Assembly (NCBI GenBank): GCA_007694185.1 | Contig: RECD01000253.1 | Span: 1-64,000, forward strand | Source of the DNA: Planctomycetaceae bacterium | Lineage (GTDB): Bacteria > Planctomycetota > Planctomycetia > Pirellulales > Pirellulaceae | Direction of reading: 5' to 3' | DNA: 64,000 bases | Part shown: in pieces, positions 1 through 64,000 of the stretch | How positions within the stretch are numbered: position 1 is the first letter of the stretch | How the letters are laid out: every line of letters begins with the position of its first letter | Notes under the pieces: model-generated | The model's input: the letters and a program-made list of their open reading frames with translations, nothing else | The model's database searches: none | What the model was told of the DNA's origin: nothing | Made by a program: the position numbers and the translations under genes

Positions 1-256
1 GCGGGGATGCCGGCCGATGGCGTTGATCGCTGCGGGATAGTTGCTGCCTGCTCCGGTGGTCACCCCCCAGGCCGTCGAGTCCGGTTTTCCGTTACCCTAT
101 CCGGTTAGATCGCCCATTTCGGTCACGCGACAACGCCATTCGTGTCCGGTACCTTTTGTGCAAAGCACCCGGGGCGAGTTCCTCGCAACAGGTACCGGAC
201 ACTCATTTCCCGCACGATTTTAACGGCCTCGACTCGAAGCAGGATGATCGCGACCG

Positions 257-1714
257 ATGCCCGACCCACTCGCTGCCGCCGATCCTGGACCTGAGCCGAT
301 CGGTCCGGTCGTTCACCCACCGGTCGCTGACGGCGCAGACCGGCGCCGCGTTCGCGAGCCGTGGCAGGTAGCGGGCTGGGCCGATTTGTCGGCAGCGCGT
401 CGCTGCCGGATCGTGGCGTCGGCCAGACGAAAAATCGCCGGTTCGGCCGAAGAGTTCATCCGGCGCTGCGAGAATGAGCAGCGGACCGATCCGGTCGAGA
501 CGTTGACGGGAGAACTCTTTCCGCTCTGTTCGGCGCTGCGGTTCATCGGTCGTCGCGGTCCGGGGTTGTTGAAGCCGCGGCGTTACGGATTCTGGGGACG
601 ACCGCTGTGGCTGCTCGGGGTCAGCAGCGAAGTCCGACGCGAGCCGCTGGGGGAGGTGCTGATCCTGGCGGCTTGGAATTACCCCTTGCTGTTGCCCGGG
701 GTGCAGGCGGCACAAGCGTTGGCGGCTGGCAACCGCGTTTGGCTGAAGCCCGCCCCCGGGTGTGAATCGGCGACGGAACTGCTGGTGGAGTCGTTCATCA
801 GCGCCGGAGTTCCGGCGGAGGCGATCCGGATCTTGCCTGCGGAGCCGGCGGCTGCGGTCGAGCGGATCGATCAGGGCGTCGATCTGGTGATCCTGACCGG
901 CAGTTCGGCAACGGGGCGGTCGGTGCTGGGAAGCTGTGCGGGGCGGCTGACGCCGGCGATCATGGAGTTGAGCGGCTGTGACGCGGTCGTCGTCGGCCCC
1001 GACGCCGATTTGGACTTGGTGGCCAAAGCGATCGGATTTGGGTTGCGATTCAACGCCGGCGCCACCTGCATCGGCCCGAGACGTATTCTGGTCGGGTCTG
1101 AGCAGCACGGCGAGTTGGTCGATCGGCTGCGGGAGCGGTTGAGCGACGTGCCGGCTCTGACGGTTCACCCCGCGGCGAGGGCTTCGGCTACCCGGATGAT
1201 CGAAGATTCTCTGGGCCGCGGGGCCGTCGACCTGCTCGCCCAGCCCGGGGCTGAGCCCTCTGACGGAGGCGGCGGTAGCATGCGGCCGATGATTCTCGAT
1301 CGTGTCGGTGCCGACTGGCCGATCGCGTCGGCCGATTTGTTCGCGCCGGTAGCGTCGATCTTGCGGGCCGAATCGGATGCCGAGCGGATCGGTCTGGTCC
1401 GGGATTGCCCCTATCGGCTGGCGGCGTCCGTTTTTGGCGAGCGAAAGTGGGCGGAGTCGTTGGCGAGCCGGCTGGACGTGGGGCACGTTTCGATCAACGA
1501 CCTGATTTTTCCGACCGCGGACCCTCGCGTCCCTTTCGGCGGGGCTGGCGAGAGCGGGTTTGGGGTCACGCGAGGCGCCGAGGGGTTGTTGGCGATGACT
1601 CGGCCCAAGGTGATCGCGCGGCACCGCGGCTGGGTCTATCCGCATCTGTCGCCCAGGGGCCCCCGCGACTTGCCGATGCTGCTACGCTTCCTCCGTTGGC
1701 TGCACGGCCGTTAG
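257..1714 (+). CDS. aldehyde dehydrogenase family protein (candidate carotenoid aldehyde dehydrogenase)
   Basis: 485 aa ORF with ALDH motifs (ILAAWNYPLLLPGVQAAQALAAGNRVWLKPAP, ILTGSSATGRSVLG, FNAGATCIGPRRILV, VPFGGAGESGFG); lies upstream of a CrtN/P-like desaturase. Confidence 0.88.
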   Translation: MPDPLAAADPGPEPIGPVVHPPVADGADRRRVREPWQVAGWADLSAARRCRIVASARRKIAGSAEEFIRRCENEQRTDPVETLTGELFPLCSALRFIGRRGPGLLKPRRYGFWGRPLWLLGVSSEVRREPLGEVLILAAWNYPLLLPGVQAAQALAAGNRVWLKPAPGCESATELLVESFISAGVPAEAIRILPAEPAAAVERIDQGVDLVILTGSSATGRSVLGSCAGRLTPAIMELSGCDAVVVGPDADLDLVAKAIGFGLRFNAGATCIGPRRILVGSEQHGELVDRLRERLSDVPALTVHPAARASATRMIEDSLGRGAVDLLAQPGAEPSDGGGGSMRPMILDRVGADWPIASADLFAPVASILRAESDAERIGLVRDCPYRLAASVFGERKWAESLASRLDVGHVSINDLIFPTADPRVPFGGAGESGFGVTRGAEGLLAMTRPKVIARHRGWVYPHLSPRGPRDLPMLLRFLRWLHGR

Positions 1715-1748
1715 CAATGGCGATCCTTAGCTGAACACAGCCAGGTTA

Positions 1749-1827
1749 GTGAGCGGCAAGGCGCTAGCCGCCGGTTCTTCCCGCTGATTTAAAACCGTTT
1801 ACCGGCGGCTAGCGCCTTGCCGCTCAC
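1749..1827. repeat. 27-bp perfect inverted repeat (GTGAGCGGCAAGGCGCTAGCCGCCGGT) with 25-nt spacer; REP-like element or terminator
   Basis: Left arm 1749-1775 is the exact reverse complement of right arm 1801-1827. Confidence 0.8.
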
Positions 1828-2085
1828 GTGGCCAAAAACCAAGTGATTTACAGTAAATTTGTTCGAACCTCGCGCTGGCAAACTATTTGATCGACCGCAG
1901 TGACCGGCAGCGCGATCGGTTGTTCCGGCGGCCTTGGCACGGTTGGCGGTGCGGTTGGCCTTGCACGTTAAAGTCCGTCTGCTTCCAATTGACCGCCAGT
2001 GGCGGCAGCCGGGTAAGGTCGTGGAACGTTCGGCCCTGATTGCCTCAAAAAATTTCGTCCCCATCGCTTCGTAGGAACCATCGAC

Positions 2086-3684
2086 GTGATCGCCAAATCA
2101 GAGGTCCAGCCGCTCCGGATCGTGGTTGTGGGAGGGGGTTTGGCGGGGCTCTGTGCCGCCTGCACCGCCGCGGCTCGCGGCCATCGCGTCACCCTGCTCG
2201 ACAAGAACGAATGGGTGGGGGGGAAAGCGGCCCAGCACCAAGCCGAAGGCTTTCGGTTCGACATGGGTCCGACCATCTTGACGTTGCCCGGGGTGCTGAA
2301 GCGGGTCTTCGCCGAGGCCGATCGGCGGATGGAAGACTACTTGGAATTGCTGCCGCTGGACCCGCAGTGGAGGTGTTTTTTCGAGGGAGCGACCCGCGAT
2401 GAGAACACGGTGCTCGATCTGGTCGCCGACGTCGACCAGATGAAGCGGAACCTCGACAGCTTCACCGGATCGCCCCGATCGGGCGAGGGGTACGAGCGGT
2501 TCATTCGGATGAGCCAGCAGTTGCACGGCGTTTCGGACCGTTTCTTTTTCTGGCGGTCGGTCGGCGGTTTATCGGACACGATGGAGATCGGCGGGGCCTT
2601 TTCCCTGGCGGTGCTGAAGGACGTCCTGTCGCTGAAAATGGGCCGCAGTGTCGCCCAGGTTGTTCGGTCCTACGTCCCCGACGAGCGGGCGGCGCAGATG
2701 ATGGACCACTTCACGCAGTACGTCGGTTCGTCCCCCTTGGCGTCTCCGGCGGTGCTCTGCGGCATCGCTCACATGCAGACCGAGGAAGGGATTTGGTATC
2801 CGGTCGGGGGGACCCGAGCCGTTCCGGAGGCGTTACAGAAGCTCGCGACGGAGTTGGGGGTGGAAATCCGCACCGGATGTGACGTCTCACGGATCGAAAC
2901 GAGGACCGATCGCGGCGTTACCCGAGCGGTCGCGGTCCTGACGGTCGACAACGAACGGATCGAATGCGACGCGGTGATCAGCAATTGCGACTCGATCCGG
3001 ACCTATCGCGAATTGCTCGGCGGTACCCCTGAGGCGAAGCGATTCGAACGTCAGCATCCCGACCCGGAACCGGCGTGCAGCGGCGTCGTGTTGTACTTGG
3101 GTTTGAACCGCCGTTACGAACAATTGCTGCACCACAATTTCGTTTTCTCGCGAGATCACAAGGAAGAATTCGACGCGATCTATCGCCGTGGTGAGCCGGC
3201 GGCCGATCCGACCGCATACGTTTGTGCCCCGGCTGTCAGCGAGCCGTCGGTCGCGCCGGAAGGGGGCGAGGCGTTGTACATCTTGGTTCACACCCCGTAC
3301 CTGCGGCCGCATCACGATTGGAACGAGATGTTGCCCAAGTACCGTGAGGTGATTCTCGACAAGTTGGAGCGGACCGCGGGATTGGATGGTATCCGCGACG
3401 CCATCCGATACGAATCGGCGCTCACGCCGCAAGGGATTCACAACCGCTACCGGGTGCTCAACGGGGCGATCTATGGGCTGGCCAGCCACGGTAAGTACGT
3501 GGGGGCGTTCAAGCCTGCCAATCGCCGCCGCGATATCCGCGGGCTTTATCTGGCAGGTGGTGCGGCTCACCCCGGTCCGGGGATGCCGATGGTCATGATG
3601 AGCGGTTGGATCGCCGCCGATTCGCTCGATCAAGACGTCCGCGCCGGCAAGTTAGCGGCTGACGAACAGCCGACGGCGGTCTGA
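2086..3684 (+). CDS. phytoene desaturase-family FAD-dependent oxidoreductase (CrtI/CrtN/CrtP-like)
   Basis: 532 aa; N-terminal IVVVGGGLAGLCAACTAAARGHRVTLLDKNEWVGGKA dinucleotide-binding motif, C-terminal GLYLAGGAAHPGPGMPMVMMSGWIAADSL typical of the CrtI family. Confidence 0.92.
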   Translation: MIAKSEVQPLRIVVVGGGLAGLCAACTAAARGHRVTLLDKNEWVGGKAAQHQAEGFRFDMGPTILTLPGVLKRVFAEADRRMEDYLELLPLDPQWRCFFEGATRDENTVLDLVADVDQMKRNLDSFTGSPRSGEGYERFIRMSQQLHGVSDRFFFWRSVGGLSDTMEIGGAFSLAVLKDVLSLKMGRSVAQVVRSYVPDERAAQMMDHFTQYVGSSPLASPAVLCGIAHMQTEEGIWYPVGGTRAVPEALQKLATELGVEIRTGCDVSRIETRTDRGVTRAVAVLTVDNERIECDAVISNCDSIRTYRELLGGTPEAKRFERQHPDPEPACSGVVLYLGLNRRYEQLLHHNFVFSRDHKEEFDAIYRRGEPAADPTAYVCAPAVSEPSVAPEGGEALYILVHTPYLRPHHDWNEMLPKYREVILDKLERTAGLDGIRDAIRYESALTPQGIHNRYRVLNGAIYGLASHGKYVGAFKPANRRRDIRGLYLAGGAAHPGPGMPMVMMSGWIAADSLDQDVRAGKLAADEQPTAV

Positions 3685-3714
3685 CCCGCGGTTGGGATAA
3701 TCAAGAAACGACCG

Positions 3715-4527
3715 ATGCCAGCTTCGCGTCCCACGGATACCGCTTCCCCGCCTCCCGTATCGCGGTGGGTGCAGAACGGGTTTCACACGTTCCTGCGGCC
3801 TTATTTGAAGCGGCACTTTCACTGCATCGGGCTCGATCGGAGCGGGACAGACCCTCGTTCGTTCGAGCCCGGTCTGCCAGCGATCGTGTACGCGAACCAC
3901 CCCGCCTGGTGGGACCCCTTGATCGCTCACTTTCTCAACGCGCAGTTATTCCGGGATCGTCAGTTTTACGCACCGATCGATGCCGAGGCACTTCGGCAGT
4001 ACGGCGTCTTTGAGAAACTGGGCTTCTACGGCATCAACTTGGGTTCGACCAGCGGTGCATCGGCATTCTTGCGAACCAGCATGTCGATCCTGTCGGCGGG
4101 CACCACGACGCTCTGGATTACCCCCGAGGGACGTTTCTGCGACCCGCGGGATCATTCCTCGCCGTTGATGCCGGGTTTGGCGCATTTGGGCACCAAACTG
4201 GAGCGGGGGTGTTTCTTCCCGCTGGCGCTGGAGTACTCCTTTTGGGAGGAGCGATTGCCGCTCTGTGTGGTCAGTTTCGGCAGCCCGTTGGAGGTCACTG
4301 CCGCGACGGATTGGGATAAGCCGCGGTGGAATGCGGAATTGGTCGATCGTTTGCGGATGGCGCAGCGGCGTGTTGCTGACATCGTGATCGCCCGCGACGC
4401 GGGATTGATCGAACCGCTGTTGGTCGGCACGGTGGGGGCGGGGGCTCTGTACGATACGATGCGGCGATTCAAAAGCTGGATGACCCGCACCGCCTTTCGG
4501 CCCGGCCACGGTGAAAAGTTTCGATGA
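3715..4527 (+). CDS. 1-acyl-glycerol-3-phosphate acyltransferase-like (PlsC-domain) protein
   Basis: 270 aa; YANHPAWWDPLIAHF (variant of NHxxxxD), WITPEGRFCDPRD block. Confidence 0.82.
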   Translation: MPASRPTDTASPPPVSRWVQNGFHTFLRPYLKRHFHCIGLDRSGTDPRSFEPGLPAIVYANHPAWWDPLIAHFLNAQLFRDRQFYAPIDAEALRQYGVFEKLGFYGINLGSTSGASAFLRTSMSILSAGTTTLWITPEGRFCDPRDHSSPLMPGLAHLGTKLERGCFFPLALEYSFWEERLPLCVVSFGSPLEVTAATDWDKPRWNAELVDRLRMAQRRVADIVIARDAGLIEPLLVGTVGAGALYDTMRRFKSWMTRTAFRPGHGEKFR

Positions 4528-5660
4528 TCTGGATTTTCCTCGCCCTGTTCGGCCTGCTCTGTGCGTCCGTCCCGGCGGGAATGTTCGTTCGGAATCTGGG
4601 CTGCTTTTTGCCGCCACCGAACCCGGTCGACGGGTCGGAGGAATCGGTCGACGGGTTGCCCCGAGTCGCCTTGCTGATTCCGGCACGCGATGAGGAATCG
4701 TCGATCGCCGCCGCCGTGCAGACGGGCTTGGCCAGTCGCGGCGTCGAACTGGAGGTCATCGTGCTGGATGATCACAGCACCGATCGGACGGCGGCGATCG
4801 TTCGGGAATTGGCAGCGTTGAACGCTCGGGTGCGGCTGATCAGCGGCCGCGAATTGCCGGCGGGTTGGAACGGCAAGCAGTTCGCCTGTCACCAGTTGGC
4901 GGCTGCCGCGAACCACGAGCGGTTGGTCTTCGTCGACGCGGACGTGCGGTTGGTGCCGGATGCGATCGCCCGACTGGTCGCCTATCAGGATCGGTCCCAA
5001 GCCGATTTGTTGAGTGCTTTCCCACGTCAGTTGACCGGCACTTGGTTGGAAAGCTGGCTGATCCCGATGATGCACTACATCTTGCTTGGCTTTTTGCCGA
5101 TTTCGCGGATGCGCCGAAGCCGGGACCCGGCGTTCGCGGCGGGGTGTGGCCAGTTGTTCGTCACACGGGCGGCGGCTTATCGGACGGCGGGGACACATGA
5201 GTCGATCAAGGGATCGCGTCACGACGGATTGAAGTTGCCCGCCGCCTATCGGCGTGCCGGATTGTCGACCGACATCGTCGACGGGACGCCGATCGCGAGT
5301 TGTCGGATGTATCGCGGCGCGGGGCAGGTCGCCCGTGGCTTGCTGAAAAATGCCTCCGAGGGGATCGCTTCGCCGAGGTTGATCCTGCCGTTTTCGATCC
5401 TGCTATTGGGGGCGAATCTGGTGCCTTGGGTCGCGTTGGTCGGGGCCGTGCTGTCCGGTGTCTGGTTGGCGGCCGCGATCGCGCTCTTGGCGATCGTGGT
5501 GGCTCATCTGCCGCGGGCCCTGGCGGCGCACCGGTTCCGCCAACCCTGGTTCGGCGTCGCCTGTCATACGCCGGCGGTCGTGACCTTCATCGCCTTGCAG
5601 TGGGTCGCGTGTTTCAACGCCCTGCTGGGCCGTCAGGTCGCGTGGCGGGGACGGGTCTGA
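4524..5660 (+). CDS. family 2 glycosyltransferase, membrane-associated (CrtQ/HpnB-like)
   Basis: 378 aa; LLIPARDEESSIAAAVQTGL, VIVLDDHSTDRTAAI, FVDADVRL motifs and C-terminal TM helices; overlaps the upstream gene by 4 nt. Confidence 0.87.
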   Translation: MIWIFLALFGLLCASVPAGMFVRNLGCFLPPPNPVDGSEESVDGLPRVALLIPARDEESSIAAAVQTGLASRGVELEVIVLDDHSTDRTAAIVRELAALNARVRLISGRELPAGWNGKQFACHQLAAAANHERLVFVDADVRLVPDAIARLVAYQDRSQADLLSAFPRQLTGTWLESWLIPMMHYILLGFLPISRMRRSRDPAFAAGCGQLFVTRAAAYRTAGTHESIKGSRHDGLKLPAAYRRAGLSTDIVDGTPIASCRMYRGAGQVARGLLKNASEGIASPRLILPFSILLLGANLVPWVALVGAVLSGVWLAAAIALLAIVVAHLPRALAAHRFRQPWFGVACHTPAVVTFIALQWVACFNALLGRQVAWRGRV

Positions 5661-5662
5661 CG

Positions 5663-5701
5663 ACATCGGACCCCGAGGCCGTGGGCCGGTCGGTCCGATG
5701 T
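5663..5701. terminator. probable bidirectional terminator hairpin between convergent genes
   Basis: ACATCGGACC (5663-5672) pairs with GGTCCGATGT (5692-5701); inner GGCC-GTG-GGCC; lies between the stop codons of convergent genes. Confidence 0.5.
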
Positions 5702-7035
5702 CAATCGACGGTGTAGCCACGTTGGCTGAGCGCCAAGGCCAAGGCTTGGCGGGCGTCGTCTTCGCCGTGGACCAAGCGGATGCGGCCGGGACGGGTCTCG
5801 AAGCCTTCGACGAACCGCAGCAGATCGGTCTGGTCGGCGTGTGCCGAGTAACCGGTCAACTGGTGGATGGCAGCTTTGATCTCGAAACGTTTGCCGTCGA
5901 GCTGAACCCACTCGCCTTTCCGCAAGATGTAATAGCCGGGGGTGCCATGGGCCTGGTAGCCGACGAAGATGATGTCGGTTTCCGGCTTGCCGATGAACCG
6001 CTTCAAGTAGTTCACGACGCGACCGCCGCTGCACATCCCGCTGCCGGCGATCACGACGGCCGGCAATTCGTGACGGTCCAGGTAGGCGATCGTATCGAGG
6101 TGTTCTTTGTGGCTATCGACCGTCGTCAGATTCTCGAAAACGAGCGGCTGGTCATCGACCTTCAGCACCCGTTGCCCCTCGTCTCCCCAATACCGACTCA
6201 TCATCTCGTAGACGTCGGTGAACTTGGCCGCCAACGGCGAGTCGACGATCACGTCGACCTGGCGCAACAGGGTGCAATGCTGGTGCTCCTCGTAGCGGCT
6301 GAAGATCTGGTTCAATTCGAACAGCAGGTCTTGGGTCCGACCGAGGCTGAAGGAGGGAATGATCGTCACGCCGCCATTGGTCAGCGTCTTGCAAATCACC
6401 TCCTCGAGTTGCTGTTGTCGGGTATCGCGAGGCGGGTGGACTCGATTTCCGTAGGTGCTTTCCAGCACCAATAAATCGGCACGCAGGGGGCTAACGGGCG
6501 GATCGAGAAGTGGCGCGCCAACCGGTCCGAGATCTCCCGAAAAGACGACGACGCGGCCGTCGGCCAACTCGACTTCAAAGATGGTCGATCCCAGCACGTG
6601 CCCGGCTGGCCGCAGCCGGATCCGGATACCGGGGACGATCTCCTGCCATTCGCCGTAGGACAGCGGTCGCAGCAGGCGGCCGATCTTGCGGAGAAAATCG
6701 GCGGTCAACCGCACGCTGCGACTGAAGCCGATCTTCAGCGAGTCTTCCATCACCAGCGGTAACAACTCCGCCGTCGGGCGACTGCAATAGATCGGCCGAT
6801 CGAAGCCGGCCGCCAACAGGTAGGGCAGGCGGCCGACATGATCGATGTGCACATGGGTCAGCAGCAGCGCCAGGATGCCTTGCAGCGGGAACTCGATCTC
6901 GGGGTTCGTGTGCTTTTCCGCGTCACGTCCTTGAAAGGTTCCGCAATCGACCAGCAGGCTCCGTTGCGGGTCGATGACCAGTTGATGACAGGACCCGGTC
7001 ACGCCCCGGTGGGCGCCGTGGTGGATGAGTTGCAT
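5701..7035 (-). CDS. MBL-fold / beta-CASP RNA-processing metallo-hydrolase
   Basis: 444 aa; LLLTHVHIDHVGRLPYL, FSGDLG, ESTYGNRVH, GSGMCSGGRVVNYL, GYSAHADQTDLL. Confidence 0.92.
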   Translation of the reverse strand: MQLIHHGAHRGVTGSCHQLVIDPQRSLLVDCGTFQGRDAEKHTNPEIEFPLQGILALLLTHVHIDHVGRLPYLLAAGFDRPIYCSRPTAELLPLVMEDSLKIGFSRSVRLTADFLRKIGRLLRPLSYGEWQEIVPGIRIRLRPAGHVLGSTIFEVELADGRVVVFSGDLGPVGAPLLDPPVSPLRADLLVLESTYGNRVHPPRDTRQQQLEEVICKTLTNGGVTIIPSFSLGRTQDLLFELNQIFSRYEEHQHCTLLRQVDVIVDSPLAAKFTDVYEMMSRYWGDEGQRVLKVDDQPLVFENLTTVDSHKEHLDTIAYLDRHELPAVVIAGSGMCSGGRVVNYLKRFIGKPETDIIFVGYQAHGTPGYYILRKGEWVQLDGKRFEIKAAIHQLTGYSAHADQTDLLRFVEGFETRPGRIRLVHGEDDARQALALALSQRGYTVD

Positions 7036-7092
7036 GAAGGTTGTCGTCGGGGGATGGTGGGAACAGCCGATCAGCCGCCCCGAGAAGGGCGC

Positions 7093-9519
7093 TCAATACA
7101 GTAGAAAAGTTTGCCGACGAGCCTGAAATGCTTCGAGATCCTGGCCGGCTAGGATCATCAATTCGGCTACCGCGTCGCCGCGGACCACCGCGTCGAACAG
7201 TTGGCGATTGCCGAGCAACCGGTTGTAGGCCTTCGTTTCCCAATCGTCGGGATGACGTCGCACCAGGGTCGCGGCGATCGCCAGGCCGGTGAGGATCGGG
7301 TCGAGTTGCTCGCGGTCGGTGATCAGAATTTGAATCCCTTGGCAGTTCTGCTCGGCAAACTTACTCGACTGCGGCGTGAACCGGGTCGGGATGAAGATCA
7401 CGCCTGGCACGCCGGCCGCCATCAGGTCGCCGGCCACCGACGTGGCGTCCAGCCAGGGGGCGCCGATCAGTTCGAACGGCGTGTCGGTGCCACGGCCGAC
7501 GGACAGGTTGGTCGTTTCCAGCAGGCCGACTCCCGGATAGAGCAAGGCCTGGTTAAGGTTCCGCATGTTCGGCGAAGGGTTGACCCAGGTCAGCCCGGTG
7601 CGTTCGAAAAAGCTCGCGCGTTCCCAGCCCTCGCAGCGGATCACCGCCAGGTCCAAGTCGAGTTCCAATTCCGCCCGCAACATCCCGGCGATTTCGCCGA
7701 CCGTCATCCCGTGTCGTACCGGGATCGGATGGTAGCCGACGAACGATTCGCTGCCGGCATCCAGCAGCGGCCCGCCGATGTCGACCCCGTTGATCGGGTT
7801 GGGACGATCGAGCACCACGAATCGCAGGCCGGCTTCCGAAGCGACCCGCATCGCTTCGCCCATGGTCGAAATGTAGGTGTAGAACCGGCAGCCGATGTCC
7901 TGGATATCGAACACGAGTGTGTCGATTCCCTGCAACGAGTCGGCGGACGGTTTGCGGTCTTGACCGTAGAGGCTGAAGACCTTCAGCCCCGTGTCGGGAT
8001 CGATCGTATCATCGATCCGAGGTTGGTCCAGTTTGCCCGCGATGCCATGTTCGGGGCTGAGCAGGCTGACCAAGTTCACCTCTGCCGCGTTGTGCAAGAC
8101 GACCCTGGTCGGCACGCCGTCGCGATCGATGCCGGTGTGATTGGTGATCAGGCCGACGTTGCGTCCTGCCAAGGGCGCGAACTGTTGGTCCGCCAGGACA
8201 TCGATCCCGCAACGGACGCTCGGGACGGTCTTGGCCTTGGCGTTTGCCTCGGCGCCGTTTGCCGTGGCGGCTCGCGCGGCGATCACCGCATCGGCCGCGA
8301 CGGTGCCGACCGCACCGGCCAGCGGATTGACCGCACCTTTGCCGTCCGGGTGAACACGATTGCTGAGGAAGATCACGAACAGGTCCAAGCCGGGATCGAT
8401 CCAGATCGCGGTGCCGGTGAAGCCACCGTGGCCGAAGGCCCGCGAGGTCATCGTTTTGCCCCGGTTGGACGAATAGCCCGACTGCTTGTCCCAGCCCAAA
8501 CCTCGAATGCCGCGTGGTACTTCGTAGTCGGCGGTCATTTGGCGAACGGTCTCGGCGGCCAAGATCGACACCTCGCCCAGACGGCCCTCATTCAGCATCA
8601 TTTGGGCGTAAACCGCCAAGTCATCCGCCGTGCTGAACAGTCCCGCGTGTCCGGCGACGCCCCCCATCGCGTAGGCCCGCGGGTCGTGGACCTCGCCGAT
8701 CATCCAGCGGCCCTCCCGTTGTTGGGTCGTCGCCGACCGCTGGCGCAGCGGCTCGTCGGGCAAAAAGGTCGTCTCGGTCATTCCCAGCGGCTGAAACAGG
8801 TGTTGTTGGCTGTACTGGGCGACGTCCGAGCCGGTTTTGGCGCGGATCAGCTCACCGAGCACTTGAAAGCCGACATCCGAGTAGCGGAAGTTCGTTCCGG
8901 GCGGGTAATTCAGTCCGACTTTCAGAAAGTTCTCGATCGACCGCTGTGGGCCGTCTTGGTAGTCGGCCATCGCGTTATCGGGAATCAGTCCGCCGACGTG
9001 CAGCAGCAATTGAGAGACCGTGACGGCTTCCTTCCCGTTGGCCGCGAAGGGAGGCAGGTGCTGACCGACCGGTTCGTCCAAGCCGATTTCGCCCGCCTCG
9101 ATCAGTCGCATGATCGACGTTGCCGTGGCGATCGGCTTTGTCAAGGAAGCGAGATCGAAGACGGTATCCGGTTCCATCGGCAGCGGTTCGGGCTGGCTTT
9201 GGCGTTGTCCGTACGCCTGGTGAAAGACGATCGAGCCCTGGTGGCCGATCATCACCACGGCGCCGGGAAGCTTCCCTTCCGCGATCCCCTGGTTGATCAA
9301 CTCGTCGATGCCGCTGAGCGAATCGGCGGCCAGACCGACCTCGGCCGGCGTCTGGCGTGGCAAGCGATTCGGGGAATCTGCCAACGTGACCGACGCCCCG
9401 CCGGAAATCGACCACGCGGCGGCGATCCCGACGAGAATCAGCAGGCGGGAGAACGTGATGACGCCGATCCCGGCTATGAACGGGCGACGGGGCGACATTC
9501 GGGTCGAGAACTCATTCAT
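7093..9519 (-). CDS. fusion: serine hydrolase (beta-lactamase/AmiE-like) + DUF1343 (NamZ-like exo-beta-N-acetylmuramidase)
   Basis: 808 aa; N-terminal signal region, SxxK in FDLASLTKPIATATSIM; C-terminal half GRNVGLITNHTGIDRDGVPTRVVLH..LLSPEHGIAG and FDIQDIGCRFYTYISTMGEAM typical of DUF1343. Confidence 0.9.
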   Translation of the reverse strand: MNEFSTRMSPRRPFIAGIGVITFSRLLILVGIAAAWSISGGASVTLADSPNRLPRQTPAEVGLAADSLSGIDELINQGIAEGKLPGAVVMIGHQGSIVFHQAYGQRQSQPEPLPMEPDTVFDLASLTKPIATATSIMRLIEAGEIGLDEPVGQHLPPFAANGKEAVTVSQLLLHVGGLIPDNAMADYQDGPQRSIENFLKVGLNYPPGTNFRYSDVGFQVLGELIRAKTGSDVAQYSQQHLFQPLGMTETTFLPDEPLRQRSATTQQREGRWMIGEVHDPRAYAMGGVAGHAGLFSTADDLAVYAQMMLNEGRLGEVSILAAETVRQMTADYEVPRGIRGLGWDKQSGYSSNRGKTMTSRAFGHGGFTGTAIWIDPGLDLFVIFLSNRVHPDGKGAVNPLAGAVGTVAADAVIAARAATANGAEANAKAKTVPSVRCGIDVLADQQFAPLAGRNVGLITNHTGIDRDGVPTRVVLHNAAEVNLVSLLSPEHGIAGKLDQPRIDDTIDPDTGLKVFSLYGQDRKPSADSLQGIDTLVFDIQDIGCRFYTYISTMGEAMRVASEAGLRFVVLDRPNPINGVDIGGPLLDAGSESFVGYHPIPVRHGMTVGEIAGMLRAELELDLDLAVIRCEGWERASFFERTGLTWVNPSPNMRNLNQALLYPGVGLLETTNLSVGRGTDTPFELIGAPWLDATSVAGDLMAAGVPGVIFIPTRFTPQSSKFAEQNCQGIQILITDREQLDPILTGLAIAATLVRRHPDDWETKAYNRLLGNRQLFDAVVRGDAVAELMILAGQDLEAFQARRQTFLLY

Positions 9520-11131
9520 CCGCAGGCTCGATTCTTAAGGGGAACAGGCGATCGACGATTTGGGCGACGAAATAACAAACCAGGCTGGCGATCAGGGCCG
9601 ACCACCAGCCGTACAGGGGGCGTTCGAGCCAGGGGTTCGGGACGACCAGCAGCAGCGTTACCACGAATGCGGCGAGCATCCCGATCAAACCGCTCCGTTG
9701 GGCGAATCGGCGTTGAGACTTGCCCAGCAGGAAGATGCCGACGATCAGCCCCGAGGAGAAGCCGGCAACGGTCAAGACCTGATGGACGACGGAAACGCCG
9801 ACCAACGAGGGCGAGTGGATGACCAGGATCGCCACCGCCATCTGCAGCAGCCCGAAAATCACGGTCCAGATTCGACTGGCTCGCGTCAGCCGGTTGTCCT
9901 CGGCGACCACCCCGGTCATGAAACGCTGCGCGGGTAGGTCACGACGCATGAAATCGTTGACAACGGCTGAGGCGCTGCTGCTAAGCGAACTGGAGAGCGT
10001 CGACATCGCGACGCTGAATACCGCCGCCAGCGTCAGCCCGCACAGTCCGACCGGCATGCGGTCGACGATGAACGACGCGAACGCCTCATCCAGGTTCTCC
10101 GGGGTTGGCCGGCCGATGTGTGCGAACCACGCCGCTAGCGCAACCCCGACCAGCAGGAATAGGGCGAACTGGGCGGCGACCAGCGGGCCGCTCAGGGCGA
10201 CGGCCCACCGCGCCTGCTTCAAGCCGCGTGAGCAGAGATATCGCTGGACCATCATTTGGTCGGTGCCATGGGTCGCGATCGCCAGAAACAGGCCGCCCAC
10301 GATCCCTGCCCAAAGGTTCCCGCTGAACAGCGTCCACTCGGGATGCAAGACGACGAACCGATCGGTCTCTTGGCCGTAGCTGACGATCTGGCCAAACCCG
10401 CCCGGCAGTTTGTCCGCGATCACCCCCACGGCGACGACGGCACCGGCCAGGTAAACGACCAGCTGGATACAGTCGTTCCAGATCACGCCGCGGATCCCGC
10501 CCATGGTCGCGTAGATCATCGTCGCGACCCCGATCACCAGCACGCACGGCGTCAACCCGAAGCCCGTCACTTGGCCCAGCACCAGAGCGGTCAGGTAAAG
10601 CCGCAAGCCGTCGGCGACGGTTCGGGTGACGATGAAAATCGTCGACGAGGTCCGTTGGGTCAGCCCCCCAAAACGATCTCTCAAAATGTCGTAGGCGGTG
10701 TAGATCTCATCGCGAAAGTAGCTGGGCAAGAACCAGACCACCACGATCAGCCGGCCGAGGATCAGGCCGATCGACAATTGCAGGAACCCGAAGTCGCCGC
10801 CGTGGGCGAGCGCCAGGCCGGGAACGCTCAGAAAGGTCACCGCACTCGTCTCGGTCGCGATGATCGAACCCAGGACCGCCCACCACGGCAGGTCCCGGCC
10901 GGCGACCAAGTAGCGGCTGAGGGTAACCGAGCCTCGGCCGATCCAAATCCCGAGTGCGAGCGTGACGCACAGGTAGACGAACAGGATCGTCGAATCGGCA
11001 ACGGAAATGCGAATTCCCAAGCTACCTTCCGTAAAACGAAACAGGCCGGCTTTCGGCCGAGCCCAGCGCCCCGCCACCGATCGATTATCGTAGTCGAATC
11101 GACCCAGTCGTGGTTCCCCACAGCGAGGCAT
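9512..11131 (-). CDS. sodium:solute symporter (SSS family)
   Basis: 539 aa with many TM helices; SRYLVAGRDLPWWAVLGSIIATETSAVTFLSVPGLA, GTDQMMVQRYL; true start probably internal (about 100-120 nt downstream of the listed ATG); overlaps the downstream fusion gene by 8 nt. Confidence 0.88.
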   Translation of the reverse strand: MPRCGEPRLGRFDYDNRSVAGRWARPKAGLFRFTEGSLGIRISVADSTILFVYLCVTLALGIWIGRGSVTLSRYLVAGRDLPWWAVLGSIIATETSAVTFLSVPGLALAHGGDFGFLQLSIGLILGRLIVVVWFLPSYFRDEIYTAYDILRDRFGGLTQRTSSTIFIVTRTVADGLRLYLTALVLGQVTGFGLTPCVLVIGVATMIYATMGGIRGVIWNDCIQLVVYLAGAVVAVGVIADKLPGGFGQIVSYGQETDRFVVLHPEWTLFSGNLWAGIVGGLFLAIATHGTDQMMVQRYLCSRGLKQARWAVALSGPLVAAQFALFLLVGVALAAWFAHIGRPTPENLDEAFASFIVDRMPVGLCGLTLAAVFSVAMSTLSSSLSSSASAVVNDFMRRDLPAQRFMTGVVAEDNRLTRASRIWTVIFGLLQMAVAILVIHSPSLVGVSVVHQVLTVAGFSSGLIVGIFLLGKSQRRFAQRSGLIGMLAAFVVTLLLVVPNPWLERPLYGWWSALIASLVCYFVAQIVDRLFPLRIEPADE

Positions 11132-11247
11132 GGCCTAGAATGGACGAAAGTGATGTCCCGGCAATCGATAGCCTGGGATTCAACCGAGACCGCTTCGAAA
11201 TTCGACAAAGATCCGTCGAACCACGATCCCCTCAGCAGGCCAGCGCC

Positions 11248-12510
11248 ATGTCCACTCGCTTGACCGCCCCCGTTTCGATCGCTGCGACGTCAGCTCAAAC
11301 CACCTCCGGTGCTGCCCCGTGGGGGGGCATTTTTGGGAGGCGCTGGATGACCGGCACGCTGGCATGTTTGGTACTCACCGGGCTGCCGCTGACCATTGCC
11401 GCGTCACCGCTGGCAGCTCAGGAAGTTTCCGCTCCGGAATCGACTCCAGAATCCGCTCCTGAGCCGGAACCGGCAGCGGGCGACCGATCCGAACAGGTGC
11501 GTGAGATCGCGAACCGAGGGATCGAGTTCCTGATTTCCCAAGGGCAAGCGGCCAATGGGGCGTTCAGCCCCGAAAGCGGGACTGCGGTGACCAGCCTCTG
11601 CGTTTCGGCGATCCTGCGTCACCGCCCCGAGGCTCGTGAAACTCCTGCCATCAAGCAGGCGTTGGCATTCATCGAAGCGAACATTCGCGGCGATGGCGGG
11701 ATCTATGCGGACGGATCGTTGTTCAAAAATTATGAGACCTGCGTCGCTGTCGACGCGCTCATCCAAGCCAACGAAGGGCAGCAGTACGACAGTGCCTTGT
11801 CCCGGGCCAGGTTGTTCATCCGCGGCTTGCAGTGGGACGAAACGGAAGGGTTGACCGCGGCCGATCCGGCTTACGGCGGCGCCGGCTATGGAACTCACCA
11901 GCGGCCTGATCTGTCGAATACCGCCTTCATGGTCGAGGCGCTGCGGCAGTTGGGAGACCAGGCGGATGACGAGGCGATCCAGAAGGCTTTGCTGTTCATC
12001 AGCCGCACGCAGAACCTCGCCGGACATGGCAACGACACCGAGCATGCCGACGCCGTCGGGGATGGCGGTTTTTACTACACCCCAGCAGCGGGGGGATCCA
12101 GCCAAGCCGGGACGACCGCCTCGGGAGGCCTGCGCAGCTACGCGTCGATGACCTACGCCGGGCTGAAGAGCATGATTTTTGCTGGCTTGACCCAGGACGA
12201 CCCACGTGTCGCCGCCGCGCTCGATTTCATCCGCCAAAATTACTCGCTGGAAACCAACCCCGGCATGGGCGATGCCGGCTTGTACTACTACTACCACACC
12301 TTCGCCAAGGCGCTCGCGGCGGCCGAAATCGACATCTTGGACGATGACGAAGGGACCCCGCACGTTTGGCGGGATGATTTGGTTCGCACACTCGCGAGCC
12401 ATCAAAGGCCGGACGGTAGCTGGGTCAACCGCACCAACGAGCGTTGGATGGAAGGGAACCGAAACCTGGTCACCGCCTACGCTTTGCTCGCCCTCGCCTA
12501 CTGCCGCTGA
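11248..12510 (+). CDS. secreted prenyltransferase/squalene-oxidase-repeat (terpene cyclase-like alpha/alpha barrel) protein
   Basis: Start chosen at internal ATG 11248 before the hydrophobic N-terminal segment; repeats such as IEANIRGDGGIYADGSLFKNYETCVAVDAL and RTLASHQRPDGSWVNRTNERWMEGNRNLVTAYALLAL. Confidence 0.8.
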   Translation: MSTRLTAPVSIAATSAQTTSGAAPWGGIFGRRWMTGTLACLVLTGLPLTIAASPLAAQEVSAPESTPESAPEPEPAAGDRSEQVREIANRGIEFLISQGQAANGAFSPESGTAVTSLCVSAILRHRPEARETPAIKQALAFIEANIRGDGGIYADGSLFKNYETCVAVDALIQANEGQQYDSALSRARLFIRGLQWDETEGLTAADPAYGGAGYGTHQRPDLSNTAFMVEALRQLGDQADDEAIQKALLFISRTQNLAGHGNDTEHADAVGDGGFYYTPAAGGSSQAGTTASGGLRSYASMTYAGLKSMIFAGLTQDDPRVAAALDFIRQNYSLETNPGMGDAGLYYYYHTFAKALAAAEIDILDDDEGTPHVWRDDLVRTLASHQRPDGSWVNRTNERWMEGNRNLVTAYALLALAYCR

Positions 12511-12653
12511 GTCGAAAGCCGCCGAGCCGACAGCCTCAGGCAAACGCAATTGATTTGCGTTTTGGAGCTTGACGCGGCGAGACCGGCTGCGGATGCTAGA
12601 GTGAGCGATCACGCCGGTGATCGCGGTGTCGCCAGGTCACTTTCCGATTCGCG

Positions 12654-13178
12654 ATGTCAAGATTTCGCCGGACCCTTTCGGTTTGCTGGATTCTCACGCT
12701 GCTGGTCAGCGAAGGGATCGCGATCCGTCACGTCGGTTCGTGCTGTTCGACGCAGGCCTGTGGGGCATCGCTTCACGGCGTCGACGGAAAGTTGGATGGG
12801 TTGGCGGTTGCGGATGTCTTCGCTCAATCGGCTGGTCCGTCGGCCCGCTCCGGCTGTTGTCACTCGCGTTGCCAGTCTTCGGCTCGCGGCTCGGGACCCG
12901 CGTCCGACGCAGACGACCTGCGGCGTCCCATTGCTGGGGCATCGCATCGATCTGGCGAAGGTTCGGACGAATCTCACGATTCGGAAACCTGCTCGATCTG
13001 CCGCTGGTTCGCGGGGGCCAAGGCGCAACCGGCCTTCGAACCGGTGTTGACCACGGAACCACTTTTCGAGATCCCGCAGCCCGTCTGGGAGGCGGGTTCT
13101 GCGGTTCGTGACCTCACTTTCTTCACGGCGTTATCGCGACGTGGTCCGCCTGCCGGCGTCGACCTCGCGTCGTTCTAG
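12654..13178 (+). CDS. small Cys-rich membrane/secreted hypothetical protein (possibly DUF2946-like)
   Basis: 174 aa; hydrophobic N-terminus, Cys clusters (SCCSTQAC, CCHSRC) and HDSETCSICRWFAG motif; chosen over two overlapping frames. Confidence 0.5.
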   Translation: MSRFRRTLSVCWILTLLVSEGIAIRHVGSCCSTQACGASLHGVDGKLDGLAVADVFAQSAGPSARSGCCHSRCQSSARGSGPASDADDLRRPIAGASHRSGEGSDESHDSETCSICRWFAGAKAQPAFEPVLTTEPLFEIPQPVWEAGSAVRDLTFFTALSRRGPPAGVDLASF

Positions 13179-13360
13179 CCGATCCGTCACGGACTCTGAT
13201 GGCCTGAGCCAATGAGTCGCTTCTTGCTCGCCGGTGCCGCCAAGCGGTCGTGCGAGTCGATCGGCTGAACGGATGTTGCTCTTCCCGTTCACGAAACCCG
13301 ACCCGGTTCCCGTTCGCCGAGCGCCTTTTTGACAGTGGCGTCGCGATCGGGTCAGCGTCG

Positions 13361-14596
13361 ATGAGACTCTCGATCATGGCAACCGTTTCGACCGACCGAC
13401 TCGCCACCCAGGACCGCATCAGCAGCGTCTTGGTGACCGACTTTTGTCCCTGGGCCAACCGTTACGTGTACTGGCTGAAGGAACCGATCGGCTGGTTCCT
13501 GGTCGCCTGGGCCGCCAGCATTCTGGTTGGGCTTTACGCCAGCACCGTCGGCTGGGTGCTCGCCAGCATTTTGGGAAGCGTGATCCTGGTCGGCATGGCG
13601 TGGCCTTGGCTGGCGGTCCGAGCCGTTCGCTGTCGACTGGCGCCCGCCCTGGACGAGATCCACGAGGGCCAGACGTGTGATCTGGTGCTGTCGGTCCGCA
13701 ACCGATTTCCTCTTCCGCTGTGGGGGATGGCGATCGAAGGCTACTTGGATCGCCATGGCGACGACGCCCGTCCAACGATCGCGCTCGCCTGTGTCCCGAT
13801 GATCAGCGAAGCGGAGTATCGCTTGGCAGCGACGCCCCAGCTTCGCGGGCATTATCCCGTGGTGCCGCCCCAAATCACCTGTTCCATGCCGTTCGGCCTC
13901 TGGACCGCCAAACGCGCCCTTTCGGACCACGCCACGCTGACCGTTTTGCCGCGGATCAGTCGGGTGCGAGACGAACCGGAACGGATCGGCGGTCGCCAAG
14001 CCGAATCGGGGGACGGGCTGAGGGCGGGCCAAGCGGGTGAGCCTTTGGGGGTGCGAGACTTTCGCGGTGGCGATCGGTTGCGCAACGTCCACTGGGTACA
14101 CACGGCTCGCACGGGCAGACTGACCGTCTGCGAGCGGGGGGCACCCCAGCAGCAACCGGTCGATATCGTGCTCGATCCCTCGCTGCCGACCGCTCGAGAT
14201 GCCGCGCACCGAATGGCGCTGCGGGAATCGCTGGCCAGGAGGGTACGGGTAGCGGCCAGTTTGGCGGTCGGGTTGCACGCCCACCACACGCCGGTTCGGC
14301 TGATCGTCGGCCCGACCGTGCTGCCGGTTCAGCCGGGCTCGACGGGGCGTCGCCGACTCCTGGTGGCACTTGCGAATGTTCCAGCGGACGGCGTGCCGGC
14401 GGATCACGCGGTCGTGTCATCGCCGTCCTGCCAAGGCCGAGCGTCGCTGAGCGTTCGTGGCGAGCAATCGGCAAAGTCCGGCGTGGTCGTTGTCGAGACG
14501 GTCCACGGGTTGGTGCGAATCGAGCCCGACCAATCGTTGGACCAGGTGCTCGCCCGTTTTTGGCTCGAGGTGAATGATGTCGCTCGCGTCGCCTGA
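13361..14596 (+). CDS. DUF58 domain-containing membrane protein
   Basis: Start at internal ATG 13361 (or 13376); two TM helices, then RAGQAGEPLGVRDFRGGDRLRNVHWVHTARTGRLTVCERGA (DUF58 core). Confidence 0.85.
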   Translation: MRLSIMATVSTDRLATQDRISSVLVTDFCPWANRYVYWLKEPIGWFLVAWAASILVGLYASTVGWVLASILGSVILVGMAWPWLAVRAVRCRLAPALDEIHEGQTCDLVLSVRNRFPLPLWGMAIEGYLDRHGDDARPTIALACVPMISEAEYRLAATPQLRGHYPVVPPQITCSMPFGLWTAKRALSDHATLTVLPRISRVRDEPERIGGRQAESGDGLRAGQAGEPLGVRDFRGGDRLRNVHWVHTARTGRLTVCERGAPQQQPVDIVLDPSLPTARDAAHRMALRESLARRVRVAASLAVGLHAHHTPVRLIVGPTVLPVQPGSTGRRRLLVALANVPADGVPADHAVVSSPSCQGRASLSVRGEQSAKSGVVVVETVHGLVRIEPDQSLDQVLARFWLEVNDVARVA

Positions 14597-16994
14597 GCCA
14601 GCCCCAGTCCGGCGGGTGGTCGCTTCGTCGCAGCGTGACCCGTTTGGTGCCGATTTGACAGACGTCGAAACCGGCGGCTCGATTTTCCGAGTCTGGTCGG
14701 ATCGCCGGCGCCGGGGGGCGATGGCGTTGGCCATCTTGGCATTGGTCGGCGTGATGCGGTTTCGCGCGAATGTCCAGCCGGGTGCGGTGTTGCTGTTGGA
14801 ATTCTGCGGCGTCTTGTCGTTGATTCTGCTCGGCGGCTGGTTGGATCGACGCGGATGGCCGGCCCGGCGTCCGTCTTGGGTCCCACCGGGGCACCCGCTG
14901 GGTCGTTTCGTCGTCGCCACGGCGATTTTGGTGCCGCTCCTGGGACGCCCGTTGCTCGGGGTTTTCGGTCAGCAAGCGAGCCCTTGGGAAATGGTGATGC
15001 TGACCTGCTTGGGCATCGGCGGACTCGTTTTGTCGCTCTGTGGGACTGCGCCGCGGCAGGCCGGCCTGGCTGTCATCTGCGGCGGATTCTTGATGTTGTT
15101 CACGACCGCGATCAGTGACCGGGTCGACATCCTGTCCATCGCCGTGGTCTGGGTGTTGGGCTGTTTGTGGTGGATGTTGGCGAACCATTGGGAACGGCTA
15201 GAGGTTCACTTGGCTCAGACGGTCCGTCGACCACGCGGCACGCGGATGGCGATGGTTTTGTTGGGGCTGGCAGTCATCGCGCCGGTCGGCTGGGCGACTT
15301 GGGGGCGAGTCCCCGCGTCGCGGGTCTTGTCTTGGGGAATCATGCCGACCAGCGGCGGGAACCAGTGGACCGACCCGTCCGCTCGATCGGGAGTCGGCAG
15401 TGGCGACGCGGTCGTCGCGGCCAAGCGGCATGCGACGTCGTTCGGTGCTGTGGAGTCCGAGATCTTCTTGCAATCTCACCAGCCGAGCCTGTTCGACGTG
15501 TTCGATGACATGCTCGGTAAGCCGAAGCGATCGAGGAAAGCGGACAAGGCGATCGCCCTGATGAATCGTGCCCCAGGTCGCAACCGAACCCGGACCGCGG
15601 AATCGCAGCAGGGCGACGCGGCCTTCTCGCTCCGTCGCGAGGCCAAGCCGCAACCGACAAAATTGGCAGATCGCAAGAGCGACGCGGTGTTGCAGTGGAT
15701 CGGCCCCCGCGGTGAACGCTTGGCGATTCGGCGTTGGGATCGCTTCGACGGACAGGAGTGGTCCGCACAAGACGAGACGCGGCCACGAGATCCGGCACCG
15801 CCATTGCCGCGTCGGGATATCGATGGCAAAGCGTGGTTTTTTCGACACGAGCGGAACAGCCCGCTCGCCGGTCCGACGCGGGCGGATGCGGTCAAGTTGA
15901 TCGGCTTGCAAACGCAGCGAATTCCTGCCCCCGTGGGCACGCTCGGGGTACACATCGCCGATGTCGATCGCGAAGATTTTTTCGAGCTGACCGAGGACGG
16001 TTCGTTCGCCATGCCGGGGCGCGATGCGATCCCGCCGTTGACGATGATTCGCTTGGTCACCCGGGAACTCGATGGCGATCGCTTGGCCGGTTTGAAGAGT
16101 CTCCCGGCAACCCGCAGCGAGCGAAGTTCGGAGGGCTCGGTCGAGACCGCCACGGAGGGGACCGAAATGGCGAGGCGCCTCGCGATCGCTTGGACCGACG
16201 GCGTGACCGCCCCCTGGGAACGGGTCGAAACGATCGTTGGCCGGCTGCGGACGGAGTTCCATTTCGATCGGGACACCGCCTCGGATGGTGAGGACCCGCT
16301 GCGAGACTTTTTGGTTTCGCGTCGGGGGGGCGATCACCTGTTCGCGTCGGCAGCCGCGGTGATGATCCGCTCGCTCGGGTACGAATGCCGCCTCGTCGCC
16401 GGGTTCTACGTCCCGTCTCCCAAGCGAGGTTGGGCCGTCGGGCAGGCTGACGTGTTGCCCGAGGATGCTCACGTCTGGGCCGAGGTCTTGGTCGAGGAGG
16501 GGGTCTGGGCGGCGATCGAACCGACACCGGGATACGACCCGCCGATCCGCTTTCGGACGCTCGGCCGTCGTGTCGCAGCGGTCATTCTTGTGGCGGCTCC
16601 GTGGCTCGGACTGCTTGGGCTGGTCGGGGTGTTCCTGTGGTGGTGTCGTCGAATTTGGGGCGAATGGTTTTGCCGAGCGATTTGGCAAGCGTCGTTCCCC
16701 TTGGCCGCACGTCAACGGGTCGCGATTCTGGTTCGCTTGCTCGAACTACGCGGCCGGCTAGCCGGCGTGCGTCGTCCGGTCGGCATGACGCCACGAGTCT
16801 GGGTGCGTCAGGTGGCGGCCTCGCTCGACGCATCGCTCCAACAAGCCGCTGACCGATTCTTCGACAGCGCCGACGCGACCTTCTTTGGCCCCGGCAATCC
16901 CTCAACCGACGACTGGTTGGTTGATGCCGACCAGGTGGCTCGCGGTGTCAACATCCGAGTTCTGGTGCGATCACGTCGCAGTTCGTCGGCATGA
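14574..16994 (+). CDS. transglutaminase-like (TgpA/DUF3488-type) membrane protein with atypical catalytic residues
   Basis: 806 aa; N-terminal TM helices; GGDHLFASAAAVMIRSLGYECRLVAGFYV..DAHVWAEVLVEEGVWAAIEPTPGY aligns by eye with the transglutaminase core; overlaps the DUF58 gene by 23 nt. Confidence 0.83.
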   Translation: MMSLASPEPAPVRRVVASSQRDPFGADLTDVETGGSIFRVWSDRRRRGAMALAILALVGVMRFRANVQPGAVLLLEFCGVLSLILLGGWLDRRGWPARRPSWVPPGHPLGRFVVATAILVPLLGRPLLGVFGQQASPWEMVMLTCLGIGGLVLSLCGTAPRQAGLAVICGGFLMLFTTAISDRVDILSIAVVWVLGCLWWMLANHWERLEVHLAQTVRRPRGTRMAMVLLGLAVIAPVGWATWGRVPASRVLSWGIMPTSGGNQWTDPSARSGVGSGDAVVAAKRHATSFGAVESEIFLQSHQPSLFDVFDDMLGKPKRSRKADKAIALMNRAPGRNRTRTAESQQGDAAFSLRREAKPQPTKLADRKSDAVLQWIGPRGERLAIRRWDRFDGQEWSAQDETRPRDPAPPLPRRDIDGKAWFFRHERNSPLAGPTRADAVKLIGLQTQRIPAPVGTLGVHIADVDREDFFELTEDGSFAMPGRDAIPPLTMIRLVTRELDGDRLAGLKSLPATRSERSSEGSVETATEGTEMARRLAIAWTDGVTAPWERVETIVGRLRTEFHFDRDTASDGEDPLRDFLVSRRGGDHLFASAAAVMIRSLGYECRLVAGFYVPSPKRGWAVGQADVLPEDAHVWAEVLVEEGVWAAIEPTPGYDPPIRFRTLGRRVAAVILVAAPWLGLLGLVGVFLWWCRRIWGEWFCRAIWQASFPLAARQRVAILVRLLELRGRLAGVRRPVGMTPRVWVRQVAASLDASLQQAADRFFDSADATFFGPGNPSTDDWLVDADQVARGVNIRVLVRSRRSSSA

Positions 16995-17052
16995 TTCGAC
17001 GAGCTTGAACGCGACCGGCGACACGCCTCTCTCTGTAAGGAATTCTTTCGAC

Positions 17053-18000
17053 ATGACGACTGCCAGCGCGACGATTTCAGAGCAGCGCATTGACGCCCTG
17101 CGTCAACGGCTCAACGCCGAATTGCTCGGCAAAGCCGAGCCGATCGAATTGGTGTTGGCCTGCCTGCTCGCCCGCGGCCACCTGTTGTTGGATGATCTCC
17201 CCGGCACCGGCAAAACGACGTTGGCAAAAGCCCTCGCGGATTGCCTAGGGGCCAAATTCGGACGGGTCCAATGCACGCCGGACCTCCTGCCGACCGACAT
17301 CACCGGTTTCAACCTGTTCAATCAGAAGAGCCGGGAGTTCGAATTCCATCCCGGGCCGGTCTTTTCCGATGTCTTGCTGGCTGACGAGATCAATCGCACC
17401 ACCCCGCGGACGCAAAGCGCTTTGTTGGAGGCGATGGCCGAGCGTCAGGTGACCATCGATGCGGTCCCCCATCGGTTGGTTGACACTTTTTTCGTCATCG
17501 CGACCCAGAACCCGATCGATAGTCATGGGGCCTACCCGCTGCCCGAAGCCCAACTCGATCGCTTTGCCATGCGATTGGAAATCGGCTACCCCGATCGCTC
17601 CGCGCAGTTGGCGATGCTCGCCGCCCGACCGGCGGAATTCGCGGAGCCGCGGGAAAAATTCGCTGCACGACTGTCGATCGACGGCCTGCGAGACTTGCAG
17701 CGTGAAGCGTCTGAGGTCACCGTCCACCCCGCCGTTCAGGGGTATTTGGTTGATCTTGTCGAAGCGACTCGCAAACACGAGGCGGTCGAGTTGGGAGTCA
17801 GTCCGCGAGGGATGCTGTCGTGGCAGCGGGTGGCTCAGGCTTGGGCTTACCTGCGGAACCGTCCCTTCGTCACTCCTCAAGACATCCAGGATGTCGCGCC
17901 CCCTGTGTTGGCCGTGAGATTGGTTCTCCGATCCGGTTCGGCCGACACGGTCATCCGCAGCCTGCTCCGTGACACCCCCGTACCGGATTATCGAACATGA
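17053..18000 (+). CDS. MoxR-family AAA+ ATPase
   Basis: Start at ATG 17053; GHLLLDDLPGTGKTTLAKALAD Walker A, VFSDVLLADEINRTTPRTQSALLEAMAE, FFVIATQNPIDSHGAYPLPEAQLDRFAM. Confidence 0.95.
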   Translation: MTTASATISEQRIDALRQRLNAELLGKAEPIELVLACLLARGHLLLDDLPGTGKTTLAKALADCLGAKFGRVQCTPDLLPTDITGFNLFNQKSREFEFHPGPVFSDVLLADEINRTTPRTQSALLEAMAERQVTIDAVPHRLVDTFFVIATQNPIDSHGAYPLPEAQLDRFAMRLEIGYPDRSAQLAMLAARPAEFAEPREKFAARLSIDGLRDLQREASEVTVHPAVQGYLVDLVEATRKHEAVELGVSPRGMLSWQRVAQAWAYLRNRPFVTPQDIQDVAPPVLAVRLVLRSGSADTVIRSLLRDTPVPDYRT

Positions 18001-18596
18001 AAAACTGGCGATTGGCTCTCGCTATCTGCGGTTTCGCTTCTGTCCCACTCGGGTTAGCAGGCTGTTCGGACGCACCCGATTCGGCGACACCGGGACACTC
18101 CCCGTCGGAACACTCGACCCCGGAACACTGGCCGAGCGACTTGGTCGACGCATCTGACAAGGTCGGTGTCCTGACCTCGCAGATCTTGGCCGCTTCCGCG
18201 GCGACCGACTCCCCGGAGGTCGCTGGGGAAATCCGAGATGGCGATCGAACGGCTACCGCGGCGGAGCTCCGTCAGCGTCTGCTCGACGTCGTCGGTTGGG
18301 TTCCCGAGGTCGCGGCAGACACCCCGCTCGAAGAAACGGACTGGATACCGATCCACGAAGCGAGTGAACGCCTGTCGCGGCGTTTGCGTGCTCTCGCCCC
18401 GCCCTGGGACGAACCGACGCGAACCCAAATCGAGGATTTTCGAGCACTGTTGCTCGAGCAGGCGAAGCTGATCCCGTTGCCACCGGAGGAGTTGCCGGCC
18501 GAGGCGGTTGACGTCGAATCCGGTGTGCTCGATGTGCCCGCGGGGTCCGAATCGACGGAACTCGAACCGGGAAGCGACGCGGAGGAGTCGGCATGA
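17997..18596 (+). CDS. putative lipoprotein of unknown function
   Basis: 199 aa; lipobox-like LGLAGC; ATGA overlap with the upstream moxR stop and start/stop overlap with the downstream permease. Confidence 0.7.
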   Translation: MKNWRLALAICGFASVPLGLAGCSDAPDSATPGHSPSEHSTPEHWPSDLVDASDKVGVLTSQILAASAATDSPEVAGEIRDGDRTATAAELRQRLLDVVGWVPEVAADTPLEETDWIPIHEASERLSRRLRALAPPWDEPTRTQIEDFRALLLEQAKLIPLPPEELPAEAVDVESGVLDVPAGSESTELEPGSDAEESA

Positions 18597-20197
18597 TGAG
18601 TCTGATTCTGGTCGGTGTGGTGGTCCGGATGTATCAGGGGTTGGTGATGGCGACCCCGACCCTGATGACGGGACTGTTCATCGCGGGGGTGCTCCGTTAT
18701 TACCTCGGTGCCGCTGACACACGCCGTTTTTTTGGTGGCGATTCGTTTCGTTCGCTGCCCCAATCGTGGCTGATCGGGATGCTGCTTCCCGTCTGTTCGA
18801 TCGGGGTCCTGCCGATCCTGATCGAACTGTATCGGGCGCGGGTTCGACCCGGCGCGATGACCGCCTTTGCGCTTTCGGCGCCGCTGTTCAACCCGCTGTC
18901 ATTGCTCTACGGGCTGACACTCTCGCGGCCGATCGTGATCATCAGCTTCGCGTTGGCATCGCTGGTCATGGTCACGCTGCTGGGGATGATCTGGGATCGA
19001 TTCTCTCGCCGCCCGGCGGATGATTCGGAACCGATTACCGGAACCGCCATACCGGAAACCGACGCCTTCTCGGCGGACGCCGCTGGCGGCCGGAATCTCA
19101 GTGCCGACTTGCCGGAGGAGCGGAAGATCATCGGGCTGTGGCGGATGTTGGCGTTGGTCGTTTACATGGCTCGGGAGTTGACCGGGCGTTGCGGCGGCTA
19201 TGCACTGCTCGCTTTGGCGGGCCTTGGGATGCTTGCCGTCCTGCTGCCCTTTAGCGCGTTGCAATCGGCATTCGAGATGGGGGACCCGTGGGCGCCTGCG
19301 CGGATGACGCTGTTGGCCGTCCCGGTGTATGCCACACCGATGACGGCGATGAGCCAGTTAGGGATGATGTTTTTGCATTCGAACTCCCCCGGTGCCGCAT
19401 TGGCACTGCTGCTGCTCGGTGCCGGCATGAACCTCGCGACACTGGTTTGGTTCGTCCGTCGCTACGGCGCTGGAGCGATCTTCATCTGGTTCGTCTCCTT
19501 GCTCGCGATCGTGCTGGTTTCTGCCTACGCGATCGACCGGCCGTTGGTGCTGCCCGGCGCCGAACCGGCCGGTCACACCCATGCGTTCGATCTTTATGCC
19601 ACGCCGTTTCCTCCCCAGACAACGCTGAGTTGGCAGATCGTAGCCGACGTCGCCAACCGACCGTTCGGGCTATTCGACTCGATCGGCTTAGGGCTGCTCG
19701 CGGGAATCGCCATCGGCGGTTGGCTCCTGCGCCGGTTCGGGATCGACGAGTCTCGCTTTCAAACGGCGGCTGCGACTCAGGTGGCCAGTTACGATCGGAT
19801 CGTTCCGGCGTCGGTCTTGGGGGTGACGATGTTGGGCGGACTGATCGCCCTGAGTGTCGTCGGTTGCTACGCCTACTACCCCTCGCCCCAGGAATGCCTG
19901 AAGGAGATTTCGATCATCCGTGGCGAGGCTTACACGGCCGCGCGGTCCGGCAACGTCGAACAGGCGATCCACTGGATTGAACAGTTGGAGGATTGGAGCC
20001 GCAAGCTTGAGGTCGGCACTTTCCTCCGCGTCGGCCAGGTACGGCCCTATCAGCGGATGCAGGGTCATTTGATCCGCAAGAAGTTGGAACTTTTGGAGCA
20101 CGAGTTGGAACACGAGCCTTTCGATCAAGATGCCGTCGATGAGTTGGTTCGGCAATTGTTCAGTGCGGATCAACGCTGGCGTGACGCGTTTCGTTGA
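18593..20197 (+). CDS. permease (DUF318/ArsP-like family)
   Basis: 534 aa; two hydrophobic halves, LLPVCSIGVLPILIELYRARVRPGAMTAFALSAPLFNPLSLLYGLTL; extra soluble C-terminal segment. Confidence 0.72.
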   Translation: MMSLILVGVVVRMYQGLVMATPTLMTGLFIAGVLRYYLGAADTRRFFGGDSFRSLPQSWLIGMLLPVCSIGVLPILIELYRARVRPGAMTAFALSAPLFNPLSLLYGLTLSRPIVIISFALASLVMVTLLGMIWDRFSRRPADDSEPITGTAIPETDAFSADAAGGRNLSADLPEERKIIGLWRMLALVVYMARELTGRCGGYALLALAGLGMLAVLLPFSALQSAFEMGDPWAPARMTLLAVPVYATPMTAMSQLGMMFLHSNSPGAALALLLLGAGMNLATLVWFVRRYGAGAIFIWFVSLLAIVLVSAYAIDRPLVLPGAEPAGHTHAFDLYATPFPPQTTLSWQIVADVANRPFGLFDSIGLGLLAGIAIGGWLLRRFGIDESRFQTAAATQVASYDRIVPASVLGVTMLGGLIALSVVGCYAYYPSPQECLKEISIIRGEAYTAARSGNVEQAIHWIEQLEDWSRKLEVGTFLRVGQVRPYQRMQGHLIRKKLELLEHELEHEPFDQDAVDELVRQLFSADQRWRDAFR

Positions 20198-20249
20198 GCC
20201 GGTTCGCAGCGATCGAGGTCGTCCCGCGGAGCGTCGCCTCAGGAGTCGG

Positions 20250-21974
20250 CTACTCCGCGGAGATGCAGTCGGCGATGGTCTGCATGAACTTCCGCGACCA
20301 TTCCGCGTGCCGCGGTCCGGTACTCCGGCGAACCTGCGTGATCACCAACGCTTGATCGGGATCGACAACGAAGACGCAACCCGAGAACGACCCGTGCCCG
20401 AGCGTCCGCGGGCCGAAGAGCAACTCGCCGGCTCGCTCTGAACCGGCACCGTCGCCTGGGCGGCGGTGCCGAACCCAATGCAGCCCCAACCCTTCCTCTG
20501 CGGTCGGCCCGCTCTCGACGACGCGAAGGGGTTGCGGAAGCAGCGACGCGAAAGTCTCTGACGAGATGAATTCCAGCGAACCGTAGCGGCCTTGATTCGC
20601 CACCCATTGACCGAGGATGCCCAGTTCCATGGCCGTGAATTCGCCGTCGGAACTCGCGTTGCCCATCACCACATCGCCGAACCCGAGCGGGCGAAAGAGG
20701 TGGTCTTCGTAAATCCGAGCCGCGTTCTTGCCGCAAACGATCTCCATCGCTTTAGCGGTCAATTCGAACCCCAATCCGCAATACGCGTACCGGGAGTTCG
20801 GTTCGTTGACGTCGATTCCGTTCAACACCACGTTCTCGAGGTGCGGGTTCTTCATGCCGCCGAAGTCACCGTGCCCGGTCAACCCGCTCGTATGATTCAG
20901 GCACTGACGAAACGTCGGGACATGCGGGTCATTTTGGGGAAAATCAGGGAATACCGCCGACAACGGGGCGTCGAGATCGATCAGCCCCTGATCGACAAAT
21001 TGGCTGAACATCAACGCCGTGACCGTCTTGGTGAGTGAGGCTACCCAACATCGATAGTCCAGCGGGACAGGCGTTTGGCTGTCGGCGTTTTGAAAGGCCC
21101 GGTGGGTGACGATGACCCCACGCCGAGCGACCAACGTCACAAACGGCTCGCCGGTATCATCCGCCCAAGCTTGGCAGAGGGCGTCGATCCGGGCTTTCGC
21201 GTCCGGCACGACGCCCGCCTGCTCCGCAGTCCCAGCTGTCAGCGTCACAGCGGGGTTTTCCAACGGACGTGGCGCTCGCAGCGGGCGGACCTTGTCGTGC
21301 AGACCGAGTTGTTTCAACTTGAGCGCCAGGTGGTGCTCGTCATTCATGACGGAAGCCGATTCGACGTATCTCGCCGCACGGCCGAGCGGTTCACTCTCGG
21401 TGAGGCCCGCCAGGAGGATCGCCCCTTGCTGGCTTTGGGTCAACGCTTGGCCCACCAGGCCGGTGAGCAACCGGGTGATTTCGCCTTCTCGCTCACGCCA
21501 AGGGGCGGGCGTGTTGGCGCCGGGAAAATTCGGCAAAGCGATTGTCAGATCGATTGATGACGCGGCCCCGATATCGCGAGGGATAACAAAAAAGGTCAAC
21601 GCCCGCCGCAGCGGCGTTCCGTTGGGCGCCGTTCCTGAAATCGATGCCATCCAGCGACCCGGATGCTGCGGTTGAGGGAACTCAGTCAGCGTGGCATCGA
21701 ACCAACGAACCGAGAAATTGACATCACCCCGCAGTCGTCGTACCTCATCGACATCGCGCCAAATGATTCGGGGAACGGCATCCGGTGAAACGATCCAGCC
21801 GCCGAGATTCGCCGGCATCAATTCCTGATTCTGGAACCGTTGTCGCTGCTCCGGCAACGGCACATGAGAAATCGACTCGGCGGGAACCGTCGGGTCCTCC
21901 GCGATCGCCGCAGCAGGGAGATTGCCGGCCGCAAACAACAGGCAGATCGTTAGCGGGTGCAGCAGCCGTTTCAT
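20250..21974 (-). CDS. secreted serine hydrolase (beta-lactamase / class C family)
   Basis: Start at ATG 21974 (MKRLLHPLTICLLFAAGNLPAAAIA signal peptide); SxxK in CWVASLTKTVTALMFSQF; YCGLGFELTAKAMEIV; HGSFSGCVFVVDP. Confidence 0.85.
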   Translation of the reverse strand: MKRLLHPLTICLLFAAGNLPAAAIAEDPTVPAESISHVPLPEQRQRFQNQELMPANLGGWIVSPDAVPRIIWRDVDEVRRLRGDVNFSVRWFDATLTEFPQPQHPGRWMASISGTAPNGTPLRRALTFFVIPRDIGAASSIDLTIALPNFPGANTPAPWREREGEITRLLTGLVGQALTQSQQGAILLAGLTESEPLGRAARYVESASVMNDEHHLALKLKQLGLHDKVRPLRAPRPLENPAVTLTAGTAEQAGVVPDAKARIDALCQAWADDTGEPFVTLVARRGVIVTHRAFQNADSQTPVPLDYRCWVASLTKTVTALMFSQFVDQGLIDLDAPLSAVFPDFPQNDPHVPTFRQCLNHTSGLTGHGDFGGMKNPHLENVVLNGIDVNEPNSRYAYCGLGFELTAKAMEIVCGKNAARIYEDHLFRPLGFGDVVMGNASSDGEFTAMELGILGQWVANQGRYGSLEFISSETFASLLPQPLRVVESGPTAEEGLGLHWVRHRRPGDGAGSERAGELLFGPRTLGHGSFSGCVFVVDPDQALVITQVRRSTGPRHAEWSRKFMQTIADCISAE

Positions 21975-22325
21975 CGAAGCCAGCTCTCTCCGGTGTTCAC
22001 GGGGGATCGGTTCCGCATGTCGGGACCAAAGCGACGAACGTGAACAGACGGCCGCATGAAGGACGCCGTCCGGATCGCTCATTCGATCGGCCAAGTTGCA
22101 TGATGGCCGACCGAGAGCCGTTGTCAAATCGGGTGCCGGGCGAGCCGCCTTCGCATTTGGCGGGCGGGGCATGCGCGGCTACCGATTTCTTCGTCGATCG
22201 TGAGCGGGCAGGCTTCCGCGGCGAACCAGCTTTGGCCAGATCCGTTCCGCGGATTCGCTTTACTGGCGCGGGCGGCATCATTAGAGTTTTGGCTACCCCT
22301 TCCCCTTCACGATGGAAACCTACCG

Positions 22326-23198
22326 ATGCCTTCCCGACCGTTACAATCCCTTTTAGCTTTTGCCTTTCTGCTGACGATCGGTTCCGTCGCCCGCAGCCAA
22401 ACGGAGCGGTCGGTGGGCGAAGTCGATGTTGAAAAACTCCTTGAATCGCTGCACTTTCACGCCCCTTTTGATGGCACCGCTGATGCCAAGCGGTTCGCCG
22501 GCGACGGACGCATTCGCACCGCCGATTCGTTGCGTCGCGAGCGGATCACCGTGGGGATGCAGGTCCCGGGAGTCTCGATCGCGTCGGGCCAGGGGCGGTT
22601 TGGCGATTGCCTGCGATTCACACAAAAGACCGAGCAGGTGCTGTTGTTCGCCGGCAACGAAATGCACCACTCCGCGAATGACTGGTCGGGAACGGTTTCC
22701 CTCTGGATGCGGCTGAGTCCCGATCAGGACCTACCGGAGGGCTATTGCGACCCGCTGCAGATCACCCATGTCGATTGGAACGACGGGTCGCTGTTCATCG
22801 ATTTCGACAAGGATTTGCCGAGGGATTTTCGACTCGGCGTCTTCAGCGACTTGACGCACTGGAACCCGCAAAAGATCGCGTGGGACCAATGGCCGGTGGA
22901 TCAGCGGCCGATGATCACCGTCAAACGCCCGCCATTTTCGAAGGAGCGCTGGACTCACGTGGCCTTCACGTTTGAGCGGATCAACGCGGAGGTCGGCGGA
23001 GATTCCCGAGCGACGCTCTACTTGGACGGCAAAGCGGTTGGAGACCTGAAGAAGCCGCTCAAGTTTTCTTGGGATCCGGAGAAGGCCGTGATCCTGTTGG
23101 GCGTCTACTATGTCGGCGATTTGGACGATCTGATGATCTTCGACCGGGCACTCGACCCAGCGGAAATCGCCTACCTGACCGACCACACGCTCAATTGA
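22326..23198 (+). CDS. secreted LamG/concanavalin A-like domain protein
   Basis: Start at ATG 22326 followed by a signal peptide; GTVSLWMRLSPDQDL, WTHVAFTFERI, ATLYLDGKAVGDL, LDDLMIFDRALDPAEIAYL. Confidence 0.82.
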   Translation: MPSRPLQSLLAFAFLLTIGSVARSQTERSVGEVDVEKLLESLHFHAPFDGTADAKRFAGDGRIRTADSLRRERITVGMQVPGVSIASGQGRFGDCLRFTQKTEQVLLFAGNEMHHSANDWSGTVSLWMRLSPDQDLPEGYCDPLQITHVDWNDGSLFIDFDKDLPRDFRLGVFSDLTHWNPQKIAWDQWPVDQRPMITVKRPPFSKERWTHVAFTFERINAEVGGDSRATLYLDGKAVGDLKKPLKFSWDPEKAVILLGVYYVGDLDDLMIFDRALDPAEIAYLTDHTLN

Positions 23199-23247
23199 GT
23201 TGCACGCACCTGCTGGTGATGCTCGTTCGCGGCAGCCCGCGGACGGG

Positions 23248-23784
23248 TTACTCGTTCGGCTGGGCTGGCGTCTCCGCAGCGTCTGGCGTCGGTGCTGCCT
23301 CGGGGGCCGATTCTGGTGCTGCGGGTTCCGCAGCACTGAGAGCGGGTTGCTCTTCGCCGGCAGTCGGTTCCGTGGCCGGGGTCAGTTCGGCCGGGGTCAG
23401 CACACCAGCGGGATCGGCTGCGGAGGACTCGTCACCGAAGTCGATCGTCCCGGGGCTTCCCGAACGCTGTTCGGCGGGAGTCGGCGAAAGACGAGGGGTG
23501 TCCGGGTCGATCGCAACGGTGGCGCCGTGAGAGCCGATCAGCCACATCGTGAAAGCACAGAGGGCGATCCAGCCCAGCGCGGTGAAGCTGGTGATTTTGG
23601 TGAACAGGTCACCGGCCTTGGTACCGAAGGCGCTTTGCCCACCGGGACCGCCCAGGGCGCCGGTCAAGCCGCCGCCTTTGCCGCGTTGCACCAAGATCAA
23701 CAGGATCAGGAACAGCGACAGGAAGAACAAGGCCCAACCGAGCATCATGCTGACGATGTTCGCCAAGAGGAAAAAGGGGGTCAT
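23248..23784 (-). CDS. secG: preprotein translocase subunit SecG with extended Ala/Pro/Glu-rich C-terminus
   Basis: 178 aa; [46 protein letters not shown]. Confidence 0.92.
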
Positions 23785-23890
23785 GCGATCCGTCTCAACG
23801 AGGATAATTGAAGGCGATGAAGTCAGTTGATGGTCATTTTTGCGGACTGAACGTCAGTGTCCCTTCCGTTTTCGGCTAGGTCAATCCCGA

Positions 23891-24661
23891 TCAGGCGAGC
23901 GTCGCTTCGGCAGCGGCGATGATCGCCAGGAAATCGGCCGCCTTGAGGCTGGCGCCACCGACCAACGCCCCATCGATGTTGGGCTGCGAAAGCAGTTGCG
24001 CGGCATTGTCCGCTTTGACGCTGCCGCCGTACTGGATCCGAATCTGTGCGGCCACTTCCGGGGTGAACAGTTCACCGAGCAGCTTGCGGATCAGTTGGTG
24101 AACCGCCTCGGCTTGCTCGGGTGTCGCTGTCAAACCGGTGCCGATCGCCCAGACCGGCTCGTAGGCGATCACGATCCCGGCCGCTCGAACTTCGTCCAAG
24201 CCTTCCAGCGACCCGAGAATTTGGGCCCGAACGACCTCGTCGGTCTGATCCGCTTGCCGTTGTTCCAAAGTTTCACCGACGCAGACGATCGGTACCAAGT
24301 TGCCTGCCAGGGCGGATTGCAGCTTCTCCGCAACGAACGCATCGGTCTCAGCGAAGTACTGCCGCCGTTCGCTGTGGCCGAGGATCACGAACCGACAACC
24401 GACGTCGGTCAGCATTCCCGCATGGACTTCGCCCGTGTAGGCCCCGTCACCGGCGGGGTATAAGTTCTGAGCCCCCAGTTCGATGGGCGATCCGGCTACC
24501 AAGTCGGCCACGACGGTCAAATAGGGGTTAGGTGGGCAAACGGCGACTTCGGTCCGAACGTCCTGGTTGAGCCCGTTCAGCAGTTGCCGGACCAATTCGA
24601 TCGCGGTCTGGCGGCGGGTATTCATCTTCCAGTTACCCGCGATGAAGGGTCGTCGCGTCAT
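23891..24661 (-). CDS. tpiA: triosephosphate isomerase
   Basis: 256 aa; [64 protein letters not shown]. Confidence 0.98.
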
Positions 24662-25695
24662 GTCAAAGCCTGGGGTAGGGGAGAGATCGTCTTGCCGAGC
24701 AATTCGGCCATCTGGCGGATCTTGGCTGCCAATTCGCGATATTGATCAGGAAGCAACGCCTGTGGGCCGTCGCTTTTGGCGACCTCGGGGCAATCATGAA
24801 CCTCGATGTGAACCCCATCCGCCCCGGCTGCGACGCCGGCCAGTGCACAGGCCGGGATCAGGTCGGGACGCCCGGTGGCGTGCGACGGGTCGACGATGAT
24901 CGGCAGGTGGCTCAAGGTTTGCACCAACGGCACCGCGGAAACGTCGAACAGGTTTCGGGTCGCCGGATCGAAACCCTTCACACCCCGCTCGCAAAGCACG
25001 ACGTTCGGATTCCCCTGGCTGAGGACGTACTCGGCACTCATCAACAGGTCGGTCACGGTCGCGCTCATGCCACGCTTCAGAAGCACAGGGCGGTTCGTTC
25101 GCCCGACCTCCGTCAACAGCACGAAGTTCTGCATGTTCCGAGCGCCGATCTGGATCATGTCGGCGTAGCGGGCCACCAGGTCGACACAGCGAACGTCGGT
25201 CACTTCGGTCACGACGGGCATTCCGAACCGATCCCCGACGTCCCGCAACAACTTCAGCCCGTCCTCGCCCAACCCCTGAAACGCGTAGGGGCTGGTCCGC
25301 GGCTTGTAGGCGCCACCTCGGAACAGGTTCGCACCGGCGTCGCGGACGCTGCGGGCGATCCGGAACATCCGGTCTTCGTCCTCCACGCTGCACGGGCCGG
25401 CGATCATTCCCAGATTGCCGCCGCCGATTTTGACCCCCGACACGTCGACGACGCTCGGTTCGGGATGGGCATCCAGGGAAGCTAATTTGTAAGGCGGCAG
25501 GACAGGCACAACCTCGGCCACTCCGGGAATCGCCCGCAGCGGTTCCTCACGAATTCGATTTTCGTCACCGATGATCCCGACGATCGTGCGGTAGGTGCCG
25601 CGGCTGAGATGGGCACGCATGCCCAATTCCTCCACCCGCGCGATCACATGGGCGACCTGGTCTTCCGAGGCACCGGTTTTCAGAATGAGGATCAC
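24658..25695 (-). CDS. aroF: 3-deoxy-7-phosphoheptulonate synthase (DAHP synthase, AroF/AroG bacillus-type)
   Basis: 345 aa; [67 protein letters not shown]; 4-nt overlap with tpiA. Confidence 0.96.
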
Positions 25696-25813
25696 GGAAC
25701 GGCAGTCGGTGAGTTGGTTCGAACAGGGATAAAATGCTCAGCCAAAAAGACGATTGACCGAGATGAAGAAAACACCGGCGAGCCCAGCTTGGCAACTGGG
25801 CGGGAGCGATCAG

Positions 25814-25895
25814 TAGGGCTGACAGGAGTTGAACCTGCACTCCCGAAGGAACTGGATCCTAAGTCCAGCGCGTCTGCCAATTTCGCCACAGCCCC
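25814..25895 (-). tRNA. tRNA-Leu (anticodon TAG), no encoded CCA
   Basis: Reverse complement GGGGCTGTGGCGAAATTGGCAGACGCGCTGGACTTAGGATCCAGTTCCTTCGGGAGTGCAGGTTCAACTCCTGTCAGCCCTA folds as a class II tRNA: 7-bp acceptor stem (one G-U), CTGGA-CTTAGGA-TCCAG anticodon arm, GCAGG-TTCAACT-CCTGT T arm. Confidence 0.95.
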
Positions 25896-26038
25896 GTGAC
25901 TTCCTGAGGTCGCCCCGACAGACGGCCGTCGAATCAAAAAAGGTTGGCAATGCCACGACATCCTCCCTGGCACGCTGGCCAGAGAGAAAACGTCAAGGGA
26001 CAGCCGATGAGCGACCGGCCGACCGACAACACACCGCC

Positions 26039-26578
26039 TTACTGGCCTGATTCGGAATTGGCGGTCGGGACCACCCACACCTTAACCTCGCCCTGAACTT
26101 CGCTGTGCAAATGGACCTTCACGGTGTACAGCCCGAGTTCCCGCAGCGGTCCTTCCAGGCGAATTTGGTCGCTGGCCAAGGTCACGCCAACCGCCTTCAG
26201 GGCGTCGACGATCTCGTGAGCCCCGACACTGCCATACAGGTGGCCGTCGTCGTTCGCGTTCGCTTCGATCGTGATCGACTGCTTCGCCAAATCGTCCGCC
26301 GCACGGCGGAAATCTGCCAGCTTTTCGAGTTCGATCTGTCGGAGCTTCTCGCGGTGCTTTTCGACCATCCGCTGGTGATGGTCGGTCGCGATCGTCGCCA
26401 AGCCCTGTGGCAACAGGTAATTCATCGCGTAGCCAGGGCGAACTTCGACGATATCACCTTGACGCCCCAAGTGCTCCACGTTGTGAATCAGCAGCAATCG
26501 GTAACCGCCGTTAGCCCCCTTGGGCAGTCGCTTGTGCGCTCGATTCGCTTTCCGTGTCGTCGTTTTGAAAGTGGGCAT
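26039..26578 (-). CDS. rplI: 50S ribosomal protein L9
   Basis: RLLLIHNVEHLGRQGDIVEVRPGYAMNYLLPQGLA; start set at ATG 26578 because the longer ORF runs into ssb. Confidence 0.95.
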   Translation of the reverse strand: MPTFKTTTRKANRAHKRLPKGANGGYRLLLIHNVEHLGRQGDIVEVRPGYAMNYLLPQGLATIATDHHQRMVEKHREKLRQIELEKLADFRRAADDLAKQSITIEANANDDGHLYGSVGAHEIVDALKAVGVTLASDQIRLEGPLRELGLYTVKVHLHSEVQGEVKVWVVPTANSESGQ

Positions 26579-26675
26579 GCTCGCCTCGTCGGGATGAACG
26601 CCGACCGGGTCTGTTGAAACCGGCAGGGTCGGCGATTGAAGGGTGTTGGGATTGAAAATGACAGCAGGATTGTCG

Positions 26676-27179
26676 TCAAAATGGAATGTCGGGGTCCTGG
26701 TAACTCGAACCGCCGCCCGTGGGCTGGGCGTCGCGACGTCCGGGCGGGGCATAATCCTCGGCCGAGTCGTCTTGGTAACTTTCATGGACCTGCCGGGCCG
26801 AACTCGCCGAGCTACCGCCGCGACCCGAGTCCGTCCGTCCCGAATCGTCCTGACGACTGCCGAGCAACTGCAAACGCTCGCCGACGACCTTCAGACGCGA
26901 TTTTTTCTGACCGTCCGCTTCCCAGGTCTCGTATCGCAACCGGCCTTCGATGAAGACCGGCGAGCCCTTTCGGAGGTACTCCGCCGCGATCTCCGCCGTC
27001 CGGCCCCACAGCGTGATGTCGACGTAGGTGACATCGTCGACCCATTCGCCCTGAGCGTTCTTTCGCCGATCGTTGACAGCCATCCCCAAGTCAGTAACCG
27101 CCGTCCCACCGGGCGTGTGACGCAGTTCGATGTCTCGAGTCAGGTTGCCGATCAGCATCACGCGGTTGTAACTAGCCAT
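26676..27179 (-). CDS. ssb: single-stranded DNA-binding protein
   Basis: 167 aa; MASYNRVMLIGNLTRDIELRHTPGGTAVTDLGMAVND; acidic/aromatic tail ending DPDIPF. Confidence 0.97.
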   Translation of the reverse strand: MASYNRVMLIGNLTRDIELRHTPGGTAVTDLGMAVNDRRKNAQGEWVDDVTYVDITLWGRTAEIAAEYLRKGSPVFIEGRLRYETWEADGQKKSRLKVVGERLQLLGSRQDDSGRTDSGRGGSSASSARQVHESYQDDSAEDYAPPGRRDAQPTGGGSSYQDPDIPF

Positions 27180-27245
27180 GTTTCGTTCTCACGTTGAGGT
27201 CCGGATGGTAGCAAAACCAAGGCGAAGCCGATCCACAGATCGCTG

Positions 27246-27635
27246 CTAGGCCGAATCACCGTCGTCGACCGAAATCGCGGACGCGTCGGGACGCGGCAAC
27301 GATGCTTCACCACGAGCGTGAGCCAACATCGGCTCGACCAAACGCGGATCGACTTTGAGCGTCAAGTGCCGCAACACCGGTTCGCTCAATTGGCAGCCCC
27401 GATCCAGTTCCGGCAAACGCGTGCTTTCCATTTCGACGTAGGTCAACCAGTAAGTCCCCTTCTGGTGGCCGTCGATCGGATAGGCGAGCTTCTGCTCTTG
27501 CCACAATCGGCTAGCCAAGACGTTGCCGCCGATGTTTTCGAACAATGCGTTCACACCGGCACTGACGCCCCCGGGATCACGGCTGTAGTGATTGCTGTCC
27601 AAAATAAACAGCGTTTCATAAACGTTGCGGGCCAC
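27246..27635 (-). CDS. rpsF: 30S ribosomal protein S6
   Basis: 129 aa; MARNVYETLFILDSN..KLAYPIDGHQKGTYWLTYVEME; synteny with ssb/rplI. Confidence 0.94.
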   Translation of the reverse strand: MARNVYETLFILDSNHYSRDPGGVSAGVNALFENIGGNVLASRLWQEQKLAYPIDGHQKGTYWLTYVEMESTRLPELDRGCQLSEPVLRHLTLKVDPRLVEPMLAHARGEASLPRPDASAISVDDGDSA

Positions 27636-27803
27636 GAAAGGTTGCTCCCCAAAAATCTACTAGCGAAATCGCAAATCTGAATCAAAAAACTGAATCCGTC
27701 GCCAACGCCCCGGATCGTCGGCCTCCGCCATCAACCCGAATCGCCGCTGCCGGCCCGCTCCCATCTGCCCCGCTACCGACGCGATCCGCATTTGTCCCGC
27801 GCG

Positions 27804-28388
27804 TTACGAAGCTGAACCCGCCGCATTGTAGCGGTTCATGCAAAAAGCGACACCATGGACAAGCCATTGCAAGGTGGCTTCGGTCGCCACGTCGATGGCT
27901 GCATCTACCGACCCTCGAACCTGAGCAGGAAACGGACTGAGCACATAGTCGACAACCTCCCGACCGGGCGGGGGGCGATCGATCCCAAATCTTAACCGAG
28001 AAAACTGATCCGTACCGAGCTTCGCGATGATATCGCCGAGCCCCTTTTGGCCGCCCGCCGAACCGTTGCAGCGAAATCGCAGCCGACCGGTGGGCAGGTT
28101 CATGTCATCACAAATCACTAACAACTCGTCGTTCGCCGGATCGACTCGAAAAAAATCGACTGCCTGACGAACGCTTCCGCCACTGGCATTCATGAAGGTC
28201 AGCGGGCACAACACCGCAACCGATTGGCCTTCATAATTCGCCTCAGCCAACTCGCCTCCGAATCGATTGCGGACCCGCGGCCGACCCAAAATCGGATCGA
28301 CCAGCTTTCCCACAATCTCAAAGCCGACGTTGTGCCTGGTTCCCGCATACTGTCGACCGGGATTTCCAAGCCCGACGATTAACTTCAT
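27804..28388 (-). CDS. pth: peptidyl-tRNA hydrolase
   Basis: Start at ATG 28388; MKLIVGLGNPGRQYAGTRHNVGFEIVGKL, PLTFMNASGGSV, VICDDMNLPTGRLRFRCNGSAGGQKGLGDII. Confidence 0.97.
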   Translation of the reverse strand: MKLIVGLGNPGRQYAGTRHNVGFEIVGKLVDPILGRPRVRNRFGGELAEANYEGQSVAVLCPLTFMNASGGSVRQAVDFFRVDPANDELLVICDDMNLPTGRLRFRCNGSAGGQKGLGDIIAKLGTDQFSRLRFGIDRPPPGREVVDYVLSPFPAQVRGSVDAAIDVATEATLQWLVHGVAFCMNRYNAAGSAS

Positions 28389-28585
28389 TTCTCCAACTCT
28401 TACCGCCTGATGCCGGACCAACGCCCGTCATCGATTGTCCGCTAACGACCGGGACGTTCGCGGCCGCGATTCCGACAGCCTGACCGCCGATCAGCAAGCC
28501 AAACTCACCAGATCCCAGGCCCGACACCCGTCGGCAGCCCCGGGCAGAACTGCTGCCGAGCCGCCGAAACCACCAGCCAACCCGT

Positions 28586-29179
28586 CTACTCCGTCACTTC
28601 CTCGGCCTCGCCCTCGACCTCGGACCCTCCGCCCTTCGGCTTTTCGATGTGAACCACGACCGTCTCGGAGGCAGTCAGCAGCTCGACCCCGGGTGGCAAC
28701 ACCAAATCGGCGGCGGTTTTGTGCCCGCCCAGATCGAGATCGTTGACGTCCAGCAGCAACGAGTCGGGGATTTCCCCGGCCGGGCACCGCACGGTCACCG
28801 AGTGAATGTTTTCCAGCAGGATCCCGCCGCTGCGAACCCCGACCGATTCGCCTTGAACCGATACGCTGACCTCGACTTCGACCTGTTCCTTCAGGTTCAC
28901 GCGAACCAGGTCGAGGTGCAGCACTTCGATACCCAAATGGTCGAACTGCACCTGGCTGAGCAACGCCGTGTCGCTGACCGCGCCCTGCAGGGTCACCGTT
29001 TTGGTGTGGTGCCGCAGAGCCATCTTGATTTCCGTCATCGGGACGGCGAGATGGCGATTCGTCTCGCCATGCCCGTACAAGACGGCGGGAACCATCCCGG
29101 TCCGACGAAGCCGTACCGAGGCAGCCGTGCCGGTCTGGTCACGCAACTGGACATTGAAGATTTCTGAGCTGACACTCAC
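28586..29179 (-). CDS. rplY: 50S ribosomal protein L25/general stress protein Ctc
   Basis: 197 aa; RRTGMVPAVLYGHGETNRHLAVPMTEI, VEVEVSVSVQGESVGVRSGGILLENIHSVTVRCPAGEIPDSLLLDV. Confidence 0.94.
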   Translation of the reverse strand: MSVSSEIFNVQLRDQTGTAASVRLRRTGMVPAVLYGHGETNRHLAVPMTEIKMALRHHTKTVTLQGAVSDTALLSQVQFDHLGIEVLHLDLVRVNLKEQVEVEVSVSVQGESVGVRSGGILLENIHSVTVRCPAGEIPDSLLLDVNDLDLGGHKTAADLVLPPGVELLTASETVVVHIEKPKGGGSEVEGEAEEVTE

Positions 29180-29424
29180 GACAGTCGGGCTCCGCAGGGA
29201 GTTTATCGTAGAAAATTTTGAATCCGGCAGTTCGCCGGTTATCTAGCAAATGGGGGGCCTAAGTATGGCAAGCCCAGTCAGTTTCGCAAGGGCATAAAAT
29301 CCCCGCTCGGGAACTTTTGCGACGGGTTCCCATTGCCACCCAAGGCGAGCGGCGGCTAGTCTCGCCTCGAGTCGAGTCTGCACCGAAATACCGACACCCC
29401 TGCCTGGGCAGCCCCTGACGCGGA

Positions 29425-30156
29425 TTGCCGGGCTTCACCCCTTTGGCGAAGTCGATCGAGGTGAGTCGCAAACTGTACCTGACGTGCCTTTGGCCGGGGC
29501 TACCCGAGTTGTGGTGGCGAGGCCGTTTGGCCGCGTTGCCGACGGCGCTCGCTTTCGCCGCGGCCTTCAATTTGCTGCTGGTCGCTCGGTTCGTCTACCC
29601 CGAGTGGCTCGCGATGGGGTTGGTCAGGATCGCCGGATGGGTCGGATTCGCGGTTTGGGTGGTGCTGGTCGTCAAATCGACGCAGCAGTTGCAGGGGCTG
29701 ATCAGCCCGCGGGCCGTGAGCGACCAGCCGGACCGATTTGTCGATGCTCACGTCGCCTATCTCCAAGGGCGATGGGGCGAAGCGGAGGCGTTGTTTGCGG
29801 AGTGCTTAGCGGTCGAAAACCGCGACCCACCGGCGTTGTTGCTGTTGGCCGGTGCCTACCGTAAGTCGCGGCGTTGGGAAGCCGCCGAACGCCTGCTCGA
29901 GGAGATTCGGTTGACGGAAGCTGCCGATCGCTGGTGGTTGGAAGTGGCTGCCGAAGCGAAGCGATTGGAACGCGACCGGCAGCGAACGCTTACCCAGGCG
30001 GAAGGTGCGCCCCCGGCGGCAACGCCTCCGTCGAACCGGCGGGTCGCCGAAGTGTCCGACGGCGCAGGCCATGATCAGCCGCCACCGGTGCCGAAGCTCG
30101 CGGCGGCCGATGTCGACGAGGTGGTCCGGCTCGAACCGGCCACGCGAGCGGCGTGA
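29425..30156 (+). CDS. membrane-anchored TPR-like hypothetical protein
   Basis: 243 aa; TM segments and tetratricopeptide-like WGEAEALFAECLAVENRDPPALLLLAGAYRKSRRWEAAERLLEEI; GTG 29461 is an alternative start. Confidence 0.6.
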   Translation: MPGFTPLAKSIEVSRKLYLTCLWPGLPELWWRGRLAALPTALAFAAAFNLLLVARFVYPEWLAMGLVRIAGWVGFAVWVVLVVKSTQQLQGLISPRAVSDQPDRFVDAHVAYLQGRWGEAEALFAECLAVENRDPPALLLLAGAYRKSRRWEAAERLLEEIRLTEAADRWWLEVAAEAKRLERDRQRTLTQAEGAPPAATPPSNRRVAEVSDGAGHDQPPPVPKLAAADVDEVVRLEPATRAA

Positions 30157-30176
30157 CCGGCCGTTTTCTGGCCGGT
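30156..30176 (+). terminator. possible hairpin terminator
   Basis: ACCGGCC-GTTTTCT-GGCCGGT spanning the stop region of the preceding ORF. Confidence 0.35.
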
Positions 30177-30503
30177 TGAATCGGCGACTTCCCTTTACAG
30201 GCCGCTCCCAGCTGTCCCTTTTTCGACAGGCTGGTATCCCCGGAAATCGGATCGATCGTTAGAATTCGTCGGCAGGGCTCCGACACGACCGTTTCTCAGC
30301 TCGTGTGTTGACGGTTACCGTCCGAGGTGTTCGTTGATTGCGGTTGAGCCGGACAGTCGCGGGTTCGGTGACCTGAAGAGTTGTGGTTCGCAGCGGGCTT
30401 CGATGCATGGGGTAGACTTGGCCCGATCGGATTGTGCTATCCTCCCCGCTGCGGTTATTTCAGTCTCGGATGTGCGGGGCGGCTTCATTTGGGCGCACAC
30501 AGT

Positions 30504-30563
30504 CTCTTTGGGGCTTCAGCGGGCTCTTTGGGGCTTCAGCGGGCTCATTGGGGCTTCATCGGG
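30504..30563. repeat. three tandem 20-bp repeats (CTCTTTGGGGCTTCAGCGGG) upstream of clpC
   Basis: 30504-30523 and 30524-30543 identical; 30544-30563 differs at 2 positions. Confidence 0.9.
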
Positions 30564-30701
30564 TCGGCCCTGATGGACCGGGCCGGATAGGATTGTCAGA
30601 TTTGATTATCAGTGCCCGCCTGGGAATGATTGGCGTGTGAAGAACCTCAGATCGGCGGCGTGTGAACGTGCCGCGCCGATCGAAAAAAGTCAGAGGAAAC
30701 C

Positions 30702-33254
30702 ATGTACGAACGTTTTACCGACCGTGCCCGAAAGGTCATGCAACTGGCCAACCAGGAAGCGCAACGCTTCAACCACGAATACATCGGCACCGAGCACATC
30801 CTGCTCGGCCTGGTGAAAGAGGGCAGTGGGGTTGCGGCCAACGTTCTGAAGAACCTCGAAGTCGATTTGCGGAAGATCCGTCTGGAGGTCGAAAAACTCG
30901 TCCAGAGCGGCCCCGAGATGGTGACGGTCGGCAAATTGCCGCAGACGCCGCGGGCCAAAAAGGTCATCGAGTACTCGATGGAGGAAGCCCGCAACCTGAA
31001 TCACAGCTACGTCGGTACCGAGCACATCTTGTTGGGCTTGCTCCGCGAGCAGGAAGGCGTGGCGGCTCAGGTGTTGATGAATCTCGGGCTGAAGCTGGAA
31101 GACGTTCGGGAAGAAGTCCTGAATCTGCTCGGCGGAGGCTTGGAAGGTGCCGAGGTCGGCGAGCGTGGCGGACGCGGTGGCGAAGCGGGCGAATCGGCTG
31201 GGGCGAGTACCAAGGGCGGCAAGAGCAAGACGCCGGCGTTGGATAGCTTCGGGCGGGACTTGACCGAGTTGGCGAAAAAGGGTGAACTCGATCCCGTGAT
31301 CGGCCGCAGCCGAGAAATCGAACGGGCGATTCAGATTCTCTGTCGCCGCACCAAGAACAACCCGGTGCTGCTGGGCGAGGCCGGTGTCGGCAAGACCGCC
31401 ATCGTGGAAGGTTTCGCCCAAAAGGTCATCTCGGGCGAAGTCCCGGACATCCTCGCCGACAAGCGGATCGTGGTATTGGACTTGGCGATGATGGTCGCCG
31501 GCACCAAATACCGTGGGCAATTCGAGGAACGCATCAAGGCGGTGATGACCGAAGTCCGGCGGGTCAAGAACACGATCCTGTTCATCGACGAACTGCATAC
31601 GTTGGTCGGTGCCGGCGGTGCGGAAGGGGCGATCGACGCCGCCAACGTGCTGAAGCCCGCCTTGGCCCGTGGCGAGATCCAGTGCATCGGTGCGACCACC
31701 CTCGACGAATACCGGAAGTACATCGAAAAAGACAACGCGCTGGCACGTCGGTTCCAAGAGATCATCGTCGAGCCGACCGGCAAGCAGGAAACGATCGAGA
31801 TCATCAAGGGGCTTCGCGAGCGGTACGAGGAACACCACCGCGTCCAGTTCACCGATGACGCGATCGTCGCCGCCGTCGAGATGAGCGAGCGGTACATCAC
31901 GGCCCGATGTCTGCCCGACAAGGCGATCGACGTGATCGACGAGGCCGGCGCCCGGGTCCGGCTGCGGACGATGACCCGTCCGCCGGATCTGAAAGAGATC
32001 GACGAGCAGGTCGAGCAGTTGAACAAGGACAAGGAAGACGCCGTCGCCAACCAAGACTTCGAAAAGGCGGCCAACCTGCGCGACCAGGCCGAAAAACTCC
32101 GCCGCAAAAAGGACCAGATCACTCAGGAATGGCGTGAAAAGAGCCGGATGACCGACGGGGTTGTCGACGAAGAGGTGGTCGCCGAGGTCGTCAGCAAGAT
32201 GACCGGCATCCCGCTGACCCGACTGTCGACCGAAGACAGCATGCGGCTGATGAAGATGGAAGAGGAACTGCACAAGCGGGTCGTCAGCCAATCGGCCGCG
32301 GTCAGCGCCGTCGCGAAGGCGGTCCGCCGCAGCCGCAGCGGTTTGAAGGACCCCAAGCGTCCGACCGGTTCGTTCATCTTCGCCGGGCCGACCGGCGTCG
32401 GCAAAACGTTGCTCGCCAAGGCGCTCGCGGAATACATGTTCGGCGACGCGGATGCGTTGGTGCACATCGACATGAGCGAATACATGGAAAAGCACAACGT
32501 CAGCCGCTTGATCGGGGCCCCTCCCGGCTTCGTCGGCTACGAGGAAGGGGGCCAGTTGACGGAAAAAATCCGCCGTCGACCCTACGCCGTCGTGCTGTTC
32601 GACGAAATCGAAAAGGCCCACCCCGACGTCTTCAACATGCTGTTGCAGGTGATGGAAGAAGGGCGGCTGACCGACTCGTTCGGCCGGAACGTCGATTTCC
32701 GCAACACGATCCTGATCATGACCACGAACGCCGGTGCCGAGGCGATCAAGAACGAATCGGCGTTCGGATTCGCCAAGCCCGACAGCGATTCGAGCTACGA
32801 GTCGATGAAGACCCGGGTGATGGACCAGATCGAACGGGTTTTCCGGCCGGAATTCCTAAACCGTTTGGACGACACGATCATCTTCCGCCATCTCACCGCG
32901 GAAGACCTGAAGCTGGTCATCGACTTCGAAATGGCCAAGGTGCGGGAACGCCTGCTCGACCGCGGCTTGGCGCTCGAGTTGACCGACGACGCCAAGGAGT
33001 TCCTGATCAGGACCGGCAGCAATCTCGACTACGGCGCCCGCCCACTCCGCCGGGCGCTCGAGAGCCGGATCGAGGACCCGCTGAGCGAGGAATTGCTCAA
33101 GGGCACCTTCGAAGGAAAAGACACGATCATGGTCGACGCGATCAAGGACGACGAAGGGAAGATGCTGCGGCTCGACTTCAAAGGCGAAAGCCGTGGGCGG
33201 CTGAACGAGCCCGAACCGGTCGCCGCCGCTGGCGAAGAGAAAGGCGACAGCTGA
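30702..33254 (+). CDS. clpC: ATP-dependent Clp protease ATP-binding subunit ClpC
   Basis: 850 aa; [37 protein letters not shown] (ClpN), two AAA+ modules ([23 protein letters not shown]), UVR-like [24 protein letters not shown]. Confidence 0.98.
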
Positions 33255-33296
33255 CCCGGACCCTCCCGTTCGCCGAAATTGTCCCGACTGACCAAG

Positions 33297-33334
33297 ACGC
33301 CACGCCCTTCTGTTGGGGGACGTGGCGTCCCCCG
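33297..33334 (+). promoter_or_regulatory. overlapping alternative stem-loops between clpC and secA
   Basis: GACGCCACG (33297-33305) pairs CGTGGCGTC (33322-33330); mutually exclusive GGGGGACG (33316-33323) pairs CGTCCCCC (33327-33334). Confidence 0.45.
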
Positions 33335-33444
33335 TTTTGGGGTCGGCAGGATCGGCGTTGACCCATTTTGCCGTAACCCGTAGTTTTACGGGCAGGGACT
33401 GCGGCGCCGGCCCGCAACGAAACCAATCACACAAGCGACTCGCG

Positions 33445-36400
33445 ATGTCATTTTTCGAACGACTCTGGGATTTCTTGGGGCTGTTGTTCGGCGGATTTTT
33501 CGGTTCGATCGAGCGAACCATCACCGCCATGTTCGGCAGCAGCAACGCCCGCCAAGTCGCCAAGATGCGGCAGCGTGCCGAGCGGATCGGCACGCTGGAG
33601 TCGCGTTATCAGGCGATGACGGACGAGGAATTGAAGGCCCAGACCGAGTTGTTTCGGCAGCGTCTCCGCGATGGCGAAACGCTCGATGACATCTTGGAAG
33701 AGGCGTTCGCAGTCTGCCGAGAGGGCGGGCGGCGTTTCCTCGGCATGCGGCATTACGACACCCAATTGATCGGCGGCATGGTGCTGCATTCCGGAATGAT
33801 CGCGGAGATGGTCACTGGGGAAGGTAAAACGCTGGTCGCGACCCTGCCGACCTACCTGAACGCGATCGAAGGCAAGGGGGTTCACGTGATCACCGTGAAC
33901 GACTATCTGGCCCGTCGAGACATGGAATGGATGGCCCCGCTCTACACGAAATTGGGGCTGACGGTGTCCGCGATCCAGAGCGGCATGGGGACGCTCGAGA
34001 AGCAGCAGTGTTATGCCTGTGACATCACCTATGGGACGAACAACGAGTTCGGGTTCGATTACCTGCGTGACAACATGCGGCCGGCTGCCCGTGGGGATCA
34101 CCGGTTCCCGACCGAACTGCAACAGAGCCAAGGGCCGTTGCACTACGCGGTGATCGACGAGGTCGACAACATCCTGATCGACGAGGCCCGCACCCCGCTG
34201 ATCATCAGCGGCCCCGCCGACATGGATTTGGGCAAGTATGGCGAAGCCGATCGGATCGCCCGCCAGTTGAAAAAGGAAATCCATTTCACGGTCAACGAAA
34301 AGCAGCACAACGTGACGCTGACCGACGAGGGCGTTCGCGAGGCCGAGCGGTTGGCGGGGGTCGAGAGCTTCTACACCGCGGGCAACATGGATTGGCCCCA
34401 CCTGATCGACAACTCGCTCAAGGCACACTACCTCTACAAGCTCGACGTGACCTACGTCGTCAAAGATCGCCAGATCGTGATCGTCGACGAATTCACCGGT
34501 CGATTGATGGAAGGCCGTCAATGGAGCGACGGGCTGCACCAGGCGGTCGAGGCGAAGGAAGGCGTCCCGATCAAGCAGGAAACCCAGACGTTTGCCACGA
34601 TCACCCTGCAAAACTTCTTCAAGCTCTATCACAAGCTCGCCGGGATGACCGGCACGGCGATGACGGAGGCGAATGAGTTCTGGAAGATCTACAAGTTGGA
34701 CGTCATCGCGATCCCGACCAATCGGGACATGCAGCGGATCGAGCACCCCGACAAGATTTATCTGAACGAGAAGGACAAGTTCAACGCCTTGGCTGACGAC
34801 ATCGAACGGACGCACAAGTGGGACGTGTTGTTCTTGAAAGACGGCAACGATTTGTGCGGCCAGGTGCAAGGCGATCCGGACTCCGACCCGATCCGATTTC
34901 GGGACCAGGAGACCCGCGAGACGGTCGAGATCCCGGTATCCAAGGTCGAAGCGATGCAGCTCGCCGGTCGCCCCGTCCTGGTCGGCACGGTGAGTATCGA
35001 GAAGAGCGAACGCCTGTCGGCCCTGTTGGAGCGACGGGGGATCAAGCATGAGGTGTTGAACGCCAAGCAGCACGGCCGCGAAGCCGAGATCGTGGCCCAA
35101 GCCGGCCGCAAGGGGGCGGTCACGATCGCCACCAACATGGCCGGTCGCGGTACCGACATCATCCTGGGTGGCAACCCGGAGACGATGGCCTGGGCCCAAT
35201 TGCAGCACAAGTATCCGACCCGGTTGGAAGTTCCCGAAGAGGAGTGGGAGGCGCTTGTCGCCGAGATCGAGCAGCGCGAGCAGATGAAGCGAGAGGGCGA
35301 GGAAGTCCGTGGCTTGGGCGGGCTGTACGTGATCGGCACGGAGCGGCATGAATCCCGCCGGATCGACCTGCAGTTGCGCGGCCGTTGCGGCCGTCAGGGT
35401 GACCCCGGCAGCAGCCGCTTCTATCTGTCGCTCGAAGACGACCTGATGCGGATCTTCGCCGGCGACTTCGTGAAGAGCGTGATGGAACGGTTGGGGATGC
35501 AGGAGGGCGAGGCGATCGAGTCCAAACTCGTCACCCGCCGGATCGCGGCCGCCCAGAAGAAGGTCGAGGAACGGCATTTCGAGACCCGCAAGAGTCTGCT
35601 CGAGTACGACGAGGTGATGGACGAACAGCGGAAGCGAGTTTACGGCTACCGCCAAAAGATTTTGGACGGCGTCAGTTGCCGAAAACTGATCCTCGACCAG
35701 ATCCGCCAACAGATCAGCAAGTTCGTCAAGATCTTCCTCGACGCGGATTTCGTCCCGTCCTCGTTCGCGGGTTACGCCAGTTCACAGCTGGGTTGTCCGC
35801 TCGACGCGAAGGATTTCCGCAATCTCGATTTCAAGACGGCCGACGAGTACGCGCGGGACCAAGCCGAACGGGCCGCCGAAGTGGCGGTCCTGGAAGTGGT
35901 CGAGGAAAACCTGCCGGAGGAAATGCCGGAAGAGGATTGGAATTGGAAGGCGTTGGCGACCTGGTCCAACACCCGGTTCGGGACGAACTACCGAGACCAT
36001 GACCTGCAAAAGCTGCAACGAGACGAACTGGTCGACCAGTTGACCGATCGCGCTTATGCCAAAATCAAGAAGACCGATCTGTCCGAGGGGCAGCCGCTGT
36101 TGGACGAGAATTTCGGCCTCCGGTCGTTGTGTGGTTGGGTTCGGCACAAGTTCGGCATCGAGGTGACCCCGGACGAGTTTGCCGATCTGGAGGACCATCG
36201 CCGGATCGTCGGGCTGCTGATCGGCCGCGCCGAGCAGGCCTATGCCGAGAAGGAAAAGGAATACCCGATCCTGACCGGGATCTCCGCTTTCACCGCGAAA
36301 CAGGGCAACCAAGTTCATCTCGATCGCGAGGGGCTAGCCAGTTGGATGCTCGGCCGTTTCGGCGTCGAACTGTCGATCGATGAGATGTTGCTCAATCGCG

Positions 36401-37155
36401 ACGAATTGAAGTCGCAGTTGATTTTGCAGTCCCAGCGGGCGGATGACGAGTCGGCAGACAAGTTGCGGGCGGCCCAAGCGAAGGTCGCCGCGTTGTTTTC
36501 GGAAGTCGAAACCGACACCACGCTTTCGGTAGCCGTCAATTCCCCTCAGGAAATCACCGGGTTCGCCGACTACCTGAAACAGGACCTGGGGCTGCAAACC
36601 CTCCCCGAGGACCTGGGCCGAATGAACCGTGCCCAGGTCGAGGTCTTGGTCGACCGGGCGATCGACGACCGCTTCCACCCCGAGATGCGACGGATGGAAC
36701 GGCAAGTGTTGTTGACCATCGTCGATGAAGCCTGGAAGAATCACCTGCTGGCGATGGACCACCTGCGGAGCAGCGTCCAACTGAAGGGCTACGCCCAGCT
36801 CGACCCGAAAGTCGAGTACAAGCGGGAAGGGATGCGGTTGTTCGAAACGATGTGGGAATCGATCGGCGAACGGGCGACCGACCTGATTTTCCGAATGGAA
36901 TCGTTCAACGACGAATTTGTCCGCAGCACCTGGGTCGATGCCCGGGCCAAAAAAAGCGAAATCGTTTCAGCACCCTCCGGTGGTGATACGGCCGGAAGCT
37001 CTGGTCGTGATTCCGCGATGCAGACCAACAACACCGATGTGGATGCCAAGCCCGAGCCGATCCGGCGTCGTGGCCCCAAGGTCGGCCGCAATGACCCCTG
37101 TCCCTGCGGCAGTGGCAAGAAGTACAAGAGCTGCTGCCTGAAGCACATCGCGTGA
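33445..37155 (+). CDS. secA: preprotein translocase ATPase SecA (long form with a large C-terminal-region insertion)
   Basis: Start at ATG 33445; [75 protein letters not shown]-terminal zinc motif [13 protein letters not shown]. Confidence 0.98.
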
Positions 37156-37157
37156 AC

Positions 37158-37189
37158 GCCGCGGCGACGGGACCTGCGCTCGCCGCGGC
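37158..37189 (+). terminator. possible GC-rich hairpin after secA
   Basis: GCCGCGGCGA (37158-37167) pairs TCGCCGCGGC (37180-37189); no U-tract. Confidence 0.35.
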
Positions 37190-37229
37190 ACGTTATACGA
37201 CCACTCACTCTCGAACGGACTCGTGAGCG

Positions 37230-38567
37230 ATGATCTTTGATTTCCTGTATTGCCTGGCTCTGTCAACCGTTTCACCGTTGGTCGTCTATCGGATGGCCCG
37301 CTACGGGCGGTATCGGCGGGGTTTGCGGCAAAAGCTGTTCGGCATCCGACCGGAGGACATCCCCGGTCAAGAAGCGGGGGAACCGATCGGCGACTTCGTC
37401 TGGTTTCATGCCGTCAGCGTCGGCGAGGTGAACTTGATCGCCGGGTTGGTGGCCGCCTACCGGCGTGAGCACCCTGATCAGCCGCTCGTGATCACCACCA
37501 CCACCGACGCGGGATACGACCTGGCCCGTTCGCGGTTCGCGAACGAGACCGTCTGTTTCTGTCCGCTCGATTTCAGTTGGGCAGTCCGGCAGACCTTGCG
37601 GACGCTCCGACCGCAACTGCTCGTCCTGGCAGAACTCGAACTGTGGCCCAATCTGATCCGCGAGGCCACCGCGGCGGGTTGCCGGGTCGCGGTCGCCAAC
37701 GCGCGATTGAGCCCACGAAGCGGCCGCCGGTATCAGCGATTCGGCCGCTTGCTGGCAGGCACCTTCGGCCGGTTGGCTTGGATCGGCTGCCAGGATGAGG
37801 AGACGGCGGGGCGATTCTTGGCTTGCGGGGCGAACCCGCTAGCGGTCGACGTGACCGGCTCGATCAAGTTCGACAACGCGCCGGATACGCGAGATACGCC
37901 CGATGTCCATCGTCTGGCCCGCTGGGTCGGCTTGGACCCGTGGCATCAAGTGCTGATCGCCGGAAGCACGCAGGCCGGCGAAGAGGCCGCCGCGCTCGAC
38001 ACCTACCAAGCCCTGTCGTCCGAGCACCGGCAACTCCGCCTGATCTTGGTGCCTCGTCACCGCGAGCGGTTTGATGAGGTCGCCGCGTTGATTCGTGCCC
38101 GCGGGTATCAGGTCCGTCGCCGCGGCGAGGTCAGTCCGCCGGCAGAACATTGGCCCACGACGACCGTGGTGCTGATCGACACGATCGGCGAACTGCGGCA
38201 TTGGTGGGGGGTCGGTCGGGTCGCATTCGTCGGCGGCAGCTTCGGCGACCGTGGCGGCCAAAACATGCTCGAACCGGCCGGTTATGGCAACGCGGTCTGC
38301 TTCGGGCCGAACACCGAGAACTTTCGCGAAATCGCCGACCGACTGCTGCGGGAGCGGGCCGCCGTACGACTCACGACCCCCGCCGATCTGACCCGCTTCG
38401 TCGCCGAGTGCCTCGATTCGCCCCCGGCGGCGGATGACTTAGGACGGCGGGCTCGAGCGGTGATCCAAAATCACCGCGGGGCGACCGCCAAGACGGTTCG
38501 GCGGTTGGGGCAATTGATGAATGCCCCAGAGGACCTCCCCACCAAGCTCACACGTCAGGCCGCTTGA
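37230..38567 (+). CDS. waaA: 3-deoxy-D-manno-octulosonic acid (Kdo) transferase
   Basis: 445 aa; FVWFHAVSVGEVNLIAGLV, LELWPNLIREATAAGCRVAVANARLSPRSGRRYQRFGRLL, FVGGSFGDRGGQNMLEPAGYGNAVCFGPNTENF. Confidence 0.93.
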   Translation: MIFDFLYCLALSTVSPLVVYRMARYGRYRRGLRQKLFGIRPEDIPGQEAGEPIGDFVWFHAVSVGEVNLIAGLVAAYRREHPDQPLVITTTTDAGYDLARSRFANETVCFCPLDFSWAVRQTLRTLRPQLLVLAELELWPNLIREATAAGCRVAVANARLSPRSGRRYQRFGRLLAGTFGRLAWIGCQDEETAGRFLACGANPLAVDVTGSIKFDNAPDTRDTPDVHRLARWVGLDPWHQVLIAGSTQAGEEAAALDTYQALSSEHRQLRLILVPRHRERFDEVAALIRARGYQVRRRGEVSPPAEHWPTTTVVLIDTIGELRHWWGVGRVAFVGGSFGDRGGQNMLEPAGYGNAVCFGPNTENFREIADRLLRERAAVRLTTPADLTRFVAECLDSPPAADDLGRRARAVIQNHRGATAKTVRRLGQLMNAPEDLPTKLTRQAA

Positions 38568-38676
38568 TGCCCGTCGCTGCCACTTCGTGAGCCGCTCACG
38601 GCGATGACCACCGCATAGCTCGTAGCGGCGAGGGCAGCAACCAGCGGTGACCGAAACCGGCCACAGCTGGGCAGGA

Positions 38677-39627
38677 TCAGTGCAACGGTGGGGCCGTCGC
38701 GATCCCTTGTTGAATCACCCGCAGGACCGCTTCCCGCTCCGCACCGCTGATCGACAATCGCGGCGCCCGGGTCCATTCCTTCCCGAGCCCGCATTCCTGG
38801 ACGCAGAGCTTGATGTACTGGACGAACTTCACGTGTACATCCAGGTGCAGCAGCGGCGTGAACCAACGATAGAGTTCGACCGCACGGTCCCACTCGCCGG
38901 CTTGCATCCATTCCCACAACCGTTGGTTGTGTTCAGGAAAGGCGATCCCGGTCCCGGCAACCCAGCCGTCGATCCCCAGGACGGCGCTCTCGAGCGCCAG
39001 GTCATCGACGCCGGTGAAAATCGCGTAGCGGTCACCGACGGTATTCCGCAGGTCCGTGATCCGACGGGTATCCCCGCTGCTCTCTTTGAGGGCGACGAAA
39101 TTGTCGATTTCTGCCAATTCCTCGAACATCGCCGGGGTCACATCGTTCCCGTACGAGATCGGGTTGTTGTAAACCATGATCGGCGCGTCGGTCTGGGAGG
39201 CGACTGTGCGGAAATGGGCCAGCGTCTCGTGCGGATCGGGAGTGCGGTAGACCATCGCCGGCAACAACATCACCCCGTCGACGCCGATTCGCTGAACGTC
39301 CTTGACGTAACGAACCGCGTCGGCCGTGGAGGTTTCGGCAACCCCCGACAGGACCGGGATCCGGCCCCGAACGGCCGCGACCATTTCGGTCATGACCAAC
39401 CGCTTTTCGATTTCGCTCAGCGATTGGTTCTCACCGAGCGACCCGAGGAAAATCAGCCCCTGAATGCCGCTGGCGATCAGCACTTCGACATGCCGCGCGG
39501 TCGCTTCCAGGTCGAGCGTCCCGTCGCGGTGCATCTGCGTCGTGATCGCCGGAAAGACGCCCGTCCAGAGGTGCTGGCGGCCGGCGTGGCCCGCGGTCGG
39601 TTGCGGTTCGTGGTTGGATGACATCAA
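38677..39627 (-). CDS. dihydrodipicolinate synthase/N-acetylneuraminate lyase family protein
   Basis: 316 aa; GVFPAITTQMHRDGTLDLEATARHVEVLIASGIQGLIFLGSLGENQSLSEIEK, MVYNNPISYGNDVTPAMFEEL, VALKESSGDTRRI. Confidence 0.92.
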   Translation of the reverse strand: MMSSNHEPQPTAGHAGRQHLWTGVFPAITTQMHRDGTLDLEATARHVEVLIASGIQGLIFLGSLGENQSLSEIEKRLVMTEMVAAVRGRIPVLSGVAETSTADAVRYVKDVQRIGVDGVMLLPAMVYRTPDPHETLAHFRTVASQTDAPIMVYNNPISYGNDVTPAMFEELAEIDNFVALKESSGDTRRITDLRNTVGDRYAIFTGVDDLALESAVLGIDGWVAGTGIAFPEHNQRLWEWMQAGEWDRAVELYRWFTPLLHLDVHVKFVQYIKLCVQECGLGKEWTRAPRLSISGAEREAVLRVIQQGIATAPPLH

Positions 39628-39800
39628 CGGGCTCCGGCGCGCTGGTGGTGGATCAAAAAAAAACCGGTGGCGCGGGTGAGTCGGCGGATCACCCGACCGG
39701 CAGGATAGGCCATCCGCAGCGGCTCGGCCAGTCTATCGGGTTCCCAGGCGATCACGACCAACCGGTCAGGGCCGAACCGATCGGGGCAGCGGTGTGGCAA

Positions 39801-41147
39801 CTACAGCCCGATCGCCGCTTGCAGATTCCGTTCGTCCTCCGTCAGGTCGAACATGTCCCAGACCAGTTGTCGGTCGCACTCCCGTTGCTCGACCTGGCGC
39901 CGGGCGAACATCCGCGATTGGGTACTCAGCATCACCTCGGGCGGCAACGTTGCGGTCTGCCCGAAGAGCCTCGCGTAATTGACGAAGCTGGGGACGTTCG
40001 AGGTGACGAACCCGTACAGCATGCTGCAGACGCCGATCACTTTGCCGGTGAAGATCCCGGTATTGATTGCGGTCTTGGAGTAATCGCCCATCACACACCC
40101 CATGAACTGCATCTCCGTACCGACCCGATCACTCCCGTATTCCATGTTGATCGTGCCATAGGTGTTCTTCAAATCGCTGTTGCAGGTCCCGGCCCCCAAG
40201 TTGATCCAACTCCCCAGGTAGCTGTGCCCCAAGAAGCCGTGGTGCTGCTTGTTCGAGTAAGGTTCGATCACGGACGCTTCGACCTCCCCACCGACTTTGG
40301 TCGTGTGTCCGAGCGCGACGGCGTCTTTGAGTGCGGCGTGCTCGATGATGCGGGCCCCCTCCCCGATGTGGACCGGCCCGGCGAGGAAACAGAACGGCCC
40401 AACCCGTGCCTGCTGCTCGATCACGATCGGGCCACCGCGGCTATCGATAACGACGTTTTGCCCGAGGGTGACTCCGGGCGCGACGAACAGCCCGTCCTGT
40501 GGTTGCTGATAATCACCATGCTCGATCCGCCAGGCGAGCGATTCGGACAGCGCCAGCATGTGCTGACTGACGAGATCATGCGGCCAACGAAACGTCTCGG
40601 CCGTCGGATCGGCTCGGATGACGGCCGACTCGGGAACGGTTCGGATCAGCCGTTGAACTGTCGCTTCGGTATCGTCCTGGCCGTGGGCGGCGGGACCGAC
40701 CGGTTCGATGACGCGAGTCGATTCGTCGGATTCCGCTGCCAGGGGGCGCAAACCCGTTCCCTCGGGGCCAACCCACGCCATCGCGACGGCCCCCTCGGAA
40801 TCGAGCCAGACCTGCGAGGTTTGAGCGGCGAGCAATGCTTGCAAACGGCGGAAGGCCCCGACGGTCGGCACCAAGCGGGCATTGACCAACAAGACGCTGT
40901 CGGTCGCCGCGAGCCCCTCGAGGGCCGAGCCCAGGCCGTAATCGAGCCGCTGAATCAGCCGGAGGTGGGGTCGGCAGCTCGCAAAAATCGGCAAACCGAG
41001 TTCTCGCAGCCAGTCGATCAGGCGGAAGGAGCCGCAGGAAATGGCATACGCCGGCTTGGCGGTGGTGGCAGGGGCCAACCGTCCGACGCTCGAATCCTCG
41101 AAGCAAAAAATAACGGTCCGACCGCCGGCGGGGGGAAGCATGCTCAC
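39801..41147 (-). CDS. putative sugar nucleotidyltransferase (GlmU-like, left-handed beta-helix)
   Basis: 448 aa; N-terminal variant transferase region, C-terminal hexapeptide-like repeats GEGARIIEHAALKDAVALGHTTKVGGEVEASVIEPYSNKQHHGFLGHSYLGSWINLGAGTCNSDLKNTYG. Confidence 0.88.
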   Translation of the reverse strand: MSMLPPAGGRTVIFCFEDSSVGRLAPATTAKPAYAISCGSFRLIDWLRELGLPIFASCRPHLRLIQRLDYGLGSALEGLAATDSVLLVNARLVPTVGAFRRLQALLAAQTSQVWLDSEGAVAMAWVGPEGTGLRPLAAESDESTRVIEPVGPAAHGQDDTEATVQRLIRTVPESAVIRADPTAETFRWPHDLVSQHMLALSESLAWRIEHGDYQQPQDGLFVAPGVTLGQNVVIDSRGGPIVIEQQARVGPFCFLAGPVHIGEGARIIEHAALKDAVALGHTTKVGGEVEASVIEPYSNKQHHGFLGHSYLGSWINLGAGTCNSDLKNTYGTINMEYGSDRVGTEMQFMGCVMGDYSKTAINTGIFTGKVIGVCSMLYGFVTSNVPSFVNYARLFGQTATLPPEVMLSTQSRMFARRQVEQRECDRQLVWDMFDLTEDERNLQAAIGL

Positions 41148-41553
41148 ACCTGCTGCGTAGAATTCAAAAAAATCAGAAAACCTCCGGTTCCTCGCAACGG
41201 TTATAGCCCGGCTGGCCGAAACAAGGTTGAATGAAGCTTGGTCTGCTAGTTCGCGACTCGCAAGCGGAGCTTACCAACCCCTGTAGGTCGAGTAGAATGA
41301 GGGCTCCGTTAATTGGGAAGGCTGGGAAGGATATTAGTTCCCTAGGAGTTGTCGTTCGGAAACGCTTGATAACGGTTCGAAAACAGGTGTGGGCCTTCCG
41401 TGGCGGTGGGATCCGTTGTGGGCGTGGCACCTTCCGACGAGAAATGTCGGGGTCAGTCGTCCGTTGCCTTGGCGGCCCACCGAGGCTTGCCCCAAGACCG
41501 GCCGCGTGTCGGCCGGTTACCCTGAACGTGCCGCAGCTCGCAGACGTCCAATC

Positions 41554-44500
41554 ATGCTAAAACGAACCTCCGTGTTGCCTCACCCGTATTTCGGAAACTC
41601 GGCCCCGCCAACCAGCCACCTGCTGGCGGTTTTGCGATATTGGGCCGAGGTCCGTCCCCAGCAGACGGCCTATTCCTTCACGGACGGTGATTCCACGCTA
41701 AGCTCCCTGACCTACGCGGAGTTGTGGAACGAGGTGCGGGGGTTGGCCGGGGCGATGCGGTCCCGGATCCGGCCCGGTCAGCGAATTTTGTTGCTCTACC
41801 CGCCCGGCCTCGATTTTGTCATCGGCCTGTTCGCCTGCCATGCCTTGGACGCGATCGCGGTGCCGGCTTACCCGCCGCGGAAAAACCGTCGGGCGACCCG
41901 CATCCGGTCGATCGTCGATGACGCCGACACCCGGATCGCCTTCACGACCCAAGCGGTTGCCGAGCAGTTGCGGACGGCCGATCAGCACGAGGATCTGGAA
42001 GGGCTCAGTTTCATCGGCACGGACTCGCCGGAACTGCGTGATTCGGACGCCTGGGTCGAACCGCCGTCCCTGTCGGGCGATTCACTGGCGATCTTGCAGT
42101 ACACCAGCGGCTCGACGGGGTCGCCCAAGGGAGTGATGCTGACACACCGGAACCTGCTGGCGAATTGTGAGCTGATTCTGGAGGCTTTCGAGCTCCACCG
42201 GAACGACCGGGCGATGGCCTGGTTGCCGGCCTATCACGACATGGGGCTGGTCGGGGGGATTCTCAAGCCGCTCTACATCGGGCGACCGTCGACCTTGATG
42301 AGTCCGATGACTTTCCTGCAGCGCCCGGCCAAGTGGTTGCAGACCCTGTCGCGAGAAAAAATTCACATCAGCGGCGGGCCGAACTTCGGTTACCAGCTGT
42401 GTGTGGACAAGATCGCGGACCAGGAATTAGAGGGCGTCGACCTTTCTCATTGGCGGATCGCGTTCAACGGCGCCGAACCGATCCGTCCCAAGACGATCGA
42501 TGCGTTCGTCGAGCGATTCGCCCCCTACGGCTTCAATCGCAGCGCCTTCCTGCCCTGCTACGGGATGGCCGAAACGACGTTGCTGGTAACCGGCGGTCCC
42601 AAAGAGAATCGGCCCATCTTCACCACGTTTGACGGGACCCAGCTGGATCAAAAGCAGGCGGTACCGGCGGCGGCGGAAGCCGAATACTCCAGGACGCTGG
42701 TGGCTTGCGGGCAGGTGGTCTCGGGCGAATTGGTCGAGATCGTTTCGCCCGAAACCTTCGAGATCCTGCCGGAAGGGGAAATCGGCGAAATCTGGGTACA
42801 AAGCCCGTCGGTCGGTCAGGGCTACTGGCAGGCGTTCCGCGCGACCGAGAAGACATTCGGGGGCAGAACGGCGGACGGGCAGGGGCCGTTCTTGCGGAGT
42901 GGCGACCTGGGCTTTTTGCACCAGGGTCAGCTCTACGTTTCCGGTCGCCTCAAGGACATGGTCATCATTCGCGGGGTCAATCGGTACCCGCAAGACATCG
43001 AGCAAACCGTCGAAGAGGCCTGTGACGCCGTCCAAGCCGGGTCGGTCGCGGCTTTCGCGATGACGCTCCAGGACCGCGAACACCTGGTGATCGTCGCCGA
43101 AACGGTTCGTCAGCGGGGACTCGATTGGGACGCGCATTTGCAACGAATTCGCCGGGCGGTCACCGAGGAACACGAGCTTCCGCCGGACGCGGTCTATTTG
43201 GTTCGCAACAGTTCCATGCCGAAAACGAGCAGCGGGAAGATCCAACGCCACGCCTGCATGGAAGCGGTCCGGGACGGCGATCTTAAGGTGATCGCGAAGT
43301 GGGTGCGTTGGGAGGAGGAGGCCGGGCTCGGCCGCGACGGCGGGCCGACCATGATGAGCGCCCGGGCCTCCGCCCGCACGGCGATCGCCCCGGTCGGCAT
43401 GCCCGAACTCGACTCCCGTTCGCTCGCCCCGGTGCAGGCGATCGTCCAGCAGCAGATCCGTTTGGTGGCCGGCGAACGGGCGGGTGAGCTCACTGCCGAG
43501 ACCAACATCGTCCTCGACTTGGGCCTGGACAGCCTGGAGCGTTTGCAGATCGCGCGGGCGATCGAGGAATCGCTCGGCGGCCGGTTCCCCGAGGAGGTAC
43601 TCAACCAGATCGAGACAGTGGGGGAAACCGTCCAGGCAGTCCGGCAGCACTTTCCGGCTGCCAACGTCGCCGCGGCGATCGCCCACGGGACGGCCGCGGC
43701 CGGCATTCCCGCTTTGGGCGGGGCCGCGATTGCGGAGCAGGCGGCCCCTGCCCCCGCGATCGAGTACCAGGACAGCGTCGAGCAATTCCCGGAATACCAG
43801 CGGCTGCGACAGACGATGTCTCAACTGCTGATCACCGGAGTTCCCAACCCCTACTTCACCGTTCACGAATCGGTCGTTCGCGACACCACGGTTGTCGGCG
43901 GCAAGCGGCTGATCAGCTTTGCCAGCTACAACTACTTGGGGCTGTCGGGTGATCCCGCGGTGAGCGAAGCGGCGATCGAGGCGATCCGCCAATACGGAAC
44001 CAGCGTCTCCGCCAGCCGCTTGGTTTCTGGTGAAAAGCCGATCCATGGCGAACTGGAACGACGGATCGCCCGTTGGCTCGGCGTCGACGCGTCGATCACG
44101 ATGGTCGGGGGACACGCTACCAACGAGACCACGATCGGCCACCTGGTGGGGCCGGGTGACCTGATCCTGCACGATTCGCTGTCGCACAACAGCATCGTAC
44201 AAGGCTCGCTTCTGTCTGGGGCGCGGCGGCGGGCCTTCCCGCACAACGACCCCCAGGCGCTTGACGAACTGTTGACCCAATTGCGGCCGAATTTCCGTCG
44301 GGTGCTGGTCGTCATCGAAGGCGTCTACAGCATGGACGGCGATTTCCCTGACGTCCCGGCATTCATCGAGGTCAAACGCAAACACCGGGCGATGCTGATG
44401 ATCGACGAAGCCCACAGCGTCGGCACGATGGGCCGCACCGGCCATGGGATCGGCGAGTACTTCGGCGTCAACGCCCGGGATGTCGACATTTGGATGGGAA

Positions 44501-44997
44501 CCCTCAGCAAGGCGTTTTCATCCTGCGGCGGCTACATCGCCGGCTCGGCCGCGCTGATCGAATACCTCCGCTACACCGCCCCGGGCTTCGTATTCAGCGT
44601 CGGCCTGCCGCCCGCTTCGGCCGCCGCGGCGCTGGCTTCGATGCGGGTGCTCGAGCAGCAACCCGAGCGGGTTGAAAAGCTCCGGCAGCGGAGCGAGCTG
44701 TTCCTCGGCTTGGCCCGATCAGCGGGCTTGGATACCGGTGCCAGTGGTAGCACGCCGGTCATCCCGGTGATCACCGGGAACTCGATGATCGCGCTGCGAT
44801 TGTCGCATCGGATGTTCGCCGATGGCGTGAACGTGCAGCCGATCCTCTACCCGGCGGTTGACGAATCGGCGGCCCGTCTGCGATTCTTCATCACCAGCGA
44901 ACATTCCGAGGACCAGATCCGGTTTACGGTCGATCGCTTAGTGCATCACATGCAGGAACTCGGACAAATCACTCCTCCTTCCGCCGCAGCCATCTGA
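41554..44997 (+). CDS. trifunctional fusion: fatty acyl-AMP ligase (FAAL) + acyl carrier protein + PLP-dependent alpha-oxoamine synthase (AONS/SPT/CqsA superfamily)
   Basis: Start at ATG 41554; FAAL motifs ILLLYPPGLDFVIGLFACHALDAIAVPAYPPRKNRR, LQYTSGSTGSPKGVMLTHRNL; ACP NIVLDLGLDSLERLQIARAIEE; AONS ISFASYNYLGLSGDPAV, LMIDEAHSVGTMGRTGHGIGEYF, WMGTLSKAFSSCGGYIAGS (PLP lysine). Confidence 0.95.
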   Translation: MLKRTSVLPHPYFGNSAPPTSHLLAVLRYWAEVRPQQTAYSFTDGDSTLSSLTYAELWNEVRGLAGAMRSRIRPGQRILLLYPPGLDFVIGLFACHALDAIAVPAYPPRKNRRATRIRSIVDDADTRIAFTTQAVAEQLRTADQHEDLEGLSFIGTDSPELRDSDAWVEPPSLSGDSLAILQYTSGSTGSPKGVMLTHRNLLANCELILEAFELHRNDRAMAWLPAYHDMGLVGGILKPLYIGRPSTLMSPMTFLQRPAKWLQTLSREKIHISGGPNFGYQLCVDKIADQELEGVDLSHWRIAFNGAEPIRPKTIDAFVERFAPYGFNRSAFLPCYGMAETTLLVTGGPKENRPIFTTFDGTQLDQKQAVPAAAEAEYSRTLVACGQVVSGELVEIVSPETFEILPEGEIGEIWVQSPSVGQGYWQAFRATEKTFGGRTADGQGPFLRSGDLGFLHQGQLYVSGRLKDMVIIRGVNRYPQDIEQTVEEACDAVQAGSVAAFAMTLQDREHLVIVAETVRQRGLDWDAHLQRIRRAVTEEHELPPDAVYLVRNSSMPKTSSGKIQRHACMEAVRDGDLKVIAKWVRWEEEAGLGRDGGPTMMSARASARTAIAPVGMPELDSRSLAPVQAIVQQQIRLVAGERAGELTAETNIVLDLGLDSLERLQIARAIEESLGGRFPEEVLNQIETVGETVQAVRQHFPAANVAAAIAHGTAAAGIPALGGAAIAEQAAPAPAIEYQDSVEQFPEYQRLRQTMSQLLITGVPNPYFTVHESVVRDTTVVGGKRLISFASYNYLGLSGDPAVSEAAIEAIRQYGTSVSASRLVSGEKPIHGELERRIARWLGVDASITMVGGHATNETTIGHLVGPGDLILHDSLSHNSIVQGSLLSGARRRAFPHNDPQALDELLTQLRPNFRRVLVVIEGVYSMDGDFPDVPAFIEVKRKHRAMLMIDEAHSVGTMGRTGHGIGEYFGVNARDVDIWMGTLSKAFSSCGGYIAGSAALIEYLRYTAPGFVFSVGLPPASAAAALASMRVLEQQPERVEKLRQRSELFLGLARSAGLDTGASGSTPVIPVITGNSMIALRLSHRMFADGVNVQPILYPAVDESAARLRFFITSEHSEDQIRFTVDRLVHHMQELGQITPPSAAAI

Positions 44998-44999
44998 GG

Positions 45000-45017
45000 C
45001 GTCGCCCCGGGGCGACG
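45000..45017. repeat. perfect 18-bp palindrome CGTCGCCCC/GGGGCGACG
   Basis: Direct reading; 3 nt after the synthase stop codon and 22 nt before the kinase start. Confidence 0.7.
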
Positions 45018-45038
45018 ACCGATCGGCTAACGCCCGTC

Positions 45039-46226
45039 GTGCCCATGCCCAAGCCGGTGACCCCCGCCCTCGCCCAATCGGCGAACGACGACACCCATTT
45101 TCGTCTGGTGGCGGATTCCACTTACGACTGGGAAACCTGGTTGTCAGTGGACGGACGACCGCTGTGGGTCAACCCGGCGGTCGTTCGCGTGACGGGACGC
45201 TCACCCGAAGAATGCCTCGCCATGCCGGATTACCCCTTGCCGTTGGTCGAGGCGGAAGACCGCGACAAGGTCGCCGAGATCTGGTCCCACGTGCTCGGTT
45301 ACACCAGCGGCAACGACGTCGAGTTCCGGGTTCGTCATCTCAACGGCAAGACCGTATGGGTCGCCATCTCGTGGCAACCGATGGTCACGCAAGGGGAACG
45401 ATTGGGATTTCGCACCAGCATTCGCGACATCACTCGCAAGCAGATGTTGCGGGAAGAATTGCGAATCCACGCTGAGCACTTGGAGGACCTCGTCAAGCAA
45501 CGCACGGAGCGATTGCGAAGCCTGGAACGCAAACAAGTCCAAATGGAAAAGCTGGCGGCGCTGGGGCAATTGGCTGCGTCGGTGGCCCATGAGATCAACA
45601 ACCCGTTGGCCGGCATTCGCAACGCACTCACCCTGATCCGCTCCGACCAGGCGGAGGATCACCCGCATCAGGAGATCTTCGACCTGATCGACAAAGAGAT
45701 CGACCGGATGAGCGGGATCGTCGCGCAGATGTATCAGTCCTATCGCCGCCAAACGTCGCCCGCCCATCGCTTCGACCTGGGGGTGGTGATCCGAGAGGTG
45801 CTGTATTTCCTCACCCCCTTGGCCCGTGATCGCCAGGTCCGGTTGGAAAACCGATGTGGGACAAAACCCGCCCCCGTGGAGCTTCCGGAGGATGAGATCA
45901 AGCAGGTGATTTACAATTTGGTCCGCAACGCCATCCAGGCCTCTCCCGGTGGGCACCTGGTCGAAGTCCATTTGGCCGATTCCTCGGACCATTATCGGAT
46001 CGACGTGACGGACCAAGGCACCGGGATCTCGGAGCAAGACCTGCCTGCGATCTTCGAACCCTTTTTCAGCACCAAAGGGAACGATTCTGGGACTGGGATG
46101 GGCTTGGGATTGTCGGTTTCCCAAGCGATCATCGAGTCGCTGGGTGGTAAGATTGAGGTGCAAACCCAGGTGGGGCGTGGCAGTCGCTTTTTGGCGTTCA
46201 TCCCTCGTCGACTACCGGCAAGTTGA
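45039..46226 (+). CDS. PAS-domain sensor histidine kinase (NtrB-like, no obvious TM segment)
   Basis: 395 aa; PAS region FRTSIRDITRKQMLREELR, HisKA LAALGQLAASVAHEINNPLAGIRNAL, HATPase ELPEDEIKQVIYNLVRNAIQA, GTGMGLGLSVSQAIIESLGG. Confidence 0.95.
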   Translation: MPMPKPVTPALAQSANDDTHFRLVADSTYDWETWLSVDGRPLWVNPAVVRVTGRSPEECLAMPDYPLPLVEAEDRDKVAEIWSHVLGYTSGNDVEFRVRHLNGKTVWVAISWQPMVTQGERLGFRTSIRDITRKQMLREELRIHAEHLEDLVKQRTERLRSLERKQVQMEKLAALGQLAASVAHEINNPLAGIRNALTLIRSDQAEDHPHQEIFDLIDKEIDRMSGIVAQMYQSYRRQTSPAHRFDLGVVIREVLYFLTPLARDRQVRLENRCGTKPAPVELPEDEIKQVIYNLVRNAIQASPGGHLVEVHLADSSDHYRIDVTDQGTGISEQDLPAIFEPFFSTKGNDSGTGMGLGLSVSQAIIESLGGKIEVQTQVGRGSRFLAFIPRRLPAS

Positions 46227-46277
46227 TCCGCGAGTTCTCCCCACAGCCACTTCCCCCTGCATGGCCCTTCCCCTCTC

Positions 46278-47750
46278 GTGAAACCCGCTTCTCCGCCGCG
46301 ATTGCTGCTCGCCGACGACGAGCCGCTGTACCTGCAGGCGACCTCGCAATTGCTCCGGAAGGCGGGCTTTGACTGCATCTGCGTCGCCGATGCCGAGGCG
46401 GCGATCCGCTACCTTCGCAGTGAGCCGTTCGATCTGGTATTGACCGACTTGAACATGCCGGGCAATCTCAAGCTGGAACTGTTGCAAGCGGGCCGAAAGG
46501 AATGGCCGCAGACCCCGCTGATCGTCGTCACCGGCGTCCCCTCCTTGCCGACCGCCATCGAAGGCGTCCGATTGGGGATCGCGGACTATTTGATCAAGCC
46601 GGTGCGATTCGAAATCCTGCTGAAGAGCATCCGGCGGGTCTTGGCGCGACCGCGCGAAACCGAGACGCAGGCGGACCCTTCCTCGGGAACGGCGAGCGAC
46701 AGTCGGATCATCGGCAGCAGCGAGCCGATGAGGGCGCTAAAAGAAATGATCGGGCGGGTCGCCCAGACCGATGCCAACGTGTTGATCTCGGGCGAAAGTG
46801 GCACGGGTAAGGAACTGGTCGCCCAAGCGATCCACGCGGCCAGCCGCCGTCGGGAAAAGAGATTTCAGATCGTCGACTGCACCGCGATCCCCGAATCGCT
46901 GTTCGAGTCGTTGCTCTTCGGGCACGTCAAAGGGTCGTTCACCGGCGCGGTCGACGACCAGGTCGGGCTGCTGAAACAGAGCGATCAGGGGACCGCCTTT
47001 TTTGACGAGATCGGCGAATTGCCGCTGACCGTGCAACCGAAATTGCTGCGGGTGATCCAGGAGCAGACTTTCGTACCGGTCGGCAAGAGCGAACCGACCC
47101 AACTGAACACCCGCTTCATCAGCGCCACCAATCGGAACCTGCATCACGAAGTCGAGCAGGGACGGTTTCGACGCGACCTGTTTTATCGGCTCAGCGTCTT
47201 GCACCTCGAACTCCCGCCACTGCGAGATCGGGATGATGACGTCGTCGAGCTGGCCGAACACTTCCTCCATTTGTTCACGGAGCCCGACCGTCCGATCGAA
47301 GGCTTCACGCCGGTTTGCTTGGAACGTTTCCGAGCCTACGCCTGGCCGGGCAACATTCGCGAGCTTCGCAATGCCATCGAAAGCGCGGCGGCGATGTGCC
47401 GCGGGACTTGGATCGATGTCGAGGATCTGCCCGATTGGATCGCCCGACCTGTCAGCCCAACCGACCGATCAGCGATCTACCCGCAAGGTTCGACTGAACT
47501 CACGCCGCCCCAACCCTCAGACTCCGATCCGGCCGCGACCGCCGCTTTGAACCTGCCCGTCGGCTCCCGTGAGGACGCGTTGGGAACGACCGACAAGACC
47601 TACTTCCAGACCCTGATGCGTCGCTACCAAGGCAACATCTCCCAAGCGGCCAAGCATGCCGGGGTGTCCCGCCAAACCCTCCATAAGTTGCTGAACCGCC
47701 ACAACATCTCGGCGGCGGAGTATCGACGGCCCTCCGCTGAGGACCGCTGA
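46278..47750 (+). CDS. sigma-54-dependent response regulator (NtrC family: REC + AAA+ + Fis-type HTH)
   Basis: 490 aa, GTG start; REC LLLADDEPLYLQATSQLLRKAGF..DLVLTDLNMPG; ISGESGTGKELVAQAIH; GSFTGA loop; C-terminal GNISQAAKHAGVSRQTLHKLLNRHNI. Confidence 0.96.
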   Translation: MKPASPPRLLLADDEPLYLQATSQLLRKAGFDCICVADAEAAIRYLRSEPFDLVLTDLNMPGNLKLELLQAGRKEWPQTPLIVVTGVPSLPTAIEGVRLGIADYLIKPVRFEILLKSIRRVLARPRETETQADPSSGTASDSRIIGSSEPMRALKEMIGRVAQTDANVLISGESGTGKELVAQAIHAASRRREKRFQIVDCTAIPESLFESLLFGHVKGSFTGAVDDQVGLLKQSDQGTAFFDEIGELPLTVQPKLLRVIQEQTFVPVGKSEPTQLNTRFISATNRNLHHEVEQGRFRRDLFYRLSVLHLELPPLRDRDDDVVELAEHFLHLFTEPDRPIEGFTPVCLERFRAYAWPGNIRELRNAIESAAAMCRGTWIDVEDLPDWIARPVSPTDRSAIYPQGSTELTPPQPSDSDPAATAALNLPVGSREDALGTTDKTYFQTLMRRYQGNISQAAKHAGVSRQTLHKLLNRHNISAAEYRRPSAEDR

Positions 47751-47876
47751 CTGTCAAGCCACAGCGACACCCGCTTGCGCTTTTCCGTCAACTCCAGGCG
47801 ACAGTCGTATCGAAGGATCGATTCGATCGGTCCTCTCGCCCCGTGATTCACGGCGATCCGTGCTTTTCTTCATTCC

Positions 47877-47890
47877 GGCACGGGGCTTGC
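47877..47890 (+). promoter_or_regulatory. sigma-54 (RpoN) -24/-12 promoter: GGCACGGGGCTTGC
   Basis: cGGCACG-GGGC-TTGCA matches consensus YTGGCACG-N4-TTGCW with exact GG-N10-GC spacing; intergenic, 124 nt before the next ATG. Confidence 0.8.
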
Positions 47891-47899
47891 ATTAGTAAG

Positions 47900-47925
47900 G
47901 AAGCGACAGCCGGGAGAGTCGCTTC
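47900..47925 (+). other. predicted 5'-UTR stem-loop at the expected transcript 5' end
   Basis: GAAGCGAC (47900-47907) pairs GTCGCTTC (47918-47925); predicted start site about 12 nt after the -12 GC. Confidence 0.5.
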
Positions 47926-48013
47926 GGAGAGCAACGTCGCTTTGGTTCGAGGCTGACGAAATCCTTCACGGTTTTCGAAGTTCTACGTACTTCAACAGCA
48001 CAGGCAGGTAGCA

Positions 48014-48439
48014 ATGAGAGTTTCACGTTTAAATCGTGTTTTGGTTTGTTTCGCAGTGACCATGGCGATGGGGATCACCCTGTCCAGCGTGGCAGAAGCC
48101 AGAGGAGTCAAGCCGCGTTCGACGTCCGGTGCACAACGGTACGGAGCGAGCTACTTCGCGAACGCGCCGCAGTACCGAGCGCCCGTTCAATATTCCGCTC
48201 CCGTGGTCGTGTGCCCGCCGGGCACCGTCGCCGTTGGCGAGGCAGTCGTTCGGCAGTCGCAACCGAGCACCAGCCAACGGGGCATCGTCAGCCGTGGGCA
48301 GGTGGTTCCCGGTTCCGAGCGAGTGATCAGCGAACGGGTCTTGCCGTCGACTGCGACCGCTGCCCAGCCGGTTGTCACGCCCCCGGTCCAAACGCCGGTG
48401 TCGGCACCGCAGGCGACAGCCGTTGGATCGCCGCAGTGA
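48014..48439 (+). CDS. small secreted hypothetical protein, Val/Pro/Ser/Tyr-rich
   Basis: 141 aa; signal peptide MRVSRLNRVLVCFAVTMAMGITLSSVAEA; RBS-like AGGCAGG upstream; preceded by a sigma-54 promoter and followed by a terminator. Confidence 0.72.
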   Translation: MRVSRLNRVLVCFAVTMAMGITLSSVAEARGVKPRSTSGAQRYGASYFANAPQYRAPVQYSAPVVVCPPGTVAVGEAVVRQSQPSTSQRGIVSRGQVVPGSERVISERVLPSTATAAQPVVTPPVQTPVSAPQATAVGSPQ

Positions 48440-48523
48440 GAACGAGCCGGTTGGTGACAACGCACGTCATCAGCCACGCTTAGACTCACCGACGATTTGA
48501 CCAGTCGTTTTCTTTAACGCATC

Positions 48524-48566
48524 AGGCCGGTGACGGAAATCCGTCACCGGCCTGTTTCGTTTGTTG
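48524..48566 (+). terminator. strong intrinsic terminator-like hairpin
   Basis: AGGCCGGTGACGG-AAAT-CCGTCACCGGCCT (13-bp perfect stem) followed by GTTTCGTTTGTT. Confidence 0.75.
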
Positions 48567-48840
48567 GTAAAAGCAATCGGGCCGGCAACACTGATTCCGA
48601 TTGTGGGTTCGTCAATGCCGGCAGCAAATACCAAGTCCGCTTGGAGCTGCGGCAGCAGTGGTCACAACCCGTTCTGTTGCCCACTCGACGCTGACGGCAT
48701 CCGTGGTTGAGGCTGGCGTCAACAGGCTTGAGTCTCACCGCTCATCATGACGAGTCGGTCAAGAATGGGGTGTGCGACGCCGACAGAGATTCGCAGGAAC
48801 CTGCCAGCGTCACGCATGACACGAGAATAGGAGAACGGGC

Positions 48841-51800
48841 TCACCGGTCCTCGTTATTCTCTTCCTGCTCGTCCGCCTTCGCGTCCTCTTTCTTCACATC
48901 GTCCGTTTCGTCCGCTTCGTCCTTGATGACCGCTTCTTGGAACTGATACTCGAAACGCAAGCGGCCTACCGCCACGGTGACCCGTTGCTGAGCGGGTTGG
49001 GCGCTGAGTGTCGTTTCGATGTCGTTGTTGAAGCTTTCGATCGGGTGTTCGAGCAGTTCGATCGGCCGTCCGCTACGGGTGTCGATCGCCATCAGGTCGA
49101 GCGTTTTGACCCGGCTGCCGGTGTTGACGTATTCGGATTTACTGCGGCATAGGACCAACAAAGGAGAACCTGGGGCTTGAGTGAGAGTGCAACCCCACTC
49201 GTTGACTCCCAGCGGGACCTGCCACAGGCGTTCGCCGGTGCGGGTGGAAATCGCGATCACCGATCCGTCGACCCGGACATGATCCTGGCCACTCTGAGTG
49301 TGAAAGGCGACGGCACTCCGATCCGCGGGGGTTTCGCCCGTGTCGGGCAGGATTACGAGCATGTCGTCGCGTGGGACAACGTGAATCCGCCGCAGCTTGG
49401 GTATCGGATCGATGGTCGTTTCGCACACCAGACGCCCCTGTTGCAGGTCCCAGATCAGCAACTCGCCGGTGTTGGCCAAGGTCACGACGTAACTCCCGTC
49501 GACCACTCTGCCCAAGACGCGTCTGTCGCTTGTGAACTTAGCGTAGGTGTGTCGCAGGACCTCACGGTCGGCGATCGGATCGAGCAAAACGAGTTCGTGC
49601 TGTTCATCCGGCAGTTCACGATTAGCGAGGATCAACGAATCGGTCGCGGCCCAGATCTGATACTGCTCGAAGGGTTCGGTCGACAACAGGCGTCCGTCAC
49701 GGCAGTCGTACTTGCTGACCACCCGAGACGCGGGTGAAACGATCGCGACCACGTCGCCGTCACAGAGGATCGTGCCGCTCCGCGGCGTCACCAAATTGCG
49801 CCAACGGGGCTCCCCGGCGAGCGCGTCGTAGGCTAGCAATTCGCTCCCCTGCAAAACGTAAAAGCTGTCGCCGACGATCGGCCCCAGGACCAATTCGGCA
49901 GAACCGCCATCGGCAGTGCTCCCAATGACGAATCGATGGATCGGGTCACCGAACGAATTCGAACTGCTCGTCGGCTTCGCTCCCCCACTTCCGTCGGTTC
50001 GCCACGGCCGTCGCCAAACGACCGGATCGGTTTGTCCCGAGGTCGCTTCGAACAGGTTGACGCCGACCAGTTCCCCGGGGAGCATCGCGATCATCAATCC
50101 GCCGCTGAAGACGGCTTGGCGTGGCGAGTCTTCTCGCCGACCGTCAAGCGGAATCGGGAAGATCGTGCCCAGCGGGTCACGCAGGCCCAAGGGACTGTTC
50201 AGGTCACTGACCGCCCGCCAGCCGCGAAACGACCGGCCGACCATGCGACGGGTTTTGCCGACCGCCAATCGCCCCATCATCGAGCTGGGAACGCGGGTCG
50301 TTTCTTGAGGCACACGCAGGGTCACTTCGGGCCCCCAAGGATCGACGGCGACGGCCAGTTCCCCGTCCACCAGAATCCGCCCCATACCGAGACGTTCCGC
50401 AACCGCTTCGGTCTGTCGGTCAGCGGGCAGGGCGGCCCACAACGCCTCCGCATCCCCGGTCAAGCCGCCACGGGCGTAGGTTTCGATCAGGTTCTCGAGC
50501 TGGTCCGGTGCCAAGCGGTCGGGCGTATCGGTCGTCGCGCCGGCCGCCGCCAACAATAACCTTTCCATCGCCAAGTACTCGCCGTCCTGGCGATATCGTT
50601 CGAGCAGAACTTGTCGCAGCGATTCGGAGCCGGCGGTTCGGCCAAAATGGGTCAGCAGCAGTCGGGTACCGGCACTGGTCGCGCCCTGGTAGTCGTCCAA
50701 ATGCCTCGCGATCTCCGCGTTCATTTCCGCCCGCAGCGGCTCGTCGGCGTCCTCGAACGTCTCGCTGACCCGCGCGGCCAACCACTGATCCAGCGACACC
50801 TGGCGGGTGGAGTCGTCCGAACCCAGTTTGCCGAAACCGGACAAGGGCGAAGCCGCCGCGACCAAGCGGGATAGTTCGATCAGACGCCGGACCGCCAGGT
50901 TGCGGTCATTCGCCTCGAGTGCCGCCCGAACTTGCAGCTTTCGCAACTCGACCGCATCGTTGGGCCGGTCGATCAACTGCTCCAGCTCCGGTAGCAAGCC
51001 GGTGTTGGCTGCGAAATCGTCTCGCAGGGCGTTGAGCATCACGCGGATGGAAAGGTTTTCGACATGAACGTCCTCCGGGTCCATCTCTCGGGCGCGGTGG
51101 AGCCACCGCAGGGCCTCCTCCAGTTTGCCGTCTTGCAACAACAGTTCGGCCTGCCAAACGACAGCTCGGAAATCGTCCGGATCGGCTTCGAGGGAAGCCT
51201 CCACGACCCGCTCCAAAGCCTGCTCCCCATGCACGGCCGCTAGGTGAGTGGCGGACTGGCTCAGCAATTGGCCTTCCACCGCGACCAAGTTGCCCAGCGG
51301 GAATTGGGTCGAACGCGACGCCAGCACTCGGCCGTCTTCCAGCGACACGGCCAAGATCCGACCGGCCGTGGTCGGGACGAAGTAGGCCGCTTGCGGCTCG
51401 CCCGCCGCTTCCTCAGCCTGGGTGCCAAAGACACCGATGCCCGCGATCCATTCGCCCGCCTCCAACCACCCTGCGGGCGTTTCCCAAAGCCGTTGCCCCG
51501 ATCGGGCGTCGGCCCTGCGGACATGGTCGCTGCCGAGCAAAATCATCGCGTCATCGCGGACGCCAGCCAGGTGGCGAGAATTTTTTTGTGTCCGAGGAAC
51601 TTCCTTCCACCGCTTCTTGCCCGTCAACAAGTCGATCGCGAACAGGCGATCCGACTCGATCGGCGTCACATAAATCGTGTCACCGACGATGCGAGGCGTC
51701 CCGTCCCACCACCGCTGGAGCAGCTGGTCGGGCGACAGGTCTCGGCGGCCCCCCATCAACTGCTGGCTCATCGCTTCGTCCCGCTCGAAACGCAAACCCC

Positions 51801-53469
51801 AGATCAACGATTGGTCGAGCAGATCGATCCCCAGGATCGCGCCGGCACCGGTCGAGCAGACCAAGACGCCCTGGTGGTAGGACGGCGTCGCGCCCGCGAT
51901 CCGCCGGATCGGGTCGCTTTGGACTCGGCCCGCCTCCATCGCCACCAACTGCTGACGCCAACGTTCCAACCCGGTCGCCGCATCGAGGCAGATCAGAACG
52001 ATATCGCCCGCCGTCTCGGCCATCACGTACAGCGCGTCACCCAGCGGCAACGGGGGTCCCAGGAAAAAGATGTCGCCCCAACCATTTTCCCGGTCGGTGC
52101 GGCCACCGATCCGCCAGATCAGTTTTCCCTCCGTCGCGATGTCGAGCGCCACCAGCGAATTGGCGGTCGATTCGGTAGGGCGGACTCCCTGGAAACCCAT
52201 CATCGAATTGAACGCGGTCAACTCGACATCACTCAGATCAGAAAGCAGATAGACCCGTTTGCCATCACTGGTGATCCGGCCGTACGGCAGGTCGTTCCAG
52301 ACCCGTTGCTTCAGCAGCAGGTGGGCCGACTCCTCCTCCAAAATCACCCCGGTCGGGTCAGCCGGGTCTCGGGAGGGCGAGCCCTCGTGCCAGGGGTCCT
52401 GCCAAATCACCTTGCCGGTCTGGAAATCGATCCCGAACAGATGGCCCACCGACCTCGCCAAGACCTGGTTCCCGACCTTGATCGGCAACCAGGCGGGCGG
52501 CGGGAAATCTCCTGTCGCCGCCAGCGAATCGGCCGCCTCCTCCAACACGCGTTGCTGACTCGGGGTTTCCGCCGTCCTCACCAACCAGCGGGGTAGCGAC
52601 AACGGCAACTGGCCCGCCGATCCCTCGTGCCGCTGCGGCCCGCCGCCAAACATTCGGATGTCGCCGTCGTTGACCGCATGGCGAGCCCGCAGCGTTCCGG
52701 CCGGAGTTCGCGATTCGGCGCCGGCGGCTGACGGTTCCTCCTCATTCGCTGCGAACGGGTTAGCCGCGGAATTTCGCAGGTCGGCGACCAATTGTTCCGC
52801 CGTTTCGCGGTCCGCGGCGGCCAGCCCGGGATGCGTCAAAACCGCCTCGAGCAGCCGCAACGATTCCCACGGCCGGCCTTCTGTGAGCGCCCGCAGTGCC
52901 AGCAGTCGGGTCGCGTCCAATCCGGCCCGTGTATGAAAAAACCGCCTGCGGACCTCGGCAGCAGCCGACCAATCTCGCTGAGCGCGACCGCGTTGCAACA
53001 ACTCCCGGGCATCGACGCCGTAGCGCAATTCGTAAGTTTCGATCGCCGTGGCAGGCAAGCTGCCGAGCAGTCGGCGGGCTTCGCCGAACAGCGTTTTTTG
53101 AACAGGGGACTCCAGGCCCGCATTATCCCCGTCGCCGCGGGGAACCGCCGGGCCGACACGTCGCTGACCCAACTCACCCGCAGGATCGCCGACGTCCAAA
53201 AAAAAGTCTTGCCCGGACAATTCGTCGTCATCATCGGCCGAGGGCTGGCGTTGCAACAGATCGCCCAAAATCACGACCGCGTCGCTGGGCCGCTGCTGTT
53301 CGATCGCCCGCTCCGCTTCCCGCAACGCCTGCAACACCGACCGCGGGGGTTCGACCAAACGGCCCGAGTTGGACTGTTGCCCCATCTGAAAAAAGACTTG
53401 CGCGCGTGCCGAAGCCGGGGCGAGGAACAGGACCAGACCGAGCAGGGGGCAGATCGCCGAGCGAATCAT
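48841..53469 (-). CDS. large secreted PQQ-like beta-propeller protein with TPR-like middle region
   Basis: 1542 aa; signal peptide MIRSAICPLLGLVLFLAPASARA; repeated LVALDIATEGKLIWRIGG, LICLDAATGLERWRQQL, LFAIDLLTGKKRWKEV, VIAISTRTGERLWQVPLG. Confidence 0.88.
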   Translation of the reverse strand: MIRSAICPLLGLVLFLAPASARAQVFFQMGQQSNSGRLVEPPRSVLQALREAERAIEQQRPSDAVVILGDLLQRQPSADDDDELSGQDFFLDVGDPAGELGQRRVGPAVPRGDGDNAGLESPVQKTLFGEARRLLGSLPATAIETYELRYGVDARELLQRGRAQRDWSAAAEVRRRFFHTRAGLDATRLLALRALTEGRPWESLRLLEAVLTHPGLAAADRETAEQLVADLRNSAANPFAANEEEPSAAGAESRTPAGTLRARHAVNDGDIRMFGGGPQRHEGSAGQLPLSLPRWLVRTAETPSQQRVLEEAADSLAATGDFPPPAWLPIKVGNQVLARSVGHLFGIDFQTGKVIWQDPWHEGSPSRDPADPTGVILEEESAHLLLKQRVWNDLPYGRITSDGKRVYLLSDLSDVELTAFNSMMGFQGVRPTESTANSLVALDIATEGKLIWRIGGRTDRENGWGDIFFLGPPLPLGDALYVMAETAGDIVLICLDAATGLERWRQQLVAMEAGRVQSDPIRRIAGATPSYHQGVLVCSTGAGAILGIDLLDQSLIWGLRFERDEAMSQQLMGGRRDLSPDQLLQRWWDGTPRIVGDTIYVTPIESDRLFAIDLLTGKKRWKEVPRTQKNSRHLAGVRDDAMILLGSDHVRRADARSGQRLWETPAGWLEAGEWIAGIGVFGTQAEEAAGEPQAAYFVPTTAGRILAVSLEDGRVLASRSTQFPLGNLVAVEGQLLSQSATHLAAVHGEQALERVVEASLEADPDDFRAVVWQAELLLQDGKLEEALRWLHRAREMDPEDVHVENLSIRVMLNALRDDFAANTGLLPELEQLIDRPNDAVELRKLQVRAALEANDRNLAVRRLIELSRLVAAASPLSGFGKLGSDDSTRQVSLDQWLAARVSETFEDADEPLRAEMNAEIARHLDDYQGATSAGTRLLLTHFGRTAGSESLRQVLLERYRQDGEYLAMERLLLAAAGATTDTPDRLAPDQLENLIETYARGGLTGDAEALWAALPADRQTEAVAERLGMGRILVDGELAVAVDPWGPEVTLRVPQETTRVPSSMMGRLAVGKTRRMVGRSFRGWRAVSDLNSPLGLRDPLGTIFPIPLDGRREDSPRQAVFSGGLMIAMLPGELVGVNLFEATSGQTDPVVWRRPWRTDGSGGAKPTSSSNSFGDPIHRFVIGSTADGGSAELVLGPIVGDSFYVLQGSELLAYDALAGEPRWRNLVTPRSGTILCDGDVVAIVSPASRVVSKYDCRDGRLLSTEPFEQYQIWAATDSLILANRELPDEQHELVLLDPIADREVLRHTYAKFTSDRRVLGRVVDGSYVVTLANTGELLIWDLQQGRLVCETTIDPIPKLRRIHVVPRDDMLVILPDTGETPADRSAVAFHTQSGQDHVRVDGSVIAISTRTGERLWQVPLGVNEWGCTLTQAPGSPLLVLCRSKSEYVNTGSRVKTLDLMAIDTRSGRPIELLEHPIESFNNDIETTLSAQPAQQRVTVAVGRLRFEYQFQEAVIKDEADETDDVKKEDAKADEQEENNEDR

Positions 53470-53688
53470 GGGTGCGACCGGGGTGGAGCGAACGGCGGAC
53501 CGATTGCCGAGGCAGGAGACCGAGCGAACGGCAAAGGTGACTCAGAGGCACGAGCCGAGAACGGTGGGCCGCCTCGACGACTCTCATTGTAACGCGAGAG
53601 TCGATTCCCGGCGCCGACCAACCGCCGTCCCCTCGCATTCCTCCGGCCGCATCAGGAGTGCTTCACTTTCGGTCCGCAACCGGCGGGC

Positions 53689-54579
53689 TCAGCGACGGAT
53701 GCACCAGTAAATCGCGGCCGCGATCAGGTCGGCGGTCGTACCCGGGTTGCGGCGATTCCCGTCTGCCCGCAGCCAGCGATCGAGCATCCCGACGGCCGCT
53801 AATTTCAATTCCCCGCCACCGTCCCAGCAAGCCTTGGACCGTCGCCACACTTCCTCCGCGACTTGCGGTCCGCACTTCCGACGGATCAAACTGTCGGGCT
53901 CCTCGGCCAACAACCGCAATTGTGCCCGCAAGATCGCCTGACCGATGTCCGATCCCGCGGTCAATTCCCTGGCAACGACCGGGACGACGGATTCGAAAAA
54001 ATCATCGAAATTCTCAGCGTACTGTAGGGCGATCCGGTCGCGATCCTTCGCCGATCGCATCGCCGCCAACAAATCGATCGGACCGGCCAACGGACGGGTC
54101 ACGTCTCGCTCAGGATCGACCGCTTGGTCTCGGATCCCTCCCGGTTTGGCCAGCGAAATCGCCCGATAGATCTCCGCCCCGTCTTCCGCGGTCAGGCCCA
54201 TCAGCACCCTCGCCACATCGCCCCGATCGACCGCGGTCGCCAGCGGCGCGATCAACAAGACGATCCCGAGGTTGACGTTGGCTGACGTGACAAGGCGGGT
54301 CGCCTCGATGGCCTCCCGAACGCGACGCCCCAATCCTGTCCGATCCGGAAATCGCTCGTCGACGCCGGCCAAGATCGGCGCCACTGCCGCGGCGGCCCGG
54401 CAGAAGTCTTGGTAGTCGCAGTCCTCGAAGGCCGCGTCCGGATGGACGTTGCCCACCTTCGGAGCCGCGGCTTCCCAAACGCAGGCCAGCCGGATCGCTT
54501 CGCTCTTGTCCGTTGCCCGCGAACGCATGGCGGCCAGTGGCGAGCCACCCGCGCCGTCCGGAGCCAAATCAAGTGCCAT
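53689..54579 (-). CDS. triphosphoribosyl-dephospho-CoA synthase family protein (CitG/MdcB-like)
   Basis: 296 aa; ACVWEAAAPKVGNVHPDAAFEDCDYQDFCRAA, TSANVNLGIVLLIAPLA, SLAKPGGIRDQAVDPERDVTRPL. Confidence 0.8.
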   Translation of the reverse strand: MALDLAPDGAGGSPLAAMRSRATDKSEAIRLACVWEAAAPKVGNVHPDAAFEDCDYQDFCRAAAAVAPILAGVDERFPDRTGLGRRVREAIEATRLVTSANVNLGIVLLIAPLATAVDRGDVARVLMGLTAEDGAEIYRAISLAKPGGIRDQAVDPERDVTRPLAGPIDLLAAMRSAKDRDRIALQYAENFDDFFESVVPVVARELTAGSDIGQAILRAQLRLLAEEPDSLIRRKCGPQVAEEVWRRSKACWDGGGELKLAAVGMLDRWLRADGNRRNPGTTADLIAAAIYWCIRR

Positions 54580-55558
54580 CGTCGCCGCCCCGATCCGAAA
54601 GCCGCGTCAAAAACTGAGCGATCACTTCGAGGACTTGCGTCGGGTCGTCTTCCATCACGTAGTGCCCGGCGTCGGCGATCCGTACCGCGTCCGCGTCAGG
54701 CCAGTGGCGGAGGAGCCGTTCGAGGCACTCGGGACGAAAGCACCAGTCCTTCATTCCCCAAATCAGACAACGGCGAACCCCGGCCAACTTCGGCAAGTCC
54801 GCCTCGAGTTGCCGCAAAACCTCGTAAGTCGGATGACTCCGCGTCATCGGGATGTCACGGACAAAGGAATCGATACCGACTCGGTCATGCCAATTGGCGT
54901 AAGGGGCGAGCAGGCCCGCGGCGGCTTCGGCCGACAGATCCGACTTGTCCATCGCCATCGTGATCGCCGCCCGGGCGAACAGGTTCAGCCCCCGCATGGC
55001 TGCTGTGCCCAAGACGGGTAGCCGGCAGGCGGCGATCCGCCACGGGACGTAGGGTGGGGGAAAAGCGGCCGTGTTGAGCAGCACCACGCCAGCCATCCGA
55101 TCGACCCGCTCGACCGCCGCCGCCAGGCCGATCGCACCTCCCCAATCGTGTGCCAACAGCACGATCCGATCCAACCCGAGCCGATCGATCAGCACCAGCA
55201 ACCGGTCTCGGTGCGCCTCAAGCGTGTAGGCGGCGTCCCGACGGGACGGTTTGTCGCTGAGCCCGCATCCCAAATGGTCGACCGCGATAACCCGGTGCTC
55301 CGAACCAAACCGCTCGATCACCCGGCGCCAATAAAAACTCCAAGTCGGATTGCCGTGGACGCACAGGATCACCGGGCGGGACCAGGAATCCTCAGTCTGC
55401 AACGCGGGGTTTTCACCTCGAGGTCCAACGGGGGATGCGTTTTCCTGTTCGCTGTCGACATAGTGATAACGCCAACCGTCGATCTCCAAATCGGCACCGC
55501 GATAAGGATAAAGGGATCGCCACGGGGCGTCGTCGGACGACTGGGGGGAACTTTTCAT
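54569..55558 (-). CDS. alpha/beta hydrolase (haloalkane dehalogenase/OleB-like)
   Basis: 329 aa; LCVHGNPTWSFYWRRVIERF, VIAVDHLGCGLSDKP, LLAHDWGGAIGLAAA (Asp nucleophile), DAGHYVMEDDPTQVLEVI. Confidence 0.85.
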   Translation of the reverse strand: MKSSPQSSDDAPWRSLYPYRGADLEIDGWRYHYVDSEQENASPVGPRGENPALQTEDSWSRPVILCVHGNPTWSFYWRRVIERFGSEHRVIAVDHLGCGLSDKPSRRDAAYTLEAHRDRLLVLIDRLGLDRIVLLAHDWGGAIGLAAAVERVDRMAGVVLLNTAAFPPPYVPWRIAACRLPVLGTAAMRGLNLFARAAITMAMDKSDLSAEAAAGLLAPYANWHDRVGIDSFVRDIPMTRSHPTYEVLRQLEADLPKLAGVRRCLIWGMKDWCFRPECLERLLRHWPDADAVRIADAGHYVMEDDPTQVLEVIAQFLTRLSDRGGDDGT

Positions 55559-55764
55559 AAGCCGAATCGTCTAACAATCTTCCCCGCCCGAAAACGGGGG
55601 GCCGGGCCGTTCGAAACTTTTTTCTTCGAACTGGCCGCCAACTCCCAAATTGACGCCCGATTCCGCTACTGCCAGCCCGTCGGCCGGAATAGGATCGGAG
55701 TTGCGGCGGCCCACCCATCCCCTGCCGCGTGATTGTCGATGCGAACCCGAGAAGAGACGAGCCG

Positions 55765-56844
55765 ATGAGTGCCGTTGTGACCGCCACCCGGATCTCGCTG
55801 CTGGGATTCGGACTGTTGGCCATGATGGCTGCCCCCGTCCGAGGGCAGGAGTCTGCTTATCGGCCGGGGGTGATCGCGAAGGCCGATCAGGTGCTGGCCG
55901 AGGTAGGCCTCAAGCGAAACGGCAGCGGGTTCACCTGCCGCGAACTCGGCGAACTGCAACGCGCGATCCAGGGTTTGGCGAAGCCGCGACGGTCGATCCG
56001 CAGATTGGCCGACGCCAAAACGGGGACAGAAGATCAGTTGCAGCGTGTCGTCGCGGAACTCCGGATGACGGATGCCCAATACGCGGAATTGAATTTGCGT
56101 ATGGCCCAGCCAGGCATCGATGTCCTGACGAACAACCGGTTGGCGGGACAAATCAACGCCAACCAAATCAAGAAGAAGCAACTGAGCGAACTCCGTGAGT
56201 CGCTCAAACAGACCCTGACCAAGCAGCGACAGGAATTGGCGGATGCCGAATCCAAGTATGCCGAGGTCGTTTTGGCGGCCCGTCAGGATCTCCAGCGGCT
56301 TCGCGAACGGCTCGACCGGGACCTGGCCCAGCCGCAGGTCGCGATCGCCTTCAAGGTGCATGCGGCGAGTTTTAAAACGCCGGAGCAGGTTGATGCCGAG
56401 ACGCTGTTACGACCTACCGACCGAAAGCTGCGGCTGATCGAGCAGGAAATTTTTCGCGAGTCGATCCCGTTGGAAACCTCGCCCCAAGGGGCGTTGCTGG
56501 TCGATGTCGTGATCAACGATCAGAGCGTGCCGATGACGCTCGGCACCAACACGCCGATCGTCTTGCTACCCGCGGAACTGGCCACCCGCTTGCAGGTAAC
56601 AGTTTCCCCCGACGCGGCCCCGATGAGGCTGTTTCAGGTCGACGGCAGCGTGCTGGAGGCTCGCGAGGTCAACTTGCCAAAGGTTCGCGTCGGCAACTTC
56701 GTGGCGGAAAATGTCGCGGCCGCCGTTCTGCTCGACCCGGGCGTCGACGCCCAACCGCTGTTGGGAGCGAGCTTTCTTGACAACTTTCGTTTCGAGATCG
56801 ACCCGGCTGAGAAAACGCTGAATCTGCTGCGGCTTGGCGAATGA
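55765..56844 (+). CDS. secreted protein with coiled-coil region and degenerate retropepsin-like (clan AA) domain
   Basis: Start at ATG 55765 before a signal peptide; C-terminal ALLVDVVINDQSVPMTLGTNTPIVLLPAELATRL..LLGASFLDNFRFEIDPAEKTLNLLRL. Confidence 0.7.
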   Translation: MSAVVTATRISLLGFGLLAMMAAPVRGQESAYRPGVIAKADQVLAEVGLKRNGSGFTCRELGELQRAIQGLAKPRRSIRRLADAKTGTEDQLQRVVAELRMTDAQYAELNLRMAQPGIDVLTNNRLAGQINANQIKKKQLSELRESLKQTLTKQRQELADAESKYAEVVLAARQDLQRLRERLDRDLAQPQVAIAFKVHAASFKTPEQVDAETLLRPTDRKLRLIEQEIFRESIPLETSPQGALLVDVVINDQSVPMTLGTNTPIVLLPAELATRLQVTVSPDAAPMRLFQVDGSVLEAREVNLPKVRVGNFVAENVAAAVLLDPGVDAQPLLGASFLDNFRFEIDPAEKTLNLLRLGE

Positions 56845-56907
56845 AAGTGACGATCCCCGAGTCACGAGACGCGGGCGGGAAAATCGCAGTTGGGATGAAC
56901 AACGCCC

Positions 56908-58233
56908 TCAACGCGCGGCGGAACCGATCGGCTTCGCCACGGGTGCGGCGGCGATTTCCGGTGCCTCCGCGCTAGGCTGTCGGTCCAGCAATTCGGTGAG
57001 CTGAAACGCGTAGTAGGGCTGTTCGGCCGCCGGGCTGCCGTCCGCCGCCGCGTTGGCAACCCAGAAGCGACTCGACGCCGGTTCGAACAGGACGTTGTGG
57101 AGGTTCGAATTCATCGCCACCGGACGATCCATCAGGCTGAGCGCCGATTCGGCAGTGAATTTGCCCTTCCCTGCCCGCACACGGCGAACCAATTCGTGAT
57201 ATCGGTCGCCGGCGCTCAGCAACGCGCAGTTCGCGACCGCATGCGGCAACAGCGGGTGGCTCTCACCCGCTCGGATCACGTCGACCTTTTCCCAAGTCGC
57301 CGCCATGCCGACCGATTCGCCCGACTTACCGTCCGCGATCACGTAGTAGTACTCGCAGGTGCGGGGGTTGTCCTGGAAGACGGCGATCGCCTGATCGAGC
57401 GTTTCCGTCGTCTCGATCACCTCTCGCATCAACTGGGCCATCGGCACGCCGGCCCAATTTCCGATCCCGCCTCCACCCATCTCACCGATCGAAATCTGGC
57501 GGGTGTTCATGCCGGTGACGCTGCCGATGAAGCCCGAATAAGAAATGTTGACGAAAGGGATGCCGCCGTCCGGTTCGGCGACGATGATCACCGCATGATC
57601 TTGCAACCCCCAATCGACGCCGTAATCGAGCACCCGCCCGTGATAGAGCGTGCCGTCCGCCGTCGCGTCGCCCGAAATCGCGAAGCCGCTGCAGTGAAAC
57701 AGCTCGGGAATGAAATTCGCAGCCCGGATCTCATGAGGATCAAGCCCCGCGCCGGCCGCCAAGCCGTCCATCTCCCGCAGGTACTTCTCGGGCACGAACG
57801 GCTTTTGGATCTGCATGATCATCTCGATCACGTTGCGGGGTTTGAGCTTGAACCCGCCGACGTCGGCGATCGCCTGCTCTCCCTTGACCTCCAACAGCGT
57901 CTGCATGTTCTTGCGAACACTGTCGCGCAGCAACACGCCATGCTGATACCCCATCTCGTACGGCGTTCCCTTCAGGTGCAACACGGGATAACCGTGAACG
58001 GTTTCCAACCACCCCGCGCCGCAGCGTGCGACGGTCTTTGATTCGGCAGGATCCGTGCAGGCGATGATCCGCCTCGACGAGGCTTCTGCTGCGGCCGTTT
58101 CACCCCTGGCGGGCAATCCCGGCAAAAACAGGCCGACGGCGGCAAGCAGTGCGAACCCAAAGCTTCGCCGCGACCTCTGCGGAGCCGTCAAGCCCTGCCG
58201 AATTGAGGTAGTCGATTCGCCGTAAGCACCCAT
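56908..58233 (-). CDS. C45 family autoproteolytic acyltransferase/hydrolase
   Basis: 441 aa; HLKGTPYEMGYQHGVLLRDSV, LFHCSGFAISGDATADGTLYHGRVLDYG, FVNISYSGFIGSVTGMNTRQISIGEMG. Confidence 0.85.
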   Translation of the reverse strand: MGAYGESTTSIRQGLTAPQRSRRSFGFALLAAVGLFLPGLPARGETAAAEASSRRIIACTDPAESKTVARCGAGWLETVHGYPVLHLKGTPYEMGYQHGVLLRDSVRKNMQTLLEVKGEQAIADVGGFKLKPRNVIEMIMQIQKPFVPEKYLREMDGLAAGAGLDPHEIRAANFIPELFHCSGFAISGDATADGTLYHGRVLDYGVDWGLQDHAVIIVAEPDGGIPFVNISYSGFIGSVTGMNTRQISIGEMGGGGIGNWAGVPMAQLMREVIETTETLDQAIAVFQDNPRTCEYYYVIADGKSGESVGMAATWEKVDVIRAGESHPLLPHAVANCALLSAGDRYHELVRRVRAGKGKFTAESALSLMDRPVAMNSNLHNVLFEPASSRFWVANAAADGSPAAEQPYYAFQLTELLDRQPSAEAPEIAAAPVAKPIGSAAR

Positions 58234-58305
58234 GGGAAACTCTCCGAGACAAGTGATGAGAACGTTTTCAGGAAGCCCTAAAATCGCGAGGTGACCCGTT
58301 TCAAA

Positions 58306-58728
58306 TCAGGACTCGAGCCGATCACCAGACGCGGAGCGAGACTCTCGCGATGCCATTCTAACCTCGGGCATCGTCGCAAAGGTACTCCAACCGTACCGCC
58401 CCTCGTCGGGGGGCAGTTCCGACTCCGGATCGACCTCGGCGTGCAGGTGGGCTTTGGCGATGAAGTGGGCCGTTACCGGGGCGGTGATGAACAGGAAAAA
58501 GGTGATCAGCATTTCTTGGATCGACACCCGCCCTTCCAACGCCCCGAAATGGAGCATCGACGCGATCAGGCAGCCGCCGACACCCAACGTGGTCGCTTTG
58601 GAAGGGCCGTGCAAGCGGCTCATCAAGCTCGGCAGCTTGACCAAGCCGAACGAGCCGACGAAGACGAAGAAGGCCCCGATCACGATGTGAATCGCGATCA
58701 AGATTTCAAATCGATCATGCATGACCAT
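58306..58728 (-). CDS. mrpG: Na+/H+ antiporter subunit G (MrpG/MnhG)
   Basis: 140 aa; FFVFVGSFGLVKLPSLMSRLHGPSKATTLGVGGCLIASML. Confidence 0.9.
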   Translation of the reverse strand: MVMHDRFEILIAIHIVIGAFFVFVGSFGLVKLPSLMSRLHGPSKATTLGVGGCLIASMLHFGALEGRVSIQEMLITFFLFITAPVTAHFIAKAHLHAEVDPESELPPDEGRYGWSTFATMPEVRMASRESRSASGDRLES

Positions 58729-58784
58729 CTCCCGAATTCATTCTTAACCCCTCGACGCCTGAGCGCCCCGATCACCCATTCGGC

Positions 58785-59054
58785 TCATTCGATCACGTCG
58801 CCTCGCAAAGCGAAGCGGCAGTAGGCGACGGTGGAAATGAAACTGAACATCGCCATCAGCAGGGCCGACTCGAAGTACAACGTCGTGCTCTCGCGGATCC
58901 CGTACAGGATGATCAACGCGATCGTGTTGACCACCATCGTGTCGACCGCCAGCACCCGGTCCATCACCGTCGGCCCTTTGACCAGGCGGTACAGGTTCAT
59001 CATCAGCGCCGCCGATACCGCCACGAACCCGAATGTCAACGCGTATTGGATCAT
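58785..59054 (-). CDS. mrpF: Na+/H+ antiporter subunit F (MrpF/MnhF)
   Basis: 89 aa; LYRLVKGPTVMDRVLAVDTMVVNTIALIILYGIRESTTLYFESALLMAMFSFISTVAYCRF. Confidence 0.93.
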   Translation of the reverse strand: MIQYALTFGFVAVSAALMMNLYRLVKGPTVMDRVLAVDTMVVNTIALIILYGIRESTTLYFESALLMAMFSFISTVAYCRFALRGDVIE

Positions 59055-59569
59055 GGGAGGATCTCCCCGATGCGGCGTTCATAGCGATGCTTGATCCGAC
59101 GGACCGTGGCCGCCTCGTCGTCGACATCCAAACAATGCACCAACAGAGTCCGGCCGTCCGCCGAGAGGTCGCTGGCGACGGTCCCGGGGGTCAGCGTGAT
59201 CGTCGCGGTCAAGACGGTGATCCCCTCCGGGCTGGTCAGGTCGAGCGGTACCGCGACCCAGCGGCTCCGCAATTGGTCTCGCGGACGAAACAGAATCAGG
59301 TAGGCGACCTGAATGTTCGCCACGACGACGTCGAACATGACGATCGCGAGGAACGCGATGGCCTTAAACGGTGAGCGGATTTCGGGCCGCTCCGGCCAGA
59401 AATGGCCGGTGTAAATCGGGATCACCATCCCCAGTACGATCCCCACCAACAGCCCGCCAGCCGAATAACTGTTGAGCAGCGCCATCCACAAACAGATCAG
59501 GACCGCCGTCAACAGCGGGTGAGGCAGCCAGCGTCGCCAATAGCTCGGTCGCAGCTCGGAATCAGCCAT
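59051..59569 (-). CDS. mrpE: Na+/H+ antiporter subunit E (MrpE/MnhE)
   Basis: PLLTAVLICLWMALLNSYSAGGLLVGIVLGMVIPIYTGHFWPERPEIRSPFKAIAFLAIVMFDVVVANIQVAYLIL; start chosen at internal ATG 59569. Confidence 0.88.
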   Translation of the reverse strand: MADSELRPSYWRRWLPHPLLTAVLICLWMALLNSYSAGGLLVGIVLGMVIPIYTGHFWPERPEIRSPFKAIAFLAIVMFDVVVANIQVAYLILFRPRDQLRSRWVAVPLDLTSPEGITVLTATITLTPGTVASDLSADGRTLLVHCLDVDDEAATVRRIKHRYERRIGEILP

Positions 59570-61088
59570 CGCCATCCCCCCCGGCGTTAGGCCCCAGCAC
59601 CGCTTCGACATACTGACGCGTATCGAACAGCTGCTCCGTCGTCGCGTCCAAGTAGTCGACCGCCGTGCCAGCCATCCCGGTCAACCCGATCAACACCGCG
59701 ACCAGCGATCCGACGGCGATCATCGGCAACGCGATCGATGGAGAACCGACGGCGGCCCCCGGTACCTCGTCGCTTTTCCAAAACAGGACACTGCCGGCTG
59801 AGGCGAATCCGACCAAACCCAATAGCGACGTGGACAGGATCAATCCCCAAATCCAAGGCCAACCCACCAGTTCCGTCGTCGCATCGAGAATCAACAACTT
59901 GCCGATGAACCCTGACAGCGGCGGCATGCCCAGCACCGCGACGGCGACGACAAAGAACATCCCGCCGATCAGACCACGATGAGAGAACCGGGGGGCGGCG
60001 GTCAACCGATCCCCAACCCCGGGCCGACGGATCGTGACCGCGTCGACCAATAGGAACAGGGCGGCAATTCCCAGCGTGGAGTGGATCAGGTAATACAGCG
60101 CCGCCGACTGGGTCCCCGGGGTAAATCCGGCGATCGCGATCAACAGGGTGCCCATCGAACCGAGTGCCGCGAAACTGGCGAGCTGCCCCAGCCCACGCGA
60201 AGCGACCACCCCCACCATCCCGAGGGCCAACGTCACCGCGGCGGCGGCCATCAGCCAAGAGGCGGCAAAGAAACCTTCCCCGGCGGGCGATTCGCCCAGC
60301 GTCAGCGTGAAGACCCGAATGATCGCGTAAGCCCCCACCTTGGTCATGATCGAAAACAAGGCGGCGACCGGACCGGAGGCGTTCGTGTAGGTCCCCGGCA
60401 ACCAAAAGTGGAGCGGCACCAATGCCGACTTGATGCCGAACACCACCATCAACAGGGCAAGGCCGCAATACAAGAGCGCCTCATCTCCGGGCGTGACCGA
60501 CGAGAGGCGATCGGCAAAATCGGCCATGTTCAGCGTTCCGGTGACACCATAAATCAGCCCCAGCGCTACCAGGAAAATGCTCGACCCGACCAGGTTGACG
60601 ACCACGTACTGGATCCCGGCTCGCATCCTCGACCCGCCGCCGCCGTGGACCGCCAAACCGTAAGAGGCGATCAGCAGGACCTCGAAGAAGACGAACAGGT
60701 TGAACAGGTCCCCCGTCAAGAACGCACCGTTCAAACCCATCAGTTGAAACTGAAACAGGGGATGAAAATGGGCCCCCTGTTGGTCGCAGCCGTTGATCGA
60801 GTACAGCAACACGAATAGCCCCAGCACCGCCGTCAGCAGCAACATGATCGCCGACAACCGGTCGAGCACCAGCACGATGCCGTACGGCGGTGGCCAATTG
60901 CCCAACGCGTAGATCCGGGTCTCGCCATCCGCCGCGATCCCGACTTGGAACAGCCCCAGGATGACCAACAGCAGAGTCGATCCGATCGAAAAGGTACGGG
61001 CCAGCACCAAGTCATGACGGACCGCCAGCGCCAACAGCGGTGCGACCATGGCCGGCAACAGGATCGGGAGGATCAACCAATGATTCAT
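59562..61088 (-). CDS. mrpD: Na+/H+ antiporter subunit D (MrpD/MnhD)
   Basis: Starts at MNHWLILPILLPAMVAPLLAL (ATG 61088) inside a longer ORF; LMGLNGAFLTGDLFNLFVFFEVLLIASYGL, ALVPLHFWLPGTYTNASGPVAALFSIMTKVGAYAIIRVF. Confidence 0.94.
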   Translation of the reverse strand: MNHWLILPILLPAMVAPLLALAVRHDLVLARTFSIGSTLLLVILGLFQVGIAADGETRIYALGNWPPPYGIVLVLDRLSAIMLLLTAVLGLFVLLYSINGCDQQGAHFHPLFQFQLMGLNGAFLTGDLFNLFVFFEVLLIASYGLAVHGGGGSRMRAGIQYVVVNLVGSSIFLVALGLIYGVTGTLNMADFADRLSSVTPGDEALLYCGLALLMVVFGIKSALVPLHFWLPGTYTNASGPVAALFSIMTKVGAYAIIRVFTLTLGESPAGEGFFAASWLMAAAAVTLALGMVGVVASRGLGQLASFAALGSMGTLLIAIAGFTPGTQSAALYYLIHSTLGIAALFLLVDAVTIRRPGVGDRLTAAPRFSHRGLIGGMFFVVAVAVLGMPPLSGFIGKLLILDATTELVGWPWIWGLILSTSLLGLVGFASAGSVLFWKSDEVPGAAVGSPSIALPMIAVGSLVAVLIGLTGMAGTAVDYLDATTEQLFDTRQYVEAVLGPNAGGDGDG

Positions 61089-61515
61089 GGCCGTTCCTCG
61101 CTTCCTGCGGGGCTCGGTCCGGCGGCCGCCTGGCGTGATTCGGCCGTCGCGAATTCGGTCTCCTCGACCCGCGCCGCTTCCGCGGCGACCTGACCGAGCA
61201 AATCGACATGGTCGCCTTCGCTCTCGAAATAGCCACGCACCGCCATCGCCAAGATCACCGCCGTCATCCCGAACGAAATCACGATCGCGGTCAACACGAG
61301 CGCTTGGGGGATCGGGTCCGCATGCGGCTGACTCAGGTCGACAATGATGTCGGGCTGGTTGATCGCCAGCCGCCCCGTGGTGAACAGGAACAGGTTCGTG
61401 GCGTACGTCATCAACGTCAAACCGATGACCACGGTGAAGGTCCGCGCGGACAGCGTCAGGTAAACACCCGCGGCCGACATCGCGGCGACAGCGCTGGCAA
61501 CCAACCACTCCATCG

Positions 61516-61519
<4 letters not shown>
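61085..61519 (-). CDS. mrpC: Na+/H+ antiporter subunit C (MrpC/MnhC, NuoK-like)
   Basis: 144 aa; AAGVYLTLSARTFTVVIGLTLMTYATNLFLFTTGRL..DPIPQALVLTAIVISFGMTAVILAMAVRGY; ATGA overlap with mrpD. Confidence 0.94.

Positions 61520-64000
<2,481 letters not shown>

Follow-up and report, generated by a model that had tools for sequence, protein, structure and literature searches.

Organization of the locus

The window, i.e. the whole 64-kb stretch of DNA that was analyzed, contains a group of genes and regulatory elements on its forward strand. The first gene (41554–44997), preceded by the envelope-type gene kdtA, encodes a fusion of a fatty acyl-AMP ligase, an acyl carrier, and a PLP-dependent oxoamine synthase, as identified by Pfam and NCBIfam domains. 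It is followed after 41 nt by a gene with a GTG start for a soluble PAS histidine kinase of 395 aa (45039–46226), and after a further 51 nt by a gene for an NtrC-type response regulator with a REC-AAA+-HTH_8 layout and a GSFTGA loop (46278–47750), both recognized with Pfam. Two predicted activator sites come next, CTGTCAAGCCACAGCGACAC at 47751–47770 and CCGTCAACTCCAGGCGACAG at 47785–47804, and then a predicted sigma-54 promoter on the forward strand, CCGGCACGGGGCTTGCA at 47875–47891, with its GG at 47877 and its GC at 47889. Translation revealed a small protein of 141 aa with a signal peptide (48014–48439), and the group closes with an intrinsic terminator (48523–48554) made of a 14-pair stem and a T-rich tail. 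An earlier note on this DNA had listed synthase, kinase, regulator, sigma-54 site, secreted protein, and terminator; their coordinates proved right, either exactly or to within a few bases, and the gaps were as tight as it had claimed. The tandem activator sites were not among its features.

The kinase and the regulator

The kinase is composed of the Pfam domains PAS_3, HisKA, and HATPase_c, and the regulator of Response_reg, Sigma54_activat, AAA_lid_14, and HTH_8. Among named models, the kinase fitted AtoS best and the regulator NtrC/AtoC, with every curated cut-off missed. No transmembrane or other hydrophobic segment was found in the kinase (the maximum 19-residue hydropathy was 1.04), and since the protein is soluble, its cue is probably cytoplasmic.

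Kinase orthologues were present in 46 of 397 genomes of the order, and they share a T-x-DWE-x-W motif in the PAS domain, the H-box, and the ATP-binding motifs. The regulator gene directly follows the kinase gene in 47 of the 52 kinase loci, and the loop reads G[A/S]FTGA in the orthologues where it was found. Judged from these sequences, kinase and regulator are one unit. Sequence hallmarks of an NtrC-type system were found: a HisKA/HATPase kinase beside a REC-AAA+-HTH regulator, the contact loop, an rpoN gene in the genome (Sigma54_DBD match), and palindromes before a -24/-12 promoter.

One of the related genomes, G003, has lost the whole AAA+ domain of the regulator in frame, and the operator, the promoter, and the gene for the secreted protein are missing as well. 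This would fit a natural deletion consistent with a link between regulator, operator, and secreted gene; the genome is a draft, so that a fault of assembly is also possible.

A tandem operator upstream of a sigma-54 promoter

The sigma-54 site at 47875–47891 scored 15.6, which is the top score of the 64 kb; no other site reached 15.5. At the 52 kinase loci, strong sigma-54 sites are concentrated near the pair, and upstream of them the dyad TGTC-N10-GACA is 23 times as frequent as in randomly drawn pieces of these loci. The palindromic activator site derived from these regions upstream of sigma-54 promoters is YGTCAAC-N4-GTTGACR. The window, G002, and G003 were left out when the operator matrix was trained. 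With this matrix, just two positions in the window scored above 14, with values of 16.0 at 47751 and 18.1 at 47785, the latter being the top score of the window. Both operators fall between the stop of the regulator gene (47750) and the promoter (47875), the second 34 nt after the first, and the same arrangement of operators and promoter was found in G002.

Combinations of operator and promoter were counted 66 times, in 42 of the 52 pair loci, a number that includes training loci chosen for their sigma-54 sites and related loci that are not independent of one another. The controls yielded none, neither in 410 kb of loci from the same order nor in 768 kb around other kinases, and shuffled palindromes gave a mean of 0.8 and a maximum of 4 combinations over the pair loci. 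The window itself has one combination in 64 kb, compared with a mean of 0.09 for column-shuffled motifs, 8.5% of which gave at least one. The distances of the operators bunch near multiples of the helical turn, with a best period that is not sharply defined. In Alienimonas chondri, a member of the Planctomycetaceae outside the training set, two operators, a sigma-54 site, and a gene for a small secreted protein lie just upstream of kinase and regulator; the scan of named genomes gained little beyond this species.

The gene pair, the operator, the promoter, and their association are evident from comparative sequence. The path from the pair via the sigma-54 promoter to the secreted protein, which the earlier note had proposed, is strongly supported by the tandem operators, by the held-out case of A. 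chondri, and by the presence of rpoN, and the regulator most likely activates the promoter of the adjacent gene for the secreted protein.

The small secreted protein

The signal peptide of the secreted protein ends with AEA and is followed by the motifs KPRST and ASYF, and the C-terminus is VISERV. The protein is probably disordered, and no Pfam or NCBIfam family matched it. A search with the single sequence retrieved only the protein of G002 and one marginal match, and because it reached so little, searches with motifs and alignments were needed. Relatives of the protein were found beside the pair in G001, G002, G004, G017, G268, and G325, and most related proteins share a signal peptide ending in A-x-A, followed by an RST motif and a glycine-aromatic motif.

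The family occurs in 25 of the 199 genomes sampled in the taxonomic family. A sigma-54 site scoring at least 14.0 lies within 200 nt upstream in 21 of the 29 matches, and the operator is confined to the 10 that stand beside a kinase pair. The members encoded away from the pair presumably answer to another activator. These sigma-54-driven small secreted proteins are an undescribed family.

Putative targets of the pair in relatives and in this genome

In relatives, the operator-bearing promoters precede genes for Rnk/GreA-like, CsrA, universal stress (Usp), S30AE/HPF-like, and NhaA proteins, and further ones precede genes for short membrane proteins and small secreted proteins. Gene neighbors of this kind suggest a regulon for stress or stationary phase, which might respond to starvation, stationary phase, or ion stress. 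Because the same pair and operator front such genes in relatives, the input of the pair is probably the general metabolic or starvation state.

This raises the alternative that the regulon is wider in the present genome too, with the secreted protein as one of several targets. The relatives, which have several targets near the pair, speak for it, and the scans of the 5.8-Mb genome used strict patterns only. In these scans, however, the tandem operator was unique, and of the 26 strict sigma-54 sites (17 were found with the control pattern) only the promoter at 47875 had the tandem operator, leaving 25 others without it. Other pieces of the same genome gave weak combinations only. On balance, a wider regulon is rather doubtful, and in this genome the secreted protein next to the pair may be all that is left of the regulon. 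The single, degenerate pattern of the activator site was too unspecific for a genome-wide scan, as it matched 159 places versus 79 for the reversed control.

Proposed mechanism and comparison with known systems

The region 45039–48554 very probably holds a Planctomycetota two-component module of the NtrB/NtrC type that is self-contained and drives an adjacent small exported protein. From the conserved sequences, we infer phosphotransfer, binding, and activation, as well as the signal and the function of the secreted protein. The soluble PAS kinase would read a cytoplasmic signal and phosphorylate the neighboring regulator, and the phosphorylated regulator would bind the tandem palindromes at 47751–47770 and 47785–47804. 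By DNA looping, it would then contact the sigma-54 RNA polymerase and lead to an open complex at 47875–47891, whereupon the small protein would be made and exported.

The domain layout, the GxFTGA loop, the sigma-54 promoter, and the tandem upstream palindromes are shared with the NtrC-family systems AtoS/AtoC, ZraS/ZraR, and NtrB/NtrC. In contrast to these, the pair described here has a soluble kinase, a conserved PAS domain of its own, and a different operator, and it putatively controls stress genes of planctomycetes as well as small secreted proteins. A functional parallel within the PVC group is chlamydial CtcB/CtcC, which also consists of a sensor kinase and an NtrC-type regulator over sigma-54 transcription; its regulon comprises late development and secretion in Chlamydia, and its initiating signal is not known (PMC7482065).

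A survey from 2025 predicts sigma-54 control of genes for Usp, CsrA, chaperonin, and NtrC-type regulators in Planctomycetia; as far as its main text goes, it assigns no activator of this kind and contains no activator-site terms (PMC12316311). For part of that predicted regulon, the present analysis adds the pair and the operator. A literature search that covered mainly open-access papers retrieved no report of the pair, the operator, or the secreted family, and no paper in which the sigma-54 regulon of planctomycetes is tied to an activator or an operator. The mechanism is ordinary, but the two-component system is new, well delimited, and equipped with a defined operator. Little of the gene regulation in planctomycetes has been mapped, and from this locus an activator pair with a sharply delimited operator can be read, together with its neighboring targets across dozens of genomes. 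As these components are now defined, the system can be tested directly.

The lipid synthase and its relation to the pair

The synthase gene upstream of the pair had been regarded by the earlier note as part of the circuit and possible source of its signal. A match to the synthase was found in all 30 of the 30 sampled relatives of the order, with the full fusion in most, and relatives without the kinase–regulator pair have it as well. Besides the window, only G002 and G003 have it next to the pair, which makes 3 of the 52 kinase loci. In G001 and G004, which belong to the same genus, the pair sits away from the synthase, and in the other pair-bearing relatives of the first sample the synthase is encoded elsewhere in the genome. 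In the kinase tree, the three synthase-linked kinases form one clade with a support of 100/100, and a single origin is thus the simplest account of the linkage. When 23 loci were compared all against all, only genus-level neighbors and scattered recurrences emerged, so the neighbors of the synthase are not conserved beyond the genus. The block that the earlier note had expected to be conserved therefore divides into two parts: kinase, regulator, and secreted protein stay together beyond the nearest relatives, and the synthase joins them in the nearest relatives only.

The 41-nt gap between synthase and kinase showed no T-run terminator, and hence synthase and pair may be co-transcribed. Probable read-through would suit a feedback in which the pair monitors the status of lipids or envelope and is co-expressed with the synthase to balance synthase output and the secreted protein, and the envelope type of kdtA would agree with this. 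However, the scan of the window revealed neither an activator site nor a strong sigma-54 site upstream of the synthase, the kinase is cytoplasmic, and the neighborhood is restricted to the genus, which makes such a feedback improbable. The palindrome at 44999–45018 in the gap had a weak activator-site score of 12.7 and was set aside because G002 and G003 have no comparable site there.

The similarity to the alpha-hydroxyketone systems CqsA/CqsS and LqsA/LqsS, to which the locus had been loosely likened, is limited to a synthase from their PLP superfamily encoded near a kinase. The sensors of the CqsS/LqsS kind are membrane receptors. The kinase of the window is soluble, its linkage to the synthase is not conserved, and the synthase is fused to a ligase and a carrier and matches the alpha-hydroxyketone synthase model poorly (141 bits, with a cut-off of 428), so that neither enzyme type, kinase type, nor gene linkage bore out the parallel. 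A quorum-sensing circuit in which the PAS kinase senses a hydrophobic amino-ketone from the synthase and turns on the secreted protein could appeal to the adjacency and the 41-nt gap seen in three species, but it is most improbable, as the linkage is confined to one clade, pair and synthase occur independently, the oxoamine-synthase domain is far nearer to BioF and serine palmitoyltransferase, and elsewhere the same operator fronts stress genes. Equally far-fetched is the idea that in the three-species clade the PAS domain of an older stress system was captured as an intracellular sensor of the long-chain amino-ketone; if true, it would be a lipid-to-secreted-protein switch built from that system. 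The tempting lipid-signal explanation, lacking support, is thus removed, and the synthase looks like an unrelated neighbor of the two-component module rather than its signal source.

The synthase itself (1147 aa) has the Pfam domains AMP-binding (E 6e-69), ACP (6e-9), and Aminotran_1_2 (1.5e-43). Its oxoamine-synthase domain scored 342 bits with the bioF model and 304 bits with the serine palmitoyltransferase model (cut-off 640), and it reached no equivalog cut-off among the NCBIfam models; the closest solved structures belong mostly to serine palmitoyltransferases. As the ligase, carrier, and PLP domains are intact, an activity of a sphingoid-base-like kind is suggested. The predicted protein would be a lipid amino-ketone synthase, by which a fatty acid is activated, loaded onto the enzyme's own carrier, and condensed with an amino acid. 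The same three activities are known for a serine palmitoyltransferase with a dedicated ACP and an acyl-ACP synthetase (PMC9386255), and the same fused layout of AMP-ligase, ACP, and PLP domains was catalogued in 2013 for A3ZWL3 of Blastopirellula marina (PMC3870968).

Sigma-54 promoters at other loci

A wider group of tiny secreted proteins sharing the motif RST-x-ERR-x-HPG-x-GF was observed in the family genomes (L312-L329). Strong sigma-54 promoters lie some 145-160 nt ahead of the respective genes, and the operator of the pair's regulator was not found with these promoters. Because strong promoters occur without this operator, it is likely that a second activator serves them. In the window's own genome (L202, L209, L216, L210), strict sigma-54 sites were located in front of groES, a groEL, a Flp-type pilin gene and a CheY-like receiver gene, and the pair's activator site is absent at all of them.

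Gene neighborhood of the pair

In the same-genus relative G003, the regulator (L027, kinase-oriented 10043-10687) consists only of REC and HTH; the AAA+ domain is absent, cleanly and in frame. Downstream of it, no operator, sigma-54 promoter or secreted gene was found.

The perfect palindrome CGTCGCCCCGGGGCGACG (44999-45018), located between the synthase stop and the kinase start, scored weakly as an activator site, and neither G002 nor G003, both of the same genus, has a comparable site.

Upstream of the synthase, a Kdo-transferase-like gene is followed by two genes (38647, 39618) without family matches; the position of this set (37230-41234) is conserved within the genus only. The convergent neighbor (48841-53469, minus strand), encoding a PQQ/BamB-type and TPR repeat protein of 1542 aa, is conserved in G003, where it also adjoins the pair.
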